From Thraustochytrium sp. TN22 (taxonomy: Eukaryota > Sar > Bigyra > Thraustochytrida > Thraustochytriidae): 64,000 nt of DNA. A program made the translations under genes and the position numbers. Under the pieces are notes generated by a model. That model did no database searches. It worked only from the letters and a program-made list of their open reading frames with translations, and was not told where the DNA came from. Below, in pieces: positions 1 through 64,000 of this stretch. The DNA lies in NCBI GenBank assembly GCA_013306675.1, contig JABLUY010000026.1, positions 62,001 to 126,000 of the forward strand, written 5' to 3'. Within the stretch, counting starts at the first letter, position 1. Every line of letters begins with the position of its first letter.

Positions 1-2009
1 AGCTGCAGCGTAGGCGCCGAAATGGTGCCGCGGATGCGCCGCACCGGCAGGTTCGATACCCTGACGAATCGCTTCGCCTGCACATCGTCGTGCCAGTCGC
101 GCACCGCGTCCTGTGCCGGTGCGACCGCCGCGCCCGGCTCGCGGTCCACCTCCTCGTCCGCGAGCGGCGCGGGAACGCTCCTGCGGATGAACTCACTCGT
201 TCGGCGGAAGAGCCCCAGAGTAGCCCCGAGTTCTGAAGCTTGGGCGGAAGCCGCGTCGGCCTCGGCCCCGGCCTCGAGCGAGGCCGCGATCGCGGCCTCA
301 ATCTCGGATTCCGCCTCCGGACTACGCCGTCTCGCGCCAGAGCCGTTCAAAATGCTGTCGCGGTAGTACGAGTTGCCGCGGAGCGTGAGCGAGTACACCT
401 CGATGGAACCCTCGCACAGCTTGGACGGCAGGCGCGGACCAGCGACGGAGACGGCCCCTAGAGGCGCCTGAATACGGCCCGCCAGCGGCTTATCCGTGTT
501 GACGCTATCGATCGAGATGGGTACAATGTTCGGCGACCCGTCAGCGCGCGTGAGCGCCGCCTCGCACCTCAACGAGCCCTCGCACAGGCGCTCAATGCGG
601 CCCTCCATCACCTCGAGTGCGCCCTTGACCACCAGGTCACCCTGGCTCAGCGTGCGCAGCTCCGGACATCGGTTGATGCGAGTCTTGGTGCCCAGCTCCA
701 GGTGCTCCGACCCAAGGTCCGTCAGTTGCGGCAGGTTGTGCAGGTCGAGCGACCCGAGAATCTCCAGAGCCGGCGGCAGCGCTACGATCGAGTTGCAGTT
801 GCTCACGCGCAGCTTCTTGAAGACCAGCGTCTCGCCCTCACCAGCGACCGACGGGATGAGCGCCTCCAAGCCCGTACAGGCCTCGATCTCCAGCACGGCC
901 GGCGAGTCCCTGGATGTCAGCAGGTCCGCCGAAAGCGTCTGCAGGCCGGTCGTGCTCCTCAGGATCCTTTGGTTCGCCTGCACGCTCTCCAGAAAAGATT
1001 GCGGCTGGCCGCGGCACGTCTCCAGCAGCAGGCGGTCACACGTCCAGCCCACGACGCCAAAGAGCACCAGCTCGCAGTTGCGGAAACTAAGCTCCCCGCT
1101 CACATGGACGTTGTCTGGAAGCGAAGACATGTTCTCCAGGTTTTCCAGCGCGAGGTTGCCCTCGATGGCGATGCTCGCCGGCGCCCCGTTCTCGCCCGGC
1201 ACCAGGCGGGCGTGCTGTTCGCCCAGGGTCTGGAAGAGCCGCATCGCTGCGTACTGATTGTCAACGGTCGAAGACCACTGCCGCAGGTGATCTGACAGAT
1301 CATCTGCCAGCACGAAGCCGACTCTCTGCTCCGTGAGCTCCAGGTTCTCATGCGAAAGCGCCGCGAGGTTCTCCTCATCAAAACTCAGGCTCAGCGCGAG
1401 GAGCGCGTCCCAGTCCTCGCCAGCGGCGTCGCCGTCGCCCATGGCCTCCGCCAGAAAGTCCTCCAGGCTCATGGGCGTACTCTCTTCGGCCTCGCCCGCG
1501 ACCTCGTCCGTTGCCGCGTCCCCGACCACATCCGCCAGCAGGTCCTCCTCCTCGTCCGCCGCACGCGAGCTGCACCGACGCTGCGCGGCTTCTTCGACCG
1601 CGCGCGAGCTGCGCCGACGCTGCGCGGCCGCATCGACCGCGCGTGAGCTGCGACGGCGGTGCACGGCCTCTTCGACCTCCATCTGGGCTCTCGCCAGCGC
1701 CTCCGAGGCGCGCAGCGCCGCCAGCAGGTCTGCGTCGACGTCATCCTCCAGCTCCTCGTCATCGTCTGCGACGTCGTCCTCCAGCTCCTCGTCACCCTGG
1801 CCCAGCTGCTGCGACAATCGATGCCGCAGCGACGAGAGCCGCGAGCGCGCCTGCGACAAGGACCGCCGATCGCCCGATCGCCGCTGCTCCGCGGCCGCCT
1901 CCGAGTCGGCGCCGGCCGGCCGCGCAGGCGCCGCGCTCGCGCGCGCCTCGTGCGTCGACTCGCGCGCGTGCAGTCGCCCCGGCGCGCACACGAGCTTGCG
2001 CACCACCAT
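1..2009 (-). CDS. Leucine-rich repeat-like protein, 3' part cut by window edge
   Basis: One open frame runs from an ATG at 2009 to the window edge, at least 669 codons, with no intron seen; the C-terminus lies outside. The N-terminal ~240 residues are acidic and low-complexity, with three near-copies of an Arg-Arg-Ser-Ser-Arg-Ala block (about residues 115-150). From about residue 255 to 560 there are irregular leucine-rich segments such as LDLHNLPQLTDLG and LENLENMSSLPDN, each with spaced Leu and Asn or Cys as in LRR solenoids. Short helices resembling ubiquitin-interacting motifs (IEAAIAASLEA near residue 567, ALLALSLSFDEE near 205) have the Ala-x3-Ser pattern. I do not recognise a named family. 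The frame is judged real because it stays open through 2 kb and gives balanced composition, unlike overlapping Arg/Pro/Ser-rich frames. A function in protein binding is inference only. Confidence 0.72.
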   Translation of the reverse strand, partial: MVVRKLVCAPGRLHARESTHEARASAAPARPAGADSEAAAEQRRSGDRRSLSQARSRLSSLRHRLSQQLGQGDEELEDDVADDDEELEDDVDADLLAALRASEALARAQMEVEEAVHRRRSSRAVDAAAQRRRSSRAVEEAAQRRCSSRAADEEEDLLADVVGDAATDEVAGEAEESTPMSLEDFLAEAMGDGDAAGEDWDALLALSLSFDEENLAALSHENLELTEQRVGFVLADDLSDHLRQWSSTVDNQYAAMRLFQTLGEQHARLVPGENGAPASIAIEGNLALENLENMSSLPDNVHVSGELSFRNCELVLFGVVGWTCDRLLLETCRGQPQSFLESVQANQRILRSTTGLQTLSADLLTSRDSPAVLEIEACTGLEALIPSVAGEGETLVFKKLRVSNCNSIVALPPALEILGSLDLHNLPQLTDLGSEHLELGTKTRINRCPELRTLSQGDLVVKGALEVMEGRIERLCEGSLRCEAALTRADGSPNIVPISIDSVNTDKPLAGRIQAPLGAVSVAGPRLPSKLCEGSIEVYSLTLRGNSYYRDSILNGSGARRRSPEAESEIEAAIAASLEAGAEADAASAQASELGATLGLFRRTSEFIRRSVPAPLADEEVDREPGAAVAPAQDAVRDWHDDVQAKRFVRVSNLPVRRIRGTISAPTLQ

Positions 2010-3721
2010 CTTCGCCCGCTACCTCGCCAGCTCCAGCTCCAGCTCCAGCTCCAGCTCCAGCTCCAGCTTCAGCTCCAGCTCCAGCTCCAGCAGGCGCTCC
2101 CCCGCGCGCGCTCCCTCCCTCCCTCCACGCGCGCCCCTTCCTTACGCCGCTGCGCCGCTGCGCCGCACGCGCCGCGCTCCCTTGGAGAACTGGGCCCGTG
2201 TGCGCGCTCCCTCGCCCGCCGGCCCTCTCTCCCCCTGCAGGCGCGGCTGCAAAGCCTCCGCCTCGCCTCAGCTCGCCTCGCCCCTCCCCGCCTTGCCGCG
2301 CGCTCTCGCCGCCCCCGCTCGCGCCCGCGCGTGCCGCGCCGCACGTGTCGTGCCGCGCGGGCTGGCTGGATGGATGGCGAGCTGTCTGCCTGCTTGCCTG
2401 CCCGCCTGCCGGGCTCCTCGCGGCGCCGCCCGCGCGCGTCGCGTCGCCCCGCCGGCGCGCCTGCCTGCTGCCGCCGCCTGCCTGCTGCCTGCCTGCCTGC
2501 CTGCCTGCCTGCCGCCGCGCGCGCCGCCGCCGCCGCGGCGAGGCGAGGCGAGGCGAGGCGAGGCGAGGCGAGGCGAGGCGAGGCGAGCTCGATGGGAGGA
2601 GACGAAGCCTGGCGAGCAGCCGCGGAGCGCGGGCGGAGGACGGCGGCAGCAACGGCGGGAGCAGCCTCAGGCTGGGGCGGCGGCGGCAGGCGCGGCCCAG
2701 GCTGCTCTCACGAGCACGATCAGGCCACCGGCCGGGAGCGTGGCGAGGATCAGCCCGGCCGGTGGCCGGGCCGCGCGCGAACGATGGCGAGGCAGGCGAG
2801 ATGACTGTGAGCGGGGCGAGAGACCAGGCGCGTGCCGCACGCGCGTGGCCGAGGTCGCCCCTGCGAGGCTGCGCGCCAGGCGACCGGACCGGGCCTCGCG
2901 GCGCCGGTGGTGGCTGATCCGACGGAGAAGACGACAGCGCCGGGGCAGGCTTCCCATGTGCGTGCGTACTTGGCGGGGAGGGGATGTCGCGTGCTTTGGT
3001 CTCATGGCGGATGTCTGCGGCAACCAGCGTCTCGTTGGCTGCGAGCCCTCGCTATGGCGGCTCTGGCGCGGCGGCTCGACGTTCTCCATCCCCAGCACGA
3101 TCCGACCACGGCGCGCTCGTGGCGGCGTCTCGACTTGCATCACCTCGTCCCGTCCCGCCGTCTCGCATTTTCATCCTGGCCTGTCTTGTCCCGCCTCGCG
3201 TCTCGACTTGCATCGCCTGCATTCTTGCCCTGGCCTGTCTTGTCTCGTCTCGTCGCGTCGCGTCGCGTCTCGTCGCGTCTCGTCGCGTCTCGTCTCGTCT
3301 CGTCTCGTCTCGTCTCGTCTCGTCTCGTCTCGTCTCGTCTCGTCTCGTCTCGTCTCGTCTCGTCTCGTCTCGTCTCGTCTCGTCTCGTCTCGTCTCGTCT
3401 CGCCTCGCCTTGCCTCGTCTTGCCTCGTCTTGCCTCGCCTCGCCTCGCCTCGACGAGACGAGACGAGACGAGACGAGACGAGACGAGACGTGGACTTTTC
3501 CGTCGCCAGTCTGCGCTCAGGCTGCGGCGAGCTCCGCGCTCCGCTCCGACTTGCGCGGCGCGAGAGCGCACTTGCGCGGCGGCGCAGCGGCGGTTTCGGA
3601 AAGGGCCTGAAGTCTGACTCGGGCTGATGCGTGCTGCGCTCGCAATCGACGTCGATTTGCGCGAATCATCCAGACCGAGACCGGGCTCGCGCGCGCGCGC
3701 GGAGGCCGCGCGGCGGCCGGC
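2010..3721. promoter_or_regulatory. Divergent intergenic region rich in short tandem repeats
   Basis: This 1.7 kb lies between the divergent starts of the leucine-rich gene and the FYVE-SYLF gene, so it should hold both promoters. It is dominated by simple repeats: a CCAGCT hexamer array just upstream of the minus-strand ATG (about 2030-2095), CCTG tetramers (about 2480-2515), GGCGA pentamers (about 2537-2585) and a long CGTCT array followed by its inverted complement (3236-3489). Long frames crossing it consist of Arg/Ala/Pro/Ser runs and are not believed to be genes. No TATA-like element was identified. Confidence 0.55.
3236..3489. repeat. CGTCT pentamer array with inverted AGACG arm
   Basis: About 200 bp of CGTCT units (with CGTCG and CCTTG variants) are followed at about 3450-3488 by units of the reverse complement, ACGAG. 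The two arms are nearly adjacent, so a single strand could fold into a long perfect-stem hairpin. The unit length of five would destroy any reading frame, which fits non-coding DNA between two 5' ends. Confidence 0.85.
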
Positions 3722-3998
3722 ATGGAGGCGGGCGCGGGCGCGGCGGGCTCGGGCGCGGGCGCGGCGGCGGCAGCGGCGGCCGGCGGCGGCTCGACGGCGG
3801 CGGAGGAGCGCCTCGAGCTGCGGAAAGAGGGGAACGACGACGGCGAGGGAGACGACGACGGCGAGGGCGGCCTGCGCAAGACCTACGCGGAGGCCGCCGC
3901 CGGCGACGAGGACGCGGGCGGGAGAAATGGCGGGGCCGCAGAGGGCGAGCGGGAGGAGCTGCTGATCCAGCTGGAGGACGACAGCGAGGACGCCGTGC

Positions 3999-4034
<36 letters not shown>

Positions 4035-4508
4035 CGCACGCAGCCAAGGACCTCCAGGAGGAGCTGCAGCACAAGGCCGCCGGGCCCCTGCTCGAGCAGC
4101 TGGACGAGGACGAGCAGCAGGACATGACGGACGACGAGCTCGCGGGGTGGCCCGCGCAGGGCAGGCGCACGCGAACGGAGCAGGGCGCGGAGGCCGGCTC
4201 GGCGGTGGGCGCCGCAGAGGAGGTCGACCTGGCTCAAGGCCTGGTGACCATGCCGCTGGAGTCGCCACGCACCGCCGCATCGGCCGAGGCCGAGGACGCG
4301 GACGATGGCGAGGGCAGCCAGCCAGAGGCGCAAGATGTTGCGTCAGACACTGAGGTGATCCCTGGCTCTTTTCCTGCCCCATCCGAAGCGCTTGCCCCAG
4401 CGCACAACGATACACAACCTCCGTGCCTCGGGACTGAGTCCACCGCGGACCACGTCGTGCCGGACGACGACGAAGAGGATGACGAGAAAGAAGAGAAGAT
4501 GACGAAGG

Positions 4509-4550
<42 letters not shown>

Positions 4551-6364
4551 AAAAGCAGCAGGAGACGGAGGCGGCGGGGGCGGTGACGGAGGAGACAAAC
4601 GCGCAAGGATCGCCTGGTGCGCTCCGCGACGGCACGCCACCGTTTACGGGTGGCGACGTGCCCGTCGCTGCCACCTCCGGGGGAATCGACGCGCAGGACG
4701 TCCTTGCGCAGTCTGACCCTGCCTCGCCTGCGCCTGCGGGAAGGGACGACGCTCAAGCCTCTCTTGCGCAGCCTGATGACTCGCAGGCCGACGACGCACA
4801 AACCCTCCCTGCGCAATCGAATGCTTCGCCTGCGGTGAGCGGGAACCCTACCACGCAGCCTGCGGCCTCGCCCGCATCAGAAGCGGAGGCGGAGGAGCAG
4901 AACGAGGAGGACTTTGACGACGAGGCGGCATGGGCAGAGGCAGAGGCGCCCACGCCACCCCTCGGGGAGCCAGCCTCGTCCCTGCAGACGCCCGTGTCGG
5001 TGTCGGCGTCGGCGTCGGAGCGCGCGGGCGTGCCAACTGTGGAGGCGATGGCCGACAGCATGGAGGACCTGGCCGGCGCCGACAGCATCGAGGACCTTAC
5101 GGACGAAGTGGCCGCACAGGGCGGCGCGACGGCGTCCTTCTTCCAGTTTGACTCGGCCAAACCGTGGTACATGTTCGGGCGCGGCACGGTGGACACCTCA
5201 GGCGCGTCCGGCGCGCCGGCGTGGGAGCCAGACGCGTCCAAGTCGGAGTGCACGCTTTGTCACTCCAAGTTCGACTTCTTCCGCCGCCGGCACCACTGCC
5301 GCATGGACGGCAAGATCTACTGCAAGAACTGCTGCAGCCAATTCCGTCTGCTGCCGCCCGTCTTTGGCGTCCGCGAGCCGCAGCGCGTGTGCACCACGTG
5401 CTGCGCGAAGCTGGACCCGCTGCAGGACGAGCTGGCGGCCACCATGAGCAACGCCACGCGCGAGCTGGCCCAGCAACAACAGGAACAGGAGCAGGAACAG
5501 CAGCAGCGGTCGTTGGGAGAAGGCGGGTCGGCGCCGATGGGATCCCCGGGCGGCGCCTCGGCCGAGCGCGGCGGCGCCGGCGGCGGCCTGAACAGCGCTG
5601 CTGCGGCCGCGAGTGCCGCCGCCGCGCGCGCAGGCCTGTCGTCGCCGGTGAGCTTCTCCATGTCCGCGGAGATCCTCAAGGCCGCCAACGCCGTGGACAA
5701 CTTCTTCGGCACCTCCCCGCAGTCCATGCTGCGCGACGAGCGCATCCCAGCCATGCTGCTGCAGCAGGCCAAGGGTATCGCGTTTTTGACGGTGGTCAAG
5801 GTCGGCTTCGTCGTGACCACGCGCTTTGGCACCGGTCTGGTCGTGGGCCGCGACCGCCAGGGCTCCTGGACCGCACCCTCGGCCATTGGCCTGGCCGGCC
5901 TGGGCTGGGGCGCGCAAATGGGCGGCGAGGTCACGGACTTTGTCATCATCCTCAACACGGAGTCCGCCGTCGACGCCTTTAGTGGCCGCAGCCAGGTCGC
6001 GCTCGGCTCGCAGCTCAGCCTAGCCGCCGGTCCGCTCGGCCGCACCGGCGAGGCTTCGGTCAACCTCAGCATGGGCAGCGACGCACGCTTCGCGCCCTCT
6101 TACACCTACTCGCAGAGCAAGGGCCTCTTTGTCGGTATCAGCCTCGAGGGCGCCGTCATCCGCGAGCGCGCTGACGTGAACGAGCGCTTCTACGGCCGCC
6201 GTCACGATCCGCGCGACTTGCTCTCCTGCCGCGTGCCACGCCCCAAGGCCGCAGAGCCCCTCTACGCGGCTCTGCGCCGCGCCTGTGAGCGCGACCCAGC
6301 TGCCGCTGCCCGCGCCGCCTCGCCGGCCGGCGTTGCTCGCGGCCCGCTCGACGATGAGATCTGA
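3722..6364 (+). CDS. FYVE zinc finger plus SYLF lipid-binding domain protein
   Basis: An 880-residue intronless protein. Residues 1-490 are acidic low-complexity with a Gln tract at about 93-103 and a Glu-Gln tract near 265. A FYVE finger lies at about 500-573: the WEPD box, CTLC, RRRHHCR and RVCTTC are all present, so binding of phosphatidylinositol 3-phosphate on endosomes is expected. The fourth zinc ligand, normally Cys in 'HHCRxCG', is Asp (HHCRMDG). A SYLF (Ysc84) domain follows at about 673-826, starting near 'AKGIAFLTVVKVG' and containing 'GWGAQMGGEVTDFVIIL'; this family binds phosphoinositides and, in yeast and animals, actin regulators. FYVE-SYLF pairing is known in plants and stramenopiles. 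The likely role is membrane trafficking at PI3P compartments. It is convergent with the next gene. Confidence 0.9.
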
Positions 6365-6621
6365 TTCAGCCAAAGAGTCCCGCCCCAGCGCTGCGCGGTG
6401 TGGTCTGACGCGGTATGGTGCGCGGTGCGGTGCGAAGCGAGGCGAGGCGAGGCGAGGCGACCCCACCAGCACCAGCTGCAGAGCCCCTCCTACGTGTACG
6501 AGATTGTAGAAACGTCAACATCTTCTTCTTTTTCTTCCTGTTTTTCTTCCTCTTCAATGTCATCTTCTGAAGCCCCTCCTCCCGGAAGGCCCTTCTGTTC
6601 GTGGAACGAGTTGCACGGTAA

Positions 6622-8874
6622 CTATTCAGTGCGCTCGCTGTCTTCGCTGCCCCTGCTGCCCACGAGCTTGTCGCGTAATGCTCCCTGCATACGCAGCTCC
6701 TCGCAGAGCACCTTCTCCGCGGCGCGTACACGGATCCACTCGTCCTTGGAGCACCGCGGCCACCATGTCGGCCCGCTCGCGACCAGACGCCACGCCTCGT
6801 CCATACGAGCCACCTCTTGCCCTCTGAGTGCCGCCAGCTTTTCCGAGACCCGCAGTACCGGCTTGCCGTCCACAAGCACGCGGCGCGTCGCCTGGCGCGG
6901 TGTCACCGGCCGGTCCTGCGGGAGCACCGCCACCATGAACGGGTTTCCCTTCAGCGGGAGCGCGTCGCCGTACCAGCCACGCAGCTCCGCGCTGGAAGCA
7001 AGGAAATCGAGCCGCGACACCACACGCAGCAAGACATTTCCACCGTCCCAGATGAAAGGGTACGCCTCCGGCACGTGGTCTGGGTTCGCCAAGGTCGCCA
7101 GTTCGTTTCGTGCCTGGCGCCACTGCACTACGCCCTCCAAGAGCGAGCACGTGGCGCGACGCAGGTCCAGGAGAAGCCGGGTGGTCTCGTCGAAGGCGTG
7201 GTTGCGCGCCGCATGCGTCTCGGCTCTGCAAAAGGCCGCGCTGTTGTCTCGCACAGCCTTCTCCAGCGCCTCTGCGAGGCGTGTGTAGAGCACGACGCGC
7301 TTGATGCACTTTTGCAGCCTGCGTGTCGCCTGCTCCTCGAGTCGTTCTCGGCGCAGGCGCTCGTTGAGGTCCACTTCGTGCTTGCTCTCGGTATCGGGTT
7401 GGGGTTCACGCGGGAAAAGCAGCGAGCCGCGTTTCAGGCTCGCGCGAGCGCGGGCGCGGGCGCGGAGACTCGCGTGAGCACGGACCTTGGCGCGGGCCTG
7501 TCGCCGCTTCTCGCTGGCCTCGGGGTCGCCGGCCGCCGCGACAGTCCACTCGGGCCGCGGAGCGGGCCCTGTCACCTTGGCGAGCCGCCGGCGCTCGGCG
7601 CGCGGCCGCAGCGCGGCGCGCCAGCGGTCCTCGAGCGCAGCGGCCGCCTTGACCGTTCCGAGGCGGTCGCGGTGCGTTAGGATGGCTAACTCGCGCCCGA
7701 GCGCCATCTCATGCCGCAAAACCTGGTCCACGAGCCGGTCCTTGTCCGGACAGGAACCATTCTGCAGGAGCCGGACCAGGCCAGAGCGCACCTCCTCGTC
7801 GATCTCCGGGAGCGGATTGCCCGGCTTGGCCAGGGCGTCGCTGCTGCCAGGATGAGCCTCACTTTCGTCTGCTCTGGCATTCACCTCGGCTTCGGCTTGA
7901 TGATCGGCCCCGGCCCTGGCCTCGACCTCAACCTCGTCACTCTTGCTTTCGTCCTCGCTTGCAAGGATGACCGCAGCGTCCGCATCGTTCTCTTGCCGGA
8001 GATGGTCTGCGAGCTGCGAGTACAGACCGCGGCTCTGCTCCAAGGGCGCCTGCGCGTTGAGCAGGGCCGTGAGCTGGCCCGTCTTGAAGTCCGGCATCTC
8101 CGCCGTGGCGAACTTGGACGCGCCCATGTCGTGTAGCAAGTTAGCGCGGAAGAGCGCGCCCTCCAGTTCTGTAGCGTCGAGGCGGCGCTGGCGCGCGCGC
8201 GCAGCTACGGCTGCCGCGATCTTTTCCTGCTTGGCCGCTGCGCGGGCCTCCTCAGGCGTGGGCGCCCGGGGCGGGGGCGTGCGCGGGCGCAGGAAGGCCT
8301 CATGGCCGCGCGCGCGTAGCGCCAGGTCGGCAGCCTCCCGCCAGCGTCCCTGACGGCAGAGCGCAGGGTCCAAGGCAACGTGCGGGAGTCCTGGCGGCGG
8401 CAAGCTCGCCTTGGCCTTGGCCAGGAGCTCCGGGTCTGCCAGGTAGAACATGGCCTTCTCGTGTGCGGCATGCACGCGGTCAAAGTGGTCGGCATGGCGG
8501 CGCAAGAAGGCCACGCAGAGCGCGAGGGTCCACTTCCACGGCACGATTCCGTCGGGCGGCTCTGGCGGCTCGTGGCCCTGGCCCAAGACTTCGCGCAGGC
8601 GTGCGTCGCCCACGGGCCACTTGCCGTCCTGCTCCTGGCGCGCCAGCACGTCGAGCAGGTCCTTCGGCACGCCCGCCACGTCAGCTTCGGCTTGCTCGCG
8701 CTCCTCGCGGCGCAGCACCGCCAGGTCGTCCTCGCGCAGCGACACAAGCGCGCGCGCCGGCTGGCGCACGCTCAGGTAGCCATCGCGGCGCGCCCTGCGC
8801 GCGGCCTTGGAGCGCGTGAACGCGCGGTTGAACGCCTCAAACGCCGCAGGGTCGCCGCCGCCCGCGCGGCCCAT
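6622..8874 (-). CDS. Conserved-looking hypothetical protein, 750 aa
   Basis: One intronless frame of about 750 residues starts at the ATG at 8874 (MGRAGGGDPAAFEAF). The frame is open 114 bases further upstream but without another ATG, so this start is chosen. The protein is rich in Arg, Ala and Glu, mostly helical, with charged coiled-coil-like stretches (around residues 195-240 and 440-510). A hydrophobic segment 'WKWTLALCVAFLRRHADHF' (about 112-130) and a less charged C-terminal region around 'AYPFIWDGGNVLLRVVSRL' (about 615-633) look folded. I do not recognise a family. No signal peptide or convincing membrane span is seen. It is convergent with the FYVE-SYLF gene (257 bp between stops) and divergent from the ankyrin gene. 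Confidence 0.75.
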   Translation of the reverse strand: MGRAGGGDPAAFEAFNRAFTRSKAARRARRDGYLSVRQPARALVSLREDDLAVLRREEREQAEADVAGVPKDLLDVLARQEQDGKWPVGDARLREVLGQGHEPPEPPDGIVPWKWTLALCVAFLRRHADHFDRVHAAHEKAMFYLADPELLAKAKASLPPPGLPHVALDPALCRQGRWREAADLALRARGHEAFLRPRTPPPRAPTPEEARAAAKQEKIAAAVAARARQRRLDATELEGALFRANLLHDMGASKFATAEMPDFKTGQLTALLNAQAPLEQSRGLYSQLADHLRQENDADAAVILASEDESKSDEVEVEARAGADHQAEAEVNARADESEAHPGSSDALAKPGNPLPEIDEEVRSGLVRLLQNGSCPDKDRLVDQVLRHEMALGRELAILTHRDRLGTVKAAAALEDRWRAALRPRAERRRLAKVTGPAPRPEWTVAAAGDPEASEKRRQARAKVRAHASLRARARARASLKRGSLLFPREPQPDTESKHEVDLNERLRRERLEEQATRRLQKCIKRVVLYTRLAEALEKAVRDNSAAFCRAETHAARNHAFDETTRLLLDLRRATCSLLEGVVQWRQARNELATLANPDHVPEAYPFIWDGGNVLLRVVSRLDFLASSAELRGWYGDALPLKGNPFMVAVLPQDRPVTPRQATRRVLVDGKPVLRVSEKLAALRGQEVARMDEAWRLVASGPTWWPRCSKDEWIRVRAAEKVLCEELRMQGALRDKLVGSRGSEDSERTE

Positions 8875-9787
8875 GCTCTCTGGCGCCTTCCGGCGGGCCT
8901 CGGAGGGTCGCGGTCTCGCTCCTCTTATACATGTTTTCCATGCGTCAACGGCGACGACGATGGTGATGATGATTTTATGATGCTTCAACGCGCCGCGTTC
9001 TCATCAGGTTCGGTTCTCGCGGGTGCACACCACAGCTGGAGCACCATGGCCACCGCCACCTCCACTGAGCTGCCGCCCTTCTGCGCCCTTCTGCGGACCC
9101 CAGCTCACGGTGACAGCCACAGTGCCCGGGCTGCCCGGCCAGTCACAGGCGGGCGGGCGCTCCGAGCCTCGCGCGGCTCCAAGCCTCGCGCGGCGGCGCG
9201 CCGCCTAGGCCTCGCGGAGCGGCCACGGACGGCCCTGCGCCCTGGGCCGCTCGGCGAAGTCGGCGCGAGCGTCGGCGTCGGGCGCCCGACGGCGGGCCTG
9301 GCAGCAGTGTGGGCAGGCGAGGCGTCCTGCGCGCGCGAGCTGCCTGCTGCGAGGCGAGGCGAGGCGGGGCGAGGCGAGGCGAGGCCAGGCGAGGCCAGCG
9401 CAGGCCAGCCCAGGCGGAGGCGCTGCGCAGCGCAGGGCTGACGCGGCGGCCAGCCGCGGAGCCACGTGCGGCTTGAGCCGAAGACAGCCACTAAGCGCGG
9501 TGCGCGGTTGATCCTGCGGCGGCAGTGCGGCGGCCGGAGGAACGCGCGGCGCCGCGAAGTAAGTTACCAGTAGCTGGTAGCCCTGGTGCGTAGAGGCGCG
9601 TAGAGGCGAGATAATCACGAGTCGCGCCGCAGTGAACTGCGGCGCAGGGGCGGCCGGAGCTGCGAGGCTGCGGAGCGCTGTGATTCACCTGCCCTCGGTC
9701 GGCCTCGCCTCGCGGCGGCAACGCGTGACTTCGCAGCATCGCGCGGCAGCGAAGGCAAAACCAAGGCGAGGCCACCAATCGGCGTCA

Positions 9788-9821
<34 letters not shown>

Positions 9822-10814
9822 GACGCTCGGGGCGGCGTGGGGCGGCGCCCCTCGGCCGACGGCGCTGCGGGTACGGCGGTGCCGCGGCAAAGAGGAGGCG
9901 CGAGCGGTGCGATCCCTTTTCAGGCTGGGCGCGCCATGCTGGTCGGCGGCCGGCGCGGCGGCTGGGCGGGCGGCGGGGGCGTTGCGGCCGGCTTAGCTCG
10001 GGTCGGCGCCCGGCCGGTTTTATCGCAGGAGCCGCTTCGTGCGGCCGGCGCGAATAAAAGGGCAGAGCGTCCATACCGCAAAATCTGCCAAGTCACCGCG
10101 GGAGTTTGGCTCCCCGCACATTCTTATTTCGGCGGGTGCGGGTGAGGGGGGCACCAAACGGCCTGTGGTGGGCCACGCGCCGAGTCATATCGCGGTACCG
10201 AGCGCAAGCAGCCGGCTTGCCGCTGCAGCTGCGGGCCCCACGCGAGCTGTGGACGCGGCGGCGCCGCTGCGAGCTAGCTGCGGATTCCGCGGTCTGGGCT
10301 TGACCAGTCTCGGGGCGCGCACAGCGGCGCGGCGCGGCGCTGTCGGTGGTCGCTGCGGGCCAGAGGCGCGGGCCGGCCTGGCCTGGAGGCCACCGCCGCC
10401 CCCCCTGCGCCTGCCCACATCAGTTGCTGCGGCGGCCTGGCCCGCCGCGCAAGAATGCATGCTAACCCAGAGCGAGCGGGCGAGCCTCGCCGGCCGGCCA
10501 GCCACGCGACGCCACGCCACGCCAAAGCCGCATCGCCCCGGCCGCCGCGCCGCTCGCCCAGCGCCGCGGCCGGCCGGCCGCTCGTCCGCGCGCCGCGGCG
10601 CCGGCGCCGCGCGCCTGGGCCCGCGCTACCGCGGGCCCAGGCAGAGGGAGAGAGGCGGGAGAGGAGGCAAAGCAGCTCATCCATTCATCCATCCATCTCC
10701 ACGTACACGACTCAAAGCCAGGTGGAGCCGCGCACGGCGTGGAGCAACGCGTGGCCGTGCACGGTCGTCCAGCAACGCGTAGCCGTGCACGGTCGTCGTG
10801 CATCTGCCGCGATC
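8875..10814. promoter_or_regulatory. Divergent intergenic region with GGCGA and GGCGTC arrays
   Basis: A 1.9 kb region between divergent ATGs. It contains a GGCGA-type pentamer tract (about 9350-9410), a GGCGTC hexamer array (about 9780-9822) and a TATA-like 'GAATAAAAGG' on the plus strand at about 10050-10060, which could serve the ankyrin gene with a long 5' leader. Open frames through it are Arg/Ala/Gly-rich and not credible as genes. Confidence 0.45.
9779..9822. repeat. GGCGTC hexamer array
   Basis: About seven tandem hexamers (first units GCGTCA/GCGTCG, then GGCGTC) lie in the divergent gap upstream of the ankyrin gene. No coding role is supported. Confidence 0.8.
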
Positions 10815-11104
10815 ATGTGGCCTAGCTTTCCGTGGGCGCCGCAGCAAGTTGGCGTCAAGACGGACCCGCAACAGCAACAGCAGCATCAAGTGCAATTGCA
10901 ACAGCAGCAGCGGCAACAACAGCAGCACGAGCCACCAAATGTACTGCCGCTCATGATGCAAGGCGGAGGTGGCTATTTACCCTCGCAGCTGGGTGCTGCG
11001 TCGGGGCCGACATCCTCGGGCTCCTCGTCCCCGTCCACCGCGCCCACGCAACAGCAGCCGCAGCCGCATCAACAGCAGCCGCAGCCGCAGCCGCCGCCGC
11101 CGCC

Positions 11105-11146
<42 letters not shown>

Positions 11147-11286
11147 CCAACACCAACACCAACACCAACACCATCCGCAACAACACAACCAACAGTCCTT
11201 CTTTCCTCACCTCGCTGCGCAAGGCTTTTTATCCTCTCCAATTCAATATCAGCACTCCTTCGCAGCATTGCAACGCCAGCAGCAGG

Positions 11287-11337
<51 letters not shown>

Positions 11338-13709
11338 AGCAGCAGCAACAACAACAACAACAACAACAACCACATCCACAACTACAACAACAGCTCCCAA
11401 TCGTGCAGGTCGCATCGCAACAAGCACAGCACCAGCAGCCGCAGTCACACTCGCACGGCTCCGGACTTGGCGTCTTGAGTCAGTCGATGATGCACGGGCA
11501 AGCAAGTCAAGCACAAGGCATGGACGGCAACACGCTGCAGAACGCCCTGGGTGCCTCATGGCCGCCCCTCAGTGGCATCCCTGGCTTTGCACCTGTCTTC
11601 CTGCAAAACGCCAACGGCCAGCTCGTCACCTCCCTTGTGGATCTGCGAGCCCTGTCTACCTTCTCCCAGAACTCCCCGTTCGCGCCACAAGGGCCGGCCA
11701 TGAGGACCGGATCAGGGCCTTCTCAGGGTGCGGCGGGATCCAACAGAAACAAGTCCGCGACGCAGCACGCGCGAATCTCCCTGCAAGCCGCCAGCATCAT
11801 GTCGTCGCTCGACGCGACCCTGGCCAAGGCGTCGCAGCGGGTCGCAACGCAAGCGAGCAAGGTTGACGACCTCACGCAGCAGGTCGGCCGCGTGCAACGT
11901 GCCGTTTCCTCCATGAAAAGACGCACGGTGCGCCGCAAGTTCAAGGCCGGCGAGTCCAACTCGAGCGGCTCGCGCACGTCCTACTCGTCCGTGTCCTCGC
12001 CCTCGGTCGCCTCGCCCGGTCAACGCCGCCGCGCACGTTTTAGCGCACAGGACGGCTCACGCTCCAGCGAGTCCGACGGCAACGAGCGCGCCGCGCAGGC
12101 ACCCGAGCAGCATGCCCGGCCTGCCGGTAGCGGGTCTGCGGGTTCCTCGTCCGCGACTCAGACGCAGGAGCGCAAGTCTGGCTCCGGGGCTGAACCAGCC
12201 TCGTGCGACGGCGCAGAGACCAAAACATCCTCGTCTGGCTCCGACAATGGTGGCTCGGGTTCGGGCTCCGGGTCGGGGTCGGGTTCGGGCTCCGGCTCTG
12301 GGGCAGGCGGCGGGCTGAGCTCTTGGCCTGGGTCCGGGTCCGGGTCCGGGTCCGGGTCTGGCAGCCGAGTCGCGCCTGCTCCGGCCTCCTCGCGCGCGCC
12401 TCCACAGCAGCAGGGCGGGCAGCAAGGCGGTCAGACGCAAGGTCAGCGCCAGAACAACAACGTGGACAAGGACCAGGACCAAGACCGTGACACGCACCAG
12501 GTCGAGAACCACAATGACGGTGCAAAGTCGTCTTCGTCACCAAACCGTGCGGAGCGCATTCGCCTCATGCGCATGAATCCCAAGGACAGCAGCGAGGAAT
12601 TGCTCGAGCTTCTTGCCAGCATGCGGATCACGTCCTCGGACCGGCACCGTCCCTCCTCGCGCGAGCGAGGAAAGCTCTTGCACGCTTACACGGACTCCTA
12701 CCTGCAGTATGGGGTGCTGGACCTGCGCGTCTTCCGCGCCTTTCACCGCGCCGGCTTCGACTTTGAGGTGCGCAACCCAGACGGCGAGACGCTGCTGCTG
12801 CGCGCGGCGCGCGGTCGCGACCGTGACCGCCTTTTACGCTTCCTCATCAACGAGTGCGGAGCGAACCTCAACAGCGTGGAACCTGGGTCGGGGGACACTG
12901 GCCTTCACCGCTACATCCGGCTCGGGCCCATTTACATGCTTACCGTCCAGGCCTTCCTGGACGCTGTACCAGCACCGCACGGGCCCTTCAAGGTCAACAT
13001 CGCCAACGCCAAGGGAAACACCGTCCTGCACGAGCTGCTTTTGCAGTTTTCGCGCATCGACGTCACAGATGAGCTCTGCGCCTCCTTCATTCGAATGCTC
13101 ACGCAGCGAAATTACAACTTTGCTGCTACCAACGGCGACGGGGAGACCGCGTTGGCACTCGCAGAGCGCGTCGCTTCGGCACGCCCTCCGCTGGCTGGTG
13201 CGCGCAAAACCTCGCGCAAGGCAGCCAACTCATCCGTGGCTACTTCCGCATCAACCATGACCACTTCGACGGGCTCCAGCCACTCGGGCGCGCCAGCCTC
13301 GTCGAAGGTCACAGGCTCGAACTCGGGCTCTGGTGTGAGTGTCGGCCTTGATGCTGTCTCGTCGTCCACGTCAGCAGCTGCCGTAGCGGCTGCTGCGGCT
13401 GCCAAGGGCTCCACCAGCACCAGCAGCAACAGCGGAAGCAGCAGCAGCAGCGGAAGCAAGAAGAACTCCAGTGCGTCCGGAAAGCGCTCCGCCGTCGGGA
13501 GCGACGTTGCCGCGGCATCAGCACACACAGATGCCCACGTTGAGCATCCGGTCATGCTACCGACCACAGTTGCCCTCCTCCATGCTGCTGCACAGCGGTC
13601 GGTCAGGGCATCCTTGCCGTCCGTGCCCTCAAAAGCTGCTGACGCATCCGCGTCTGTCGTCACAGCAGGAGCTGCGAAGAGGCGCAAGACACGATCGTCG
13701 AAGCCATAG
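10815..13709 (+). CDS. Poly-glutamine / ankyrin-repeat protein
   Basis: 964 residues from the ATG at 10815 (MWPSFPWAPQQ). The frame is open back to 10455, but that stretch is Arg/Ala/Pro-rich and probably leader. Residues ~15-210 are Gln-rich with several long CAG/CAA tracts interspersed with His and Pro. A helical segment at about 320-380 (ASIMSSLDATLAKASQRVATQ...) could be a coiled coil. A Gly-Ser tract occupies about 480-520. Ankyrin repeats span about 635-795, with recognisable 'NPDGETLLLRAARGRDRDRLL', 'NAKGNTVLHELLLQF' and 'NGDGETALALAERV' repeats. The tail is Ser/Ala-rich, ending in a basic patch (AKRRKTRSSKP) that resembles a nuclear localisation signal. The composition resembles a transcriptional regulator or scaffold; no DNA-binding fold is seen, so the role is open. 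Confidence 0.85.
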
Positions 13710-13796
13710 AGCGAAACGGAAAACCCTTCTTCATTACCGCGACACGCAGTCGTCACTCAGCTCTCGGCTCTCCCAACCGGGCAGCTCTCAGCTCTC

Positions 13797-16127
13797 TCAA
13801 GTCGATGTCGACGCGGACACAAATGCATGGGGCGCGAGGTCCGCGAGCATACTGGGGCGTATGCTTGTAATGTGACGTACCTTGCGCAGCAAGCGCGGCA
13901 TGACAATCCAGGCGGGCGGGACGCCGCAGTGCCTAAAAAAGGCGTCTGACTCTGAAATCTTCATCTTCTGGCCGTCGCGCACGCTTACGTAGTGCGTGCC
14001 ACTGTGAGCGAGCCGCGCCGCGCACAAGAAGAATGCCTTGCACACGCACCGCACTAGCGCGTCCGTATCCTCGCAGCACGAGAGCACCTGCAGCGCGCGA
14101 CTTCGGGCCAGGGCCTCGAGTCGCGTGGCCAAAGCCTTTCGTATCATCGCACAACGCTTCAGCGTCTGATGCTGGATGCCGAAATGCGCGCACCAGTCGC
14201 GCTGGCCGCCGGGCAACCCGACGCTCTCATTGTAGGCGTTAAACACATTCACATACATGACCAACTCTCCTTCGCGCGCGCCCAGCGCGCGGTAGCACTC
14301 TTCCATGCGCGCTGCCTGCCCCTTATTGCTGATGGTGCCGGTGAACAGCTGGCCGGTCTCTTGTGCCTCAAGCATCGCAGCCACGGTCAGCGCCTCCTCC
14401 GCGCAGCCCAGGTCCAGCGAGAGCACCAGGAGGCGCGCCAATGGCGGCGCTAGCGGCAGAAAGCACGCCATCTCGTGACCCATGGCCGTCAGTTCCGCCT
14501 GGTCGTCCACGGCCTCCAGCGCGTGCAGCGTGTCCAGGGCGCGCACCATGGCCACCGCCGGCGGCGGCGTCACGAACGGGAACCGCACTAGGTTTCGCAC
14601 GTGCAGACGCTTCAGCTGCAGGCAAACCGCTGCCAGGTCGCAGCGCGCGGCCTCGGGGCCCACCTCCTCGGGCAGCGAGGTGCTGCAGACGGCCTCTGGT
14701 GCAAGACGCAGCACAAGGTCCTTCGAAAAGCACGCACGCTGCCGCGCCTCCAGGCGCGTCACCGCTACCACGCCGCGCTCCTCCAGGCCGGTCTCCGCGT
14801 CCACCAGCGTGCGCTCCGTGAGGAGCGAGTCAATCACCACGCCCACGTCGTGCAGCGCCGCCGCCACTGACGTGCTCGACTCCAGCACAGAGTCCGCTAC
14901 AATGCAGTTGCGCCAGCCCGGCGCTGCGCGGCCCACCACAAACGGCAGGCTGCCCTGCGCCGCCGTCCACGTCAAGACGTTCAGGCTGCGGCAGCCCTCG
15001 CGATCGTGCAGCCTCTGGACGAGCTCTATCGCGATGCCCGCGGTCGGGACGAAGACCAGAATGTTGGCGTTCTCCGTCAGGTCGCGATCCGCGTGCAGCT
15101 GCGCGACGATATCGGCGCATTCGCGCAAGTAGTTCGAGGTCGGCACGCGCAGGTAAAGGATGCGCCGCGAGACACGCTCGCGCGGCGGCCGCACGTCCAC
15201 GAGCGCGCAGCGCGCGGCGCGCCCGCGGAAGAGACCCGCGGCCAGCTCCGCCGCCTTCTCCGTGCTCGCAAAGATCACCACGTGCAGGTCGCGGCGACTC
15301 AACACGATCTTGGCTAGGAGGCTCACAAGCATGTCGGTTTGCACAGTGCGCTGCTGGAAGTCGTCCACCACGATGAGCCCGAAGCGGGACAGCAGCGGGT
15401 CCTGGAGAACCTCCTGCACGAGCATGCAGTCGTGGAAGGTGGTCACCGGGCTCGCGGCGTTTTGCGAGAGACGCATCGCCTCGAAGCGCTCCACGTACCC
15501 GCCGCATCGCTCATCGCGCGCCAGGTTGCGCGCATGGTGCGGCACGGCCTCTGCACAGGCCATGCTGGGCGCCCCCCGCGGCACGCTGCGCAGCAACCTC
15601 CGGCACGCCGTCAGGCGCTCGCCGATCGCCACCGTCACCTGAATGCTCCGCGCCAGCTCCCAGACCTCCTCGGGCGACCTCCGCTCGGCCCTCGTCGCCA
15701 AGGCGTCCCTGTGGCACCTGCGCGACGCGTCGGCGTCCGCCTCTGCGTCGCCGACCTCGTCCCAGCGGCTGCCCAAGCCGCCTCTCCTCGCTCGTTTCCG
15801 GCGTTGCTCCTCGCGTCGCCGCTGCGCATCGTCCTGGTCGTCTTCGCTCTCGGACGAGCTCCTCCGCTCGTCGTCCTTGTGCTTGCGCTTGTGCTCCTTC
15901 TTCTCCTTCTTCTCCTTCTTCTTCTTCCTCCTCCTCTTCTTCTTCTCGTCCTTGTTCCCGTCCTTCTTCTTCGAGTTCTCCTCCTTTTTCTTCCTGTCTT
16001 TACCCTTCTTCTCCTTGCTCTCCTTGCGGGAGGCCGCCGGCGCGCGCGAGGGCTTGCGCTGGTCCGCGCCGTCGGGCCTGCGCAGCGCCAGCCCCAGGTT
16101 GCCGTCGCTGTCCTCGGGCAGCTCCAT
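13797..16127 (-). CDS. DEAH-box RNA helicase-like pseudoenzyme
   Basis: 776 residues from the ATG at 16127 (MELPEDSDGNLG). Residues ~35-95 are extremely Lys-rich, like N-termini of splicing DEAH helicases. The remainder aligns by eye with the DHX15/DHX16 core, but every catalytic motif is altered: the Walker A equivalent reads IGERLTACR (about 168-176) instead of GETGSGKT; the DEAH box reads VVDDFQQRT (about 253-261); motif VI reads RQRACFSKD (about 461-469) with no QRxGRxGR. The C-terminal ratchet/winged-helix region (about 530-610) and OB-fold (about 696-770, with 'FFLCAARL' and 'LADLAPHAF') are well kept. ATPase activity is therefore unlikely; a structural or RNA/G-patch-binding role is inferred. 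Stops of this gene and the ankyrin gene are 87 bp apart. Confidence 0.82.
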   Translation of the reverse strand: MELPEDSDGNLGLALRRPDGADQRKPSRAPAASRKESKEKKGKDRKKKEENSKKKDGNKDEKKKRRRKKKKEKKEKKEHKRKHKDDERRSSSESEDDQDDAQRRREEQRRKRARRGGLGSRWDEVGDAEADADASRRCHRDALATRAERRSPEEVWELARSIQVTVAIGERLTACRRLLRSVPRGAPSMACAEAVPHHARNLARDERCGGYVERFEAMRLSQNAASPVTTFHDCMLVQEVLQDPLLSRFGLIVVDDFQQRTVQTDMLVSLLAKIVLSRRDLHVVIFASTEKAAELAAGLFRGRAARCALVDVRPPRERVSRRILYLRVPTSNYLRECADIVAQLHADRDLTENANILVFVPTAGIAIELVQRLHDREGCRSLNVLTWTAAQGSLPFVVGRAAPGWRNCIVADSVLESSTSVAAALHDVGVVIDSLLTERTLVDAETGLEERGVVAVTRLEARQRACFSKDLVLRLAPEAVCSTSLPEEVGPEAARCDLAAVCLQLKRLHVRNLVRFPFVTPPPAVAMVRALDTLHALEAVDDQAELTAMGHEMACFLPLAPPLARLLVLSLDLGCAEEALTVAAMLEAQETGQLFTGTISNKGQAARMEECYRALGAREGELVMYVNVFNAYNESVGLPGGQRDWCAHFGIQHQTLKRCAMIRKALATRLEALARSRALQVLSCCEDTDALVRCVCKAFFLCAARLAHSGTHYVSVRDGQKMKISESDAFFRHCGVPPAWIVMPRLLRKVRHITSIRPSMLADLAPHAFVSASTST

Positions 16128-16343
16128 GGCGTCGGGCTGCGCGGCCACGAGGCAGCCTGAGCGGCGCGGATGCAGGTCTGCATGCGCCGGCTGCTGCTCG
16201 CGGGAGGGCTCGGAGCGCGCGGGGCGCGGCCGGCGGCCGGCCGGGTCCTGTGCGGCACTCCCTGCGGCGCGACGCTCCCTGCGCGGCCCTCGGAGCGCGC
16301 TCGGGGCGCGCTCCTGCGCGGCGAGGGGCCCGGGGCGCCAGCC
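16128..16343. promoter_or_regulatory. Compact divergent promoter region, possible leader-coding
   Basis: Only 216 bp separate the favoured ATGs of the pseudo-helicase (16127) and the TRM10-SDR gene (16344). If the in-frame upstream ATGs at 16170 or 16182 are used, the gap shrinks to about 42-54 bp and most of this segment encodes a leader. Both genes must share control sequences in or around it, or initiate inside each other's 5' regions. It contains a palindromic GGCCGG cluster near 16228-16245. Confidence 0.5.
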
Positions 16344-18212
16344 ATGGCGACCACTGGCGACGCGGACGCGGCGACGTCCTCGCGCGAAGCGAGGATCGAG
16401 CAGCGGCGCGAGGCGTACGAGGAGGCCCGCGTGGCCGTGGAGACGCGGCACAAGGAGATGCTCGAAGAGCTGGCCAAATCGGAGTCAAAGAAGGCCGTCA
16501 AGCGCAAGGTGGCCTCGCTCATACGCGCCGAGCTGGCCCAGCAGAAGAAGGCCGCGCAGCAGAAGAAGCGCCAGCGCGTGGAGGGAACCGGGGAGGCCGA
16601 GCACCAGGACGAGGGCAAGTCGCGCGACGGCAAGGCCTCGGGAGGCCAGAGCGAGCACCAATCCACGCGCCTCCTGCGGCGGCACGCCAGGACCGCCGTG
16701 CCGCAACTGGTTGCCGCGCACCCGCGCATCGTGATCGACATGGAGTTCGCGCAGTCGCTGCCGTTGAACGTGCGCAACAGCCTGTACCACCAGCTAAACA
16801 ACGTTTATGGCACAAACCGGCCAACGTGGCGGCCGAGCAAGGTCATGCTCGTGGGCATGACGCAGGAGCTGCAGAAGGAGCTCTCGGCGCGCCAGCCGGC
16901 CGAGATCTGGGAGGACCGCGGCGACCTGAGCGTCCATTCGGAGCCCTTCAACGAGGTGCTGACGCGCGAGGAGGCCGTGTACCTGTCGGCGGATGCCGAG
17001 GAGACGCTGACGACCTTTGACCCAGCCAAGGCATACATCATCGGCGGCATCGTGGACCGCAACAGCCAAAAGGGCGCCGCCCAGAACAAGGCGGCGGCGC
17101 TTGGCTACGCAACGGCCAAGCTGCCTATGGACGAGTACTTTGCGCGCAAGAATCGCACTGAAGGGAAGAAGGTGCTCACGGTAAATCAGGTGGGCGCCAT
17201 TGTGCGCGACTTTCGCGCAACCGGCTCCTGGGACTACGCGCTGGACCGCAACGCGCCACACCGCCTCAACGCCACGACCAAACTTGCCATGCGGGCCGCC
17301 AATCAGCCCACAAATGCGGTGCATGACAAGGACGGCAGCTGGTTTTACCCGGACAACAAGCCACGCGTGGCGCTTGTGGCCGGCGCCTCATCCGGCCTCG
17401 GCCTGGCTTGGGCACGTCGCCTGCGCGAGGAGGGCTGGTCGGTGATTATGGTGGCACGCGACGCCGCGCGCCTGGACGAGGCGGCCGCCGAGGTGCGCGC
17501 CGTGCAGCCACTGCGCAAGTCACGGGCCGCCGCGACCGTGGACCCGCTCGTGTGGACGACCGAGGCGGACTGCACGGACTGGGGCCAGGTGGCGCGCCTC
17601 GCGCTTGTCGTCACCGCAAACCTGGCGGGCTTGGACGGCCTGGTACTCGCAGCAGGCACCTTTCGGTGGGATACGGAGGAGGACCTGGTCCGGGACCCTG
17701 CGTTTTTGCAGACGCAGAACCTGCTCTCCAAGACGCTCGTGGCGCGCGGTCTGCTGCAGCTGCTAGATCCGCGCCTGCGGTACCGGCAGAATACTGAAGA
17801 GGTGCTCGCGACGCTGGCCAAGGGCGGCACGCCGGAGTTCACTCTGCCGGATCCCGAGGACGGCGACGGCGACGATAGCCAGGATGAGCCGAAATTTGTC
17901 GTGGTGCTAGGCTCTGACGCCGGCACGCCAGACTTTGCGGAGCGCGTGCAGGACGTGGAGGACGAGAAGGCGTATATCGCGGCGATGCGGGGCGTGCGGC
18001 TGTGGACGCACAAGCTCGCCACGGAGGTGAGTGAGCGCGCCAGGCACGTCCAGGTGGTCCTGGACGAGCCGCCGCTGGTGGACACGCCGCTTGCGCGCCG
18101 CGAATTTGCGCGTCTACCCGTGGACTGGTCGACTGTGCCCAAGCCGGCGGAGATCGTCGGCAAGGCCATGACGGCGCTGAGCAAGGTCTTTGGTGGCAGA
18201 GTAGAAAAATGA
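16344..18212 (+). CDS. TRM10 tRNA methyltransferase fused to short-chain dehydrogenase
   Basis: 622 residues from the ATG at 16344, or 680 from 16170 with an Arg-rich leader (MRRLLLAGGLGARGARPA...) that looks like a mitochondrial presequence. A basic coiled region (about 10-95) precedes a SPOUT-class TRM10 domain (about 129-310): 'IVIDMEFAQSLPLNVRNSLY', 'AYIIGGIVDRN' with Asp238 at the position of the catalytic Asp, and 'KVLTVNQV'. TRM10 enzymes make m1G or m1A at tRNA position 9. From about residue 341 an SDR (Rossmann) domain follows in the same frame: nucleotide motif GASSGLG (347-353), AAG, and a Ser-Asp-Ala-Gly turn, but the catalytic Tyr-x-x-x-Lys reads YIAAM (544-548), so the Lys is missing. 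In humans TRMT10C and HSD17B10 form a complex with the same two folds. No splice signals lie between the domains, so they appear to be one polypeptide. Confidence 0.88.
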   Translation: MATTGDADAATSSREARIEQRREAYEEARVAVETRHKEMLEELAKSESKKAVKRKVASLIRAELAQQKKAAQQKKRQRVEGTGEAEHQDEGKSRDGKASGGQSEHQSTRLLRRHARTAVPQLVAAHPRIVIDMEFAQSLPLNVRNSLYHQLNNVYGTNRPTWRPSKVMLVGMTQELQKELSARQPAEIWEDRGDLSVHSEPFNEVLTREEAVYLSADAEETLTTFDPAKAYIIGGIVDRNSQKGAAQNKAAALGYATAKLPMDEYFARKNRTEGKKVLTVNQVGAIVRDFRATGSWDYALDRNAPHRLNATTKLAMRAANQPTNAVHDKDGSWFYPDNKPRVALVAGASSGLGLAWARRLREEGWSVIMVARDAARLDEAAAEVRAVQPLRKSRAAATVDPLVWTTEADCTDWGQVARLALVVTANLAGLDGLVLAAGTFRWDTEEDLVRDPAFLQTQNLLSKTLVARGLLQLLDPRLRYRQNTEEVLATLAKGGTPEFTLPDPEDGDGDDSQDEPKFVVVLGSDAGTPDFAERVQDVEDEKAYIAAMRGVRLWTHKLATEVSERARHVQVVLDEPPLVDTPLARREFARLPVDWSTVPKPAEIVGKAMTALSKVFGGRVEK

Positions 18213-18603
18213 ATGAAGTGACGGAGGTGATGTGGAGGGAGGGGTGAAGAGGCCGGTAGGCTACAATTCGGCTGGCGCAGCTTTCACAGCTGGCTGGCGG
18301 AGCGTCGGGACTTTCTTTTCTCTAGCTTTGCGTCGCGTTGCATTGCATTGCGTTGCGTTGCGTTGCGTTGCGTTGCGTTGCGTTGCGTTGCGTTGCGTTG
18401 CGTTGCGTTGCGTTGCGTTGCGTTGCGTTGCGTTGCGTTGCGTTGCGTTGCGTTGCGTTGCGTTGCGTTGCGTTGCGTTGCTTTGCGTTGCGTTGCGTAG
18501 TGTTGCAATGTGTCTTGTCAATGTTCTTGTCGCGTGCAGTGAGTGCTCGTGACAGTTTGCCTGATAGGACGATTCTCTTGTGTCGTACACACGAAGAACA
18601 ATC
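18213..18603. other. Convergent 3' gap with GTTGC pentamer array
   Basis: The gap between two convergent stop codons. Apart from the pentamer array at 18328-18498 I see no gene or RNA structure; it should hold both polyadenylation regions. Confidence 0.5.
18328..18498. repeat. GTTGC pentamer array
   Basis: About 33 nearly perfect tandem GTTGC units, with a few GCATT and CTTTG variants at the edges. It lies between convergent genes. The reverse-strand frame reads a repeated Asn-Ala-Thr-Gln-Arg string only because of the pentamer; it is not a gene. Confidence 0.92.
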
Positions 18604-20253
18604 TCACTCGGGCATGGCATTGGTGAGTAGATCAATGGCCACGCGCGCACCATGCATGAAGGGGTAGGCGGCGGCCCACTCGGGCAAGGAGTGTGTGGCC
18701 ACCTCGGCGACGCCATGGTGAATAGGGTGAGTGGCAGTGCCGCGAAAGATGAGGGCGTCGCCGCTCGACATGACGACGCGCGTGCTGTTGATCGTAACAA
18801 CGGCGTCCTCGCCGAGGCTGATGATTGCGTTGCAAGCGTCCCGGAGCACCGGGCGCGGCTCCTCGACGCAGCCGTGTACAAAGCACTGAAGCTGCGCCTC
18901 GCGATGGGCGTTGACGGCCGAGGTGCACTCGCGCAGCATGCGGAGGGCCTCCTGCTTGTCGGCCGGGTCCGTGTGCGGCGAGAGCTCCAGCGCAGCCCGC
19001 GCGGCCGAGAGCGTGTTTTCAAAGTGCGCTGCCCACGAGTCGGCGTGCAGGGGCAGCGAAAACGCCGGGAAGCTCATTCGCAGCCCGTCGCCGATCTGGA
19101 GCAGGGGCGCCATGCGACAAAGGTGCGTGGACGCATACGTGGCTTCGAAGACAGCCTTGCCCAAGTCGCCGCAGTAGTTGCGCAGCAACACAATGGGCGC
19201 ATGATGCTGGCGGCGCGGCTGCATGAGGACCAGGTCGGTCCGTGTAAAGGGTGTGCCGCGCTCCGCCAACATGCGCGCGCGCTCGTTCAGGTCCTCCATC
19301 TGCATCTGGTAGCGGTCCTCCGCCAGGCGCGGCGGCACGCGCACCTGGATGATCTCGCTCTGCATGGACCCATACGCCTGCATGGTCGCCACAGCACGCT
19401 GCACGATGAGCACCGTGCCGTTGTGCGCGCCGGCAGCCAGCAGCGAGCGCGAGCCGTCCGTCTCGCGCCGCAGGTGCGCCGGCTGGAAGCTGGCCATGGA
19501 CAGCACGAAGTCGCCGTGCTCCAGCACGGACGGCTCTCGCGCCACCACGGCGTCAAAGAGGTCCGCCACTGTCGCTGTGTTGGGCAGGCTCACCACCATG
19601 GCGCGCCGCCGGTCGTCCACCAGCACACGCATGGTGATGGCGTTGGCGGCGCCAAAGGCCAGGCTACCGACGTTCGCGTCCGGCGGCCCGCGCACATCCA
19701 CACAGCTCTCGATCCACCGCACCGTGTCCAGCGCTGCGTCCACGCTGGACCGACCGTCGCTCATGCGTGCCGGCCGCCCGTCGAACTCGATCTCGTGGAT
19801 GTTCTTCATGGACGGCCGCCACCCCGTGGCCATGAGCAGCCGCATCACCGACCCAAAGTGCGTCTCGAAGCATGAGTTCTGCAGGCTGCCCACGCGGATC
19901 GCCAGCGGCTGGCCCGTCTGCGCGCGCTCCAGCAGCCCGCGCAGCGACCCCATCATGGTGCGGATCCCGATCATCCACCGCGCGTTCACGCGGTCCAGCA
20001 GCGACGACAGCTGCGCGGTCGCCTCCTGCACCAGGCCCTCCGTCACCGCCGCTTCTGCCGCTTCTGCCGCCGCCTGCTGGTCCTGCTGCACGTCCTGCTG
20101 CTGGTACTGTTGGTGCTGCTGGTGCTGCTGGTGCTGCAGCTGCTGCGCCTCCTGCCCCTGTTGCGGCTGGCCGTGCACCTGCTGGCCGTCCAGGCCTTGC
20201 GCGGGCGGCGCTGGCGGCGGCAGCACGCTCGCGGGCGGCTGCCCAATCACCAT
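18604..20253 (-). CDS. Ubiquitin-like / AlkB-like domain protein
   Basis: 549 residues from the ATG at 20253. The frame is open about 590 bases further upstream without an ATG, and the nearest 60 codons (acidic Asp-Ala run, then KRRRGDPVV) look coding, so a spliced 5' exon is possible. After a Gln-rich N-terminus, a helical segment (about 80-160) is followed by a ubiquitin-fold-like region (about 205-295; 'MRVLVDDRRRAMVVSLPNTA' to 'GTVLIVQRA'). The last ~100 residues resemble the double-stranded beta-helix of AlkB-type 2-oxoglutarate/Fe(II) oxygenases: 'NAIISLGEDAVVTIN', 'SSGDALIFRGTATHPIHHGV'. The distal His is present, but the proximal HxD site reads HGC, so iron binding is doubtful. Assignment is by eye and the enzyme class is tentative. 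Confidence 0.65.
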   Translation of the reverse strand: MVIGQPPASVLPPPAPPAQGLDGQQVHGQPQQGQEAQQLQHQQHQQHQQYQQQDVQQDQQAAAEAAEAAVTEGLVQEATAQLSSLLDRVNARWMIGIRTMMGSLRGLLERAQTGQPLAIRVGSLQNSCFETHFGSVMRLLMATGWRPSMKNIHEIEFDGRPARMSDGRSSVDAALDTVRWIESCVDVRGPPDANVGSLAFGAANAITMRVLVDDRRRAMVVSLPNTATVADLFDAVVAREPSVLEHGDFVLSMASFQPAHLRRETDGSRSLLAAGAHNGTVLIVQRAVATMQAYGSMQSEIIQVRVPPRLAEDRYQMQMEDLNERARMLAERGTPFTRTDLVLMQPRRQHHAPIVLLRNYCGDLGKAVFEATYASTHLCRMAPLLQIGDGLRMSFPAFSLPLHADSWAAHFENTLSAARAALELSPHTDPADKQEALRMLRECTSAVNAHREAQLQCFVHGCVEEPRPVLRDACNAIISLGEDAVVTINSTRVVMSSGDALIFRGTATHPIHHGVAEVATHSLPEWAAAYPFMHGARVAIDLLTNAMPE

Positions 20254-20396
20254 CAGGTCCTCGTGGTCCGCCGCGCCGTGTCCGTTCGCGCCGCCCTCGA
20301 GCGCCAGCACCACCGGGTCGCCGCGCCGGCGCTTCGCCTCGGAGTCTGCATCCCACGCGGCCGCCTCGCCGTCGGCGTCGGCGTCGGCCTCGGCCT

Positions 20397-20439
<43 letters not shown>

Positions 20440-21476
20440 GCCGCCGCGCCCGCCGCCGCGCCCGCCGCCGCGCGCTTCGCGCCCGCGCCCGCCGCCCTCC
20501 TCCGGATATGCCTCCCGCGCGCGCCGCTCTGCCGCTCCGCCGCCGCGGCCTCGGCGCCGCCGGCGGACGGGCTCGACGGGGCGCTGCAGCGCGAGGGCAG
20601 CGGCGGCACGCGGGCGCGGCGCGGCGCGGCGGCTGCAGCCGGGGCGGAGCAGGGCGGCCGCGGAGCTGACCGCGCCGCCGCGAAGCTGATCGGAGCAGAG
20701 TTGGGGCAGCGAGGCTGCTGGAGAACGAGGTCGATCTGCAGCGCGACCAGGACGACGACGAGGTGGACACGCGCATCGGGAGATGCGACGTGCAGATGGG
20801 CAAGGACAGCCAGGACCAGCGGGCGGGGAGAAGCAGGCTGGGAGGGCTCAGGGAGGCTGGGCCGTGAGAGCGATGGACACGCGGGAAGGGACGGGAAGGG
20901 TCGAGGCTCGTGAGCAGGAATTTGGAGGCGACCGTGGGCGGGGCTGCGAGGAAGACGCCGTTCAAGGGCAGGGCGAGCGCGGGCGGGCGGCAGCAGTTCG
21001 CGGATATGCAGTCGGAGAGCAAATGCGACGCGCTGGCAGAGTAGCGGAGTTCATTCTTCTCCAACCCGGATCGTGCGGGGCTCGTCCCATCCCACCTGAA
21101 TCGGGCGGCCTCGTCGGTGAGCTCGAGAGCATTCGCCTCTCTAAGCTTGCTTGCTATGGTACCCGGGTGGTACCCTACCACCAGCTCATGTCGCTTAGGT
21201 CGTGCGTGCTCCTACCGAAGCAGTGAAGGTGCGTGTCGTGCCATGTGCGATTGAACCTGACTGAGCTCATGAGCCGGCATGAGCCGTCACGACGTTGGCT
21301 TGGAAGAGTCTCAGACAGACTAGACTCTCTCAGCCCGACTCGGCGCTCGACACGGACGCAAAGCTCGTTCGCGCGACGGCAGTTGGGCGAGCGAGTCGGA
21401 GCGAGCGACCCGGAGCGAGCTGACCGAGAGCAAGCGCGGGCAGCGGCGGCGGGCAGCAGGCTCCGTGCGCAGCACG
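20254..21476. promoter_or_regulatory. Divergent intergenic region with GCC tract
   Basis: 1.2 kb between the AlkB-like gene and the MFS gene. It contains a GCC trinucleotide tract (about 20395-20445) that would encode polyalanine if the AlkB-like frame extends upstream. Between about 20700 and 21476 I see no gene; frames there are Arg/Gly/Ala-rich. No promoter motif was recognised. Confidence 0.4.
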
Positions 21477-22802
21477 ATGGCGCGGCACCCGCGGGCGATG
21501 GCCATCGCGACGGCGTTCTGCATGGCGGCGATCGCGCAGGCGCTGAGCGGGTTTGGGCTGACGACGGTGGCCAAGGCGGCGGCGGCCTACTACGGCGTCT
21601 CGTTCAACGCTCTGAACATGCTGGTCGTCCTCGGTATGCTGGCGCCCTTCGTCGGGTACGGCCCCATCATGTGGGCGTGCGACAGGTACCGCTTCGAGCC
21701 CCTCTTCTTGCTGGGACTGGCCGTACCGGCGGCTTGCATGTGGGCGCGGCTCCTGCTGAGCGGGCCGTCGCTGGGCGGCTACGTGGTGCTGCTGGTGACG
21801 CAGGTCATCATGGCGCTCGTTCCGGGCCCGCTCTTCTTCTGCCTGCCGCCGCTGCTCGCGTCGAGTTTCTTCGGGGTGGAGCACCGCGACCTGGTCATTG
21901 GCCTCGGCACTACGGCATCGCTGCTCGGCCTTGGGCTCGGCATGGTCATCTCGCCCTTCTTTGAGACCGACCTGCCGGGCATCTTTTTCGTGCACGCGCT
22001 GGCCACGCTGGCGCCCATGCCCGTGGCTTTAGCCTGCGTGGACTTCCGGGCAGGGTGTCGCGCCGCGCCTCCCGCGCAGGAAGACCCGGAGGCGCGCCCG
22101 GCCGGCAGCAGCAGTGGCAGCGTGCCTCTGCTGCCGCACTCAGACGACCCGGAAGCGACGCCGACCAAGCAGTCGTACGCCGAGGCGCTCCGCGCGATGC
22201 TCAAGAGTCGGGGCTTCGTGCGTTTGATGCTTGCCATCTCCATCGAGGTCGGCACCATCACGGCAATGCTGACACTCGTGGACGAGGCGGCGCCGCCGTC
22301 CATCGACACGCCTCTGGGCGCGCAGCTCGTGCCGGGACTTTACTTCGGCTTTGGCATGCTCGGCACAATCGCCATGAGTATGCTCACGGACCACATCGGC
22401 GACCACGTGTCGGTTCTGCGGTGCAGCATCATCCTCGGCATTGGGCCGAAACTTATGGCGCTGCTTGGCTGGCACTATGACAACGGCCCCTGCATCATCG
22501 TTGGCGCCTCGCTCTCTGCGCTCATTTGCTTCGGCTGGCTCGCCCTCAGCGTGGAGCTCGGCATTGAGCTCGTGCAAAAGGACAACGCGCCGCGCCTCGA
22601 GGCCGCCGTCGCCGGCTTCACACAGTGCGGCACCAATCTTGGCGTCATCTTGGTGGTGCTCGCCACCACGCCGGGGAACATTCCGGGGCTCGCCAAGCTG
22701 GACATTCCGCTGGTCTGGCTCGCCCTCTTTCTCATCGGCGACGCCATTCTTTTCACTGTGCCGCGCCCGCGCAAGCACGCGGGCTGCCAGCTTGAACAAT
22801 AG
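21477..22802 (+). CDS. Major facilitator superfamily transporter, FLVCR/DIRC2-like
   Basis: 441 residues from the ATG at 21477. About twelve hydrophobic spans form two six-helix halves separated by a hydrophilic loop (about residues 190-235) rich in Pro, Glu and Ser. Each half carries a weak MFS motif-A-like loop: 'MWACDRYRFEP' after helix 2 and 'SMLTDHIGDHVSV' after helix 8. The early 'FGLTTVAKAAAAYYGVSFNA' and 'NMLVVLGMLAPFVGYGP' resemble the FLVCR/DIRC2 branch (haem, choline or related solute carriers), but the substrate cannot be read from sequence. It is expected in the plasma membrane or an organelle membrane. It is convergent with the XRCC4-like gene. Confidence 0.85.
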   Translation: MARHPRAMAIATAFCMAAIAQALSGFGLTTVAKAAAAYYGVSFNALNMLVVLGMLAPFVGYGPIMWACDRYRFEPLFLLGLAVPAACMWARLLLSGPSLGGYVVLLVTQVIMALVPGPLFFCLPPLLASSFFGVEHRDLVIGLGTTASLLGLGLGMVISPFFETDLPGIFFVHALATLAPMPVALACVDFRAGCRAAPPAQEDPEARPAGSSSGSVPLLPHSDDPEATPTKQSYAEALRAMLKSRGFVRLMLAISIEVGTITAMLTLVDEAAPPSIDTPLGAQLVPGLYFGFGMLGTIAMSMLTDHIGDHVSVLRCSIILGIGPKLMALLGWHYDNGPCIIVGASLSALICFGWLALSVELGIELVQKDNAPRLEAAVAGFTQCGTNLGVILVVLATTPGNIPGLAKLDIPLVWLALFLIGDAILFTVPRPRKHAGCQLEQ

Positions 22803-23181
22803 GACTGTAAATCGAAAGGATCCACACAAGAGGCGATTCCACTTTCACTTGAGTTTGGGCCGGCCCCCCACGTGAGCCTTCCCTTTCAACATGATCTCGT
22901 GTTTCGTAAGACCGGAGAGAGGCCATCTGGCCGCTGCCCGAAATGGCGATTGATCATTTTGGGTGATTGGTGCCCCGCTGCCCCGGAAATGAGCGCGAGC
23001 TACCTTTTTCTGCTTACTTGCTGGTACCATTGAATGAACTCTTTGGTTGTAGCACATTTTGGACGACTTCAATTGCAACGATCCAACGGTCAAGGTGAGG
23101 AAAGAACGACAAAGGATGTCCGTCATGTTTGTTTTCACAAGCCCAGGAAAGAACGACAAAGGATGTCTGTCATGTTTGTTT
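22803..23181. other. Convergent 3' gap with 47-bp tandem duplication
   Basis: Between the stops of the MFS and XRCC4-like genes. It is more AT-rich than its neighbours and holds the 47-bp direct repeat at 23099-23195, which overlaps the last few codons of the minus-strand gene. No further gene seen. Confidence 0.5.
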
Positions 23182-23195
23182 TCACAAGCCCAGGA
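23099..23195. repeat. Two tandem copies of a 47-bp unit
   Basis: The unit begins AAAGAACGACAAAGGATG and ends in CACAAGCCCAGG. Copies start at 23101 and 23148 and differ at about one base (TCC/TCT). The second copy carries the last codons and stop of the XRCC4-like gene, so the duplication has doubled the 3' end of that gene. Confidence 0.88.
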
Positions 23196-24984
23196 ACCCA
23201 AACGCGTCATTGCAGCGATCGTCCTCGCTCAGTTCGCCCTCCTCGCCATCGTCGTGGTCACCAAAGGGCAGGTGGTGCTGCTGCGCAGGCCTCCCGCCTC
23301 TTGCGTCTTGCGCAGCCCCTGCAGCCCCTTGGTCTCGTCCGAGGTCTGCTGCACTCCCTTCTTGCCTTTGCGGCGCGGACGGAGTGCTGTCCTGGCGCGA
23401 GGTGGTCTTTGCGCCTTGCCCTGCACCCGCTTGCGCGGCGCTCGGCGGCTCCTTCTCCTCGCGAGATCGCTTGAGCGGCGAGCCGCTGTCCTCCCCGGAC
23501 AAGGCTCGCGCGTCCGCCGTAGCAGACGCAGACGGCGGAAGAGGCCGCGCCCGCTTCGCAGCCTTGGCCGCCCCTGGCGGTGAGCGCCGGTCCCTTTGGC
23601 GCCCACCCTGGCCCGTGTCGAGCGAACCGCTCGCGCCTGTGCCACGCGCACGCGGCTGCGAATGGCTTTCCACCGCGCTGCGAATGTAAGGGTGCGCGTC
23701 CGCAAGCCGCACGTTGCCGCTCGTGACCTGCGGGGACATGAGCCAGGCGCGGGCCACGTCCCGCGGCCGCTGCCAGCTCTTAATCTTGGCTATTTGCACC
23801 GGAGTTAGCGAGTCATGCAGCGGCGCGTACATGAAGTAGCGCGGCTCGTTGCCCACCCTGGCCGTGGTGACTTCAAAGCAATCCGGCATGGCCGTGTCAG
23901 TCGCGCCCGTCGCGCCCGTCGCGCCGCCGCTGCCGCCGGACTGCGCCTGCGTCGTTGACATCTGCGTCTGCAGCTCGCTCATTGGCAGCGTCTCCAGGCT
24001 TCGCTGCATCCCGGTCTGGCCCGACACGCGCTGCGCAGTGACCTTCTTGTCGGGAGACTGCGACTGGGAGTTCCGCACGTGCGGCGCAGGCTCGGCGCTC
24101 GGCGCGGGGTACGGGGACGCGTGCAGGCCGCCCGCCTGCGTAGGCGGCACCTGCGAGACGGCGGAGCTGCTTGTGGCCAGGGTCGACATGGTGCCGCGAC
24201 CGGTGCCCGAGGTGTGCGAGACGGCCTCGTCCGCCTCCGCCACGTCTGCCTCCTTCTCCCTGCTCGTGCCGCCGGGCTCGGTGAGCTGGTCATCCTCGTC
24301 AACCTCGGCCTCAGCCTCGTCGCCACCGCCTGCGCCGCGACGCCGGCGATTGCGAATAATCTCCTTCTTCTCGTTCAATACAAACGCGAAGCGCTCCAGG
24401 AGATCGTTGCGCTGCTGCTCGAGCTTGTCGGCGCTCACCGCCAGCGCATCGTTCGCCTTGTCCAACAGCGCCTTGAGCTCCTTGACACGCGCGCTGCGCT
24501 GTCGCTCGCGCTTGGACACCTCTTGCTGCGCCGCCGCGGCGCTCTGCAGCACGTCGCACCGCCTCGCCGCGACCTGATCCGACGGCACGACCTCCATGGC
24601 GACCTCGAGCAGCCGAAAGGGGAGGTTCGTGGACCCTTTCGAGGTCACCTTGAACCTGAGCTCGCCCTGGGCATCCTGGAAGAGCCGGCACTCGAGCGGG
24701 GCCATATCCGCGCTGTCGCTGCTGCCCTCTGCGAAGAGCCGCGCGCGCCCGCTCTCGCGCAGGCGCGCACGGTCGTCCGCGCTCAGCTCGCCGCACAGGA
24801 TCTCGTCCGCGCCGTCCATGAGCGTGAGCGCCCGCAGCTCCAGCTCCTCGTCATCCTCGTCGTCCTCGCCCTCGAGGTCCTCCCTCCTGCCCTGGCTGGC
24901 CGAGCCGCGCCGCCCGACCTTGGCCGCCACGAAGTAGCGCTGCTTGGGCGCGCCGGCCCTCGCGACCCAGACCTGCGCCAGCAT
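23182..24984 (-). CDS. XRCC4: XRCC4 homologue (non-homologous end joining)
   Basis: 600 residues from the ATG at 24984 (MLAQVWVARAG); the frame is also open to an ATG at 25134, but that adds 50 Arg/Gly-rich residues and is disfavoured. Residues 1-165 fit the XRCC4 head (beta-sandwich), interrupted by an acidic insert near residue 45. A coiled coil follows (about 165-240) containing 'DLLERFAFVLNEKKEIIRN' (about 193-211), which matches the hallmark 'RFILVLNEKK' stretch of animal XRCC4. The rest is disordered, Ser/Gln/Gly-rich, with basic clusters (AAKAAKRARP) suitable for nuclear import and an acidic tail. XRCC4 scaffolds DNA ligase IV at double-strand breaks. It is about twice the length of human XRCC4 because of the tail. 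It is divergent from the STN1-like gene. Confidence 0.82.
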   Translation of the reverse strand: MLAQVWVARAGAPKQRYFVAAKVGRRGSASQGRREDLEGEDDEDDEELELRALTLMDGADEILCGELSADDRARLRESGRARLFAEGSSDSADMAPLECRLFQDAQGELRFKVTSKGSTNLPFRLLEVAMEVVPSDQVAARRCDVLQSAAAAQQEVSKRERQRSARVKELKALLDKANDALAVSADKLEQQRNDLLERFAFVLNEKKEIIRNRRRRGAGGGDEAEAEVDEDDQLTEPGGTSREKEADVAEADEAVSHTSGTGRGTMSTLATSSSAVSQVPPTQAGGLHASPYPAPSAEPAPHVRNSQSQSPDKKVTAQRVSGQTGMQRSLETLPMSELQTQMSTTQAQSGGSGGATGATGATDTAMPDCFEVTTARVGNEPRYFMYAPLHDSLTPVQIAKIKSWQRPRDVARAWLMSPQVTSGNVRLADAHPYIRSAVESHSQPRARGTGASGSLDTGQGGRQRDRRSPPGAAKAAKRARPLPPSASATADARALSGEDSGSPLKRSREEKEPPSAAQAGAGQGAKTTSRQDSTPSAPQRQEGSAADLGRDQGAAGAAQDARGGRPAQQHHLPFGDHDDGEEGELSEDDRCNDAFGFLGL

Positions 24985-25622
24985 CGCCGCGACGGGCGAG
25001 CCCGCGCGCAGCGCGCACGGAGACCCACCGGCCGCGTCGCGCCGCGTCGCGCCGCGCCTCCGGCGGCCGCGCGCGCGCGGTAGCGACGGAGTTCTGCCCT
25101 CCCAAGGTCGGTCGCGGTCGCGTGCGCAGGCCATGGTCGTTGACCTCCTCCAACGTCGACCTCTTCGTCGACACGGGCGCCGCCGTGCTCCCGCTGGCCG
25201 CCGCCGCGAGCGTGGACGCCATTCATCCTAGCGGGTTGCGATCGACGTGGAGCGCTGGCCGGCCAGGCTCTGGCAACGATGACGATCAGCTCTGAGTCTG
25301 AGGTCGCGCGGGCGGGCATTTGCCTCGGAAAGGAGCTGGCTCACGAGAGCAACGAGCGTCCTGACAACTTGAGCAAGAGGTTGTCATGCATGCTTGCATG
25401 CATGCACAGCGTTAGGATTTTGGGGAGAAGTGGCGCGGCCTTCAAGAGGAGTAGCTCACAGTTAGTGCAAGCGAACCTGAAGGTCTCCCCACGCGCCGAC
25501 CGTGACCCGAGCGAGTCTGGCACTGGCAGTCTAACCGTGGCGCGTTCCCCGGACAGCAAAGTCAAAACCCAAACTTTCGAGCAACGTGGGCTCTTCAAGC
25601 GCGCCGCCCGGCCTCGCGCCGA

Positions 25623-25654
<32 letters not shown>

Positions 25655-25698
25655 CGCACCCGAGCGCGCTCGAGGCGGCCCGCGCCGCTCGGCTCGGC
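24985..25698. promoter_or_regulatory. Shared upstream region of XRCC4-like and STN1-like genes
   Basis: 714 bp between the two divergent ATGs. It includes a palindromic 'TGCATGCTTGCATGCATGC' stretch at about 25385-25405, and a CGG trinucleotide tract (about 25626-25653) just upstream of the STN1-like ATG. The frame of the STN1-like gene is open upstream to 25279, but the peptide there is unlike the family. Confidence 0.5.
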
Positions 25699-26829
25699 AT
25701 GAGCGAGGTGGCGCTGGAGCAGGACTTGGAGGGCGCCGTGGACGACGACGACGAGGAGGAGGAGGAGGGGGACGGTCGCGGCCAGGGCGTGGCAGCGGCG
25801 AGCGACTGGGGCCTGGACCCGCTGTACTGGAGCCACGTAGCGCTGCTGGTGGCGCAGGTGCACGCGCTGGGCCGCGACGAGGCGACGCAGTGCGACCATG
25901 TGCTGGCGGGGCGCCGGCCCGTGTCGCGCGCCGAGGTCATGGGCATTGTGGTGCGCGTGGACGACCGCGTCAGCTTCGTCAAGTACGCCGTGGACGATGG
26001 CACGGGCGTGATCGACTGCGTGGATTGGCGCGCCGACGTCAAGCCCTTGACCAAGCTGCGTCACCACGCTCAGGCGCGCGCCGCGGCCGGTGCGCGCATC
26101 GGCCTCGGTGCGCGCGTGCACGTGCTGGGCGTGCTCAAGCACGGCTATGTGGCCCCGGACCAGCGCGACGAGACCGCCAAGGTGCCGCGAGAGCTCGTCG
26201 TAACGTCCATCGTGTCGGTGCGCGACCCGAACGCGGAGATTCTGCACTTCGCGCGCGCCAAGCGGCTGTTTGAGACTGTATACCAGGAGCCGTGTCACCC
26301 GGGCTTTGCGGCCTCGTGGAAGCGCCACTTTTGCACCGACGGCGACCAGACAGTAGCCGAGATCGCCGAGCGCACCGAAGTGGCGCTCAGCAGCCTGCTG
26401 ACGCAGCACCTAGAGCGCGAGGGTGCGCACAGGTCCAGCGAGGAGCGCTTCTACAAGCTGCGCGACTTTGTGGAGTGCGAGGCGCTCTGGAGGGAGGCGC
26501 AACGTCGCACGGGCCTGCGCCCAGCCGAGGCGCGCAAGTTCCTCAACGGTGCGCTGGAACGCCTCATCAATGGCGGCAAGCTCTTTCACATCATGGATCT
26601 GTACGGCCGCATTACGGAGGAGCGCACGCTCAAGCCGGCCATTTTACTGGCCCTCGCACGCTACGACTTTGCCGACGGCCTTCGCCTGTCGGCGCTGATG
26701 CGCCTCATTCATACGGACGAGCGCTGCAAGCAGGTGCCGCAAGAGGCTGTGGAGAGCGCGCTCTCCAGCCTCCAGCACGTGGGCGACGTCTACGAATGCA
26801 AGCGGCGGTGTTATCGTTTGCGCAAGTGA
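25699..26829 (+). CDS. STN1: STN1 homologue (CST complex, telomere capping)
   Basis: 376 residues from the ATG at 25699, close to the ~370 of human STN1. After an acidic start, 'WGLDPLYWSHV' (about 35-45) matches the conserved N-terminal 'WGLDP' box. The OB-fold follows (about 75-175) with 'EVMGIVVRVDDRVSFVKYAV', 'DDGTGVIDCVDW' and 'ARVHVLGVLK'. The C-terminal half contains two winged-helix-like modules as in the family (about 205-376). STN1 joins CTC1 and TEN1 to protect telomere ends and recruit polymerase alpha for C-strand fill-in. It ends 60 bp from the convergent neighbour. CTC1 and TEN1 are not in the window. Confidence 0.85.
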   Translation: MSEVALEQDLEGAVDDDDEEEEEGDGRGQGVAAASDWGLDPLYWSHVALLVAQVHALGRDEATQCDHVLAGRRPVSRAEVMGIVVRVDDRVSFVKYAVDDGTGVIDCVDWRADVKPLTKLRHHAQARAAAGARIGLGARVHVLGVLKHGYVAPDQRDETAKVPRELVVTSIVSVRDPNAEILHFARAKRLFETVYQEPCHPGFAASWKRHFCTDGDQTVAEIAERTEVALSSLLTQHLEREGAHRSSEERFYKLRDFVECEALWREAQRRTGLRPAEARKFLNGALERLINGGKLFHIMDLYGRITEERTLKPAILLALARYDFADGLRLSALMRLIHTDERCKQVPQEAVESALSSLQHVGDVYECKRRCYRLRK

Positions 26830-26889
26830 AATAATTTGTAACACAGAGGAAGCGTTTGAAGTATTGTTCACGCTCGTTCTTCGTCGAGC

Positions 26890-28623
26890 TTAGTAGCTAC
26901 GAGCACTTCGCTGAAGGCTGGTCTCGCGCAAATAGTGCCGCGTCAGTGCCGTGTCTACCGCGGAGAGCGCAGTGCGCAGAGCGACCTCCTCTACGGCGCT
27001 TAGCCCCAGACAGAGAGGAGTATAGTCGGCTGTGGGTGCGCGCGAGACCATGACACGGGCCACGGCGGTCTTGAGGATCTGCCTCACCTCGATATCGGCC
27101 CGAACCCTTGCCTGCTGCAGACGAAGGTCCTGCTTGAGCTTCGCATGCAGCTTGTCCAGAAAGGCACGGTGGTTGCTAGCGGACAGCGACGTCGTTCGAC
27201 GATGGCCCTTCTTCTGCTTGAGCCACTGGTGGATGTGGCGCGCAGACTTGGCCGTCCCGTACGCCTTGAGGATGCGGCGCACTGGGTTTTCCTGCCGCTG
27301 CGTCGGCTTGGGCTGCGCAGGCGGCCGCGGCCGAAGGGCCTTTGGCTCGGATGCCACGTGCGCGGGCGAGCTCTTTGCGATTGGCTTGCTGTTCGCACGC
27401 CTTGGCGCCGCCGCGGCAGGCTGCCCGGCTGGTTTGGCGAGCTTTGGGAGAAGGGCGGGGCGGGTGGCAGGCACTTTCCTGCGGTCCCGAGTGTTCTCCT
27501 CTTCTGCGCTCTCTTTCCGTGCCTTCTCTTCATCGTCCATCACCACCGCCTCCTCCTCCTGCCCCTCCTCTTCCTCGTCGTCGTCGTCGTCGTCATCGTC
27601 GTCGTTCTCCTCCTCGCCGCGCAGCGCCCTCCCGGGCACGGACTCGCGTAGCTGCGCCGCGATGGGCTTGCGTAGGAGCACTTTGAGCGCGGAGGAGCGC
27701 GGCTCGTAGTCCGCGCCTGCAACCGCGTCCAGAAGTGCCTTGGAAGGGACCGCGTCAACGGTCTCCACGTCGAGCGCAAAGAAATAGCTGAGGTGATTGT
27801 GCGCGCCGAGGCGGAAGAGGCAGACCAGGCGCTTGACCTGGCTGTGATTGACGGCCTCAAAGTGGCGCACAATCGCGCCCATGGTCCCGTGCAGGCGCGC
27901 TTGCACCTTGACGCTCACCCAGGACTCGTCCACGTGGGAATGACGCAGGCCCTGCGTGCGCGAGCGAATCGGATTGAGCTCGTCGACGTAGGACTCGAGC
28001 GCCTGCAGGCGCTGTTCCGGGCGGAGATACTGCGGACGGCGCGAGGACGGCGGCGGCGGACTGCGCGTGCGCGCCTCCACGATGCAGCGGCCGTTCATCC
28101 AGGTGGCCTTGACCACGCTAAAGTCCTCGTGCGGGTCCTCGCCGTGCAGGCGCTGCACAATGGCTGCGGACTGCGAGTCACCCACGCTCCGGTGCTCCAG
28201 GTATGCCTGGAGCTCGTTCTGGCTCAGATAGCGAAGCGGCTCGCGCGTGCCGCGGTAGAGCAGCGCCACCTTGGCGTCCGGCGGCCTGCCTGCCGGCGGC
28301 CTAAACTCGCGCAGAACGCACTCCACCGTGAGGTTGCGGCGGTGCTTGCACATGAGTGCGCCATTCTGCTTGGATGTGAAGAACCAGCCTGCGATGGCGC
28401 CCTGGTGAAAGACGAGTGTGTCAGCCACGAAGAACTTGTTCTGCAGCCGGTTCCCGGTCCCGAGGCGCTCGTGCAGCCAGCCGATGAGGTTCACAGCGCC
28501 GCCGCCTGCGGTCGACTCGTCCAGCGACCACCTGTCGAAGGTCTGCCGCGGACGCACGAGCGCCACGCGCCGCGACCGCATCGATATGGACATGGAGTGC
28601 GACAGCATCGGCATTGGCAGCAT
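26890..28623 (-). CDS. Hypothetical protein with acidic central linker, 577 aa
   Basis: 577 residues from the ATG at 28623. Residues 1-300 look folded, with beta-rich hydrophobic stretches such as 'VSVKVQARLHGTMGAIVRHF' and 'LVCLFRLGAHNHLSYFFALD'. A strongly acidic run (about 340-375, mostly Asp/Glu) and a Lys/Pro/Ala-rich linker follow. The C-terminal ~120 residues are helical and basic ('FLDKLHAKLKQDLRLQQARV'). I do not recognise a family. Acidic plus basic segments suggest a nuclear or nucleic-acid-associated protein, but this is inference. It starts 450 bp from the divergent HAD-like gene. Confidence 0.75.
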   Translation of the reverse strand: MLPMPMLSHSMSISMRSRRVALVRPRQTFDRWSLDESTAGGGAVNLIGWLHERLGTGNRLQNKFFVADTLVFHQGAIAGWFFTSKQNGALMCKHRRNLTVECVLREFRPPAGRPPDAKVALLYRGTREPLRYLSQNELQAYLEHRSVGDSQSAAIVQRLHGEDPHEDFSVVKATWMNGRCIVEARTRSPPPPSSRRPQYLRPEQRLQALESYVDELNPIRSRTQGLRHSHVDESWVSVKVQARLHGTMGAIVRHFEAVNHSQVKRLVCLFRLGAHNHLSYFFALDVETVDAVPSKALLDAVAGADYEPRSSALKVLLRKPIAAQLRESVPGRALRGEEENDDDDDDDDDEEEEGQEEEAVVMDDEEKARKESAEEENTRDRRKVPATRPALLPKLAKPAGQPAAAAPRRANSKPIAKSSPAHVASEPKALRPRPPAQPKPTQRQENPVRRILKAYGTAKSARHIHQWLKQKKGHRRTTSLSASNHRAFLDKLHAKLKQDLRLQQARVRADIEVRQILKTAVARVMVSRAPTADYTPLCLGLSAVEEVALRTALSAVDTALTRHYLRETSLQRSARSY

Positions 28624-29073
28624 GAGCCCGTCCTAGCTCCGCGCCGGCGCCGCACCGGCGCCGGCGCCCGCGATCACCTGCAGCGTGCCAACCTGCAATC
28701 CTGCCTCTGTGCTCGGCCAGATGTTCGAGGCTGCTGCAATGGCAATGGCTAAAGCAAAAGGCGAGAGAGAGAGAGGAGGGGCGCGCCGCCGCTCAGCACC
28801 GTAACGGATGCCCTGTCCTCGAGGCGCCGCACGTGCCGGAAATTCGCGTTGCGCAGAATTGCGTTGCGCAAAACTTGCGTTGCGCAGAATCCGCGTTGCG
28901 CAAAATTTGCGTTGCGCAACCATCGGCCGGCTGGAGCTCCAGGAGCAGCAGACCGCGCCACTCCTGCTTCTCACGGCTGCGCTCGCCCCCCGCTCCGTCG
29001 CGCGGAGCAGCGTGGAGTGCGTGCGCGCTCGTCTGCTCTCCGCGTGTCGCGAGCCGCTCGCGCCCTTGGCATC
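28624..29073. promoter_or_regulatory. Divergent promoter region with five phased GTTGCGCA elements
   Basis: 450 bp between divergent ATGs. The striking content is a 16-bp-spaced series of GTTGCGCA boxes (28848-28918), annotated separately. No other gene is supported; frames through the array read a repeated Arg-Cys-Ala-Gln string caused by it. Confidence 0.55.
28848..28918. promoter_or_regulatory. Five GTTGCGCA boxes at 15-16 bp spacing
   Basis: Boxes begin at 28848, 28863, 28879, 28895 and 28911. Each contains the half-palindromic core TTGCGCA, and several extend to the full palindrome TTGCGCAA, which is the consensus for C/EBP-type bZIP factors. Flanks alternate AGAAT / AAAA. It lies 156-226 bp upstream of the HAD-like ATG. 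It could be a factor-binding array or a simple 16-bp satellite; sequence alone cannot decide. Confidence 0.6.
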
Positions 29074-29150
29074 ATGGGCAGCGTGCTGGGCAAAAACAAG
29101 GAGGCCGAAGGCGCGGCGCAGCAGGAGGACGAGCAAAAGGCGGCGGCGGC

Positions 29151-29219
<69 letters not shown>

Positions 29220-29343
29220 AAGAAAAGAGAAGAAGCGAAAGAGCGAGGCGGGTCAGCCGTCCACCGCCGCTGAGGACTCAGCGAAGCGGCAAAAGACACA
29301 GGGCGAGGCTGGCGAGGCCGACCCGACGCTGGCGACCAAAGAA

Positions 29344-29392
<49 letters not shown>

Positions 29393-30140
29393 CGACGACG
29401 ACGAAGAAGAAGAAGAAGGAGAAGCAGAGCAAGAAAAGGGCAAGAAGAAGCTGAACCTGGCCAAGTGGGACCAAGAGGGAGACGCGCAACGTGCCTGGCC
29501 GACGCGGCTGCTGGTGCTGGACGTGAACGGCGTGCTGGTGGCGCGCAGCAAAAAGGTGGTGCAAGGCGTGCCGGAGAACTTCCGCGACGCACGCGGGCAC
29601 CGCGTGTACGACCGTCCGCACATGCGCGAGCTTCTTCACTGGGCGCTGCACGAACGCGGCTACACGCTGGCGCTCTGGACGTCGGCCACGGACGAGGTTG
29701 CGGGCGGCATCGCCAAGCACATCTTCGCGGCGCCCAAGTTTGACTTGGCGCGCGATTGCGCCTTCGTCTTCGACCAGCGGCAGTGCGGCCGCAAGGGCCG
29801 CACGCCAGAGAACACGCCCAACTTTATCAAGCCGCTCGTGCGCGTGTGGCAGGACCCTGCCCTGGTGGGCCGCTTCACGCCGGAGAACACGCTCATTCTC
29901 GACAACCACGAGGCCAAGACCGCCATGGACGAGGCCAATGCGCTGCACATTTCAACGTTTAGTCCGAGTCTCGATGACCGTGACCGCGAGGACCTCGACT
30001 TTGGCGACCGCGGCGCGCTCTGGCCGTTCTTGGACGCTCTTGCGCGCTGCCCGGACGAGGACGTGCGCGACTTTCTCCGCCGGCGCCCGCTCGCCAGCTT
30101 CCGCGGCGAGCGGACTCGGGCCGCAGCAAGCAGGGATTGA
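29074..30140 (+). CDS. FCP1/NIF-like HAD-fold protein, with apparent frame break
   Basis: The frame from the ATG at 29074 (MGSVLGKNKE) runs through a pure CAG tract (22 Gln, about 29153-29218) and a basic NLS-like stretch (KRKSEAGQ, AKRQKT), then ends at 29454. The HAD domain lies in another frame, open from 29274 to 30140: poly-Asp/Glu, 'KLNLAKWD', 'RLLVLDVNGVLVARSKK', 'LALWTSATDE', 'ENTLILDNHEAKT'. That is the FCP1/SCP-like NIF domain. Motif I reads DVNGV rather than DxDxT, as in some plant and protist members, so phosphatase activity is uncertain. No GT donor occurs where a splice would be needed, so the join is either a one-base indel in the assembly near the GAC repeat, a real frameshift, or two genes. 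Acidic residues in the second frame continue the composition of the first. Confidence 0.62.
29153..29218. repeat. CAG trinucleotide tract (polyglutamine)
   Basis: Twenty-two uninterrupted CAG codons inside the N-terminal part of the HAD-like gene. Purity of the tract suggests recent expansion or length polymorphism. A (GAC)n tract follows at about 29345-29403. Confidence 0.95.
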
Positions 30141-30644
30141 AGGGCGGCTTCACGACTTTTGCTTCCCTGCCACTGCAAGAGCAGAAGGAAACGCCCATGC
30201 TGTGTCTCAGCTCAGAGCTGGCGTCGACGCCGCCGCCGTGGCCGCTCGTGGTGGTCAGCCAGGCAAGGTAGGGCGGGCAACTTGACAGTGAAGTGAAGTG
30301 AAGGCAAGCCTGCTGACAAGAGGCGGCGAGGACCCGGCAGCGGTGCGCAGCTTGTGGTGTCGCGCACGATCCATCGGCGGCACCGATCATCATCACGGTC
30401 AATCAGATCAGCCAATCCGTGATCGCCGAGCCGAGCGGCGCGCGGGGCTCGGAGGCGGCGCGCGCGCAGAGCGCTGCTGCTCGCCGCGGCCGGCGCGGGT
30501 CGCGCGGCGACGGCGACGGCGCTTGCAAGGCGACACGCGAGCGAGCTGAGGTCCATTGGGCATTGAGCGCCGAGGACTCCTCCCTGGAAGGCGCGGAGGC
30601 GCGCGGCAAGGAGCTTGGCAGCGAGCCAAAACGGAGCGAGAACC
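30141..30644. other. Gap between two same-strand genes
   Basis: About 500 bp between the HAD-like stop and the next plus-strand ATG. It should hold one 3' end and one promoter. No gene, repeat or recognisable motif was found; frames through it are Arg/Ala/Ser-rich. Confidence 0.4.
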
Positions 30645-31220
30645 ATGGAGACGCCGCTCGTGGCCGTGTGCCTGAACTTGCTCATGGTGATCTTCGCCAG
30701 CATTGCCACAGGCGGGACGTGGATCATCTTTGAGGTGCAGCTGGCCAACACCAAGACGCACCTGGACTATACGCTCTGGCAGCTGAATGGGGACGGCCGC
30801 ATCGGCGCCGCCAAGACCTTTGTGCTGCTGGCGCTCATCTGCACGCTCTGCACGTCGGCGCTGACCGGCTTGGCCTTCACCACCAATATGCACAAGGCGT
30901 GGAACATGGCCACGGTGTCCACGGCCTTTGTGCTGCTTTTCATGGGCATCGCCTTCTCCTGCTTCATCTCTGTCTTCCACGAGCTCTCTTTAGAGGACGG
31001 CCTGACGCAGTTGTCCAAGAGCTACGGCGTTGGCTTTGTCTTTTGCGTCATCACGCTCGTGCTGACGCTTCCCTCGCTCTGCTGCACGCGCGCCTCGGCG
31101 CCTGACGCCCCGTCGCTCGGTGAAGGCTCCTTTGGTGCCGGCTCGTCGGATGCGCTGCGGTCCTCAGGCGCGGCCGACGCAGAGACTGAGGCCGAATCTG
31201 CGGACGACAAGCTCGCCTAA
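30645..31220 (+). CDS. Four-transmembrane (claudin-like topology) protein
   Basis: 191 residues from the ATG at 30645. Four hydrophobic spans are clear: about 4-26 (VAVCLNLLMVIFASIATGG), 56-78 (FVLLALICTLCTSALTGLAF), 88-110 (STAFVLLFMGIAFSCFISVF) and 124-146 (GVGFVFCVITLVLTLPSLCC). A first extracellular-type loop has a GTW motif right after span 1, reminiscent of the W in claudin/PMP22 proteins, but the GLWxxC signature is absent. The tail (about 150-191) is acidic and Ser/Ala-rich. No family is assigned. The start of the 293-bp tandem duplication coincides with its stop codon. Confidence 0.75.
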   Translation: METPLVAVCLNLLMVIFASIATGGTWIIFEVQLANTKTHLDYTLWQLNGDGRIGAAKTFVLLALICTLCTSALTGLAFTTNMHKAWNMATVSTAFVLLFMGIAFSCFISVFHELSLEDGLTQLSKSYGVGFVFCVITLVLTLPSLCCTRASAPDAPSLGEGSFGAGSSDALRSSGAADAETEAESADDKLA

Positions 31221-31727
31221 GGATGCGGATGCGGGCGATCAGCTCGCCGGGCTGACGAGGCGCTCGGTCACCCACGCGGACGGACGACAAGCTTGCCCCC
31301 AACAGATCCCTCTGTATCCGTTCACCCCTGATCTGTTTTAATTGATGTTTGCGCTCGAGTTTTCGTTGCATGCCATGTGTGTCCAGGATGACGATAGGAT
31401 TGCTTGGCAAGCGCCTCTCAGCCCACTCCCCCCCTCGATCAGTTTCCATTGATGCTTGCGCCTTCTCAGCCCACTCCCCCCCTCGATCAGTTTCCATTGA
31501 TGCTTGCGCCTAAGGATGCGGATGCGGGCGATAAGCTCGCCGGGCTGACGAGGCACTCGCTCACCCACGCGGACGGACGACAAGCTTGCCCTCTGCATCC
31601 GTTCACCCCTGCTCTGTTTTTATTGATGTTTTTGCGCTCGAATTTTCGTTGCATGCCATGTGTGTCCAGGACGACAACAGGATTGCTTGACAAGCGCCTC
31701 TGAGCCATTGATGCTTGCACGTAACTC
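31218..31727. repeat. Imperfect 293-bp tandem duplication of a 3' region
   Basis: The sequence from the stop codon TAA at 31218 recurs at 31511 (both continue AAGGATGCGGATGCGGGCGAT). The second copy runs to about 31725 and is shorter at its end. Inside the first copy is a nested ~40-bp direct repeat (about 31430-31508, with 'CCACTCCCCCCCTCGATCAG' twice). Copies differ at several positions, so the duplication is not very recent. Nothing coding is supported. It fills most of the convergent gap to the ABC1-like gene. Confidence 0.88.
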
Positions 31728-31828
31728 GGCATTCTCAGCTGTTATCGTTGGTCGTCTCCATCTTTGCTCTTGTGATGTTCTTCATGTCGGGGACCAGTAC
31801 TTCACCCACACAAAATTCAGGCTGGCCA

Positions 31829-34642
31829 TTAGATAATGTGGTACTGGCGGGCTCCAATGCCTACGAGCTCGCCCCAAGTCATGTGCTTGCGCAAAAAGTG
31901 CTCGATCTCGTCATCCACAACCAGAGGGAGCTCGTAGCGCTCCTGTTGGGACACGATGCCGTCGATCATCTTGGCGACGCTAAAGGAACCTGCGGGCACG
32001 TTGACGCCGCGCTTCTCGGCGGCGCGCAGCAGCAGCATGTAGGCGGTGCGCTTGTCCGGGATCTCGCCTTCATCATTGGGCGCGATGGCCTCCCCGTAGG
32101 CCTCGTCGAGGCGCGCACGCAGCTCCTTCTTGACGTCCTTCTCAGGAACAGACTTGTCGCGGAGCGAGGACGTGGACGTGAGGTGCGCGACGGCGACAGA
32201 GCGCAAGACCTTGCGGAACTCGACAGAGGTCAGCGAGGCGAGCGTCCACAGCAGCGCCTTGGTGTCGGGGAGGCCGATGCGCTCGAACTGGCCCACATCG
32301 AAGAGGATGAACTCCTCGTCCGGCCCCTCTGGCGTCATGGTCTCAGCCTCGCCGTCGTCCTCAGCCGGCCGCTCGTGGTGCACAAAATTCGCGTTGCCGA
32401 GGTGGATGTCGGAGTGAATGACGCCGTCCTGGATGAAGGCCTGCATGACGGTGCGGTGGTACTCGACGAGCATGTCAAAGACCCGCTGCTTCTTGGCGTC
32501 GTCGTCGGCCGACGCGGAGGGCCGCTCTAGCACGTTGGCTACGGACGTGCCGGAAGCGATCTCCTCGATGAGACACTTGGGCGAATGGTGACGCACGCGC
32601 ACCACGTGGAAGAAGGGATGCTGGCCGATGAGCGTGTCGGCGAACTCCTGCAGCACCTCGCCCTCGTTGAAGAGGTTGAACTCGCCGTAGACCAGGCGAC
32701 CGAGGCGCGTCGCGACGGCGCCGATCTCCTCTGAGGTTTGCAGCGCGCCGATGGAGGAGAGCGCTTCGTCCTCGACGCCGGCGCGCAGCACGACGACGGC
32801 AAAGCGGGAGCCGTCCTCGAAGAGGGCCGCGTTGGCCTGCTTGACGGAGCCCGTGCCGAGGCAGGGCCCGACGTGCGTGATGGTGGAGCGCACGGAGCTC
32901 GGGATTTGCCACCAGAACTCGGTAGCGGACATGGGCGCGTTCTTGTCGCGCAGGTCGCCGAGCATCTTCTGGAAATCGGCCGGCATGCGCGGGTGCTCGG
33001 CGAGCATCTGCGCGAGCTTGACGGCCACAACTCCTCCGCTGCGCAAAAGGTCGCGCACGAGCTCGGCCTGCGCCTCGGGCGAGGCATCGCTGAGCGGAAT
33101 ACGCGCCAGCGGGTGGCGCAGCGCCGTGAGCAGCACGCGCGTCTGCAGGTCCGAGGGCATGGCGAGAAAGATGCTTCTAACCTCAGCGAGGATGTCCTCG
33201 GTGATGCGCGCGTCGCGGCGCAGCGGGCCAATGAGGTCGTTCTCAATGGCGCGCACGTAGAGGTCATAGGGCGAGACGCCGCCCACACGAGGCATGTTGC
33301 GCAGGTTGCTGATGGTGGTGTTGAGCGCGCGCTTGAGCACGAACTCCTTCATCTCTGGCGTGAGCTCGTCGAAAAGCTGCTTCAGCTTCGACAGCGTCTT
33401 CTCCATGGCCGTGTGTACAATCCCGGCGTCCTCGAGCAGCTTGCGGCCCGTCGGGCGCCGCCGCAGTGCGACTGGCGACGGCCCGCCCGCCGCCGCTGCG
33501 CTGGCGCCCTCGTTGGCTGCGTCCTGCACCGCGGCCGCCTGGTTCAAGTCCGCCACCATGTCGCGCACGAGCTCCCAGCGGTCCTCCTCCGAGCTCTCGG
33601 ACAGCGGCTGGTCCAAGAAGTGGATGAGCTTGTTCACCGGCCCGGGGAAGAACGCGATGGCGCCCACCATGATGGAGGTCAGCACGTTGGCGCTCGTGCC
33701 CGGGTGCTGTGGGCGCAGACGCTCCATAAGGGCCCCCGGCACGAAGCCGCCCGTCTTGAGGTAGCCGTCCACTTGCGACGACATGGCCAGGTTGCGCTCG
33801 ATCGACGGCGGATAGATCTCCCGCAGCGCCGCTACGCGCTGCTCCAGCGTCTCCAGCTCGTCCACCTCCTCCAGCAGACGGCGCCGCATGAGCAGCTTGG
33901 CCGCCAAAAACACGGTCGACTCCGCCTTGACGAGCGCGCCGTCCACCTGGTCGGCCCAGGCCTGCAGCAGGTCCTCGCCGCGGATCGGCTTGTCGTTCGG
34001 CTCAGACTCCAGCATCTCCTCCAGCGCGCGCATGAAGACCGTGTCGACGTCCGGCAGGTTCGGCTCCGGCAGCCCCTGGTACACGCGCATCTTGGCGCGG
34101 AACGAGAGCGAGCTGTCAAAGGCGCGCACCGCCTTGTCCACCACGAAGGCCTCGATGGCGCTCGGGTACTTGTCCAGCAGAACATACAGCCCCGTGCCGA
34201 AGATGCCGGCGCCCAGCAGCACGCCCGAGCTGATGAGAAAGAGCGTGTGCTCCCTGCGCCATCTGTTGAACGCCTCGCGCGCGCTCTTTTGCGTGTGCTG
34301 CAGCTCCTGCACGATGCTGCGCGTGTCCGCCGGGTTCTCCGCGATCTTCGCCGCCAGCCGCTCCAGATCCGCCGCCGTGCGCGACGGCTTGCCGCCCGCC
34401 GCGCCGCCGCCCAGCGCCCTGCGCCTCGCCGCGCCCTGCCCGTGCCGCAGCAGCGCCGGCGCGCGCCGCGCCGCGGCCCAGCGCCGCGCCGCCAGCCCGC
34501 CGCCCAGCATCCCGCCGCGGCCCGCCCCGCCCCGCCCCGCCCGGCCCCGCCTCGCCCCGCCTCCGTTCGCCCCGGCCGCCGCCGCGACGGCCTTCGGGCT
34601 CTGCCCGCGCGCGCTGCCGCCGTCCGAGCCGGGGCTCTTCAT
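31829..34642 (-). CDS. ABC1/ADCK/UbiB-family kinase-like protein, divergent
   Basis: 937 residues from the ATG at 34642. A basic Gly/Ala/Arg-rich N-terminus could act as an organelle leader. One membrane span sits at about 134-158 (TLFLISSGVLLGAGIFGTGL). The ABC1 domain lies in the C-terminal half: 'VVAVKLAQMLAEHPRMPADF' corresponds to the KxGQ signature but reads KLAQ (about 540); 'LGTGSVKQAN' replaces the Ala-rich loop; the ATP-binding strand reads FAVVVLRAG, with Val where VAVK has the Lys (about 613-621); 'VIHSDIHLGNANF' (about 740) and 'ILFDVGQFE' (about 778) keep the catalytic-loop Asp/Asn and metal-binding Asp. The family acts in ubiquinone and plastid lipid metabolism on inner membranes. 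The lost Lys makes ordinary kinase activity doubtful. Confidence 0.85.
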   Translation of the reverse strand: MKSPGSDGGSARGQSPKAVAAAAGANGGGARRGRAGRGGAGRGGMLGGGLAARRWAAARRAPALLRHGQGAARRRALGGGAAGGKPSRTAADLERLAAKIAENPADTRSIVQELQHTQKSAREAFNRWRREHTLFLISSGVLLGAGIFGTGLYVLLDKYPSAIEAFVVDKAVRAFDSSLSFRAKMRVYQGLPEPNLPDVDTVFMRALEEMLESEPNDKPIRGEDLLQAWADQVDGALVKAESTVFLAAKLLMRRRLLEEVDELETLEQRVAALREIYPPSIERNLAMSSQVDGYLKTGGFVPGALMERLRPQHPGTSANVLTSIMVGAIAFFPGPVNKLIHFLDQPLSESSEEDRWELVRDMVADLNQAAAVQDAANEGASAAAAGGPSPVALRRRPTGRKLLEDAGIVHTAMEKTLSKLKQLFDELTPEMKEFVLKRALNTTISNLRNMPRVGGVSPYDLYVRAIENDLIGPLRRDARITEDILAEVRSIFLAMPSDLQTRVLLTALRHPLARIPLSDASPEAQAELVRDLLRSGGVVAVKLAQMLAEHPRMPADFQKMLGDLRDKNAPMSATEFWWQIPSSVRSTITHVGPCLGTGSVKQANAALFEDGSRFAVVVLRAGVEDEALSSIGALQTSEEIGAVATRLGRLVYGEFNLFNEGEVLQEFADTLIGQHPFFHVVRVRHHSPKCLIEEIASGTSVANVLERPSASADDDAKKQRVFDMLVEYHRTVMQAFIQDGVIHSDIHLGNANFVHHERPAEDDGEAETMTPEGPDEEFILFDVGQFERIGLPDTKALLWTLASLTSVEFRKVLRSVAVAHLTSTSSLRDKSVPEKDVKKELRARLDEAYGEAIAPNDEGEIPDKRTAYMLLLRAAEKRGVNVPAGSFSVAKMIDGIVSQQERYELPLVVDDEIEHFLRKHMTWGELVGIGARQYHII

Positions 34643-35476
34643 GCTCACGAGATCAGCTCATGATGAACCATGCCCAGAGCCCAGAGCCTCGCGGCGGGCG
34701 AGCTGGCAGCGGCGCTTTCATTCAACGGCCTCCTTCCTCTGCTCGTCCGGGGCGGCGAGGCCTCGCCCGGCCTGGGCGCGCGTCGGCGCTCGTCATCATC
34801 TAGATTGGGCGTCGTGAGTCTCGCCGCCCGCGGCGCGAGTCCTCCCTGCCGGCCGTGAAGTCTGCGAGCGAGCGGAGGTTCATGGCGGCGTGCTTCCTTC
34901 CAGCAGCGCGGAGCGCGAGCGGCGAAGAGCGCTGCGCCCCGGCAGCGAGCCTGCTTTGCTCCGCTGGGCGCAACGCGAAGACCGCCAACACTCGCGCTGC
35001 TCGATCGCCGTCTGCTCCGTCTGCGCCGGCACGTGGCAGTTTTCGAATTCAAAAATTGCTCTTCGAATTCGAATTCGAATTCGAATTCGAATTCGAAGGA
35101 ATTCGAATTCGAAGAAATTCAAATTCGAAGTCAAGGCCAGCCCGGCCCCGCTGCAGAGCCCAAGCCCGAGAGCGAGAGCTCGCGTCCGGCGGTCGCGGCG
35201 GCCGCCGCCCCGGGCGGCGCAGAGCTGCGCGCGCCCGCCGCGCCCGCCTCCTTTTCCGTCTTCCTCGGCGACGAGAAAGCAGCCAACGTCCAAGCAGGGC
35301 AACTTGAAGAGCGAGAGCTCGCGAGCAATCAAAAAGGCAAAGCGGGCTGGAGCTGGCCGGCCGGCGCGGCGCGCGCGGGCGAGCGGCGGCGGCGGCGGCG
35401 GCGGCGCGCGGCGGCGGCGCGCGGCGGCGGCCGGCGGCGCGCGGCGCGCGGCGGCCGGGGCGCCGCGAGCGCGAGG
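34643..35476. promoter_or_regulatory. Divergent intergenic region with GAATTC array
   Basis: 834 bp between the ABC1-like and MED8-like ATGs. It holds the GAATTC array (35043-35120) and a CGG-rich tract right upstream of the MED8-like ATG (about 35385-35475). The MED8-like frame is open back to 35033, but that peptide merely translates the array (Asn-Ser and Glu-Phe runs) and is not accepted. Confidence 0.5.
35043..35120. repeat. GAATTC hexamer array
   Basis: Tandem GAATTC/CGAATT units, interrupted by GAAGGAATTC and GAAGAAATTC variants. Each unit is its own reverse complement, so the array is a self-complementary tract, locally AT-rich inside very GC-rich DNA. Confidence 0.9.
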
Positions 35477-35483
35477 ATGGCGA

Positions 35484-35520
<37 letters not shown>

Positions 35521-36207
35521 GGGCGGCGACGCGACGCTGGCGACGCTGCGCGAGATCAACGTGAGCGGGCAGCACCTGCTGCGGAGCTGCACGAAGCTGG
35601 CCGCGACGCTGCCGGTGACGCCGCTGCAGACCAAGGCGGAGTGGCCGGTGCTGCTGGGCCACTTCAAGAACGTGGGCCAGCAGCTGGCGGACGTGAGCGC
35701 CAAGACCGAGCGGCACCTGGAGCACGCGGTGCCGGTGCCGACGGAGCCAGCGGCCGCGCAGGATGGCTCGCCCACGATGTTCGTGCCGGAGCTGCTGCGC
35801 ACCAAGAAGCCGCCCGAGCAGGAGGCCGCGGAGGAGGATATCCGCGACGCGGTGGCTGGTTTCTTGCCCGACAACGACCGGGAAGGTGCGCGCGACGAGG
35901 AGGCCAGCGTGCGCCTGCGCGAGTTCGACTCGGCGATCTTCAAATACAATCGCGACCTTGACGACTTGGTCGCGCGCTTCCGCGAGGGCGACTCGCGCAA
36001 CGCGCTCAAGCGCAAGGCGAACGACACCATCACGCGCTTTGCAGCGCGCCAGCGCGTCGAGCACACGAAGCAGGTCTCCGACCTCATCGTGTCCATGTAC
36101 ACGGGCCAGCCCCTGCCCAACACGGTCGAGCTCGCGCTCGGCCCTGCCCCATCCGATGCTGGGGTGCCGAACACACAGCAACAGCCGCAACAGCAACAAC
36201 AGCAACA

Positions 36208-36247
<40 letters not shown>

Positions 36248-36346
36248 CAGGCGCTGCGTCAGGGCCAGCAGCGCCAGCAGGCGCAGCTCCCACCGCCGCA
36301 GCCGCGTTCGCGCCAAGGATCCATGCTTCCGCCCTCGCGCGCCTGA
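35477..36346 (+). CDS. MED8: Mediator subunit 8-like protein
   Basis: 289 residues from the ATG at 35477. After a poly-Gly start, the helical region (about 20-75) has 'PLQTKAEWPVLLGHFKNVGQ', matching the MED8 N-terminal helices that end in a conserved 'hf..v..ql' pattern. 'FVPELLRTKKPPE' (about 102-114) resembles the family's 'LLRTKxxPEVE' segment. A second helical region (about 150-210) follows, then a long Gln tract (about 238-263) and a Pro/Ser tail. MED8 sits in the Mediator head and contacts TBP. The match is by eye over short blocks, so the call is moderate. Confidence 0.6.
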
Positions 36347-36458
36347 GCTGAGCCCCCCTTTTCTAGAGAGCGCGCGCGCTGGCTGCGCTTGGAGCGCGAC
36401 CATCGTGCACGCAAGGACACTTTCTTCCAACAAATTTGGCACTCCATCCCTGCAATCA

Positions 36459-37290
36459 CTACTTGTTCCTCCTTGAGATTGGAGAGCTGACCGAAAACCA
36501 CGAGCCGCGCTTGTGGCTCCCTTCCGCGTCGTCGGCAAGGACAAATTCCGGGCTCACGCCATTGCCCTTTGTGGCCTTTCGACGCAGGATCTCAACGAGG
36601 CTCCCCGCGTTGCGCTCGCCCCCGTCGGGCTCTTCGTCGTCTTCCTCGCGCATGTGGAAAGCGCGCGCATACCTCGGATTGGCCAGGATAAAGTAGGATG
36701 GAAAACCCTTGACTGAGTTGCTCGCCATGGCCTCAGCAAAAGTCACCTGCTGTGCATCCACGAAGGAATTGTTCAAGAAGGCCGCGACGTCCGAAGAGTT
36801 CCGCGGTTTGCACCGCAGCGCCTTTGAAACGGCGACGTGCACCGCGGAGACTGCTCTGAAGCCCTGCGGGATGTTGCGCAGGAGCTTGACGGTCAAAAAC
36901 AAGGCCAATATGGTGAAGTCCGGCACAGCCTGGTCCGAAAAGATGCGCGCCACGAACTCCTGCAAAAAGTTCAGGTCGTGCAGGCTCTGGCCATCCTGCA
37001 GAGTAGCTCCGGTCAGCCGCTTGAGTACCGCTAGGCCGGAGTTGTTCGGCAGAGGCGGGAAGATGTACGGAGTTGTGAGCGACCAGACGCCGAAACAGAT
37101 GTGAATCACGACAGCCCACTGCAGAATATCACTCGCCCAGAGCGCCAAGGCGCCAGAGAACTCTGCTGGCGTCCGGCAGATCCGAGTAAAGAACCACTTG
37201 TCGACGAGGTACGAGAAGAAGACGGCGATGAAGCCTGCGTGCGCCCAGAAGGTTCTTCGACGTCAGTTCATGCGTACCGCCGCCGCCGCT

Positions 37291-37328
<38 letters not shown>

Positions 37329-39710
37329 CGCGCCAGTTCTGAGCGCGGGCAAGAGAAAGGAAAACGTACCAAAGAGGTAGAGAATCGGCATGCACGTCGA
37401 GTAGGTGAAAATCAGCCAGCACATGAAGAGCGCCTGCGAGTACCGGTACGAGAGCACAAAGTCAGGCCCGAGGTACATTTCGTTGAGTTGCGCCTGCGAG
37501 ATGGGCCTCAGGAAGCCGATGCGGTCGCTATAGACGAGTCGTCGAGCCGCCTTGGCCAAGGCCAGACACGTCGGGTAGACGTGCGGCGTGAAGATGTTGA
37601 GAAAGATGATGACGACGGTCTCGACGCCGCGGAAACGGTACCACTCCTGATTGAAGTCGTCAAAGCTGCCGACCAAGAAGCCATCCTCCTCGGACCTGTC
37701 GATCCGCAGCATGGTCCTCCAGTCAACATTGAGCACCAGAACGATGAGGCCCGTGTTCAGGTAGGAAATGACAAACAAGCGGCGCATGACCTCGAGTTCG
37801 CGCCGCACGATAGATGAGTAGCGCATAAAGGTGGCCGTCCATGTCAGCGCCATGAAGACGAGTACGTTGAAGAGCAGCGTGCTGAAGCTCACAAAGCTGC
37901 GGATAAGCACGGCTCTGAATCGGGCCTCCATGTACGCAGCACAGTATCCGTTCCCAACGAAGAGGCCACTCGGAGTCTCGCCCTCCGGGAAGCTGATGTC
38001 GGCAAGGAGGATCGACGCGCACAGGCAGTCCGGCAGCGTGAGCTCCTCGTGGTCAGGAATCGAGAAGCCCGTCTGGTTCGCGGGGTCGTCGGCGATGCTC
38101 TGTGCTTCTTCAAAGGACCCCGCGTTTGCGAATAGACCGTTGCAGATGCTGCTCTGCTCCGTCTGGCCAGACGTGACGTCGATCAACGTCTTGGAGATCT
38201 TGTAGGGGTCCGCGAAAAAGATCTGCGAACATCGCGGCACACAATTAAGGTCAGTCCCTCGATGTGACGTGCGAACATGCATTCAACCTCGGGAGGCCAA
38301 CCTGGCCGATGAACTTACGACAGTCATGGAGCAAAACAAGATGACAACCATCAGGATGGAGGTCAACACGAACCGCCCCTGGTGCGAGCGACGCGTCACC
38401 TCCGTGTTCTCCCACAGTAGGGTGGAGGGAGGAGGTGCACTCGTGACGGTGATCTTGTGCTCCCCGCGTAGACGCAGCTCGCCGTCCTGGCCGAACCATA
38501 AGAGGAAGTGCCGGTAGAGCTGGAGGCAGCGGTGCCGCGCTTCCTGCGAGTTAAAGGTGACGAAGGCGGAGACTATCTTGCCGCCCATGGCACTCTGCTC
38601 CGCCTCCTGGTCGACCCGCTTCACTTTGGCGTGCAGGCCGTGGTAACGTGCGTCTGCTCGCTCGATGCTCCGCGGAGAAGCGCTCTGCTGGCGCAGGGTA
38701 TGCCGATGGGCGTCGGCACGGGCCAAGCGAGCAAGGAGACGGCCGCGCCGCATGCAGAGTGCGACAGCGTTGCCGGCGCTCGTGACCGGCTGGACCCTGT
38801 AGACCTGGGTGTTGAGGAGCTGCTCGAAGTGCTGCCTGATCTCCTCCACCGTGCAGTCGTCAGGGAGGTTCTTCACCTGCACGCTGTAGTGCTCGATCTT
38901 GATGTTCTCCGCGCGATAGCGCCGGCGCTCACGCCGCGTCAGAATGCGAATGTGGGTCACGAAGAAGAGGTAGATGATGCACACGATGGCATCCAGGACG
39001 CCGCAAAAGTAAACAACGCTCGAGCGCTTTACCTTGCACGTCTCGCCAGAGCAGAGCGCGGGAAAATCCAGCTCGTAGACCTCATCGACGGCAGAACCGT
39101 TCTCGGGCGGCGGCCGGTACAGGTTGCCGAATGTTGTATCGATGGAGGGCACGAGAGTAGCTTGATAGTAGTTCCCGCCCTGCGAGTTGATGACCATGAC
39201 GGGGACTTGGAGGAGCAGCAGGGTCATGTACATGATGCCCAGCCACTTGAGCGTCTTGAAGTAGCTCGAGATACCGGCGCCAAAGGGCAGCAGGTCCGAC
39301 CTCGTGCGCTTGCACCACATGGCGAAGAGCCCCGTGCGCGTCCCGCGCACCGTCAGCGGCTCGCCCTTGGCGTCGGCAGGGTGGTGCTTCTTACGGAACT
39401 CCAGTGCAGTCTCCACGCGTGGCTGCACGTACTCGAGTCGCGTTTGCCGTCGGGACCGCGCACGGCTTGCCATGCTCGTGCTGTAGCGCGCCCTAGTCTC
39501 ATGGCTCTTCTTGTGGTCGTCGAGGTCCTCGGTGCCTCCGACGGCGCCTTCGAGGTCTTCGGCCGTGGACACGCTCCACACGGCTTCGTTCACGTCGGCC
39601 TCGCTCGCATCATCCAGGTCGTCCGCATCCTCTGGTGCTTCCTCTGCCCCAGCGCCCTGCTCAGCGAGCAGCTTCTCGTACAGCTGGCTCACCCAGCCGC
39701 GCCCGCTCAT
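36459..39710 (-). CDS. CSC1/OSCA (TMEM63)-like channel, copy 1, three exons
   Basis: Joined exons 39710-38319, 38222-37370 and 37234-36459 give 1006 residues with frame kept. Intron 1 (96 bp) has GTAAGT...CTGAC...CAG; intron 2 (135 bp) has GTACGT...CTGAC...CAG and contains a GCC-type tract. The protein has an acidic N-terminus, a membrane span ('TLKWLGIMYMTLLLLQVPVM'), another before a cytosolic region with an RRM-like 'YSVQVKNLPDDCTVEEI' and the OSCA hallmark 'APPPSTLLWEN', then about seven spans including 'TGLIVLVLNVDW', 'VETVVIIFLNIFTPHVYP' and 'IFTYSTCMPILYLFG'. OSCA/TMEM63 proteins are osmo- or mechanosensitive cation channels. The match to the pore region is distant (TMC-like features at 'MPILY'), so channel activity is inferred. 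Paralogue of the upstream gene. Confidence 0.82.
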
Positions 39711-40911
39711 CCTGCTTGCTCTTGCCGCGTGCAGTGAGTGCGCCACTGGCCGAATGCGAATGCGTTTTGGAGCCTCCAAGCTGCGGTCGCGCAGTTTCTC
39801 ACCATGCCGCACGCAAAAATCGGCCGCGACCGACCACCGGCACCATCCATAGCAGCGTGTACGTTTTGGCTCAGCTACTCACTTTCAGAGATTTACTTTG
39901 TACCCTGGTACGGGTAGCTAGAGCTAGCGCTAGAATGTTGACGTCGCTCCCACCGTGACGCAAGGGACATGGTAGCTCAGCCATGCTGGCTGTGCACCCT
40001 TTTCCAACGACGTCGCATACAGCACGCGTGCGCAACCACCAACGAGCAGTGTGACCTGTGCCTCGTGCCCTTCTCAGGGCCTGCTGTCAGTGCTGTGTGC
40101 CGTTGTCACGGTGCTGGAGCCTCCCGCCTTGACTGCCAGTGCCAGTGCCAGCCTGTGGCAGTCTGTGGCCAGGCTCAGTTTGCAGGAGCAGGCCAAGACA
40201 CCGAGTCTCGAATCAGGCGTGATTCGCGTTGACTCGGGTACGACGGCCCGGGCGCGTGCCACCTCACGGCCGGTGCCAGCGGCCCGTGGGCCGTGGGTGC
40301 GGCGCGGCCGCTGCGACACTGCACTGTACGTTCAAGTTCAAGTTAGCTTTCAGAACTTCGTTGACTGTGAATGTGCATGCAGCGCATAACGTGACTACCA
40401 TTCCCGGCGAGCTGGAACTTGACGCCTTGTCGGGGGTACTCGCAGTCGCTCGCGAATCGTGATCATCGACCGGCGCGGTTGAATGAATCCCGGGCCGACT
40501 CAGCCTCACTGGCAGGCTCTCGAAGCAATGCCCCGGGCCCTCGCAGCCAGGCTCTACTAGCTTGCTAGCTAGCTCGGAGGTAGTCACCAAGCACGGCCTT
40601 GGCGCCAGCGGCGCCAGCCCCCGCGCTGGCCGACGGGTCGCACGCGAGCCGCCGCGGCGCCCAGCCTGGCCCTCACGCTGCAAGCCAAGCCACGAGAGCG
40701 GCTTGAAGAACGCAGCGCCACCGGCCGCGGCCCACTCCCGGTCGGACACGCGAGCGAGGGATGATGCCAAGCCTCCAAGGTCAACCAGTGCAAACTTGTG
40801 GGCCGATCCGAGTCGTGGTCGGCGGCCCGAGAGGCCTGTAAGAGTAAACATTTGGTTTCGGCGAGATGCAGTGCCTTCATCTCTGACTGCGAGCTGATCA
40901 CTTGACCGAAT
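39711..40911. promoter_or_regulatory. Gap between tandem channel genes
   Basis: 1.2 kb between the ATG of copy 1 and the stop of copy 2, both on the minus strand. It should hold the promoter of copy 1. Palindromic CTAG clusters occur near 39917-39932 and 40556-40575. A 195-codon minus-strand frame (40264-40851) has no family features and is not accepted. Confidence 0.4.
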
Positions 40912-43900
40912 TCACGCAGAAGACTTGGATGCCTCGCTGAGAGCGGCAACGCTAGAACCCGTTCGAGACCGATCAGAAAAGGAGGTGCCCGTCATGGAAA
41001 AGGCCGTGCTGATGCCGTTGCCGTCGGCGGCACGCTCGCGCAGGATGTCGAGCAGGCTCACGGTGGAGCTCTCGGCCTTGTCTTGCACGGAGACGTCGTC
41101 TTCGCGGCGGTGAAAAGCGCGCGCGTACTTTGGGTTTGCCAGGATGAAGTAGGAGCGAATGCCCTCGATGGAGCCTGCGTCCAGCGCCTGCTCAAAGGTG
41201 AGCTGGCGCTCGTCCGCGAAGGACTCGTCCAGAAAGGCTGTCAGGTCTGCTGTGCGCTTCGGGTAGCGCTGCAGCAACCGAAAGGCGAGGCGACGCGAGT
41301 GTGCGTAGATCCAGGTAAGCATGCGAAAGCCGAGCGGGAAATTGCGGAAGGCCTTGTAGGCAAGGTAGACGGAGAGCACGACAAAGTCAGGGAGCGCTTG
41401 GTCGGAGAAGATGCGCACGACGAATTCCTCCCGAAATGGGAGGTCGTGCAGGCCCTGGCCTTCTTGCAGGGGCGTCCCGGTCAGCGACCGAAGGACGGTC
41501 AAGCCGGAGTTGTCAGGCAGCGGCGGGAAAATGTAGGGCGTGGTGAGCATCCACACACCGAAGCAAATGTGCATGACGACGGCCCACTGCAGGATCTCGC
41601 TCGCCCACAGCGCCAGCGCGCCGGAGAACTCGACCGGTGTGCGGCAGATCTTGGTGAAGAAGAGCTTGTCAACGTAGTAGGAGAGCGCGATGGAGAGCAA
41701 GCCTGCGCGCAGCGTGCGCGCGTCGCCAAGTTCGCGGCGCCACGAGAAGAGTCAGGTGAGCTTGCCAATGCGCGAAATGGCGAGCGGCCGGGCACGATGA
41801 CTGCGCCGACTGCGCCCGGCCGCCGGCGCGGACGAGTGAACGTACCGAACAAGTAGAGGATCGGCATGGACGCCGAATAGGTGAAAATAACCCAGCACAT
41901 GAGCAGCGCTTGGCTGTAACTGCGCGCGCTGCGTGGTTAGCATGGCTTGTGTCTTTGACACGGCACGGCACGGCACGGCATTGCACGGATTGAGACCGCC
42001 GCGAACGTACCGGTAGGAGAGCACAAAGTCGGGCCCCAAGTACATCTCGTTGAGTTCGGTCTGCGAGATGGGCGTCTTGAGGCGACGGTAGGCCGAGTTG
42101 ACGACGGCCAGGACGAGCGGGTAGGCGTGAGGCGCGAAGATATTCAAGAAAATGATGGCAATGGTCTCGATGCCACGGAAGCGGTACCACTCCTGATTGA
42201 AGTCGTCAAAGTTACCCACGAGCAACCAGCCGAGCCCGCTGAATTCAACGCGCAGCATCGTCTCCCAGTCGACATTTAGCACGAGGACGATGAGCCCCGT
42301 GTTCAGGTATGAGGTCACGAAGAGGCGTCGCATGATCTCCAGCTCGCGGCGCACGACCGACTGGTAGCGCATGAAGCCCGCGGACTGCGTGAGGGCAAGA
42401 AAGACGGCCACGTTGAAGAGCAGTGTACAGAAGCTGACGGCAACCTGAATGGCCAGCGCCGCTGTTCGCGCGCGGAGATAGCTGGCGCAGTAGCCATCGC
42501 CAGTGAAGAGGCTGCTGGGCAGATCGTCGTCCGGGAAGTTGACCCCCGAGACGAATATGGCAGAGCAAAGGCAGTCGGGCAAAGTCAGACCTTCGCGGCC
42601 AGGAATGCTAAAACCAGCCTGGTTTGCGGGATCGTCTGCGATGCTTTGCGCCTCCGCAAAAGACTGCGCGCCAGCAAAGAGGCCGTTGCAGACGGCGGTC
42701 TGCTCGTTGAGGCCCGTGGTGACCTCGATGAAGGACTTGGAGATATTGTACGGCTCCGTCACGTAGACGATGCTCAAGGACGCGACGAGGATGGCCGTGA
42801 CCATGAGCACGGTGAGCGCGGACCGCATGAAGCGTGAGCGGCGGCTGATCTCGGCATTCTCCCACAGTAGCGTCGACGGGGGTGGGGCGCGGGTGACGTT
42901 GATCTCGTGCTCGCCGTTCAGGCGCAGCGCCTCGTCCTGGCGCAGCGAGAAGGCGAAGCGCCGGTACAGCTTGAGGCAGCGGCGACGCGCGCGCTGGTCG
43001 TTGAAGGTGACAAAGGCGAAGAGCGCTTCGCCCTCCTCGGCCGCCCTGGCCGCGACTTCATCGAGTTGCATCACTTGCTCGTAGATCGCGTCGTAGCGAG
43101 CCTCGGCGCGCTCCCGCTCTCGCAGCGGCGCATTGTGCCTGTCCAGGTACTTGCGGCGCGCGTCGGCGCGGGCCAGGCGCGTGATGAGGCGGCCGCGCCG
43201 CACACACAGCGCGATCACGTTGCCGGTGCCGTGCACCAGCTGCACGTCATACACCTCCGTGTTGAGTAACTTCTCGAAGTGTCGCTTGATGTCCTCTGCC
43301 TTGGAGTCTGGCGGAATGTTCTCCACCTGCACCGTGTAGTGCTCAATTTTGAGCACCTCTTTGCGGTAGCGCCGCCGCTCGCGCCGCGTCAGCACGCGAA
43401 CATAGGCGGCGAAGAAGAGGAACAGCACGCTTGTGACGGCATCTAGAATGCCGTAGTAGAAGACGAGGCGCGAGCGCTCGATCCGGCACGCGCCGCCCGC
43501 GCACAGAGACGGAAGGTCGGGCGCGTAGATTTCCTCGACGACCGAACCGTTCGCGGGAGGCTCTCGATATAAGTTTCCAAAGGTGGTCTCGATGAGCGGC
43601 ACCGCAGTATCGTCGTAGTACGTGCCGGCTGACGCGTTGATGACCATCACTGGGATGTGCAGCGTGAGCAGGACCAGATACATGCCGCCGAGCCACTTGA
43701 GCGTCTTGAAGTAGCTCGAGATACCGGCGCCGAAGTGCAAGAAGCCTGCCTTGTCCTCTTTGCGGCAGATGAGGTTGAAAAACCCCGTGTGGCTCCCGCA
43801 CACCGTGAGCGGGTCGCCATTCTCGTCGTGCGGGTGATGACGCTCGCGGAACTCCAGCGCCAGTTCCAGGCGGGGCTTCCGGTACTCGTTGCGCAGGTCC

Positions 43901-44415
43901 AGATTGAGCGCGCCGAAGCGCGTGCTCCCGCGCATGGCCAGGTCCGCCACCTCGCCAGCGCCGCGCCTCCGTAGGCTTGCATCGACGGCCTCCGGCGTGT
44001 CGCGCACAGTCATGCGCTTCTTGTCCTGCACCACGAGCCGCTCGCCAAGGCCGCCGAGCGTCGACTCCAGGAACTCTACCGGCACGGGTTGCTCCTCGAA
44101 GTGGCTCGCGCTGAAGCCGTCGCGCTCCTTATGGCCTCGCATCGTGTGCGCCTGTGCATCCTCGCTCCCATCCTCGTCGTCCTCGTCGTCCTCCTCCTCC
44201 TGGTCCCTGCTGTCCACCGTGTCTCTGCGCTCAAGTTCGCGCTCCAGGTCCGCGCTGCTTGACACGACCGTGGTGCCTTCCTCGTCCTGGCTCTCGCCCT
44301 CCTCGTCGTTATGCGCGTCCTGGTGTCCCGCCTCGCGCGCCTCCGTCCACGCGAGCCTGCCCTGCCAGCGCAGCAGCCTCGCGCGAAGATCGCCCACCCA
44401 GTCGCGCTGCGCCAT
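40912..44415 (-). CDS. CSC1/OSCA (TMEM63)-like channel, copy 2, three exons
   Basis: Exons 44415-42011, 41919-41846 and 41702-40912 join in frame to 1089 residues. Intron 1 (91 bp, GTACGT...GCTAAC...CAG) splits SYR|YSQ; intron 2 (143 bp, GTACGT...CTGAC...CAG) sits at the same LFG position as intron 2 of copy 1. Start MAQRDWVGDLR matches copy 1's MSGRGWVSQLY. An acidic N-terminal ~190 residues precede the same order of membrane spans and the 'APPPSTLLWEN' loop; 'NTGLIVLVLNVDW' and 'LGPDFVLSYRY' are identical in both. Copy 2 lacks the intron that splits MTV|IFF in copy 1 (it reads IVYVTEPYNIS without interruption). Expected in the plasma membrane as an osmotic or mechanical cation channel, by family. 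Confidence 0.82.
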
Positions 44416-45729
44416 CCTCGATGGAAGCGGAGTGTTCGGGCTTTGCCTGCCTTCCGATTGCCTTTCGATTGCCTTTTGCAGCACCTGGTGCAGGGCGGGT
44501 GCCCGCCCTCGCGAGCCGGCGAGGAGCGCGAGATCTGATCTGCAGCGCGTGCACGCGTGCACCCGGCGCCACGGCCGCCGCGAAGATATCGCTGGGCAGT
44601 GAAACTCGGAGCCTCCTCTCACTGTGCTCAGGAATTTTGCAGTGGGCGAGTTCTTGGCCGCAGACCAATCCGAGCGAAGGCCTGGGGGGAGCTGGCCGCT
44701 CTTCGAGCGAGTACACTGCAGCGGGCAGCGCGCTGCCAACTGGCAAGTGTGCAGAGAAGGTACAAGGTTGAAAGTAACGTTAACTGCGAGGCTGGTGAAC
44801 GTGCAACTTGAAGGTAAGGGTTACTAGCCTACAAGGCTGAACGTGCACTGCAAGCAAGGAGCGGGTTCACCGAGGAAAATGTCGAAGAAGCGCGGGAGGC
44901 GATCTTGGGGCGAGCGGGGCGAGATGGGCCCTGGTGTCCGCAGAGCCTGCGCTGGGCAAGAGAGCACGGACCAACCTGCACTATGCGTATCAAGACAGCA
45001 GCAAGGCGCCTGAGCGAAGCCGCCCAAGCCCAAGCCCAGGCACGTCAAGGGGCAGCTCCTGGATTCGAGCTCCATCTTCTTCTTGCTGGCTTTGTGGCAG
45101 CAAAGGGCAGCGAAGTCGGAGGCCATTACAGCAACTTGATTCTTCTCTCCTGGCACACAAGTTGAAGTAGCACCGGCGCCCCTCTCGGATCATCATCTCC
45201 AGCCAAGCGGCAGCTCGCTGCCCTTCTCGTCTCCTCCTGCTTGCTCTGCCAGGCCGGGCTCTCCTGTCCGCAGAGTCGACCCGGTGCCCGGCAGCGCGCA
45301 GCCCCATGTTCTGGTACCTGTACCAGGTACCGTCCAGGTCTTTTGGGCTCGCAAAGCTCGAAGCCCCCGCCAGCCAGCGCTCAGCTCGGCACGCCTGCCA
45401 GCACCCGGCCGCGGAGCGCGCAGGAGCGACGACGGTCCTGCGACGTTTTGCGCCCCGCGGCGCCGGCGCCCGCCGCCGCACAGGCCGCCGGCGCCAAAGA
45501 TACCGCGGCGTGGCGGCGACCTTGACTTGAAGGCCGTTGAAAGACGCCGGCTTCGCCGGGTACGCGTACTCGACGCTAGTCAACTCGCAGCCAGCAAACC
45601 CCCTAGGCCGCGCGCGCGCGTGGCGGCGGCGGCGGCGCGGCGGCGCGGCGGCGGCGGCGGTGCTGGAGCTGGTGCTGGCGCGGCGGCGGCGGCGGTGCCG
45701 GAAGCGGCAGCGGCGGCGACCGCGGCGCC
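44416..45729. promoter_or_regulatory. Divergent intergenic region, no gene seen
   Basis: 1.3 kb between divergent ATGs. A 277-codon minus-strand frame (44990-45823) overlaps the start of the four-TM gene and has Arg/Ala-rich composition without motifs, so it is not accepted. A GGTACC-rich palindromic stretch lies at about 45314-45330, and GGC tracts at about 45620-45710 precede the plus-strand ATG. Confidence 0.4.
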
Positions 45730-46299
45730 ATGTGCCTGCTGGGGCTCCTGCCCGGGCACGTGTGCCTGGTGCTGCTCGAGGTCGTCCTCGCGACGCCGAC
45801 GATCGCGCTGTGGAAGGACGCATCGGACTATGGGCCGGAGGGCATGCGGTACTTTCTGTTCGTTTGCGCGGTAGCGGCCGTGGGGCTGGTGTTCACGACG
45901 GTGCGCGCGTGCTGCGGCGCGATCTTCCTCGTGCGGTGGGCGGCGAATCTGATCTTGGTGGCCTACATCTTGTGCCAGCTCAGCATCGTGGGCGTGGGCA
46001 CGTACTACTCGTATATGTTTTGGTACCCGCTGTCGGGCGGCCGATCGCGCGCCTTCTTCGAGGAGAACTACGCGGGCGAATTCTCCTACACGCAGTTTCA
46101 GGTTATCTTCGGCATTGGCGGTGTTTCCTCCGTCGGCTTGGCCGCCACGGCGCTTGTGTCAACCTGCCACGCGTGGCAGGTGGCGCAGATCACCGACGAC
46201 ATTGTCAAGCGCGAGTCGCACGAGGAGGAGCGCGAGCACTTCCTCGCCAAGGAGCGCCAGTACGAGGAAGATGACAACCCTTATGCGTACAGGTCCTGA
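45730..46299 (+). CDS. Four-transmembrane protein with charged tail
   Basis: 189 residues from the ATG at 45730. Hydrophobic spans at about 2-24 (LLGLLPGHVCLVLLEVVLA), 40-63 (YFLFVCAVAAVGLVFTTVRA), 66-90 (IFLVRWAANLILVAYILCQL) and 128-150 (FGIGGVSSVGLAATALVSTC). Between spans 3 and 4 is a Tyr/Phe-rich loop. The C-terminal ~35 residues are charged (KRESHEEEREHFLAKERQYE), likely cytosolic. I do not recognise a family; size and layout resemble tetraspan vesicle or MARVEL-type proteins, but no signature is present. It is convergent with the WDR89-like gene. Confidence 0.72.
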   Translation: MCLLGLLPGHVCLVLLEVVLATPTIALWKDASDYGPEGMRYFLFVCAVAAVGLVFTTVRACCGAIFLVRWAANLILVAYILCQLSIVGVGTYYSYMFWYPLSGGRSRAFFEENYAGEFSYTQFQVIFGIGGVSSVGLAATALVSTCHAWQVAQITDDIVKRESHEEEREHFLAKERQYEEDDNPYAYRS

Positions 46300-46650
46300 C
46301 GAGGAGCACGGACCCCTCGCTTCGCTGGACGAAGTCGACCGCGCGTCATATCACGACAGAACCTTCCCTTTGCTTCATTTCTATCTGGCCTTTTGGTTTT
46401 GTAAAACACACACTCAGACACACAGCTTCTACTGGACATGATCAGTGCTCGATGACACGCGGCGCGGCGGCGGAAGATCGGCCCGGCCTTGAATGGTGGT
46501 CTTCTTCTCACTTCGATGAAGAAGGAAAAAAGGGAGTGACCGTCCTTGATGGAACTTCTCTCCTCCTGCTCCACCCTTTTCACTGGGCGCTCGCTCGCTC
46601 CGTGTCCCGCTCACCCGTTGTCATTCTCTCAGCAAGACAACGCCGCGGCA
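46300..46650. other. Convergent 3' gap
   Basis: 351 bp between two convergent stops. It includes an alternating CACACACTCAGACACACAG stretch at about 46407-46425. No gene or RNA structure recognised. Confidence 0.4.
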
Positions 46651-48498
46651 TCAACGCCGGAAACGCCTCCGCCTGCGGCCGGCCGAGGCGGCCGCTGCCG
46701 CGACCGGCGCCCGGGACTTGGCGTGGCGCCACTCGCATATGAGGCCGTCCTCGCCGCCGGAGAGAATGGTCGCCGGCACGCCGGTGACCGGGTCCGGGCG
46801 CACGAAGGTGACTGCGCGCACGTCCTTGCTGTGGCCTATCGAGCTCTGTACCGTGCACAGCTTGCGCACGCCCGCGAGCGTGACGTCGCCGAGGCAGATC
46901 GTGCCCGAGTGATCCCCCGAAACGAGCAGGAGGGTCTGGCTGCGCGACTTGGGTGGGCCTTCCACGTAGGCGCAATCGATCAGAAAGTCCGAGGGCATGC
47001 CCTGCGCCGCCAAGCTCTCGCGAATCATGGGAAACTCCGCCATGGCCACGGACTTCTCCGCGTGGAAGAGGTGCAAGGTCTCGGAGTGCGTTAGGCAAAA
47101 GAGGCATTCCTGCTGCGGGCCAAAGAACCCAATGCGGCTGACGGGCGACTGCGCGTTCATGACCGAGACCAGGGCGTCCTCCTCGCTACGCTGCCGAATG
47201 TCAAAGTAGCACACCAGACCGTCCATGCCTGCGGTGGCCAGCTCCATCTTGCGCAGCGGGTTGAAGTGCACTTGCGAGACGCCCTCGGTGTGTGAATCTA
47301 CATACTGGCCCAGCTGGCGAGAGCTGCGCCGGTCCCAAAACATCACGCGCGAGTCCTCGTCCTCGTCCGTACCGGCCGCCAGGAGGCCGTTCTCGCAGCC
47401 CACGTCGACGCTCAGAAACGGCACCGGCTCGGGGCTCGACCCGGCGGCGCGGAAACGCTGCGCCATTTGGCCTGTGCGCCGGTCCCACACCGCCACCACG
47501 CCGTCCTCGGCGCACGAGAAGACCGCCTGTGGCTCGGACCGCGAGTCGCCGAAACTCAGCCCAGTGATGCGATCCTCGTGCCCACGCAGGACCTGCGTGC
47601 CGGCAGCCGTCACGCCGCGCTCCAGGTCATACAGGCGCACGCAAAAGTCGGACCACCACGTGCCCGCCAAGCTACCGTCCCAGTTCGATGACATGTGCAT
47701 CACATAGAAGTCGTCGTCCGGGTCGTCGCCGTCCTCCTCGTCGGCATGGTAGTTGTGGTCGCTCTCCATGGCCGTTTCGGCGTCCACGGTGCGCGACGAT
47801 GACGACGAGGATGACGAGGACGAAAATCGTGCAGGTGAGGACGTCGCCTGCCGTGGCGGCACCATCCCCGCCGCACCGGCGGCCGCCGCGGCCCGCAGCG
47901 CCAGGTGCTGCTGGTGCGCGTGCTGCGCGTGCTGCGCGTGCTGCGCGTGCTGCGGCGGCTGCGCGTGCTGCGGCGACTGCGTGGGCTGCAGCGGCTGAGT
48001 CTGCGCCACGATCGGTGCAGGCATTGGCACGCGGGGCGCCTCATCCTCCATAGCGTCGGCCGGCGCCGGCAGCCCTGCCGCTGCTGCCGCTGTTGCCGCG
48101 CCGGGCGCAGCTGGTGGGGTCGGCCCCTGGCCCGGGGCCTCTTGCCCGGCGCAGCTCGCGACGCTGTTCACCAGCTCGAAGCCCTTAATCTGCGCGCCCA
48201 GTTGCCCCACGTTAGTTTCCCCTTCTCGTCCTCCTTCTCCTCGTTCGCGTCACCGTCGGTCTCCGCCTCGACGACGTACTAGAGAGTGCGCGAGCGCCTT
48301 GGCGGCCTCCGCCGGCGCAGCCTGCGACTGCGGCGGCCCCGCGAGCAGGTCGGCGCGCGCATGGGGCCTAGGGCCGGCCCCTGCCGGCCCCGCGCGCGCC
48401 GCGCCGCCCTCCGCCGCGCGCATGCCGCTCTCGCGCGCGCGACCGTCCCGGTTCTGCTCTTCGCGCCACTCGTGCCATGAACCGCTTCCTTGCGTCAT
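46651..48498 (-). CDS. WDR89: WDR89-like WD40 repeat protein, two exons
   Basis: Exons 48498-48280 and 48189-46651 join in phase 0 to 585 residues. The 90-bp intron has GTACGT, a CTAAC branch and CAG, and the join reads AHSL|IKGFELV. The N-terminal ~230 residues are low-complexity (Ala/Gln/His). WD repeats follow: 'GHEDRITGLSF', 'VFSCAEDGVVAVWDRR', 'AAGTDEDEDSRVMFWD', 'SHTEGVSQVHFNP', 'EEDALVSVMNAQSPVSRIGF' and 'ILSGGEDGLICEW', which track human WDR89 block by block. WDR89 has no well-defined biochemical role. The start at 48498 is the first ATG of exon 1; 48423 is an alternative. A single-exon model would start at 48051. Confidence 0.82.
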
Positions 48499-49141
48499 TA
48501 GGCCTCTTTCGTCGTTTGACAAACTTGATGTCTTGACACCTACATACGTCAGTCAGCAGAGTCCTTCAGTGCAGAGGAGGATAGGGCTTACAGAGGGCTG
48601 CAGAGCATCCAGAGCAGGGTGCAGAGCTCACCGATCGCACGCACCGAGCGCATGCATCGAGCGAGCCTCGAGCACGCATCGAGTGAACCATGCGCATCGC
48701 TCATCGAACCGTCAGGGCCTAACTCAGTATCACAGAGCAAGACGAGCCAGAGCGTGAGCAATGTCTCAGATCGCGTGAGCAATGTCTCAGATCGCTCCGC
48801 TTACTTCACTGTCCCTCTTCCTGCCTTTCCTTTTTCCGCTTGTTTGCCAGTGGTAGGCATCTCACGGATGCAGCTCACAAGCGCCACCTTTGTCCTCGCG
48901 TCCTCGCGTCCTCGTCGTCTGCCGCGCCCTCGTCGCCGTCGACGCTCCCGGCCCTCGTCCCTCGCCCAGGTCCTCGCCCAGGTCCTCCAGGGCGAGCGCC
49001 GTCTCCTGCCTCGTGTTCACAGTCAGCTCCAAGTCGTCCTCGTCGCGCTTCCTGCAGAGCCTGAACGAGTCGAGCGAGCTCGGGCAGCCTCCGGCGGGCG
49101 GCGGGCGCGCGGCCGGCGCGCGGCGGTAGCGCGGCGGCAGG
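48499..49141. promoter_or_regulatory. Divergent gap with a 21-bp direct repeat
   Basis: 643 bp between the WDR89-like and ITFG2-like starts. A 21-bp unit (GCGTGAGCAATGTCTCAGAT plus C) occurs twice in tandem at 48752-48795, and a loose series of GCAGAG units at about 48570-48630. No gene is supported. Confidence 0.45.
48752..48795. repeat. Two tandem 21-bp units
   Basis: Direct repeat of a 21-bp unit containing CAATGTCTCAGATCGC, located in a divergent gap about 350 bp upstream of the ITFG2-like ATG. It may be regulatory or a chance duplication. Confidence 0.85.
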
Positions 49142-51148
49142 ATGGACCGGCGGCAGGTGAGCCTGGTGAGCCGCGTGGAGGTGCCGTTCGAGGGCAGCCT
49201 GCTGTCGGGCGCGTGCGCGCTGGGCGATGTGGACGGCGACGGCGAGCCGGAGCTCGTCGTGGGCAACTGCGAGGGCCAGCTGTTCGTGTACAAGCACGGG
49301 GCGCGGTGGGCTAAGCTCGAGGGCCTGGGCACGGTCGTGGGTATCTTCGTGACGCGCAGGTTCCTGATGGGGCCCAGGCCGGACGTGGTGGTGGTCAACG
49401 CGGAGGGCTCGTGCGCGGTGGTGCACGCGGACCGCGACACCAACACGCTGCGAGTCGCGGCGAGCTTCGAGATCCCGTGGAACGTGGCCTGCGCGCACTT
49501 GGCGGACGGCGACTGGTTCATGGGCAGCCTGGTAGATCCTCGCGACGTGCTGCTCATCGCCAGCACCGACGGTTGCGTGCAGGGCGACACCACCGTGCAG
49601 GCGCTGGCCGCGCCGCGGCAAGCGCAGCGCACGTCGCAGGGCAAGGGCTGGCTCACGCCCTCCTCGGCCGCCAAGGGGAACTTGGAGATTTTGCAGGAGT
49701 GGAAGGTACATGGCAGGGCGGCCGCCTCGCTCTCCTGCGTGGACCCGCGGCAGAGTCGCATGCCGCTCGTGCTCATGGGCCTGCAGTTCGGCGGCCTCGT
49801 GGCGCTCACCATGGACGGCAACGTGATGCAGCACCGCCTGGAAAAGCTTGATGAGTTCGGCATGGTCGGTGGTGTCGGCAGCAGCGGCCCAGGCAATAGC
49901 GTGCCCGGAGCCGGCCTCGGAGCCGGCCCTGGTGGCAATAAGTTCGTCGGTAGCCGGTCCTACGGCGCCAGCCAGCGGCGCAAGATGGTGGCCAGGAACT
50001 TTGACATGGACCCGTTGTCGCCTAGCAGGATCGTCTCGTCCTCCGCGTCCTCGTCCTCGCTGTCGTCGTCCTCGTCTTCGGACCTCGACGTCGATTCCGT
50101 CGCGCTGATCGTGGACCGTCCACTCATCGTGCACGGGCTGTGTCGAGCCCCGGACGCGGCCAAGCAGGACGGCGACAAGTCTCGTCCCGCGGGCGCGCCC
50201 ATGACGCCCAAGACGAACACGCCGCCCCCGGGTACGCTTGCGCCCGGCACGCGCCGTCGGAGGTCGTCCTCGGGGCAGATGCGCTCGTTCCGCAGCGCGC
50301 CAACGGGGCCTGGAGCGGACCGCGCTGACGGGTCTTCCCGTGCCAACGACGGCAAGCCCCCGGGCGCAATCGTCGTGCTCGGCTACGGCCGCTATCTGCG
50401 CTTGGAGCTCGTCGTCACTGAGATGGCGCCGCCGCTCGGCCGCGCCACCTCCGCCTATTACGCGTCAAACCCAGGAGCTGCGCAAACGCAGCCACTCTCG
50501 TCGCCCCCACCTTCCCCGTCGTCCGCCGGCACAGCCGCGCCGGCCGATGTGTACAACAGCCTGTTGTATCAGGAGGAGCTGCGCGTGGAAACGCACGAGC
50601 GGCAGCTCTTCGCAATCCAGTCGCTGGACGTGAATGGGGACGGCAACGTGGAGGTGGTCTCGTGTGCTTGGGACGGGCTCACCAGCATCTACGACATGCG
50701 AGGCAACATCGTGCGGTACCAGTTCGAGACGCGGGTCCAGGGCTTCCTCGCAGGTGCCTACCAGCACGCGCCAGACCGCACCTCGGTGTGCTTCATCTAC
50801 ATTACCTTTGACAACTCCATCGTCATATTTTACGACGTCAGTGAGTGCGTGCATGACGTCGCGGCGCTCACACTCTTCGACGTCCTTCGCCGGCGCGGCA
50901 AGCCCGACGTGATCCAGCGCTTCATCGACGCCTGCCCGCCCGCCGAGCGCGATGCCCTCATCCAGTCGCTCACCACGCAAAACCCTCCGCTCACGCACGA
51001 TGCCAAGCTCGCCATCTACGCGGCCCTCCTACGTCGTCACCTGCGCTCGCCCTTGCCGCCGCCTGTGCCACCGCCCGCGGAGGCCACGGCGGCAGCAGCT
51101 GCTGCCGCAGAAGCGAGCACCCGGTCGCCCGAGGCCCACGAGCCGTGA
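49142..51148 (+). CDS. ITFG2: ITFG2-like protein (KICSTOR component)
   Basis: 668 residues, intronless, ATG at 49142. The N-terminal 'EGSLLSGACALGDVDGDGE' and 'ELVVGNCEGQLFVYK' match the first FG-GAP/beta-propeller blade of ITFG2. 'ILQEWKVHGRAAASLSC' corresponds to the 'LKKWMLEGQVDSLSV' segment, and 'HERQLFAIQSLDVNGDGNVE', 'VVSCAWDGLTSIYD', 'VRYQFETRVQGFLAGAY' match the conserved C-terminal blades. A disordered insert (about 235-450, Gly/Ser/Pro-rich) separates the two conserved halves. In animals ITFG2 joins KPTN, KICS2 and SZT2 in KICSTOR, which recruits GATOR1 to lysosomes to inhibit mTORC1 when amino acids are low. Other KICSTOR members are not in the window. Confidence 0.8.
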   Translation: MDRRQVSLVSRVEVPFEGSLLSGACALGDVDGDGEPELVVGNCEGQLFVYKHGARWAKLEGLGTVVGIFVTRRFLMGPRPDVVVVNAEGSCAVVHADRDTNTLRVAASFEIPWNVACAHLADGDWFMGSLVDPRDVLLIASTDGCVQGDTTVQALAAPRQAQRTSQGKGWLTPSSAAKGNLEILQEWKVHGRAAASLSCVDPRQSRMPLVLMGLQFGGLVALTMDGNVMQHRLEKLDEFGMVGGVGSSGPGNSVPGAGLGAGPGGNKFVGSRSYGASQRRKMVARNFDMDPLSPSRIVSSSASSSSLSSSSSSDLDVDSVALIVDRPLIVHGLCRAPDAAKQDGDKSRPAGAPMTPKTNTPPPGTLAPGTRRRRSSSGQMRSFRSAPTGPGADRADGSSRANDGKPPGAIVVLGYGRYLRLELVVTEMAPPLGRATSAYYASNPGAAQTQPLSSPPPSPSSAGTAAPADVYNSLLYQEELRVETHERQLFAIQSLDVNGDGNVEVVSCAWDGLTSIYDMRGNIVRYQFETRVQGFLAGAYQHAPDRTSVCFIYITFDNSIVIFYDVSECVHDVAALTLFDVLRRRGKPDVIQRFIDACPPAERDALIQSLTTQNPPLTHDAKLAIYAALLRRHLRSPLPPPVPPPAEATAAAAAAAEASTRSPEAHEP

Positions 51149-51235
51149 GAGGATCTTCGTGGGACACTTGTGTCCTTTCTCCCTGCTTGTCAGGGACATG
51201 GGCGCTCGGTCCCGTAACGGCCTGAGCCATCGCTG

Positions 51236-51283
51236 ACAGACTCGGACTCGAACTCGAACTCGAACTCGGACTCACTGTCACGC
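51236..51283. repeat. ACTCGA/ACTCGG hexamer tract
   Basis: About seven tandem hexamers between two same-strand genes (251 bp gap). A simple repeat; no role assigned. Confidence 0.75.
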
Positions 51284-51399
51284 TCAGAGAGATGCAAACA
51301 CAGATTAGTAAGCGCTACGCTGCGCGGCGGCGGCGGCGGTGGCGGCCGTGAAGCCGGAAGCGGAGGGGGAGGCCAAGCGCCAACCACGCGCCACAAAGA

Positions 51400-52917
51400 A
51401 TGGCGCCGCCGGGTGGCGGCGTGGCAGCGCTTCTGCTGGATGCGCGAGAGCGCGCCTTTTGGGCGCACGCGCTCGCGCGCACGCCCGTGACGCCGGACCT
51501 GGACGTTCGACCCGCCAGCGAGATCATCGTGCTGCTCCAGGAGGGCCTCGGCGCCGCCGCGCCCGCTGCACTCTCGCCCGAGCAGGCGGCGCTCTGGGCT
51601 CAGCTGACACAGCTGGTGCGCCAGGCGCAGGAGGCGCGCAAGCTGCTGCGACGCGCCGGCCTCGCGCAGGCGCCCTTCAACAAGAGCCCCGCTGCGCCGC
51701 CCCCTCGGGCGCTGGCCCTCACGCAGCTCGACACCGAGGAAGACAGCGAAGAGGAGGATGGAGGAGACCCGCGTCTTGAGACCCCTGCGCGGGCCAAGGC
51801 CAAGGCAGAACGGGCTGCCGCGCGGCGCGCAGCAGCCGCCTCGCCACGCCACGGCCAGGCGGCACCGCCATCCCCCATCAAGCGCGGCGCCAAGCCAGAC
51901 TTCTGCGCGCGCAACGTGCAGCTCACGCTGGATGCCATGCGCAGACACAAGACACACGCTCGCATCCAGGAGCAGGGCTGCCGCGCGATTGTGGAGCTCA
52001 TCAAAGACGGCAAGAAACGCCGCCGGCGCGAGGCACAGGACCCTGCGGGAAGCTGGAACTGCTCGGCCTGCCACTTTCGCAACAGCCCAGCCGACACGGC
52101 CTGCCGCATCTGCACGAGCACCCAGCACGCGGGATTTGCCGGCACCTTGGAGGCGGCCCCACTATTGCCGCAGGATCAGTCACCAGAATGGCTTCAAGTC
52201 GAGGTCGCCGGGGGCATCCCAGTCATCGTGGACGCGATGCGCGCCTTTCACTCCGACGCTCGCGTCGCGCGAGCCTGTGCATGTGCCCTCGCGCAGCTCG
52301 TCCAGGAGGACGCCTCCACGGTACAGCGCATCGCGGCCGCGGGCGGCATTGCCGAGGTGCTTGCGTGCATGCGCCTGCTCGAGACGGACCGCGAGATGCA
52401 GACGCAGTGCATCGGCATCCTCGCATCGCCTGAACTCGCTGCCGATGAGGTGGTGCGCGTGGACACGAACGAGTTCGCGCATGTGGTCTGCCGCGCGCTC
52501 TGGCGCTCGCCCAAGTCCGCACGCCTCCAGGCGCTCGGTTTTCTGGCGCTCGCCAATCTCTGTGTGAAGGCGGACGCTGTCCCCGCGCGCCTCGTTCTCG
52601 ACGCGCAGCTGCGGGCCCACGATCTTGTTTTCCGCGCCCTGAGCAGCAAATCGCATGCCGAGAACGCGCACGTCGTGGCGGCCGGGCTCTGGTTGCTCGG
52701 AGCGCTCGCGCGCGACGTCTCAGACGGCTCGCAAGAGCGAACGCGCCAGCTCCTTTCGGAGGCCGGCGCTATTCAGGCGACCATGAAGAGCCTTGCGGCG
52801 TTACCCACGCACCCTAGTGTCCAGGCCAATGGGCGCGCTCTCTTGGACCGCCTCGGGGTCTCCTTCGACGACCGAGGCGCCGCGGATTCCGCCGCCGAGG
52901 GCTGCATGTTACAGTAG
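51400..52917 (+). CDS. Armadillo-repeat protein with inserted RanBP2-type zinc finger
   Basis: 505 residues from the ATG at 51400. The N-terminal ~165 residues are helical then acidic/Ala-rich. An armadillo-type repeat begins at about 178 ('RIQEQGCRAIVELIKDG') and is interrupted at about 215-242 by a RanBP2-type zinc finger (GSWNCSACHFRNSPADTACR, W-x-C-x2-C, Asn, C-x2-C). Armadillo repeats resume at about 265 ('VEVAGGIPVIVDAMRAFHSD', 'AAAGGIAEVLACMRLLETD') and continue to ~490. RanBP2 fingers bind RNA or ubiquitin, armadillo solenoids bind peptides; the combined role is unknown. It ends 53 bp from the convergent giant gene. Confidence 0.82.
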   Translation: MAPPGGGVAALLLDARERAFWAHALARTPVTPDLDVRPASEIIVLLQEGLGAAAPAALSPEQAALWAQLTQLVRQAQEARKLLRRAGLAQAPFNKSPAAPPPRALALTQLDTEEDSEEEDGGDPRLETPARAKAKAERAAARRAAAASPRHGQAAPPSPIKRGAKPDFCARNVQLTLDAMRRHKTHARIQEQGCRAIVELIKDGKKRRRREAQDPAGSWNCSACHFRNSPADTACRICTSTQHAGFAGTLEAAPLLPQDQSPEWLQVEVAGGIPVIVDAMRAFHSDARVARACACALAQLVQEDASTVQRIAAAGGIAEVLACMRLLETDREMQTQCIGILASPELAADEVVRVDTNEFAHVVCRALWRSPKSARLQALGFLALANLCVKADAVPARLVLDAQLRAHDLVFRALSSKSHAENAHVVAAGLWLLGALARDVSDGSQERTRQLLSEAGAIQATMKSLAALPTHPSVQANGRALLDRLGVSFDDRGAADSAAEGCMLQ

Positions 52918-52970
52918 AGAGTATCAAAGGCACATTATTCTAACCAGTTGTGCGCGCAACACCCAAGTAG

Positions 52971-55900
52971 CTACACGGCGGTGAACGTTGTCCAAAGGCT
53001 GGCATAGCTTGCGTCCAGCAGCAACGGTGCATCGCCGGGCGCCGCGCCCAGAAAGACACACTTGCGCGTGTCCTGTGCAGCCTCCGCGTATGTGGAGGCG
53101 ACGGTCTGCGAGGCCTCGTCAACGCACAGGTAGCTCTCATCAGTAAAATAGACGTGCACCGCATCGGTCACGGTCTCGGACGCTGACGACACCTCCGCAA
53201 GAACGAACTCGCTGTACTGGTTCAGATAAACCACAAAGTGCGCGTCGCCCACGCGTGCCTCGAGCTGCCGGCTGACTGCGTTGAAGACGAAGAGCTGCGC
53301 GTCCGAGGTCTCGTCGCACATGTTAGACATGAGCTGGCCGCGGTATGGGTTCGCCTCCAGGCAAATGTATGAGCTCATGATGCGCAGCGAAAACCGCGTG
53401 CAATTGGTCTCGTAGCAACTTGCCACGGCTCCGCCCGCATCACCGCACGCGCAGCCCTCTGCGACAGCGGTCTCGTTCAGCGAGGGGAAGTTCGCGCCCA
53501 TCAGGCAATCGTCCGCATATGCGCTCGAGGCAACTGGCGTGACCTGGCTGTAAAAGAGCCCATTGTCAAAGTTGAGCACGTGCCGCCACCCTAGGCGAGG
53601 CGGGACCTCGCTGCCGCTGGACTCGACCTCCACGGTGGCGTAGTAGCCGTTCCCGGGGACCAGATCCCCGTCGAGGAACCATGCTCCCTCCGCTGCATCC
53701 CTGTACAGATGCACGCGCTCACTTTGGTCCAAAAACATGGTATCCAGCATCGTGTACCACACTGCCGCGTCCTGGGTCGATGACTGCTTTTGGTACACGA
53801 CATCCTCGCGCGTCGAGCTACTCGATCGGGCGCGCAGGCCGCCGCAGAGGTGGATCTGCGTGTGGAAGGTGCAGCGGATGCGGACTTCCTGCGTCGATGA
53901 CTGAATGTAGTCGATGTAGTACACTGCGTGACAGCTCGAGACGGACTCGCACTGCTCCATGCAGACCGAGGCGTCCAAGACGCCAGACTCCTCCGTCACG
54001 TCAATGTACCACACGTTGCGGCCCGTCGTTGGGTGCGGCACGTAGACTCGGCAGTCGTCCGTGTAGGCGATCTGGTAGCCCGGGTTGGCGCTGTAGCCGG
54101 ACGTCGCCGCATACCGCCGCACATAGATGCCATTGAGCGCCGGCGCTGTGACGCCATCCGAGCGGCTCGATACCGTGCGAAGACCGCTCAGACGCAGGTA
54201 AGAGCAGTCTCCGGTCGCCGGGCAGGTCTGCGACATGCCCAGCAGCTGGCCACGCCACTGGAAGTAGCGCGGCGCCGGGTACTCCTGGAGCTGGGGCGTG
54301 GCGGTGGTGGCATTGATGCAAAAGGCGCGGAAAAACGTCGATGAGGCAGATGCCACGCCCTCCTCGTACACATGGCCGTCCAGATAGTTCATCGTGTCGC
54401 TCGGGTCCGCGAGCTCCACTGTCTGAGCCAAACCAGACGACGTGTAGACCTGAATCGTGGCCGCCGAGGCCTCGAGCGGGCTCGCGCCGCTCTGCAGCGT
54501 CGCCAGCGCCTCCGCATCGGATGTGCTGTCGAGCAGCAGCGCGTAGAACGGGCGATAATCGATCGACGCATACGAGCTGCAGTGGTAGTCGGAGGAGCCA
54601 CATCGCGTGTTGGGCCCGCAGCATGGGGTCTCCAGCGCGCAGGTGGCCATGTCTCCGTCGTCCGTCAGATAGTCGGGTCGGTTGCAGTAGAGGTCCTCGC
54701 GTGTGCGGTTCGGCCAGTCGGCCTCGAGGAAAATGCGGTAGTCGATCGAGTACCGGCTCTTGCAGTACGCGTCCGTGGACCCGCAGTATCCTGAGGTGAT
54801 ATGGCAGCACGGCCGCAGCGCGCGCACTCCGTCGCCCCACGTGACGGCCACGGGAGGGCAACGGGCCGGCTCGCCGCTTGCCAGCGGGTAGTCCGGCCCG
54901 CAGCGGGCGTCGTCGCGGTGCATCTTATACGTGGAGGATGCCACGGGCTTGCTTCGGCTCAAAAAGAAGGAGTACAGCGTGGACCGTACCTCCTCGAAGT
55001 ACAGCACCTGCACCGCCTTGCCTGTGCGCGGCTGAAGGGCCTCGTCCACACGAAGCAGCTTGGCGCCGCCGCAGCTGCACGCGTCGTCCGCCAGCATCTT
55101 ACTGCTCACGCGGCAGGCGTCGCCGTCCGTGCTGGCGTTGAATTCCACGACCAGATCTACCTCCAACGAGTCGGCCTCCATCGCCACGATGAGCTCGCCG
55201 TCCGCCAACACGCGCGTCACCTCCACGTGCAGGTCCACGGCGGCATCGGCAACTGAGAAGGTGGCTATGCGCGCGTAGAACTCGCCGGCGCCCAGTACCT
55301 CCACGGTGTTGGCATCCAGCCCAAGCGCGGCCGCCGCAACGCCCGGCGCGTGTTCCAGAACCAGCGTATAGTCGCCGCTGGGCAACTCGGGCAGCTCGAA
55401 GGTCGCGTTGCGGATGACGACCGGGACGATCGAGTCGGACACGCTCGCCTCCACCGCGCACGAGGTGGTCCCAGCCTCGCTCACGCCTGCCAAGGACGCG
55501 TTCTGCCACTCCACCACATCGACATTTACATCGGCTGAGTAAAAGGGCACGACGTTCTCGTACGCCGGCACGGTGCCGCGGAAGAGCTTGAGCGAGGCCT
55601 CCACACCCAAGCCCACCTGGAGATCAGACACGGACCCGGCCACAGCGTAGGTGGCCACGATGGCGCTCTCGGACGCTGCACCGCCCGCGAGATTTACGCC
55701 GGTGCTCGGCACGCACATGCTAAATGAAAAGTCCGAGACGGTTGGCGTCTTGCGGCCCGTCACTCCGCAGTACGACTTGGCCCATTTCCACTGGTAGCTC
55801 TTAATGTACTCGGAGGTGCCCTGCTCCAAAGGTCGCGCATCGCGCGGAAAGCCGACGTCGTCGTCGTAGTTGGCGTAATTCCATCGGTTCGTCCCGTTTG

Positions 55901-58900
55901 CCATGTCCGCCTCGGTTGGGTACAATGCAAAGTTCGTGTTGATCAGATGCGCGCCGTCCAGGCTGGACCAGTCGTCCAGCATCATCGAGTAGGCGGAGAA
56001 GCCCTCGGGTACGTCTTCGTCCAGAAGCTCATAGTACAGGTATGGGTCACCGTCGATCTCATACCGCCAGGATCGGCTCAGTCCAAAGACCGCATCGATA
56101 ATCTGCTCGCCCAGATTGTACTTGACACGGCAGTCCTTTTGATGAAAGACCTGCGTCCATGATCCGTCAGGGCACGCGCTGAGTTCCGCGGAGTCCTCGC
56201 TGCCGTCAGACTCGTACTTGCACCACTCAGACGCCTCCTCGCAGGCGCCCTCGGTGCTGCAAATGGTCTCGAACATTGCGGAGAGGCCGACGATGTTGCT
56301 CACCAAGTCGTTCGGCACGCAACGAGCCGCGGTCTGCACGGTGGGCTGCGCTGTGGGCTGACGGCTGCAGTCGTAGCCTTCGTAGCCAGAGTTGCAATAG
56401 CACGCGCCCAGCACCGGGCAGCCGGCGCGCGCCTTGGTCGTCGCGTCGCAGCACACGCCGTTGCCCGAGCACAGTCGCGTGGCCGGGCAGACGTCGACCG
56501 TCGGACTGGATGCGCATGGCAGGCTCCGCAGGAGGGTGTCGTCGCCAAAGTCCACCTCCGCGAGCCCCCGCTGCACGGCCGTCACCTTTGCATCATAGCC
56601 CGTTGTGTAGATATTCTCAACGCGCACCTCAACCGTGTAGCGGCCGCCCATCTCGAGCAGCTCCGGAGGCTCGATCACGCTCAGCTCATTCCAGCACGCC
56701 AAGTTCGTGGCGCGCAGGCGCGTCACAAGCGGGTGCGTCGCCGTCGACGCCACCTGGAACTGCGGCGAGGTGGAGAGGCGGTCCAGCAGAAAGGCGTCGC
56801 TCAGGCCGGCGATGGAGATTCGCAGCGTCACCGTGAAGAGGGCGCCCTCGCTGGCTTCAACCTCCTCTACGACGCAAGAAGACGCTGCACTGAGAAGCGT
56901 GCCACAGCGGGCCTCTAGCAGCGACGCCTCCAGGTCGGCCCGGTCCACCGCGCTGCTGCAGTCCGCAAGGCTGGCCACCTCCAGCGTAAATGTCTCGGTC
57001 CACACGGCGCGGAAGTTGGAGAGGCCGGCGAAGCTAGTGTCGCCCGCCTGTGCGTGCGAGGTTGACTCGACCAGGTCCAGGAGTGCGTCGTATGTCTCCT
57101 CCAGCCAGTCGAACTTGCAGCTCTCAAAAGCGAACTCCGCCATGGGCTCGCGGTATGTGGTCGGCCGCATCGTTGGGTACAGGGTTGGCGCGTGGGAAGG
57201 CGCAGCGGTCGTCGGCTTTGGCGTCGGGGCGGCCGATGGCGCCTTCGTGGGACTCTCCGTGGGCAGCAGCGTTGGGTCGAGGGTAGGCGACATTGTTGGC
57301 GGCGTCGGCGCCTTGGTGGGAGCGCCCGTGGGGGACTCTGTGGGGGACTCCGTGGGCGGAGTCGGCGCATTGGTAGGCTCCTCCGTCGGTGCGTGCGTGG
57401 GAGCTTCCGTAGGCAGCTTGGTGGGCAGGTCGGTGGGCGCCTCCGTGGGCAGATTTGTAGGTGCATCTGTCGGGAGCTTCGTAGGGAGGTCCGTGGGTGA
57501 CGCCGTCGGCAGCTTGGTGGGCGCGTCTGTTGGCGCGTCCGTGGGCGCGTCCGTGGGCACTTGTGTGGGCAAGCGCGTGGGCGCGTCTGTGGGCGCGACG
57601 GTAGGCTCATCCGTGGGCGTGTCCGTCGGCAGCTGCGTGGGAAGCTCGGTCGGCAACCGCGTGGGTAGAAGCGTGGGCAGCTTGGTGGGTGAAAGCGTTG
57701 GCTCGTGCGTCGGAGAGGCCGTGGGCCGGCGCGTGGGCAGCGGCGTAGGATTGGGCGTGATGGTGTTGTCGCACGCGGCATACTCGAGGTGTTGCGCGCA
57801 GGAGCCCTCGCTCGAGATGCAGTAGCCCGTGACCGGGTTCTTGCAGAGCGTCTCGGCGCTTGCGAGATCTTCGGACGCGAAAGAGCGACAGCCGCAGGCC
57901 TGGAGTGGGGCCGTGGCCACGACGATGGCATCTAGTTCGTGCCTTGCGCCGGGCTCCACGTTGAAAGCGTGGCCCTGGCTCGTCATGTAGTAGTCGTGCG
58001 TCACCGAGAGGCCAAAGTGATACGCGAGGCCGGCATCCTCACGCGAGACGAACTCCGGGATGACCACCTGAAAGGCGCCCTCCGCGTCGGTAACGAGCAC
58101 CTGCGAGGTGCTTGCGGCTGAGTAGCCGACGCAGTCGGTGAGCGCGATGCCGTCGTTCTCCTGCCAGGCGCAGCACGAGGTGGAGCAGGACCCGTAAATG
58201 TCCGAGTACTGCGTGCAGTCGTCGGCGCAGGAGGCCGGCGCATCCGCGGCGGACGAGCACGTGCCGGCGCGGATGCTCCAAAGGCGCACGTAGGCACCCT
58301 CGACGGGCTCTCCCTCCGTGCCGATCACGGAGCCGGAGATGATGGTGCTGCTCGAGATGCGAAAGGTGGCGACGGAGAAACTGGCAAAGAGGAGCAAGAA
58401 GGACGCACAGTCGGTGCTGTCGGAGCGCTCGATGGTGATGCCGTTCTCCTGCGCCGGGACGCACTCGGCCGGGTAGATGCGCACGTCGGGCGCGTAGGAG
58501 CCGAAGACGCGCTTGACGACGAGCGTGGTGTCGTCGTCAAGCAGCGTGACGACGGCGCCATTCGCGGACTCCAGCGCAAAGGTGTTGCCCTCCTCGATCG
58601 TGAAGGTTGACACGAGCGGGCAAACAAGCGCCCACGGCTCGGTGAGCGAGTCTGAGGAGGCCTGTAGGCCCGAGACAACCGAGGAGGTCGGGGAAGAGGT
58701 GGCGAGGCGGCGCTGCCGCCGGACGGAGAGGCGGCGACGCCGGTCGGTGGGCTCCTCGACGGCGTCCTCGTCGACGTCCTCGTCGGAGGCATCCGCGGCG
58801 GCCTGAGACTGCGTGAGAGGCGTGGAGATCTGCGTGAAAATGGTGGCGAGCGAGGTGCCGGCATAAAAGATGGCCGAGGAGTCGGTCTCCACAGAAAGCG

Positions 58901-59498
58901 TGAGCGTGCTCTGGCACGTGTTGAGCGCGGGCAGGTAGAAGTCATCGAGTGCGTCGGTGAGGTTGAGCTCCTCGGCGGCAGCCAGCACGATGGCGTACTC
59001 CTCGGCGGTCCAGCAGAAGGCGTCGTCGCCGCAGTCCGAGGTCTGCGAGCAGCCATCGCCAAGGTCGCAGCGCAGGGCGCATCGCGAGCCGCCACAGTCC
59101 ACGTCTGTCTCATCGCCGTCCGCGATGCCGTTCAAGCAGGAAGCGCAGGTTGCATTGACGCAAAGGTTGCTGTCACAGTCCGCATTGGCGCTGCAAGCGA
59201 GGCCATCGGCACAGAGGAGGCCGAGCGTGGCGCAGAGGTCGCCGCCACAGTCGACGTCGGTCTCGTGCGCGCTGAGTTCGCCGTCGGAGCATTCGATCGC
59301 GATGTAGGTGTACGCCGGGGCGCTGCCTAGCAGCGCCTCGTCAACGCCTTCTTCGTCGCTCGAGGCCGCCACGTAGACCGTCTCGCAGACGCCGAGCGAG
59401 CAGAAGCCGCTCGCGCAATCCGTCGTGCAGCGCTGCGTCTGACAGTCGTACATTTGCTCGCAGCCTTCGCCAACCGGGCAGCGGCGTGAGCAGACACG

Positions 59499-59530
<32 letters not shown>

Positions 59531-61802
59531 CGCGCACGCCGTTGGCGCATGAGACGCAGACGCCCAGCGTGGCGTGGCAGACGCCGCTGGCGCACTGCGA
59601 GGCCTTGGTGCAGGTGGCCCCGTCCAGGCAGCGGCCGTCGGCGCCGGCCGTGGCGCTGGCGCCTGCGGCCGACACGTTGGCGGGGCTGTCGTACGGGTAC
59701 GCCCTGTAGTAGTCGATGCACTGCGGCGAGCCGCAGTCGACGTCGCCCTCGTCGCCATTGAGCACGCCGTCCTGGCAGCTGATACACACGCCATTGGCGC
59801 AGCGTTGCGAGAGACAATCCGCGTTCACCGTGCACGCCGCGCCGACGGCGCAGAGGAAGGCGTTGTCAACGTCGCCCTCGGCCGTTTCGTTCTGCAGAAG
59901 CTCCTGCAGGTACGCGCGACACCGACCGCCGCCGCAGTCCACGGCGGTCTCGGCGCCGTCGCGCACGCCGTTGGAGCACTGCTCCCAGAAGGTCTCCTTG
60001 CGGCACAGGCTCGTCGTGGTGTCACAGTGGCCCGAGAGGCAGTCCGAGTCCTGTGAGCAGCCGCGGCCGAGCGAACAGCGCGCCGAGCAACCCCCCAGGG
60101 CCGTGCCGCCGCCACAGTCTACGTCCGTCTCGTTGCGGTCCCGCACGCCATTTGCACAGCTTTGGACGTCGGTTGTGGCCACCGAACTGATACGGTTCGT
60201 GGCGTAGGTATCGCGATCGAGCTGTGCAACGACCTCCGTGCTCGAGATGCGCTGCGAGTTGGTAGAGATGGAGGTGGCTAGCACGGCAATCGCGGCGAGG
60301 AGCAGCAAGGCCAAGAGGGCGACGAGGCCGCGCGCGCGGTTCCGGCTGAGGGTCTTCACGCGCTCCGTCTGCGCGTGCCGGTTGCGTATGAGCCAGATGT
60401 CGGACCGCAGCGCGATGGCCAGGCAGAGCACGAGCATGAGGATGCCGAGCGCGAGGAGCGACATGAGCTGATTGATGCTGGTGGCCAGCATCTGGCAGCA
60501 GGCCGTGTTCAGACAGGCCTCTGGGTTTGCCGCGGTCCCGTTGCCGCCGGGCTCGTAGAACTCCCACGCGAAGGCGACCTGGGACTTGTCCGGGCAGACT
60601 GCGGCATCGCCCACGCCCGTACTTGAGTACTGATATTGCTGCGTTGTGGCGTTGTACACCTCCACTTGCGCGCCAATGACGGCACCGCCGTACTTGGCAC
60701 ACGCCACAGTGGCGTCCCACCACTCGTAGGACATCACCTGGAGTACGGAGCGGCACGAGCCTAGGATGGCAGACTCCACGTCCGCGACGAGTAGGCCGAT
60801 GAGCACGCCAGAGGTGCTGACCAGCAGCGTCGCCATGAGCACAGCGTGGGTCTTGAGCAGCGCAAGGTGCTCGATCATGGCCGCGCCGAAGCCCAACACG
60901 CTGACGAGGATCAGCAGTAGGCAGAGCGCCAGCAAAAGGTAGACGGCGTTCAGCACGACAGCGCTATTGACCGTCTCGTCGTCCAGGGCCTGCGCATAGT
61001 CGAGCAGCGAGATGCTCATGCGCACGCCAATAATGCCAAGCACCATGAGGATGAGCGCGAAGCTCTCCAGGAAGCTCTGCGCCATCTCGTAGACCGTGAC
61101 GATCATGATGGTGGGCCGGAGCGAGGCGAGCGTTAGCAGACAGACGACCAGGCTCAGTCCGGCCGACGCACGTGCATAGTACTCCGTGTTGCCGTAGATG
61201 CCGTAGTTGAGCACCGAGTTTGAATCTGCTAGCGTGCTCAGGCTGATGGGTACCAACGCAAGGCAGATGGTGAAGGCCAGGTGAAAGTATATTTGCAAGA
61301 GGTGCTGGCCCGGCGTCTCAATGCCGTCGTCGTCCACCTCAAGATCCTCGCGCACGCGCTGCGCGCCGTACACGCCGAAGCAGGACGCCACTAGCACCAG
61401 AGACCCACAGATGATCATGACTTTGCCCACGGGCGATGAGGTCTCCTCGTCCAGGCTCGCTGTCTCGCACGCCTGGCCCAAGAGAATCAATGCGACGGAG
61501 AGCGCCGCCGCAACCACCAGCATCGACACCAGGTTCGAGTGCGTCCACTGCTCTTGCACATGCTTGCGCGCTTGCACGCGCGGTGTCGACCCCTTGAGCA
61601 GCACGTCCCGGAACTCGCGCTGCGCAGCGCTCAGTCTTCGCGCTGAGCCGCGCGTGGCCGCGGGCGCTGCATTCATGCCCTTGAGGAAGTCATCCACGGC
61701 CGCATCGTCCACCTCGCTCGTGTCCGTGTCGCAGCGCCGCGTCGCCAGCACCACCTTGGCCTGCTTCGCCTCGACGTTCGCGCTCGGGACCACCTTCGCC
61801 AT
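52971..61802 (-). CDS. Giant polytopic surface protein with Cys repeats, Pro-Thr stalk and lectin-like modules
   Basis: 2943 residues, one uninterrupted 8.8-kb frame from the ATG at 61802 (MAKVVPSANVEAKQ); the frame is open to 62111 but that part is low-complexity. About nine hydrophobic spans lie between residues 90 and 512, so the N-terminal sixth is a membrane domain. The rest is probably extracellular. Six Cys repeats with the signature 'NGVRDGxETDVDCGG' cover about 545-939. A carboxypeptidase-regulatory-like fold is near 1150-1250. A Pro-Thr stalk of PTxAPT/PTxLPT units spans about 1347-1550. An EGF-like 'CNSGYEGYDCS' is near 1803. Two hevein-like chitin-binding modules ('CCHITSGYCGSTDAYCKS', 'CCGPNTRCGSSDYHCSS') lie near 2330-2420, a PAN/apple-like module near 2600-2645 and a ricin-type trefoil-like region ('SYICLEANPYRGQLMSNMCD') near 2805-2830. 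An adhesion or cell-wall role is inferred. Confidence 0.85.
57150..57760 (-). repeat. Pro-Thr stalk-encoding repeat inside the giant gene
   Basis: On the coding strand the DNA repeats nine- and twelve-base units encoding PT-x-A/L-PT. It forms roughly 200 residues with no Cys, typical of mucin-like O-glycosylated stalks in stramenopile wall and surface proteins. Confidence 0.9.
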
Positions 61803-62354
61803 GCTGCTGCTGCTGCTGCTGCCGCTGCCGCTGCTGCAGGAGCCGCCGTGCGGGCGCTTGCCGCGCCGCGCCGCGCCGCGCCGCACCGCACCGCGCCGCG
61901 CCCGCGCCGCGCCGCGCCGCGCCGGCAGCCCAGCGCCCCGAGGCTTTTCAAAATTGCAACCTTCGCCGCAACGGTCTGCGGGCGTCCCACTTTTGTGCGT
62001 GCGTGGTGCGCGTCCCAGCGCAAGCAACTGCGAGGCGGCAAGGCTCCACGAGCTGACGAACTGCATGAGCGCGCGAGATTCTTCTCGAGATCGCGAGCAA
62101 GGGGCGAGCAAACGCAGGCAGATGCGCGTGGCGAAATTTGTGTGCGCACCTTGACCCTCTCACGCCGCCCATGTCGATGCAAAAGTAGGCGTGCGCTTTG
62201 CGGGTGACGAGGAGTGCACAGAGCGATCGATGCACGGCAGCGAGGCGCTCTGTGCCGCGAGAGGCGTTCTATCGCGCTCGCACGGAAGATCTATCAAATG
62301 AGCTCACTGTCGACCACTGTCAAGCGTTTCGCCTGACACACTGCGAGAGCTGCT
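61803..62354. other. Upstream region of the giant gene
   Basis: About 550 bp between the giant gene's ATG and the next minus-strand gene. A CGCGC/CGCAC pentamer-like tract (about 61858-61923) lies just upstream of the ATG. No promoter motif or gene was recognised. Confidence 0.4.
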
Positions 62355-63079
62355 CTACAAAGTTGATGAGCATGGCAGGGGCAGGCAACCGACGTGCTTA
62401 GCTGCCAGGGCTCTCTCAGCAACAGCGCCGCGGCGAGACCGGGCCGGGACATATACTAGAATCAAAGCCTTGATCATTCTCATTGTGATTATTATCCCTT
62501 GTCGCCAGTGGAAACAAAAACCAAAGGTCAAGCGCAACACTCCCAGAGGGCGAGAAGCGGGCAGAGAAGCATGCAGCACTTACGATTGGCAGCTCTGACG
62601 CTGCAGCGACTACAGCGGAGCAGGAGCAGGTAGATGAGGATCCCGAGGCCTAGCAAGGCGGCGACAGCGACCAGGAGGCCCTCGGTGCTTCGCAGCTGCT
62701 CGGGCAGCCGGTCCACGAGGCGAGTCAGCCAGCTCTGCACCCGGTCGGGCAGGTCGAGAGCTCTACGCAGCCGTGGCGGTGTCATCCCACGTGCATAGAG
62801 GTTCTGCCCGGCCGCGGCACTGGCGGGTTGGCGGCCTGGCCGGTTCCCGGAGAACGCGACCGAAGCCGGTTCCGCGGCGGCCCGCCTCCCTGACTGAGTT
62901 CCCGTCTGCGCCTCGACTCCAAGTCGGACGCGGAAAAGGGACGAACCAAACAGACCAAAAGGGGCCCGGCGGCGGCGCAATGGCAAGTGCGACAGCGTCG
63001 TCCCAAGCGCGGGCGCGAACTTCCAGCACGTCACGGCGCTTCCGAAGTCAAGAGACAATAAGCGGGAAATAGGGTTCAT
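62355..63079 (-). CDS. Small single-pass membrane protein, tentative two-exon model
   Basis: Exon 1 from the ATG at 63079 to 62584 and exon 2 from 62497 to 62355 join in frame to 212 residues. The donor is GTAAGT and the 86-bp intron ends in a pyrimidine-rich tract and AAG; size fits other introns here. A second candidate start is 62785 (MTPPRLRRALDLPDRV), giving 114 residues. One clear membrane span: 'GLLVAVAALLGLGILIYLLL', followed by Cys/Arg-rich residues. A TATA-like box lies 82 bp upstream of 63079. No family recognised. The acceptor is the weakest part: without splicing the frame ends at 62528. Confidence 0.35.
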
Positions 63080-63238
63080 CGGAAGTAAGAGCCCGGCCGG
63101 CAGCAACGTGACTCGCGACTCGCAATGGGTACTTGCATGCACGCACGACCTAGGCGTGGTGTTTTATAAAAGGACACACAGGATCAACCTCGAGGCGCAG
63201 GCGGGCCCTACGTACGAAGTTGGTGTTCATGAAGGGTC
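63080..63238. other. Short gap between minus-strand genes
   Basis: About 160 bp between the START-like stop and the small membrane gene. It contains the TATA-like element and a GTACGT hexamer at about 63214-63219 on the minus strand that resembles the local splice donor. Confidence 0.4.
63161..63168 (-). promoter_or_regulatory. TATA-box-like element TATAAAAC
   Basis: On the minus strand the sequence reads CCTTTTATAAAACACC, in a very GC-rich context. It is about 82 bp upstream of the ATG at 63079, a plausible spacing for a TATA box plus a short leader. The element is nearly palindromic, so direction is not certain. Confidence 0.5.
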
Positions 63239-63904
63239 TCATGGGTCCTCCAGCTCCGCGGCACGCTTGATACGATCAAGCAGCTGAATGTGCGCGTTGA
63301 GCGCCTGGCGGAAGACCACGCAGCTCATGACGAGCGGCGCGCGTACGCTAAGCTCCTCGTGCAAGACAACCTCGTCGTGGCGCTCCGAGAGGCTCCAAAC
63401 GGTGGTGATGTGAACGCCGAAGGCCCGGTAGGAGGCCGTCGAGAGACGGTTCTCGTGCGTCTTGAGCACGTCCAGACGGTACGTGTAGGTCGGACCCCAG
63501 CAGAGGCAGATGGGCATCTGCTCGACGACCTCAAAGCGGCGCAGCTCGTACTGCGACGTTGGCAGCTCCGGAGGCGGTGCAGCCGTCTCGCTGCTGGCCG
63601 TCAGCTGCTGCTGCTCCGGTCGCCCATGGCCGGACTGCTGTGCGGTGGCCGGGGCGCCGTCCTTTTGCTCGCTACGGCGGCGCGCAGCGGTGCGCTGGAT
63701 GGACCTGTGCGTCTGCTTGGCGAGCGCCGCCTCCTCTTGCTGCCAGCCCGCCTCGCCGGCCTCTCCCTGGCCGAGCTCTCGGATGCGGATGATGTCGGGA
63801 TGCAGCTTATGCACGTTCTCGAAGCTGCCAATGATGGCCATGACGCGCTCCGCGGAGCTGTCGATCGACACGACATTCTCCACGGACCTCGTTGTGAACG
63901 ACAT
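63239..63904 (-). CDS. START/SRPBCC-like lipid-binding-fold protein
   Basis: 221 residues from the ATG at 63904. The N-terminus 'VENVVSIDSSAERVMAIIGS' followed by 'FENVHKLHPDIIRIREL' is the first strand and helices of the SRPBCC (polyketide-cyclase/START) fold. A low-complexity insert (about 45-115, Gln/Glu/Ala-rich) splits the domain. It resumes with 'RRFEVVEQMPICLCWGPTYT', 'LSTASYRAFGVHITTVWSL', 'DEVVLHEELSVRAP' and ends in the long C-terminal helix 'FRQALNAHIQLLDRIKRAAE' that caps the pocket. The ligand is unknown; such proteins carry lipids or small hydrophobics. Confidence 0.72.
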   Translation of the reverse strand: MSFTTRSVENVVSIDSSAERVMAIIGSFENVHKLHPDIIRIRELGQGEAGEAGWQQEEAALAKQTHRSIQRTAARRRSEQKDGAPATAQQSGHGRPEQQQLTASSETAAPPPELPTSQYELRRFEVVEQMPICLCWGPTYTYRLDVLKTHENRLSTASYRAFGVHITTVWSLSERHDEVVLHEELSVRAPLVMSCVVFRQALNAHIQLLDRIKRAAELEDP

Positions 63905-64000
63905 GGCCAGCCAGCCAGTGATCGCGTTTGCGAGCGGGGCGGGCGGCCCGGCGGTGGTGGCCTCGGTGGCCTCGGTGGCCTTGGTTGCTGATGTCAGCGA

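Follow-up and report, generated by a model that had tools for sequence, protein, structure and literature searches.

The locus described here raises the question of whether a TRM10 tRNA methyltransferase and an SDR encoded in one reading frame of Thraustochytrium sp. TN22 form a natural single-chain version of the animal TRMT10C-SDR5C1 (MRPP1-MRPP2) complex, or whether TRM10 recruited an SDR independently. Both readings were offered in a preliminary description of a 64,000-nucleotide stretch of this genome, to which we refer as the window. The assembly around it comprises 37.9 Mb in 453 contigs, and all genome-wide counts below refer to this one genome.

One reading frame encodes a TRM10 and an SDR domain

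The open reading frame lies on the plus strand and can start at an ATG at 16170 (680 aa) or at 16344 (622 aa), with a shared stop at 18212 (Table 1). A Pfam search, proposed in the preliminary description, places tRNA_m1G_MT at residues 203-365 of the 680-aa form (E 3.7e-17; 63.1 bits, cut-off 27.3) and adh_short at residues 399-500 (E 4.9e-15; 56 bits, cut-off 26.6), which leaves a gap of 33 residues between the two domains. As the window holds 42 open reading frames of at least 300 aa, an open frame by itself is weak evidence, and codon usage was therefore scored using six other reading frames of the window for training. Of the six possible frames of this locus, the fusion frame scored highest in all 33 scoring windows, the first of which tied with one minus-strand frame to rounding. 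The succession of a TRM10 SPOUT domain and an SDR in one frame was thus borne out, with both domains above their Pfam cut-offs and a continuous codon score.

Table 1 Positions of the fusion gene and its parts, numbered from the first letter of the window.
Feature	Position	Strand	Basis
Gene of the TRM10-SDR fusion, 622 aa, from its most probable start	16344..18212	+	Reading frame, Pfam, ATG context, codon score
Upstream in-frame leader, basic, 58 aa; possible extension of the N-terminus, probably non-coding	16170..16343	+	Codon score about zero; base shuffles
Charged N-terminal region preceding the SPOUT domain	16344..16679	+	Translation
TRM10 SPOUT methyltransferase domain, PF01746	16776..17264	+	Pfam; recovered at the same place genome-wide
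IVDRN, aligned to IVDKN of Trm10 4jwf	17049..17063	+	Alignment
Inter-domain linker	17265..17357	+	Free of stops and of spanning GTRAG/YAG pairs
SDR-like domain, 284 aa	17358..18209	+	adh_short E 1.2e-16 in a scan of this part by itself
Cofactor-loop motif AGASSGLG (TGxxxGxG with T to A)	17379..17402	+	Alignment
Insert of about 36 residues relative to SDRs of the same genome, acidic at its end	17781..17888	+	Alignment
YIAAM in the YxxxK position, catalytic Lys to Met	17973..17987	+	Alignment to 5h5x; SDRs of the same genome

We favour the ATG at 16344 as the start, because the codon score is close to zero upstream (−0.02 and 0.05 in the scoring windows starting at 16170 and 16230) and rises near 16344, where the context is agccATGg. 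The basic leader encoded from 16170 was dropped as a sign of a mitochondrial presequence, as 2072 of 5000 base shuffles were open and equally or more basic; in this base-shuffle test of the upstream leader, mitochondrial targeting of the fusion did not rise above chance. Its helical moments, computed with no null model, were given no weight. Weak alignments to full-length Trm10 4jwh, from query position 68, and to TRMT10C, from query position 38, extend over part of the N-terminal region of the protein.

The divergent neighbour of the fusion gene is a relative of DEAH-type helicases (13797-16451, minus strand; start probably near 16127, as judged by eye), whose sole Pfam matches are HA2_N and HA2_C. 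Its core looks degenerate, with VVDDFQQR at the DEAH position and no GxGKT discernible by eye. Downstream of the fusion stop, a long, near-perfect GCGTT pentanucleotide array occupies 18335-18498. Elsewhere, one open reading frame (3722-6364, plus strand) combines a FYVE zinc finger with a following Ysc84 (SYLF) domain, and a putatively coding 3046-aa frame (52971-62111, minus strand) has PT repeats as its sole Pfam match. In the wider genome, a PfaA-type PUFA synthase frame of 3044 aa reaches 2539.7 bits together with its neighbours (cut-off 1010.1), and a second matching frame runs the opposite way; such an opposed gene pair is familiar from labyrinthulomycetes (thraustochytrids). A triosephosphate isomerase with a GAPDH part is known from stramenopiles; two triosephosphate isomerase genes were seen here (L029 and L030), and the frame of L030 lacks the GAPDH part by eye. 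Another thraustochytrid genome, described in excerpts of PMC7073664 as 62 Mb in size with 45% GC, is unlike the present one.

The TRM10 half resembles TRMT10A and yeast-type Trm10

A search of all 37.9 Mb yielded a single TRM10 place (one candidate, one scored). Among solved structures, the TRM10 half matched 4fmw best (79.1 bits, E 2.5e-21), followed by 4jwf (78.9), 4jwh (78.3), 9xzq (62.5), 4jwj (58.1) and the TRMT10C chains (51.9-53.1 bits). Entry 4fmw is TRMT10A under an older name. The fusion shares the SPOUT TRM10 domain with these TRMT10A and yeast-type Trm10 proteins at 78-79 bits. It is 34% identical to Trm10 4jwf, with the core motifs YLSAD, YIIGxIVDxN, QNKA, TAKLPxDEY and LTVNQV in common; the Asp of IVDRN/IVDKN is presumably catalytic. 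TRMT10C is not the closest of the solved TRM10 proteins, yet the Trm10 chain 4jwj scores close to it. By bit scores alone, and by a modest margin, the TRM10 half thus appears nearer to TRMT10A and some Trm10 proteins than to TRMT10C.

Because the TRM10 core is intact and a single TRM10 place was found, this half would be expected to carry out ordinary position-9 tRNA methylation, most likely in the cytosol, and may act as an m1G9, possibly m1A9, methyltransferase. The protein differs from TRMT10A and the yeast-type Trm10 proteins at its C-terminus. Excerpts of PMC9508554 give Trm10 C-terminal extensions of about 8-60 aa and, for SPOUT enzymes generally, extensions of up to more than 1000 aa; in the fusion, about 315 residues, including the SDR, follow the Pfam domain.

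The SDR half lacks the catalytic lysine

Many SDRs of the PDB match the second half weakly, chiefly across its first 50 residues, and none of the best 25 NCBIfam models reached its cut-off. The fused SDR was aligned with 22 SDR loci of the same genome, of which the fragment L005 was left out of the counts (n = 21). These 21 are the best-scoring and nearest SDRs and are hence enriched in intact enzymes; the PF00106 genome search behind them scored 19 of 103 candidates. Like classical SDRs (PF00106), the fused domain retains the three glycines of the Rossmann loop, the helix-4 Asn, the Ser and the Tyr. Of the N-S-Y-K tetrad it thus has N, S and Y; unlike classical SDRs, it carries Met at the position of the catalytic Lys, which is K in 20 of the 21 genomic SDRs and R in the remaining one. 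The preliminary description makes no mention of this replacement.

Other substitutions probably say less, because the same positions vary in some SDRs of this genome: the T of TGxxxGxG is replaced by A (T in 19/21), NNAG reads LAAG (first N in 17/21, second N in 15/21) and PG reads PP (G in 18/21). The fused SDR also terminates shortly past its last helix, in which it again departs from classical SDRs. A missing C-terminal DGG strand was dropped as a sign of decay; L003, L004, L011, L016, L019 and L020, which have YxxxK, likewise lack DGG by eye. A genome search with the fused SDR returned only the domain itself and L003, L004 and L005 (30 of 30 candidates scored), and none of these three other loci is of the HSD17B10 type. 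The nearest, L003 on contig C307 (34% over 175 aa), differs in having an intact YxxxK (YANSK), and no TRM10 place lies at its locus. At another locus, L009 (C419:87401-87964), an SDR domain follows a carrier-protein-like and reductase-like region by eye in a 1302-aa frame.

In SDRs, the catalytic Lys lowers the pKa of the Tyr and holds the nicotinamide ribose. Since this Lys is missing, no dehydrogenation is expected from the fused SDR, and cofactor binding would be possible; as the Ser and Tyr of the tetrad remain, residual or altered chemistry may persist. The domain is probably inactive and perhaps binds NAD(P).

These features bear on two other explanations. The first is a recent neutral fusion, in which the SDR is a decaying passenger without a role. 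The lost Lys and the altered NNAG and PG would fit it, and the fused SDR may indeed be drifting; the open frame and the codon bias over 284 codons, read in one species, and the retained glycines of the Rossmann loop speak against it. We regard neutral decay as unlikely and as the strongest rival, because the comparison is confined to one species. The second is a bifunctional enzyme whose active oxidoreductase would tie the redox state to tRNA methylation. The glycine motif, Asn, Ser and Tyr are those of such an enzyme, but with Met in a position where the genomic SDRs have Lys or, once, Arg, there is little to recommend it.

The junction is consistent with a single protein

The two halves might also not be one protein in life, through an assembly join or an error of the gene model that hides two genes or splicing between the domains. 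A single assembly is available, and 92 GT..AG pairs touch the junction. Against this, the linker contains no stop, the coding score is positive throughout (0.16-0.26 bits per codon in the junction-covering scoring windows, starts 17190-17370), and none of the 92 pairs joins a GTRAG donor to a YAG acceptor across the junction. The frame had been called free of splice signals, which held for GTRAG/YAG pairs across the junction; the sole GTRAG of the reading frame (GTGAG) lies at 18027, within the SDR part. We consider two separate products quite improbable, and at the level of sequence a single frame with a TRM10 and an SDR domain is confirmed.

The fused SDR appears distinct from the partner of animal TRMT10C

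In both the fusion and the animal complex, a TRM10 protein is physically joined to an SDR, and excerpts of PMC10941002 state that the dehydrogenase activity of SDR5C1 is dispensable in the latter. The same excerpts, from a 2024 review, describe TRMT10C as metazoan and as the sole TRM10 known to need a partner, and the role of SDR5C1 as elusive. The fusion and the animal complex differ in build: TRMT10C-SDR5C1 consists of two chains with an HSD17B10 tetramer, whereas the fusion is one chain with another SDR, devoid of the catalytic Lys, at its C-terminus. In the human mitochondrial RNase P, residues 183-202 of TRMT10C, which precede the methyltransferase domain, form a helix that inserts into the SDR5C1 tetramer (excerpts of PMC8437803). 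The order in the fusion, with the SDR C-terminal to the methyltransferase, is opposite to this anchoring.

HSD17B10-type genes are encoded separately. L023/L045 (C46:84114-84890) matches the 1so8 group, including the SDR chains of 7onu, with E 4.1e-74 over residues 4-253 of 259 and carries YSASK at YxxxK. A second gene, L046, shares 49% identity with L023; its motif reads YAASK and its C-terminus RMQP. The C-terminus of L023/L045, SSKI, is a possible peroxisomal PTS1 signal; L046 lacks it. With L023 as query and all 67 of 67 candidates scored, the genome gave 46 places at E ≤ 0.001, and the fusion locus was not among them. In a small set, the fused SDR aligned to L023 with 27% identity over 100 aa (E 0.002) and to L046 with 40% over 42 aa (E 0.007). 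By these comparisons, the fused SDR does not appear to be of the HSD17B10 type.

The genome encodes one PRORP above cut-off (L006, PF16953 E 6.1e-24). PRORP2 is its nearest PDB entry (E 6.8e-20), whereas matches to human MRPP3 do not go beyond 2.6e-8, and its N-terminus is basic, as judged with no null model. L007 (C177:133020-133160), NYN-nuclease-like with a KH-like stretch by eye, matched the PRORP profile weakly and was rejected as a second PRORP (19.6 bits, cut-off 39.1). Rpp30 is present (E 7.9e-17) and Pop1 is weakly matched (E 6.3e-4), for both of which RNase MRP would equally account. The 15 of 884 candidates scored gave no match to the nuclear RNase P RNA RF00009, with controls that included no eukaryote. 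A 22-kb contig carries cox1 and mitochondrial-type tRNAs; of 17 Rfam matches, two cut by the end of the stretch were left out, and in 14 of the 15 complete tRNAs position 9 is a purine, which is A in 10 of these. A purine at this position is usual in tRNAs, and it was dropped as a discriminator between the readings for want of discriminating power. According to excerpts of PMC10941002, stramenopile PRORPs appear to have displaced the RNP RNase P in all compartments, and whether a PRORP needs partners cannot be told from its sequence, so that L006 neither supports nor rules out a platform role of the fusion.

The least probable reading, that of a single-chain TRMT10C-SDR5C1 equivalent serving as a mitochondrial platform for PRORP, can point to L006 with its basic N-terminus, to the position-9 purines and to the fit of an inactive SDR with the dispensable activity in the human complex, but faces two separate HSD17B10-type genes, a fused SDR outside the 46 places and with Met for Lys, a C-terminal SDR where the human anchor helix is N-terminal, TRM10 scores of 79 bits for TRMT10A against 53 for TRMT10C, mitochondrial targeting no better than chance, a PRORP closer to PRORP2 than to MRPP3, and m1R9, which according to excerpts of PMC10941002 has been found in the mitochondrial tRNAs of metazoans only. 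We therefore reject the proposed single-chain MRPP1-MRPP2; because the SDR is not HSD17B10-like and follows the methyltransferase, the fusion is unlikely to copy the animal complex directly. That TRM10 recruited an SDR independently, the reading proposed alongside it, is supported by the sequences, from which its function is inferred.

A proposed accessory role for the SDR behind a probably ordinary TRM10

On balance, and with moderate confidence, we favour an ordinary, probably active TRM10 of cytosolic type that is joined in one protein to a C-terminal SDR devoid of dehydrogenase chemistry and with an accessory role. An SDR gene would have become joined behind the TRM10 gene, and the captured SDR would then have lost its catalytic Lys and retained the Rossmann cofactor loop. 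It may now serve as a rigid scaffold, a dimerisation surface or an NAD(P)H-occupied platform that helps to place the tRNA beside the SPOUT domain.

No TRM10-SDR fusion was found in the open papers searched, and an uncommented database entry for one may well exist. In a 2007 survey (excerpts of PMC1829167), the SPOUT fusions listed involve nucleic-acid-binding or hydrolase domains, and its main text contains the word 'dehydrogenase' 0 times. Searches of viral contigs with the whole fusion protein and with a two-sequence TRM10 alignment gave no relative, prokaryote genome contigs gave no fusion and two matches, both confined to the beginning of the SDR, and tblastn with the SDR half gave none in phages and plasmids. 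Since prokaryotes, viruses and plasmids make up these collections, such negative results are hardly informative for eukaryotes.

A bolder version of the favoured account, which we hold to be rather doubtful, is that outside animals an SDR convergently became the obligatory pseudo-enzyme platform of a TRM10 within a single chain, and that its Rossmann domain, occupied by NAD(P)H, positions the tRNA for methylation and perhaps for PRORP. The fused SDR may still work in analogy to the animal complex, as an inactive scaffold. If this convergent reading were true, the fusion would represent a second origin of the TRM10-SDR partnership. Why animal TRMT10C requires an SDR is an open question (excerpts of PMC10941002). 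If independent, the pairing of TRM10 with an SDR that lacks the catalytic Lys would allow a natural test: SDR folds may give TRM10 something general, such as contacts to the tRNA or a scaffold, or their recruitment may have been neutral.
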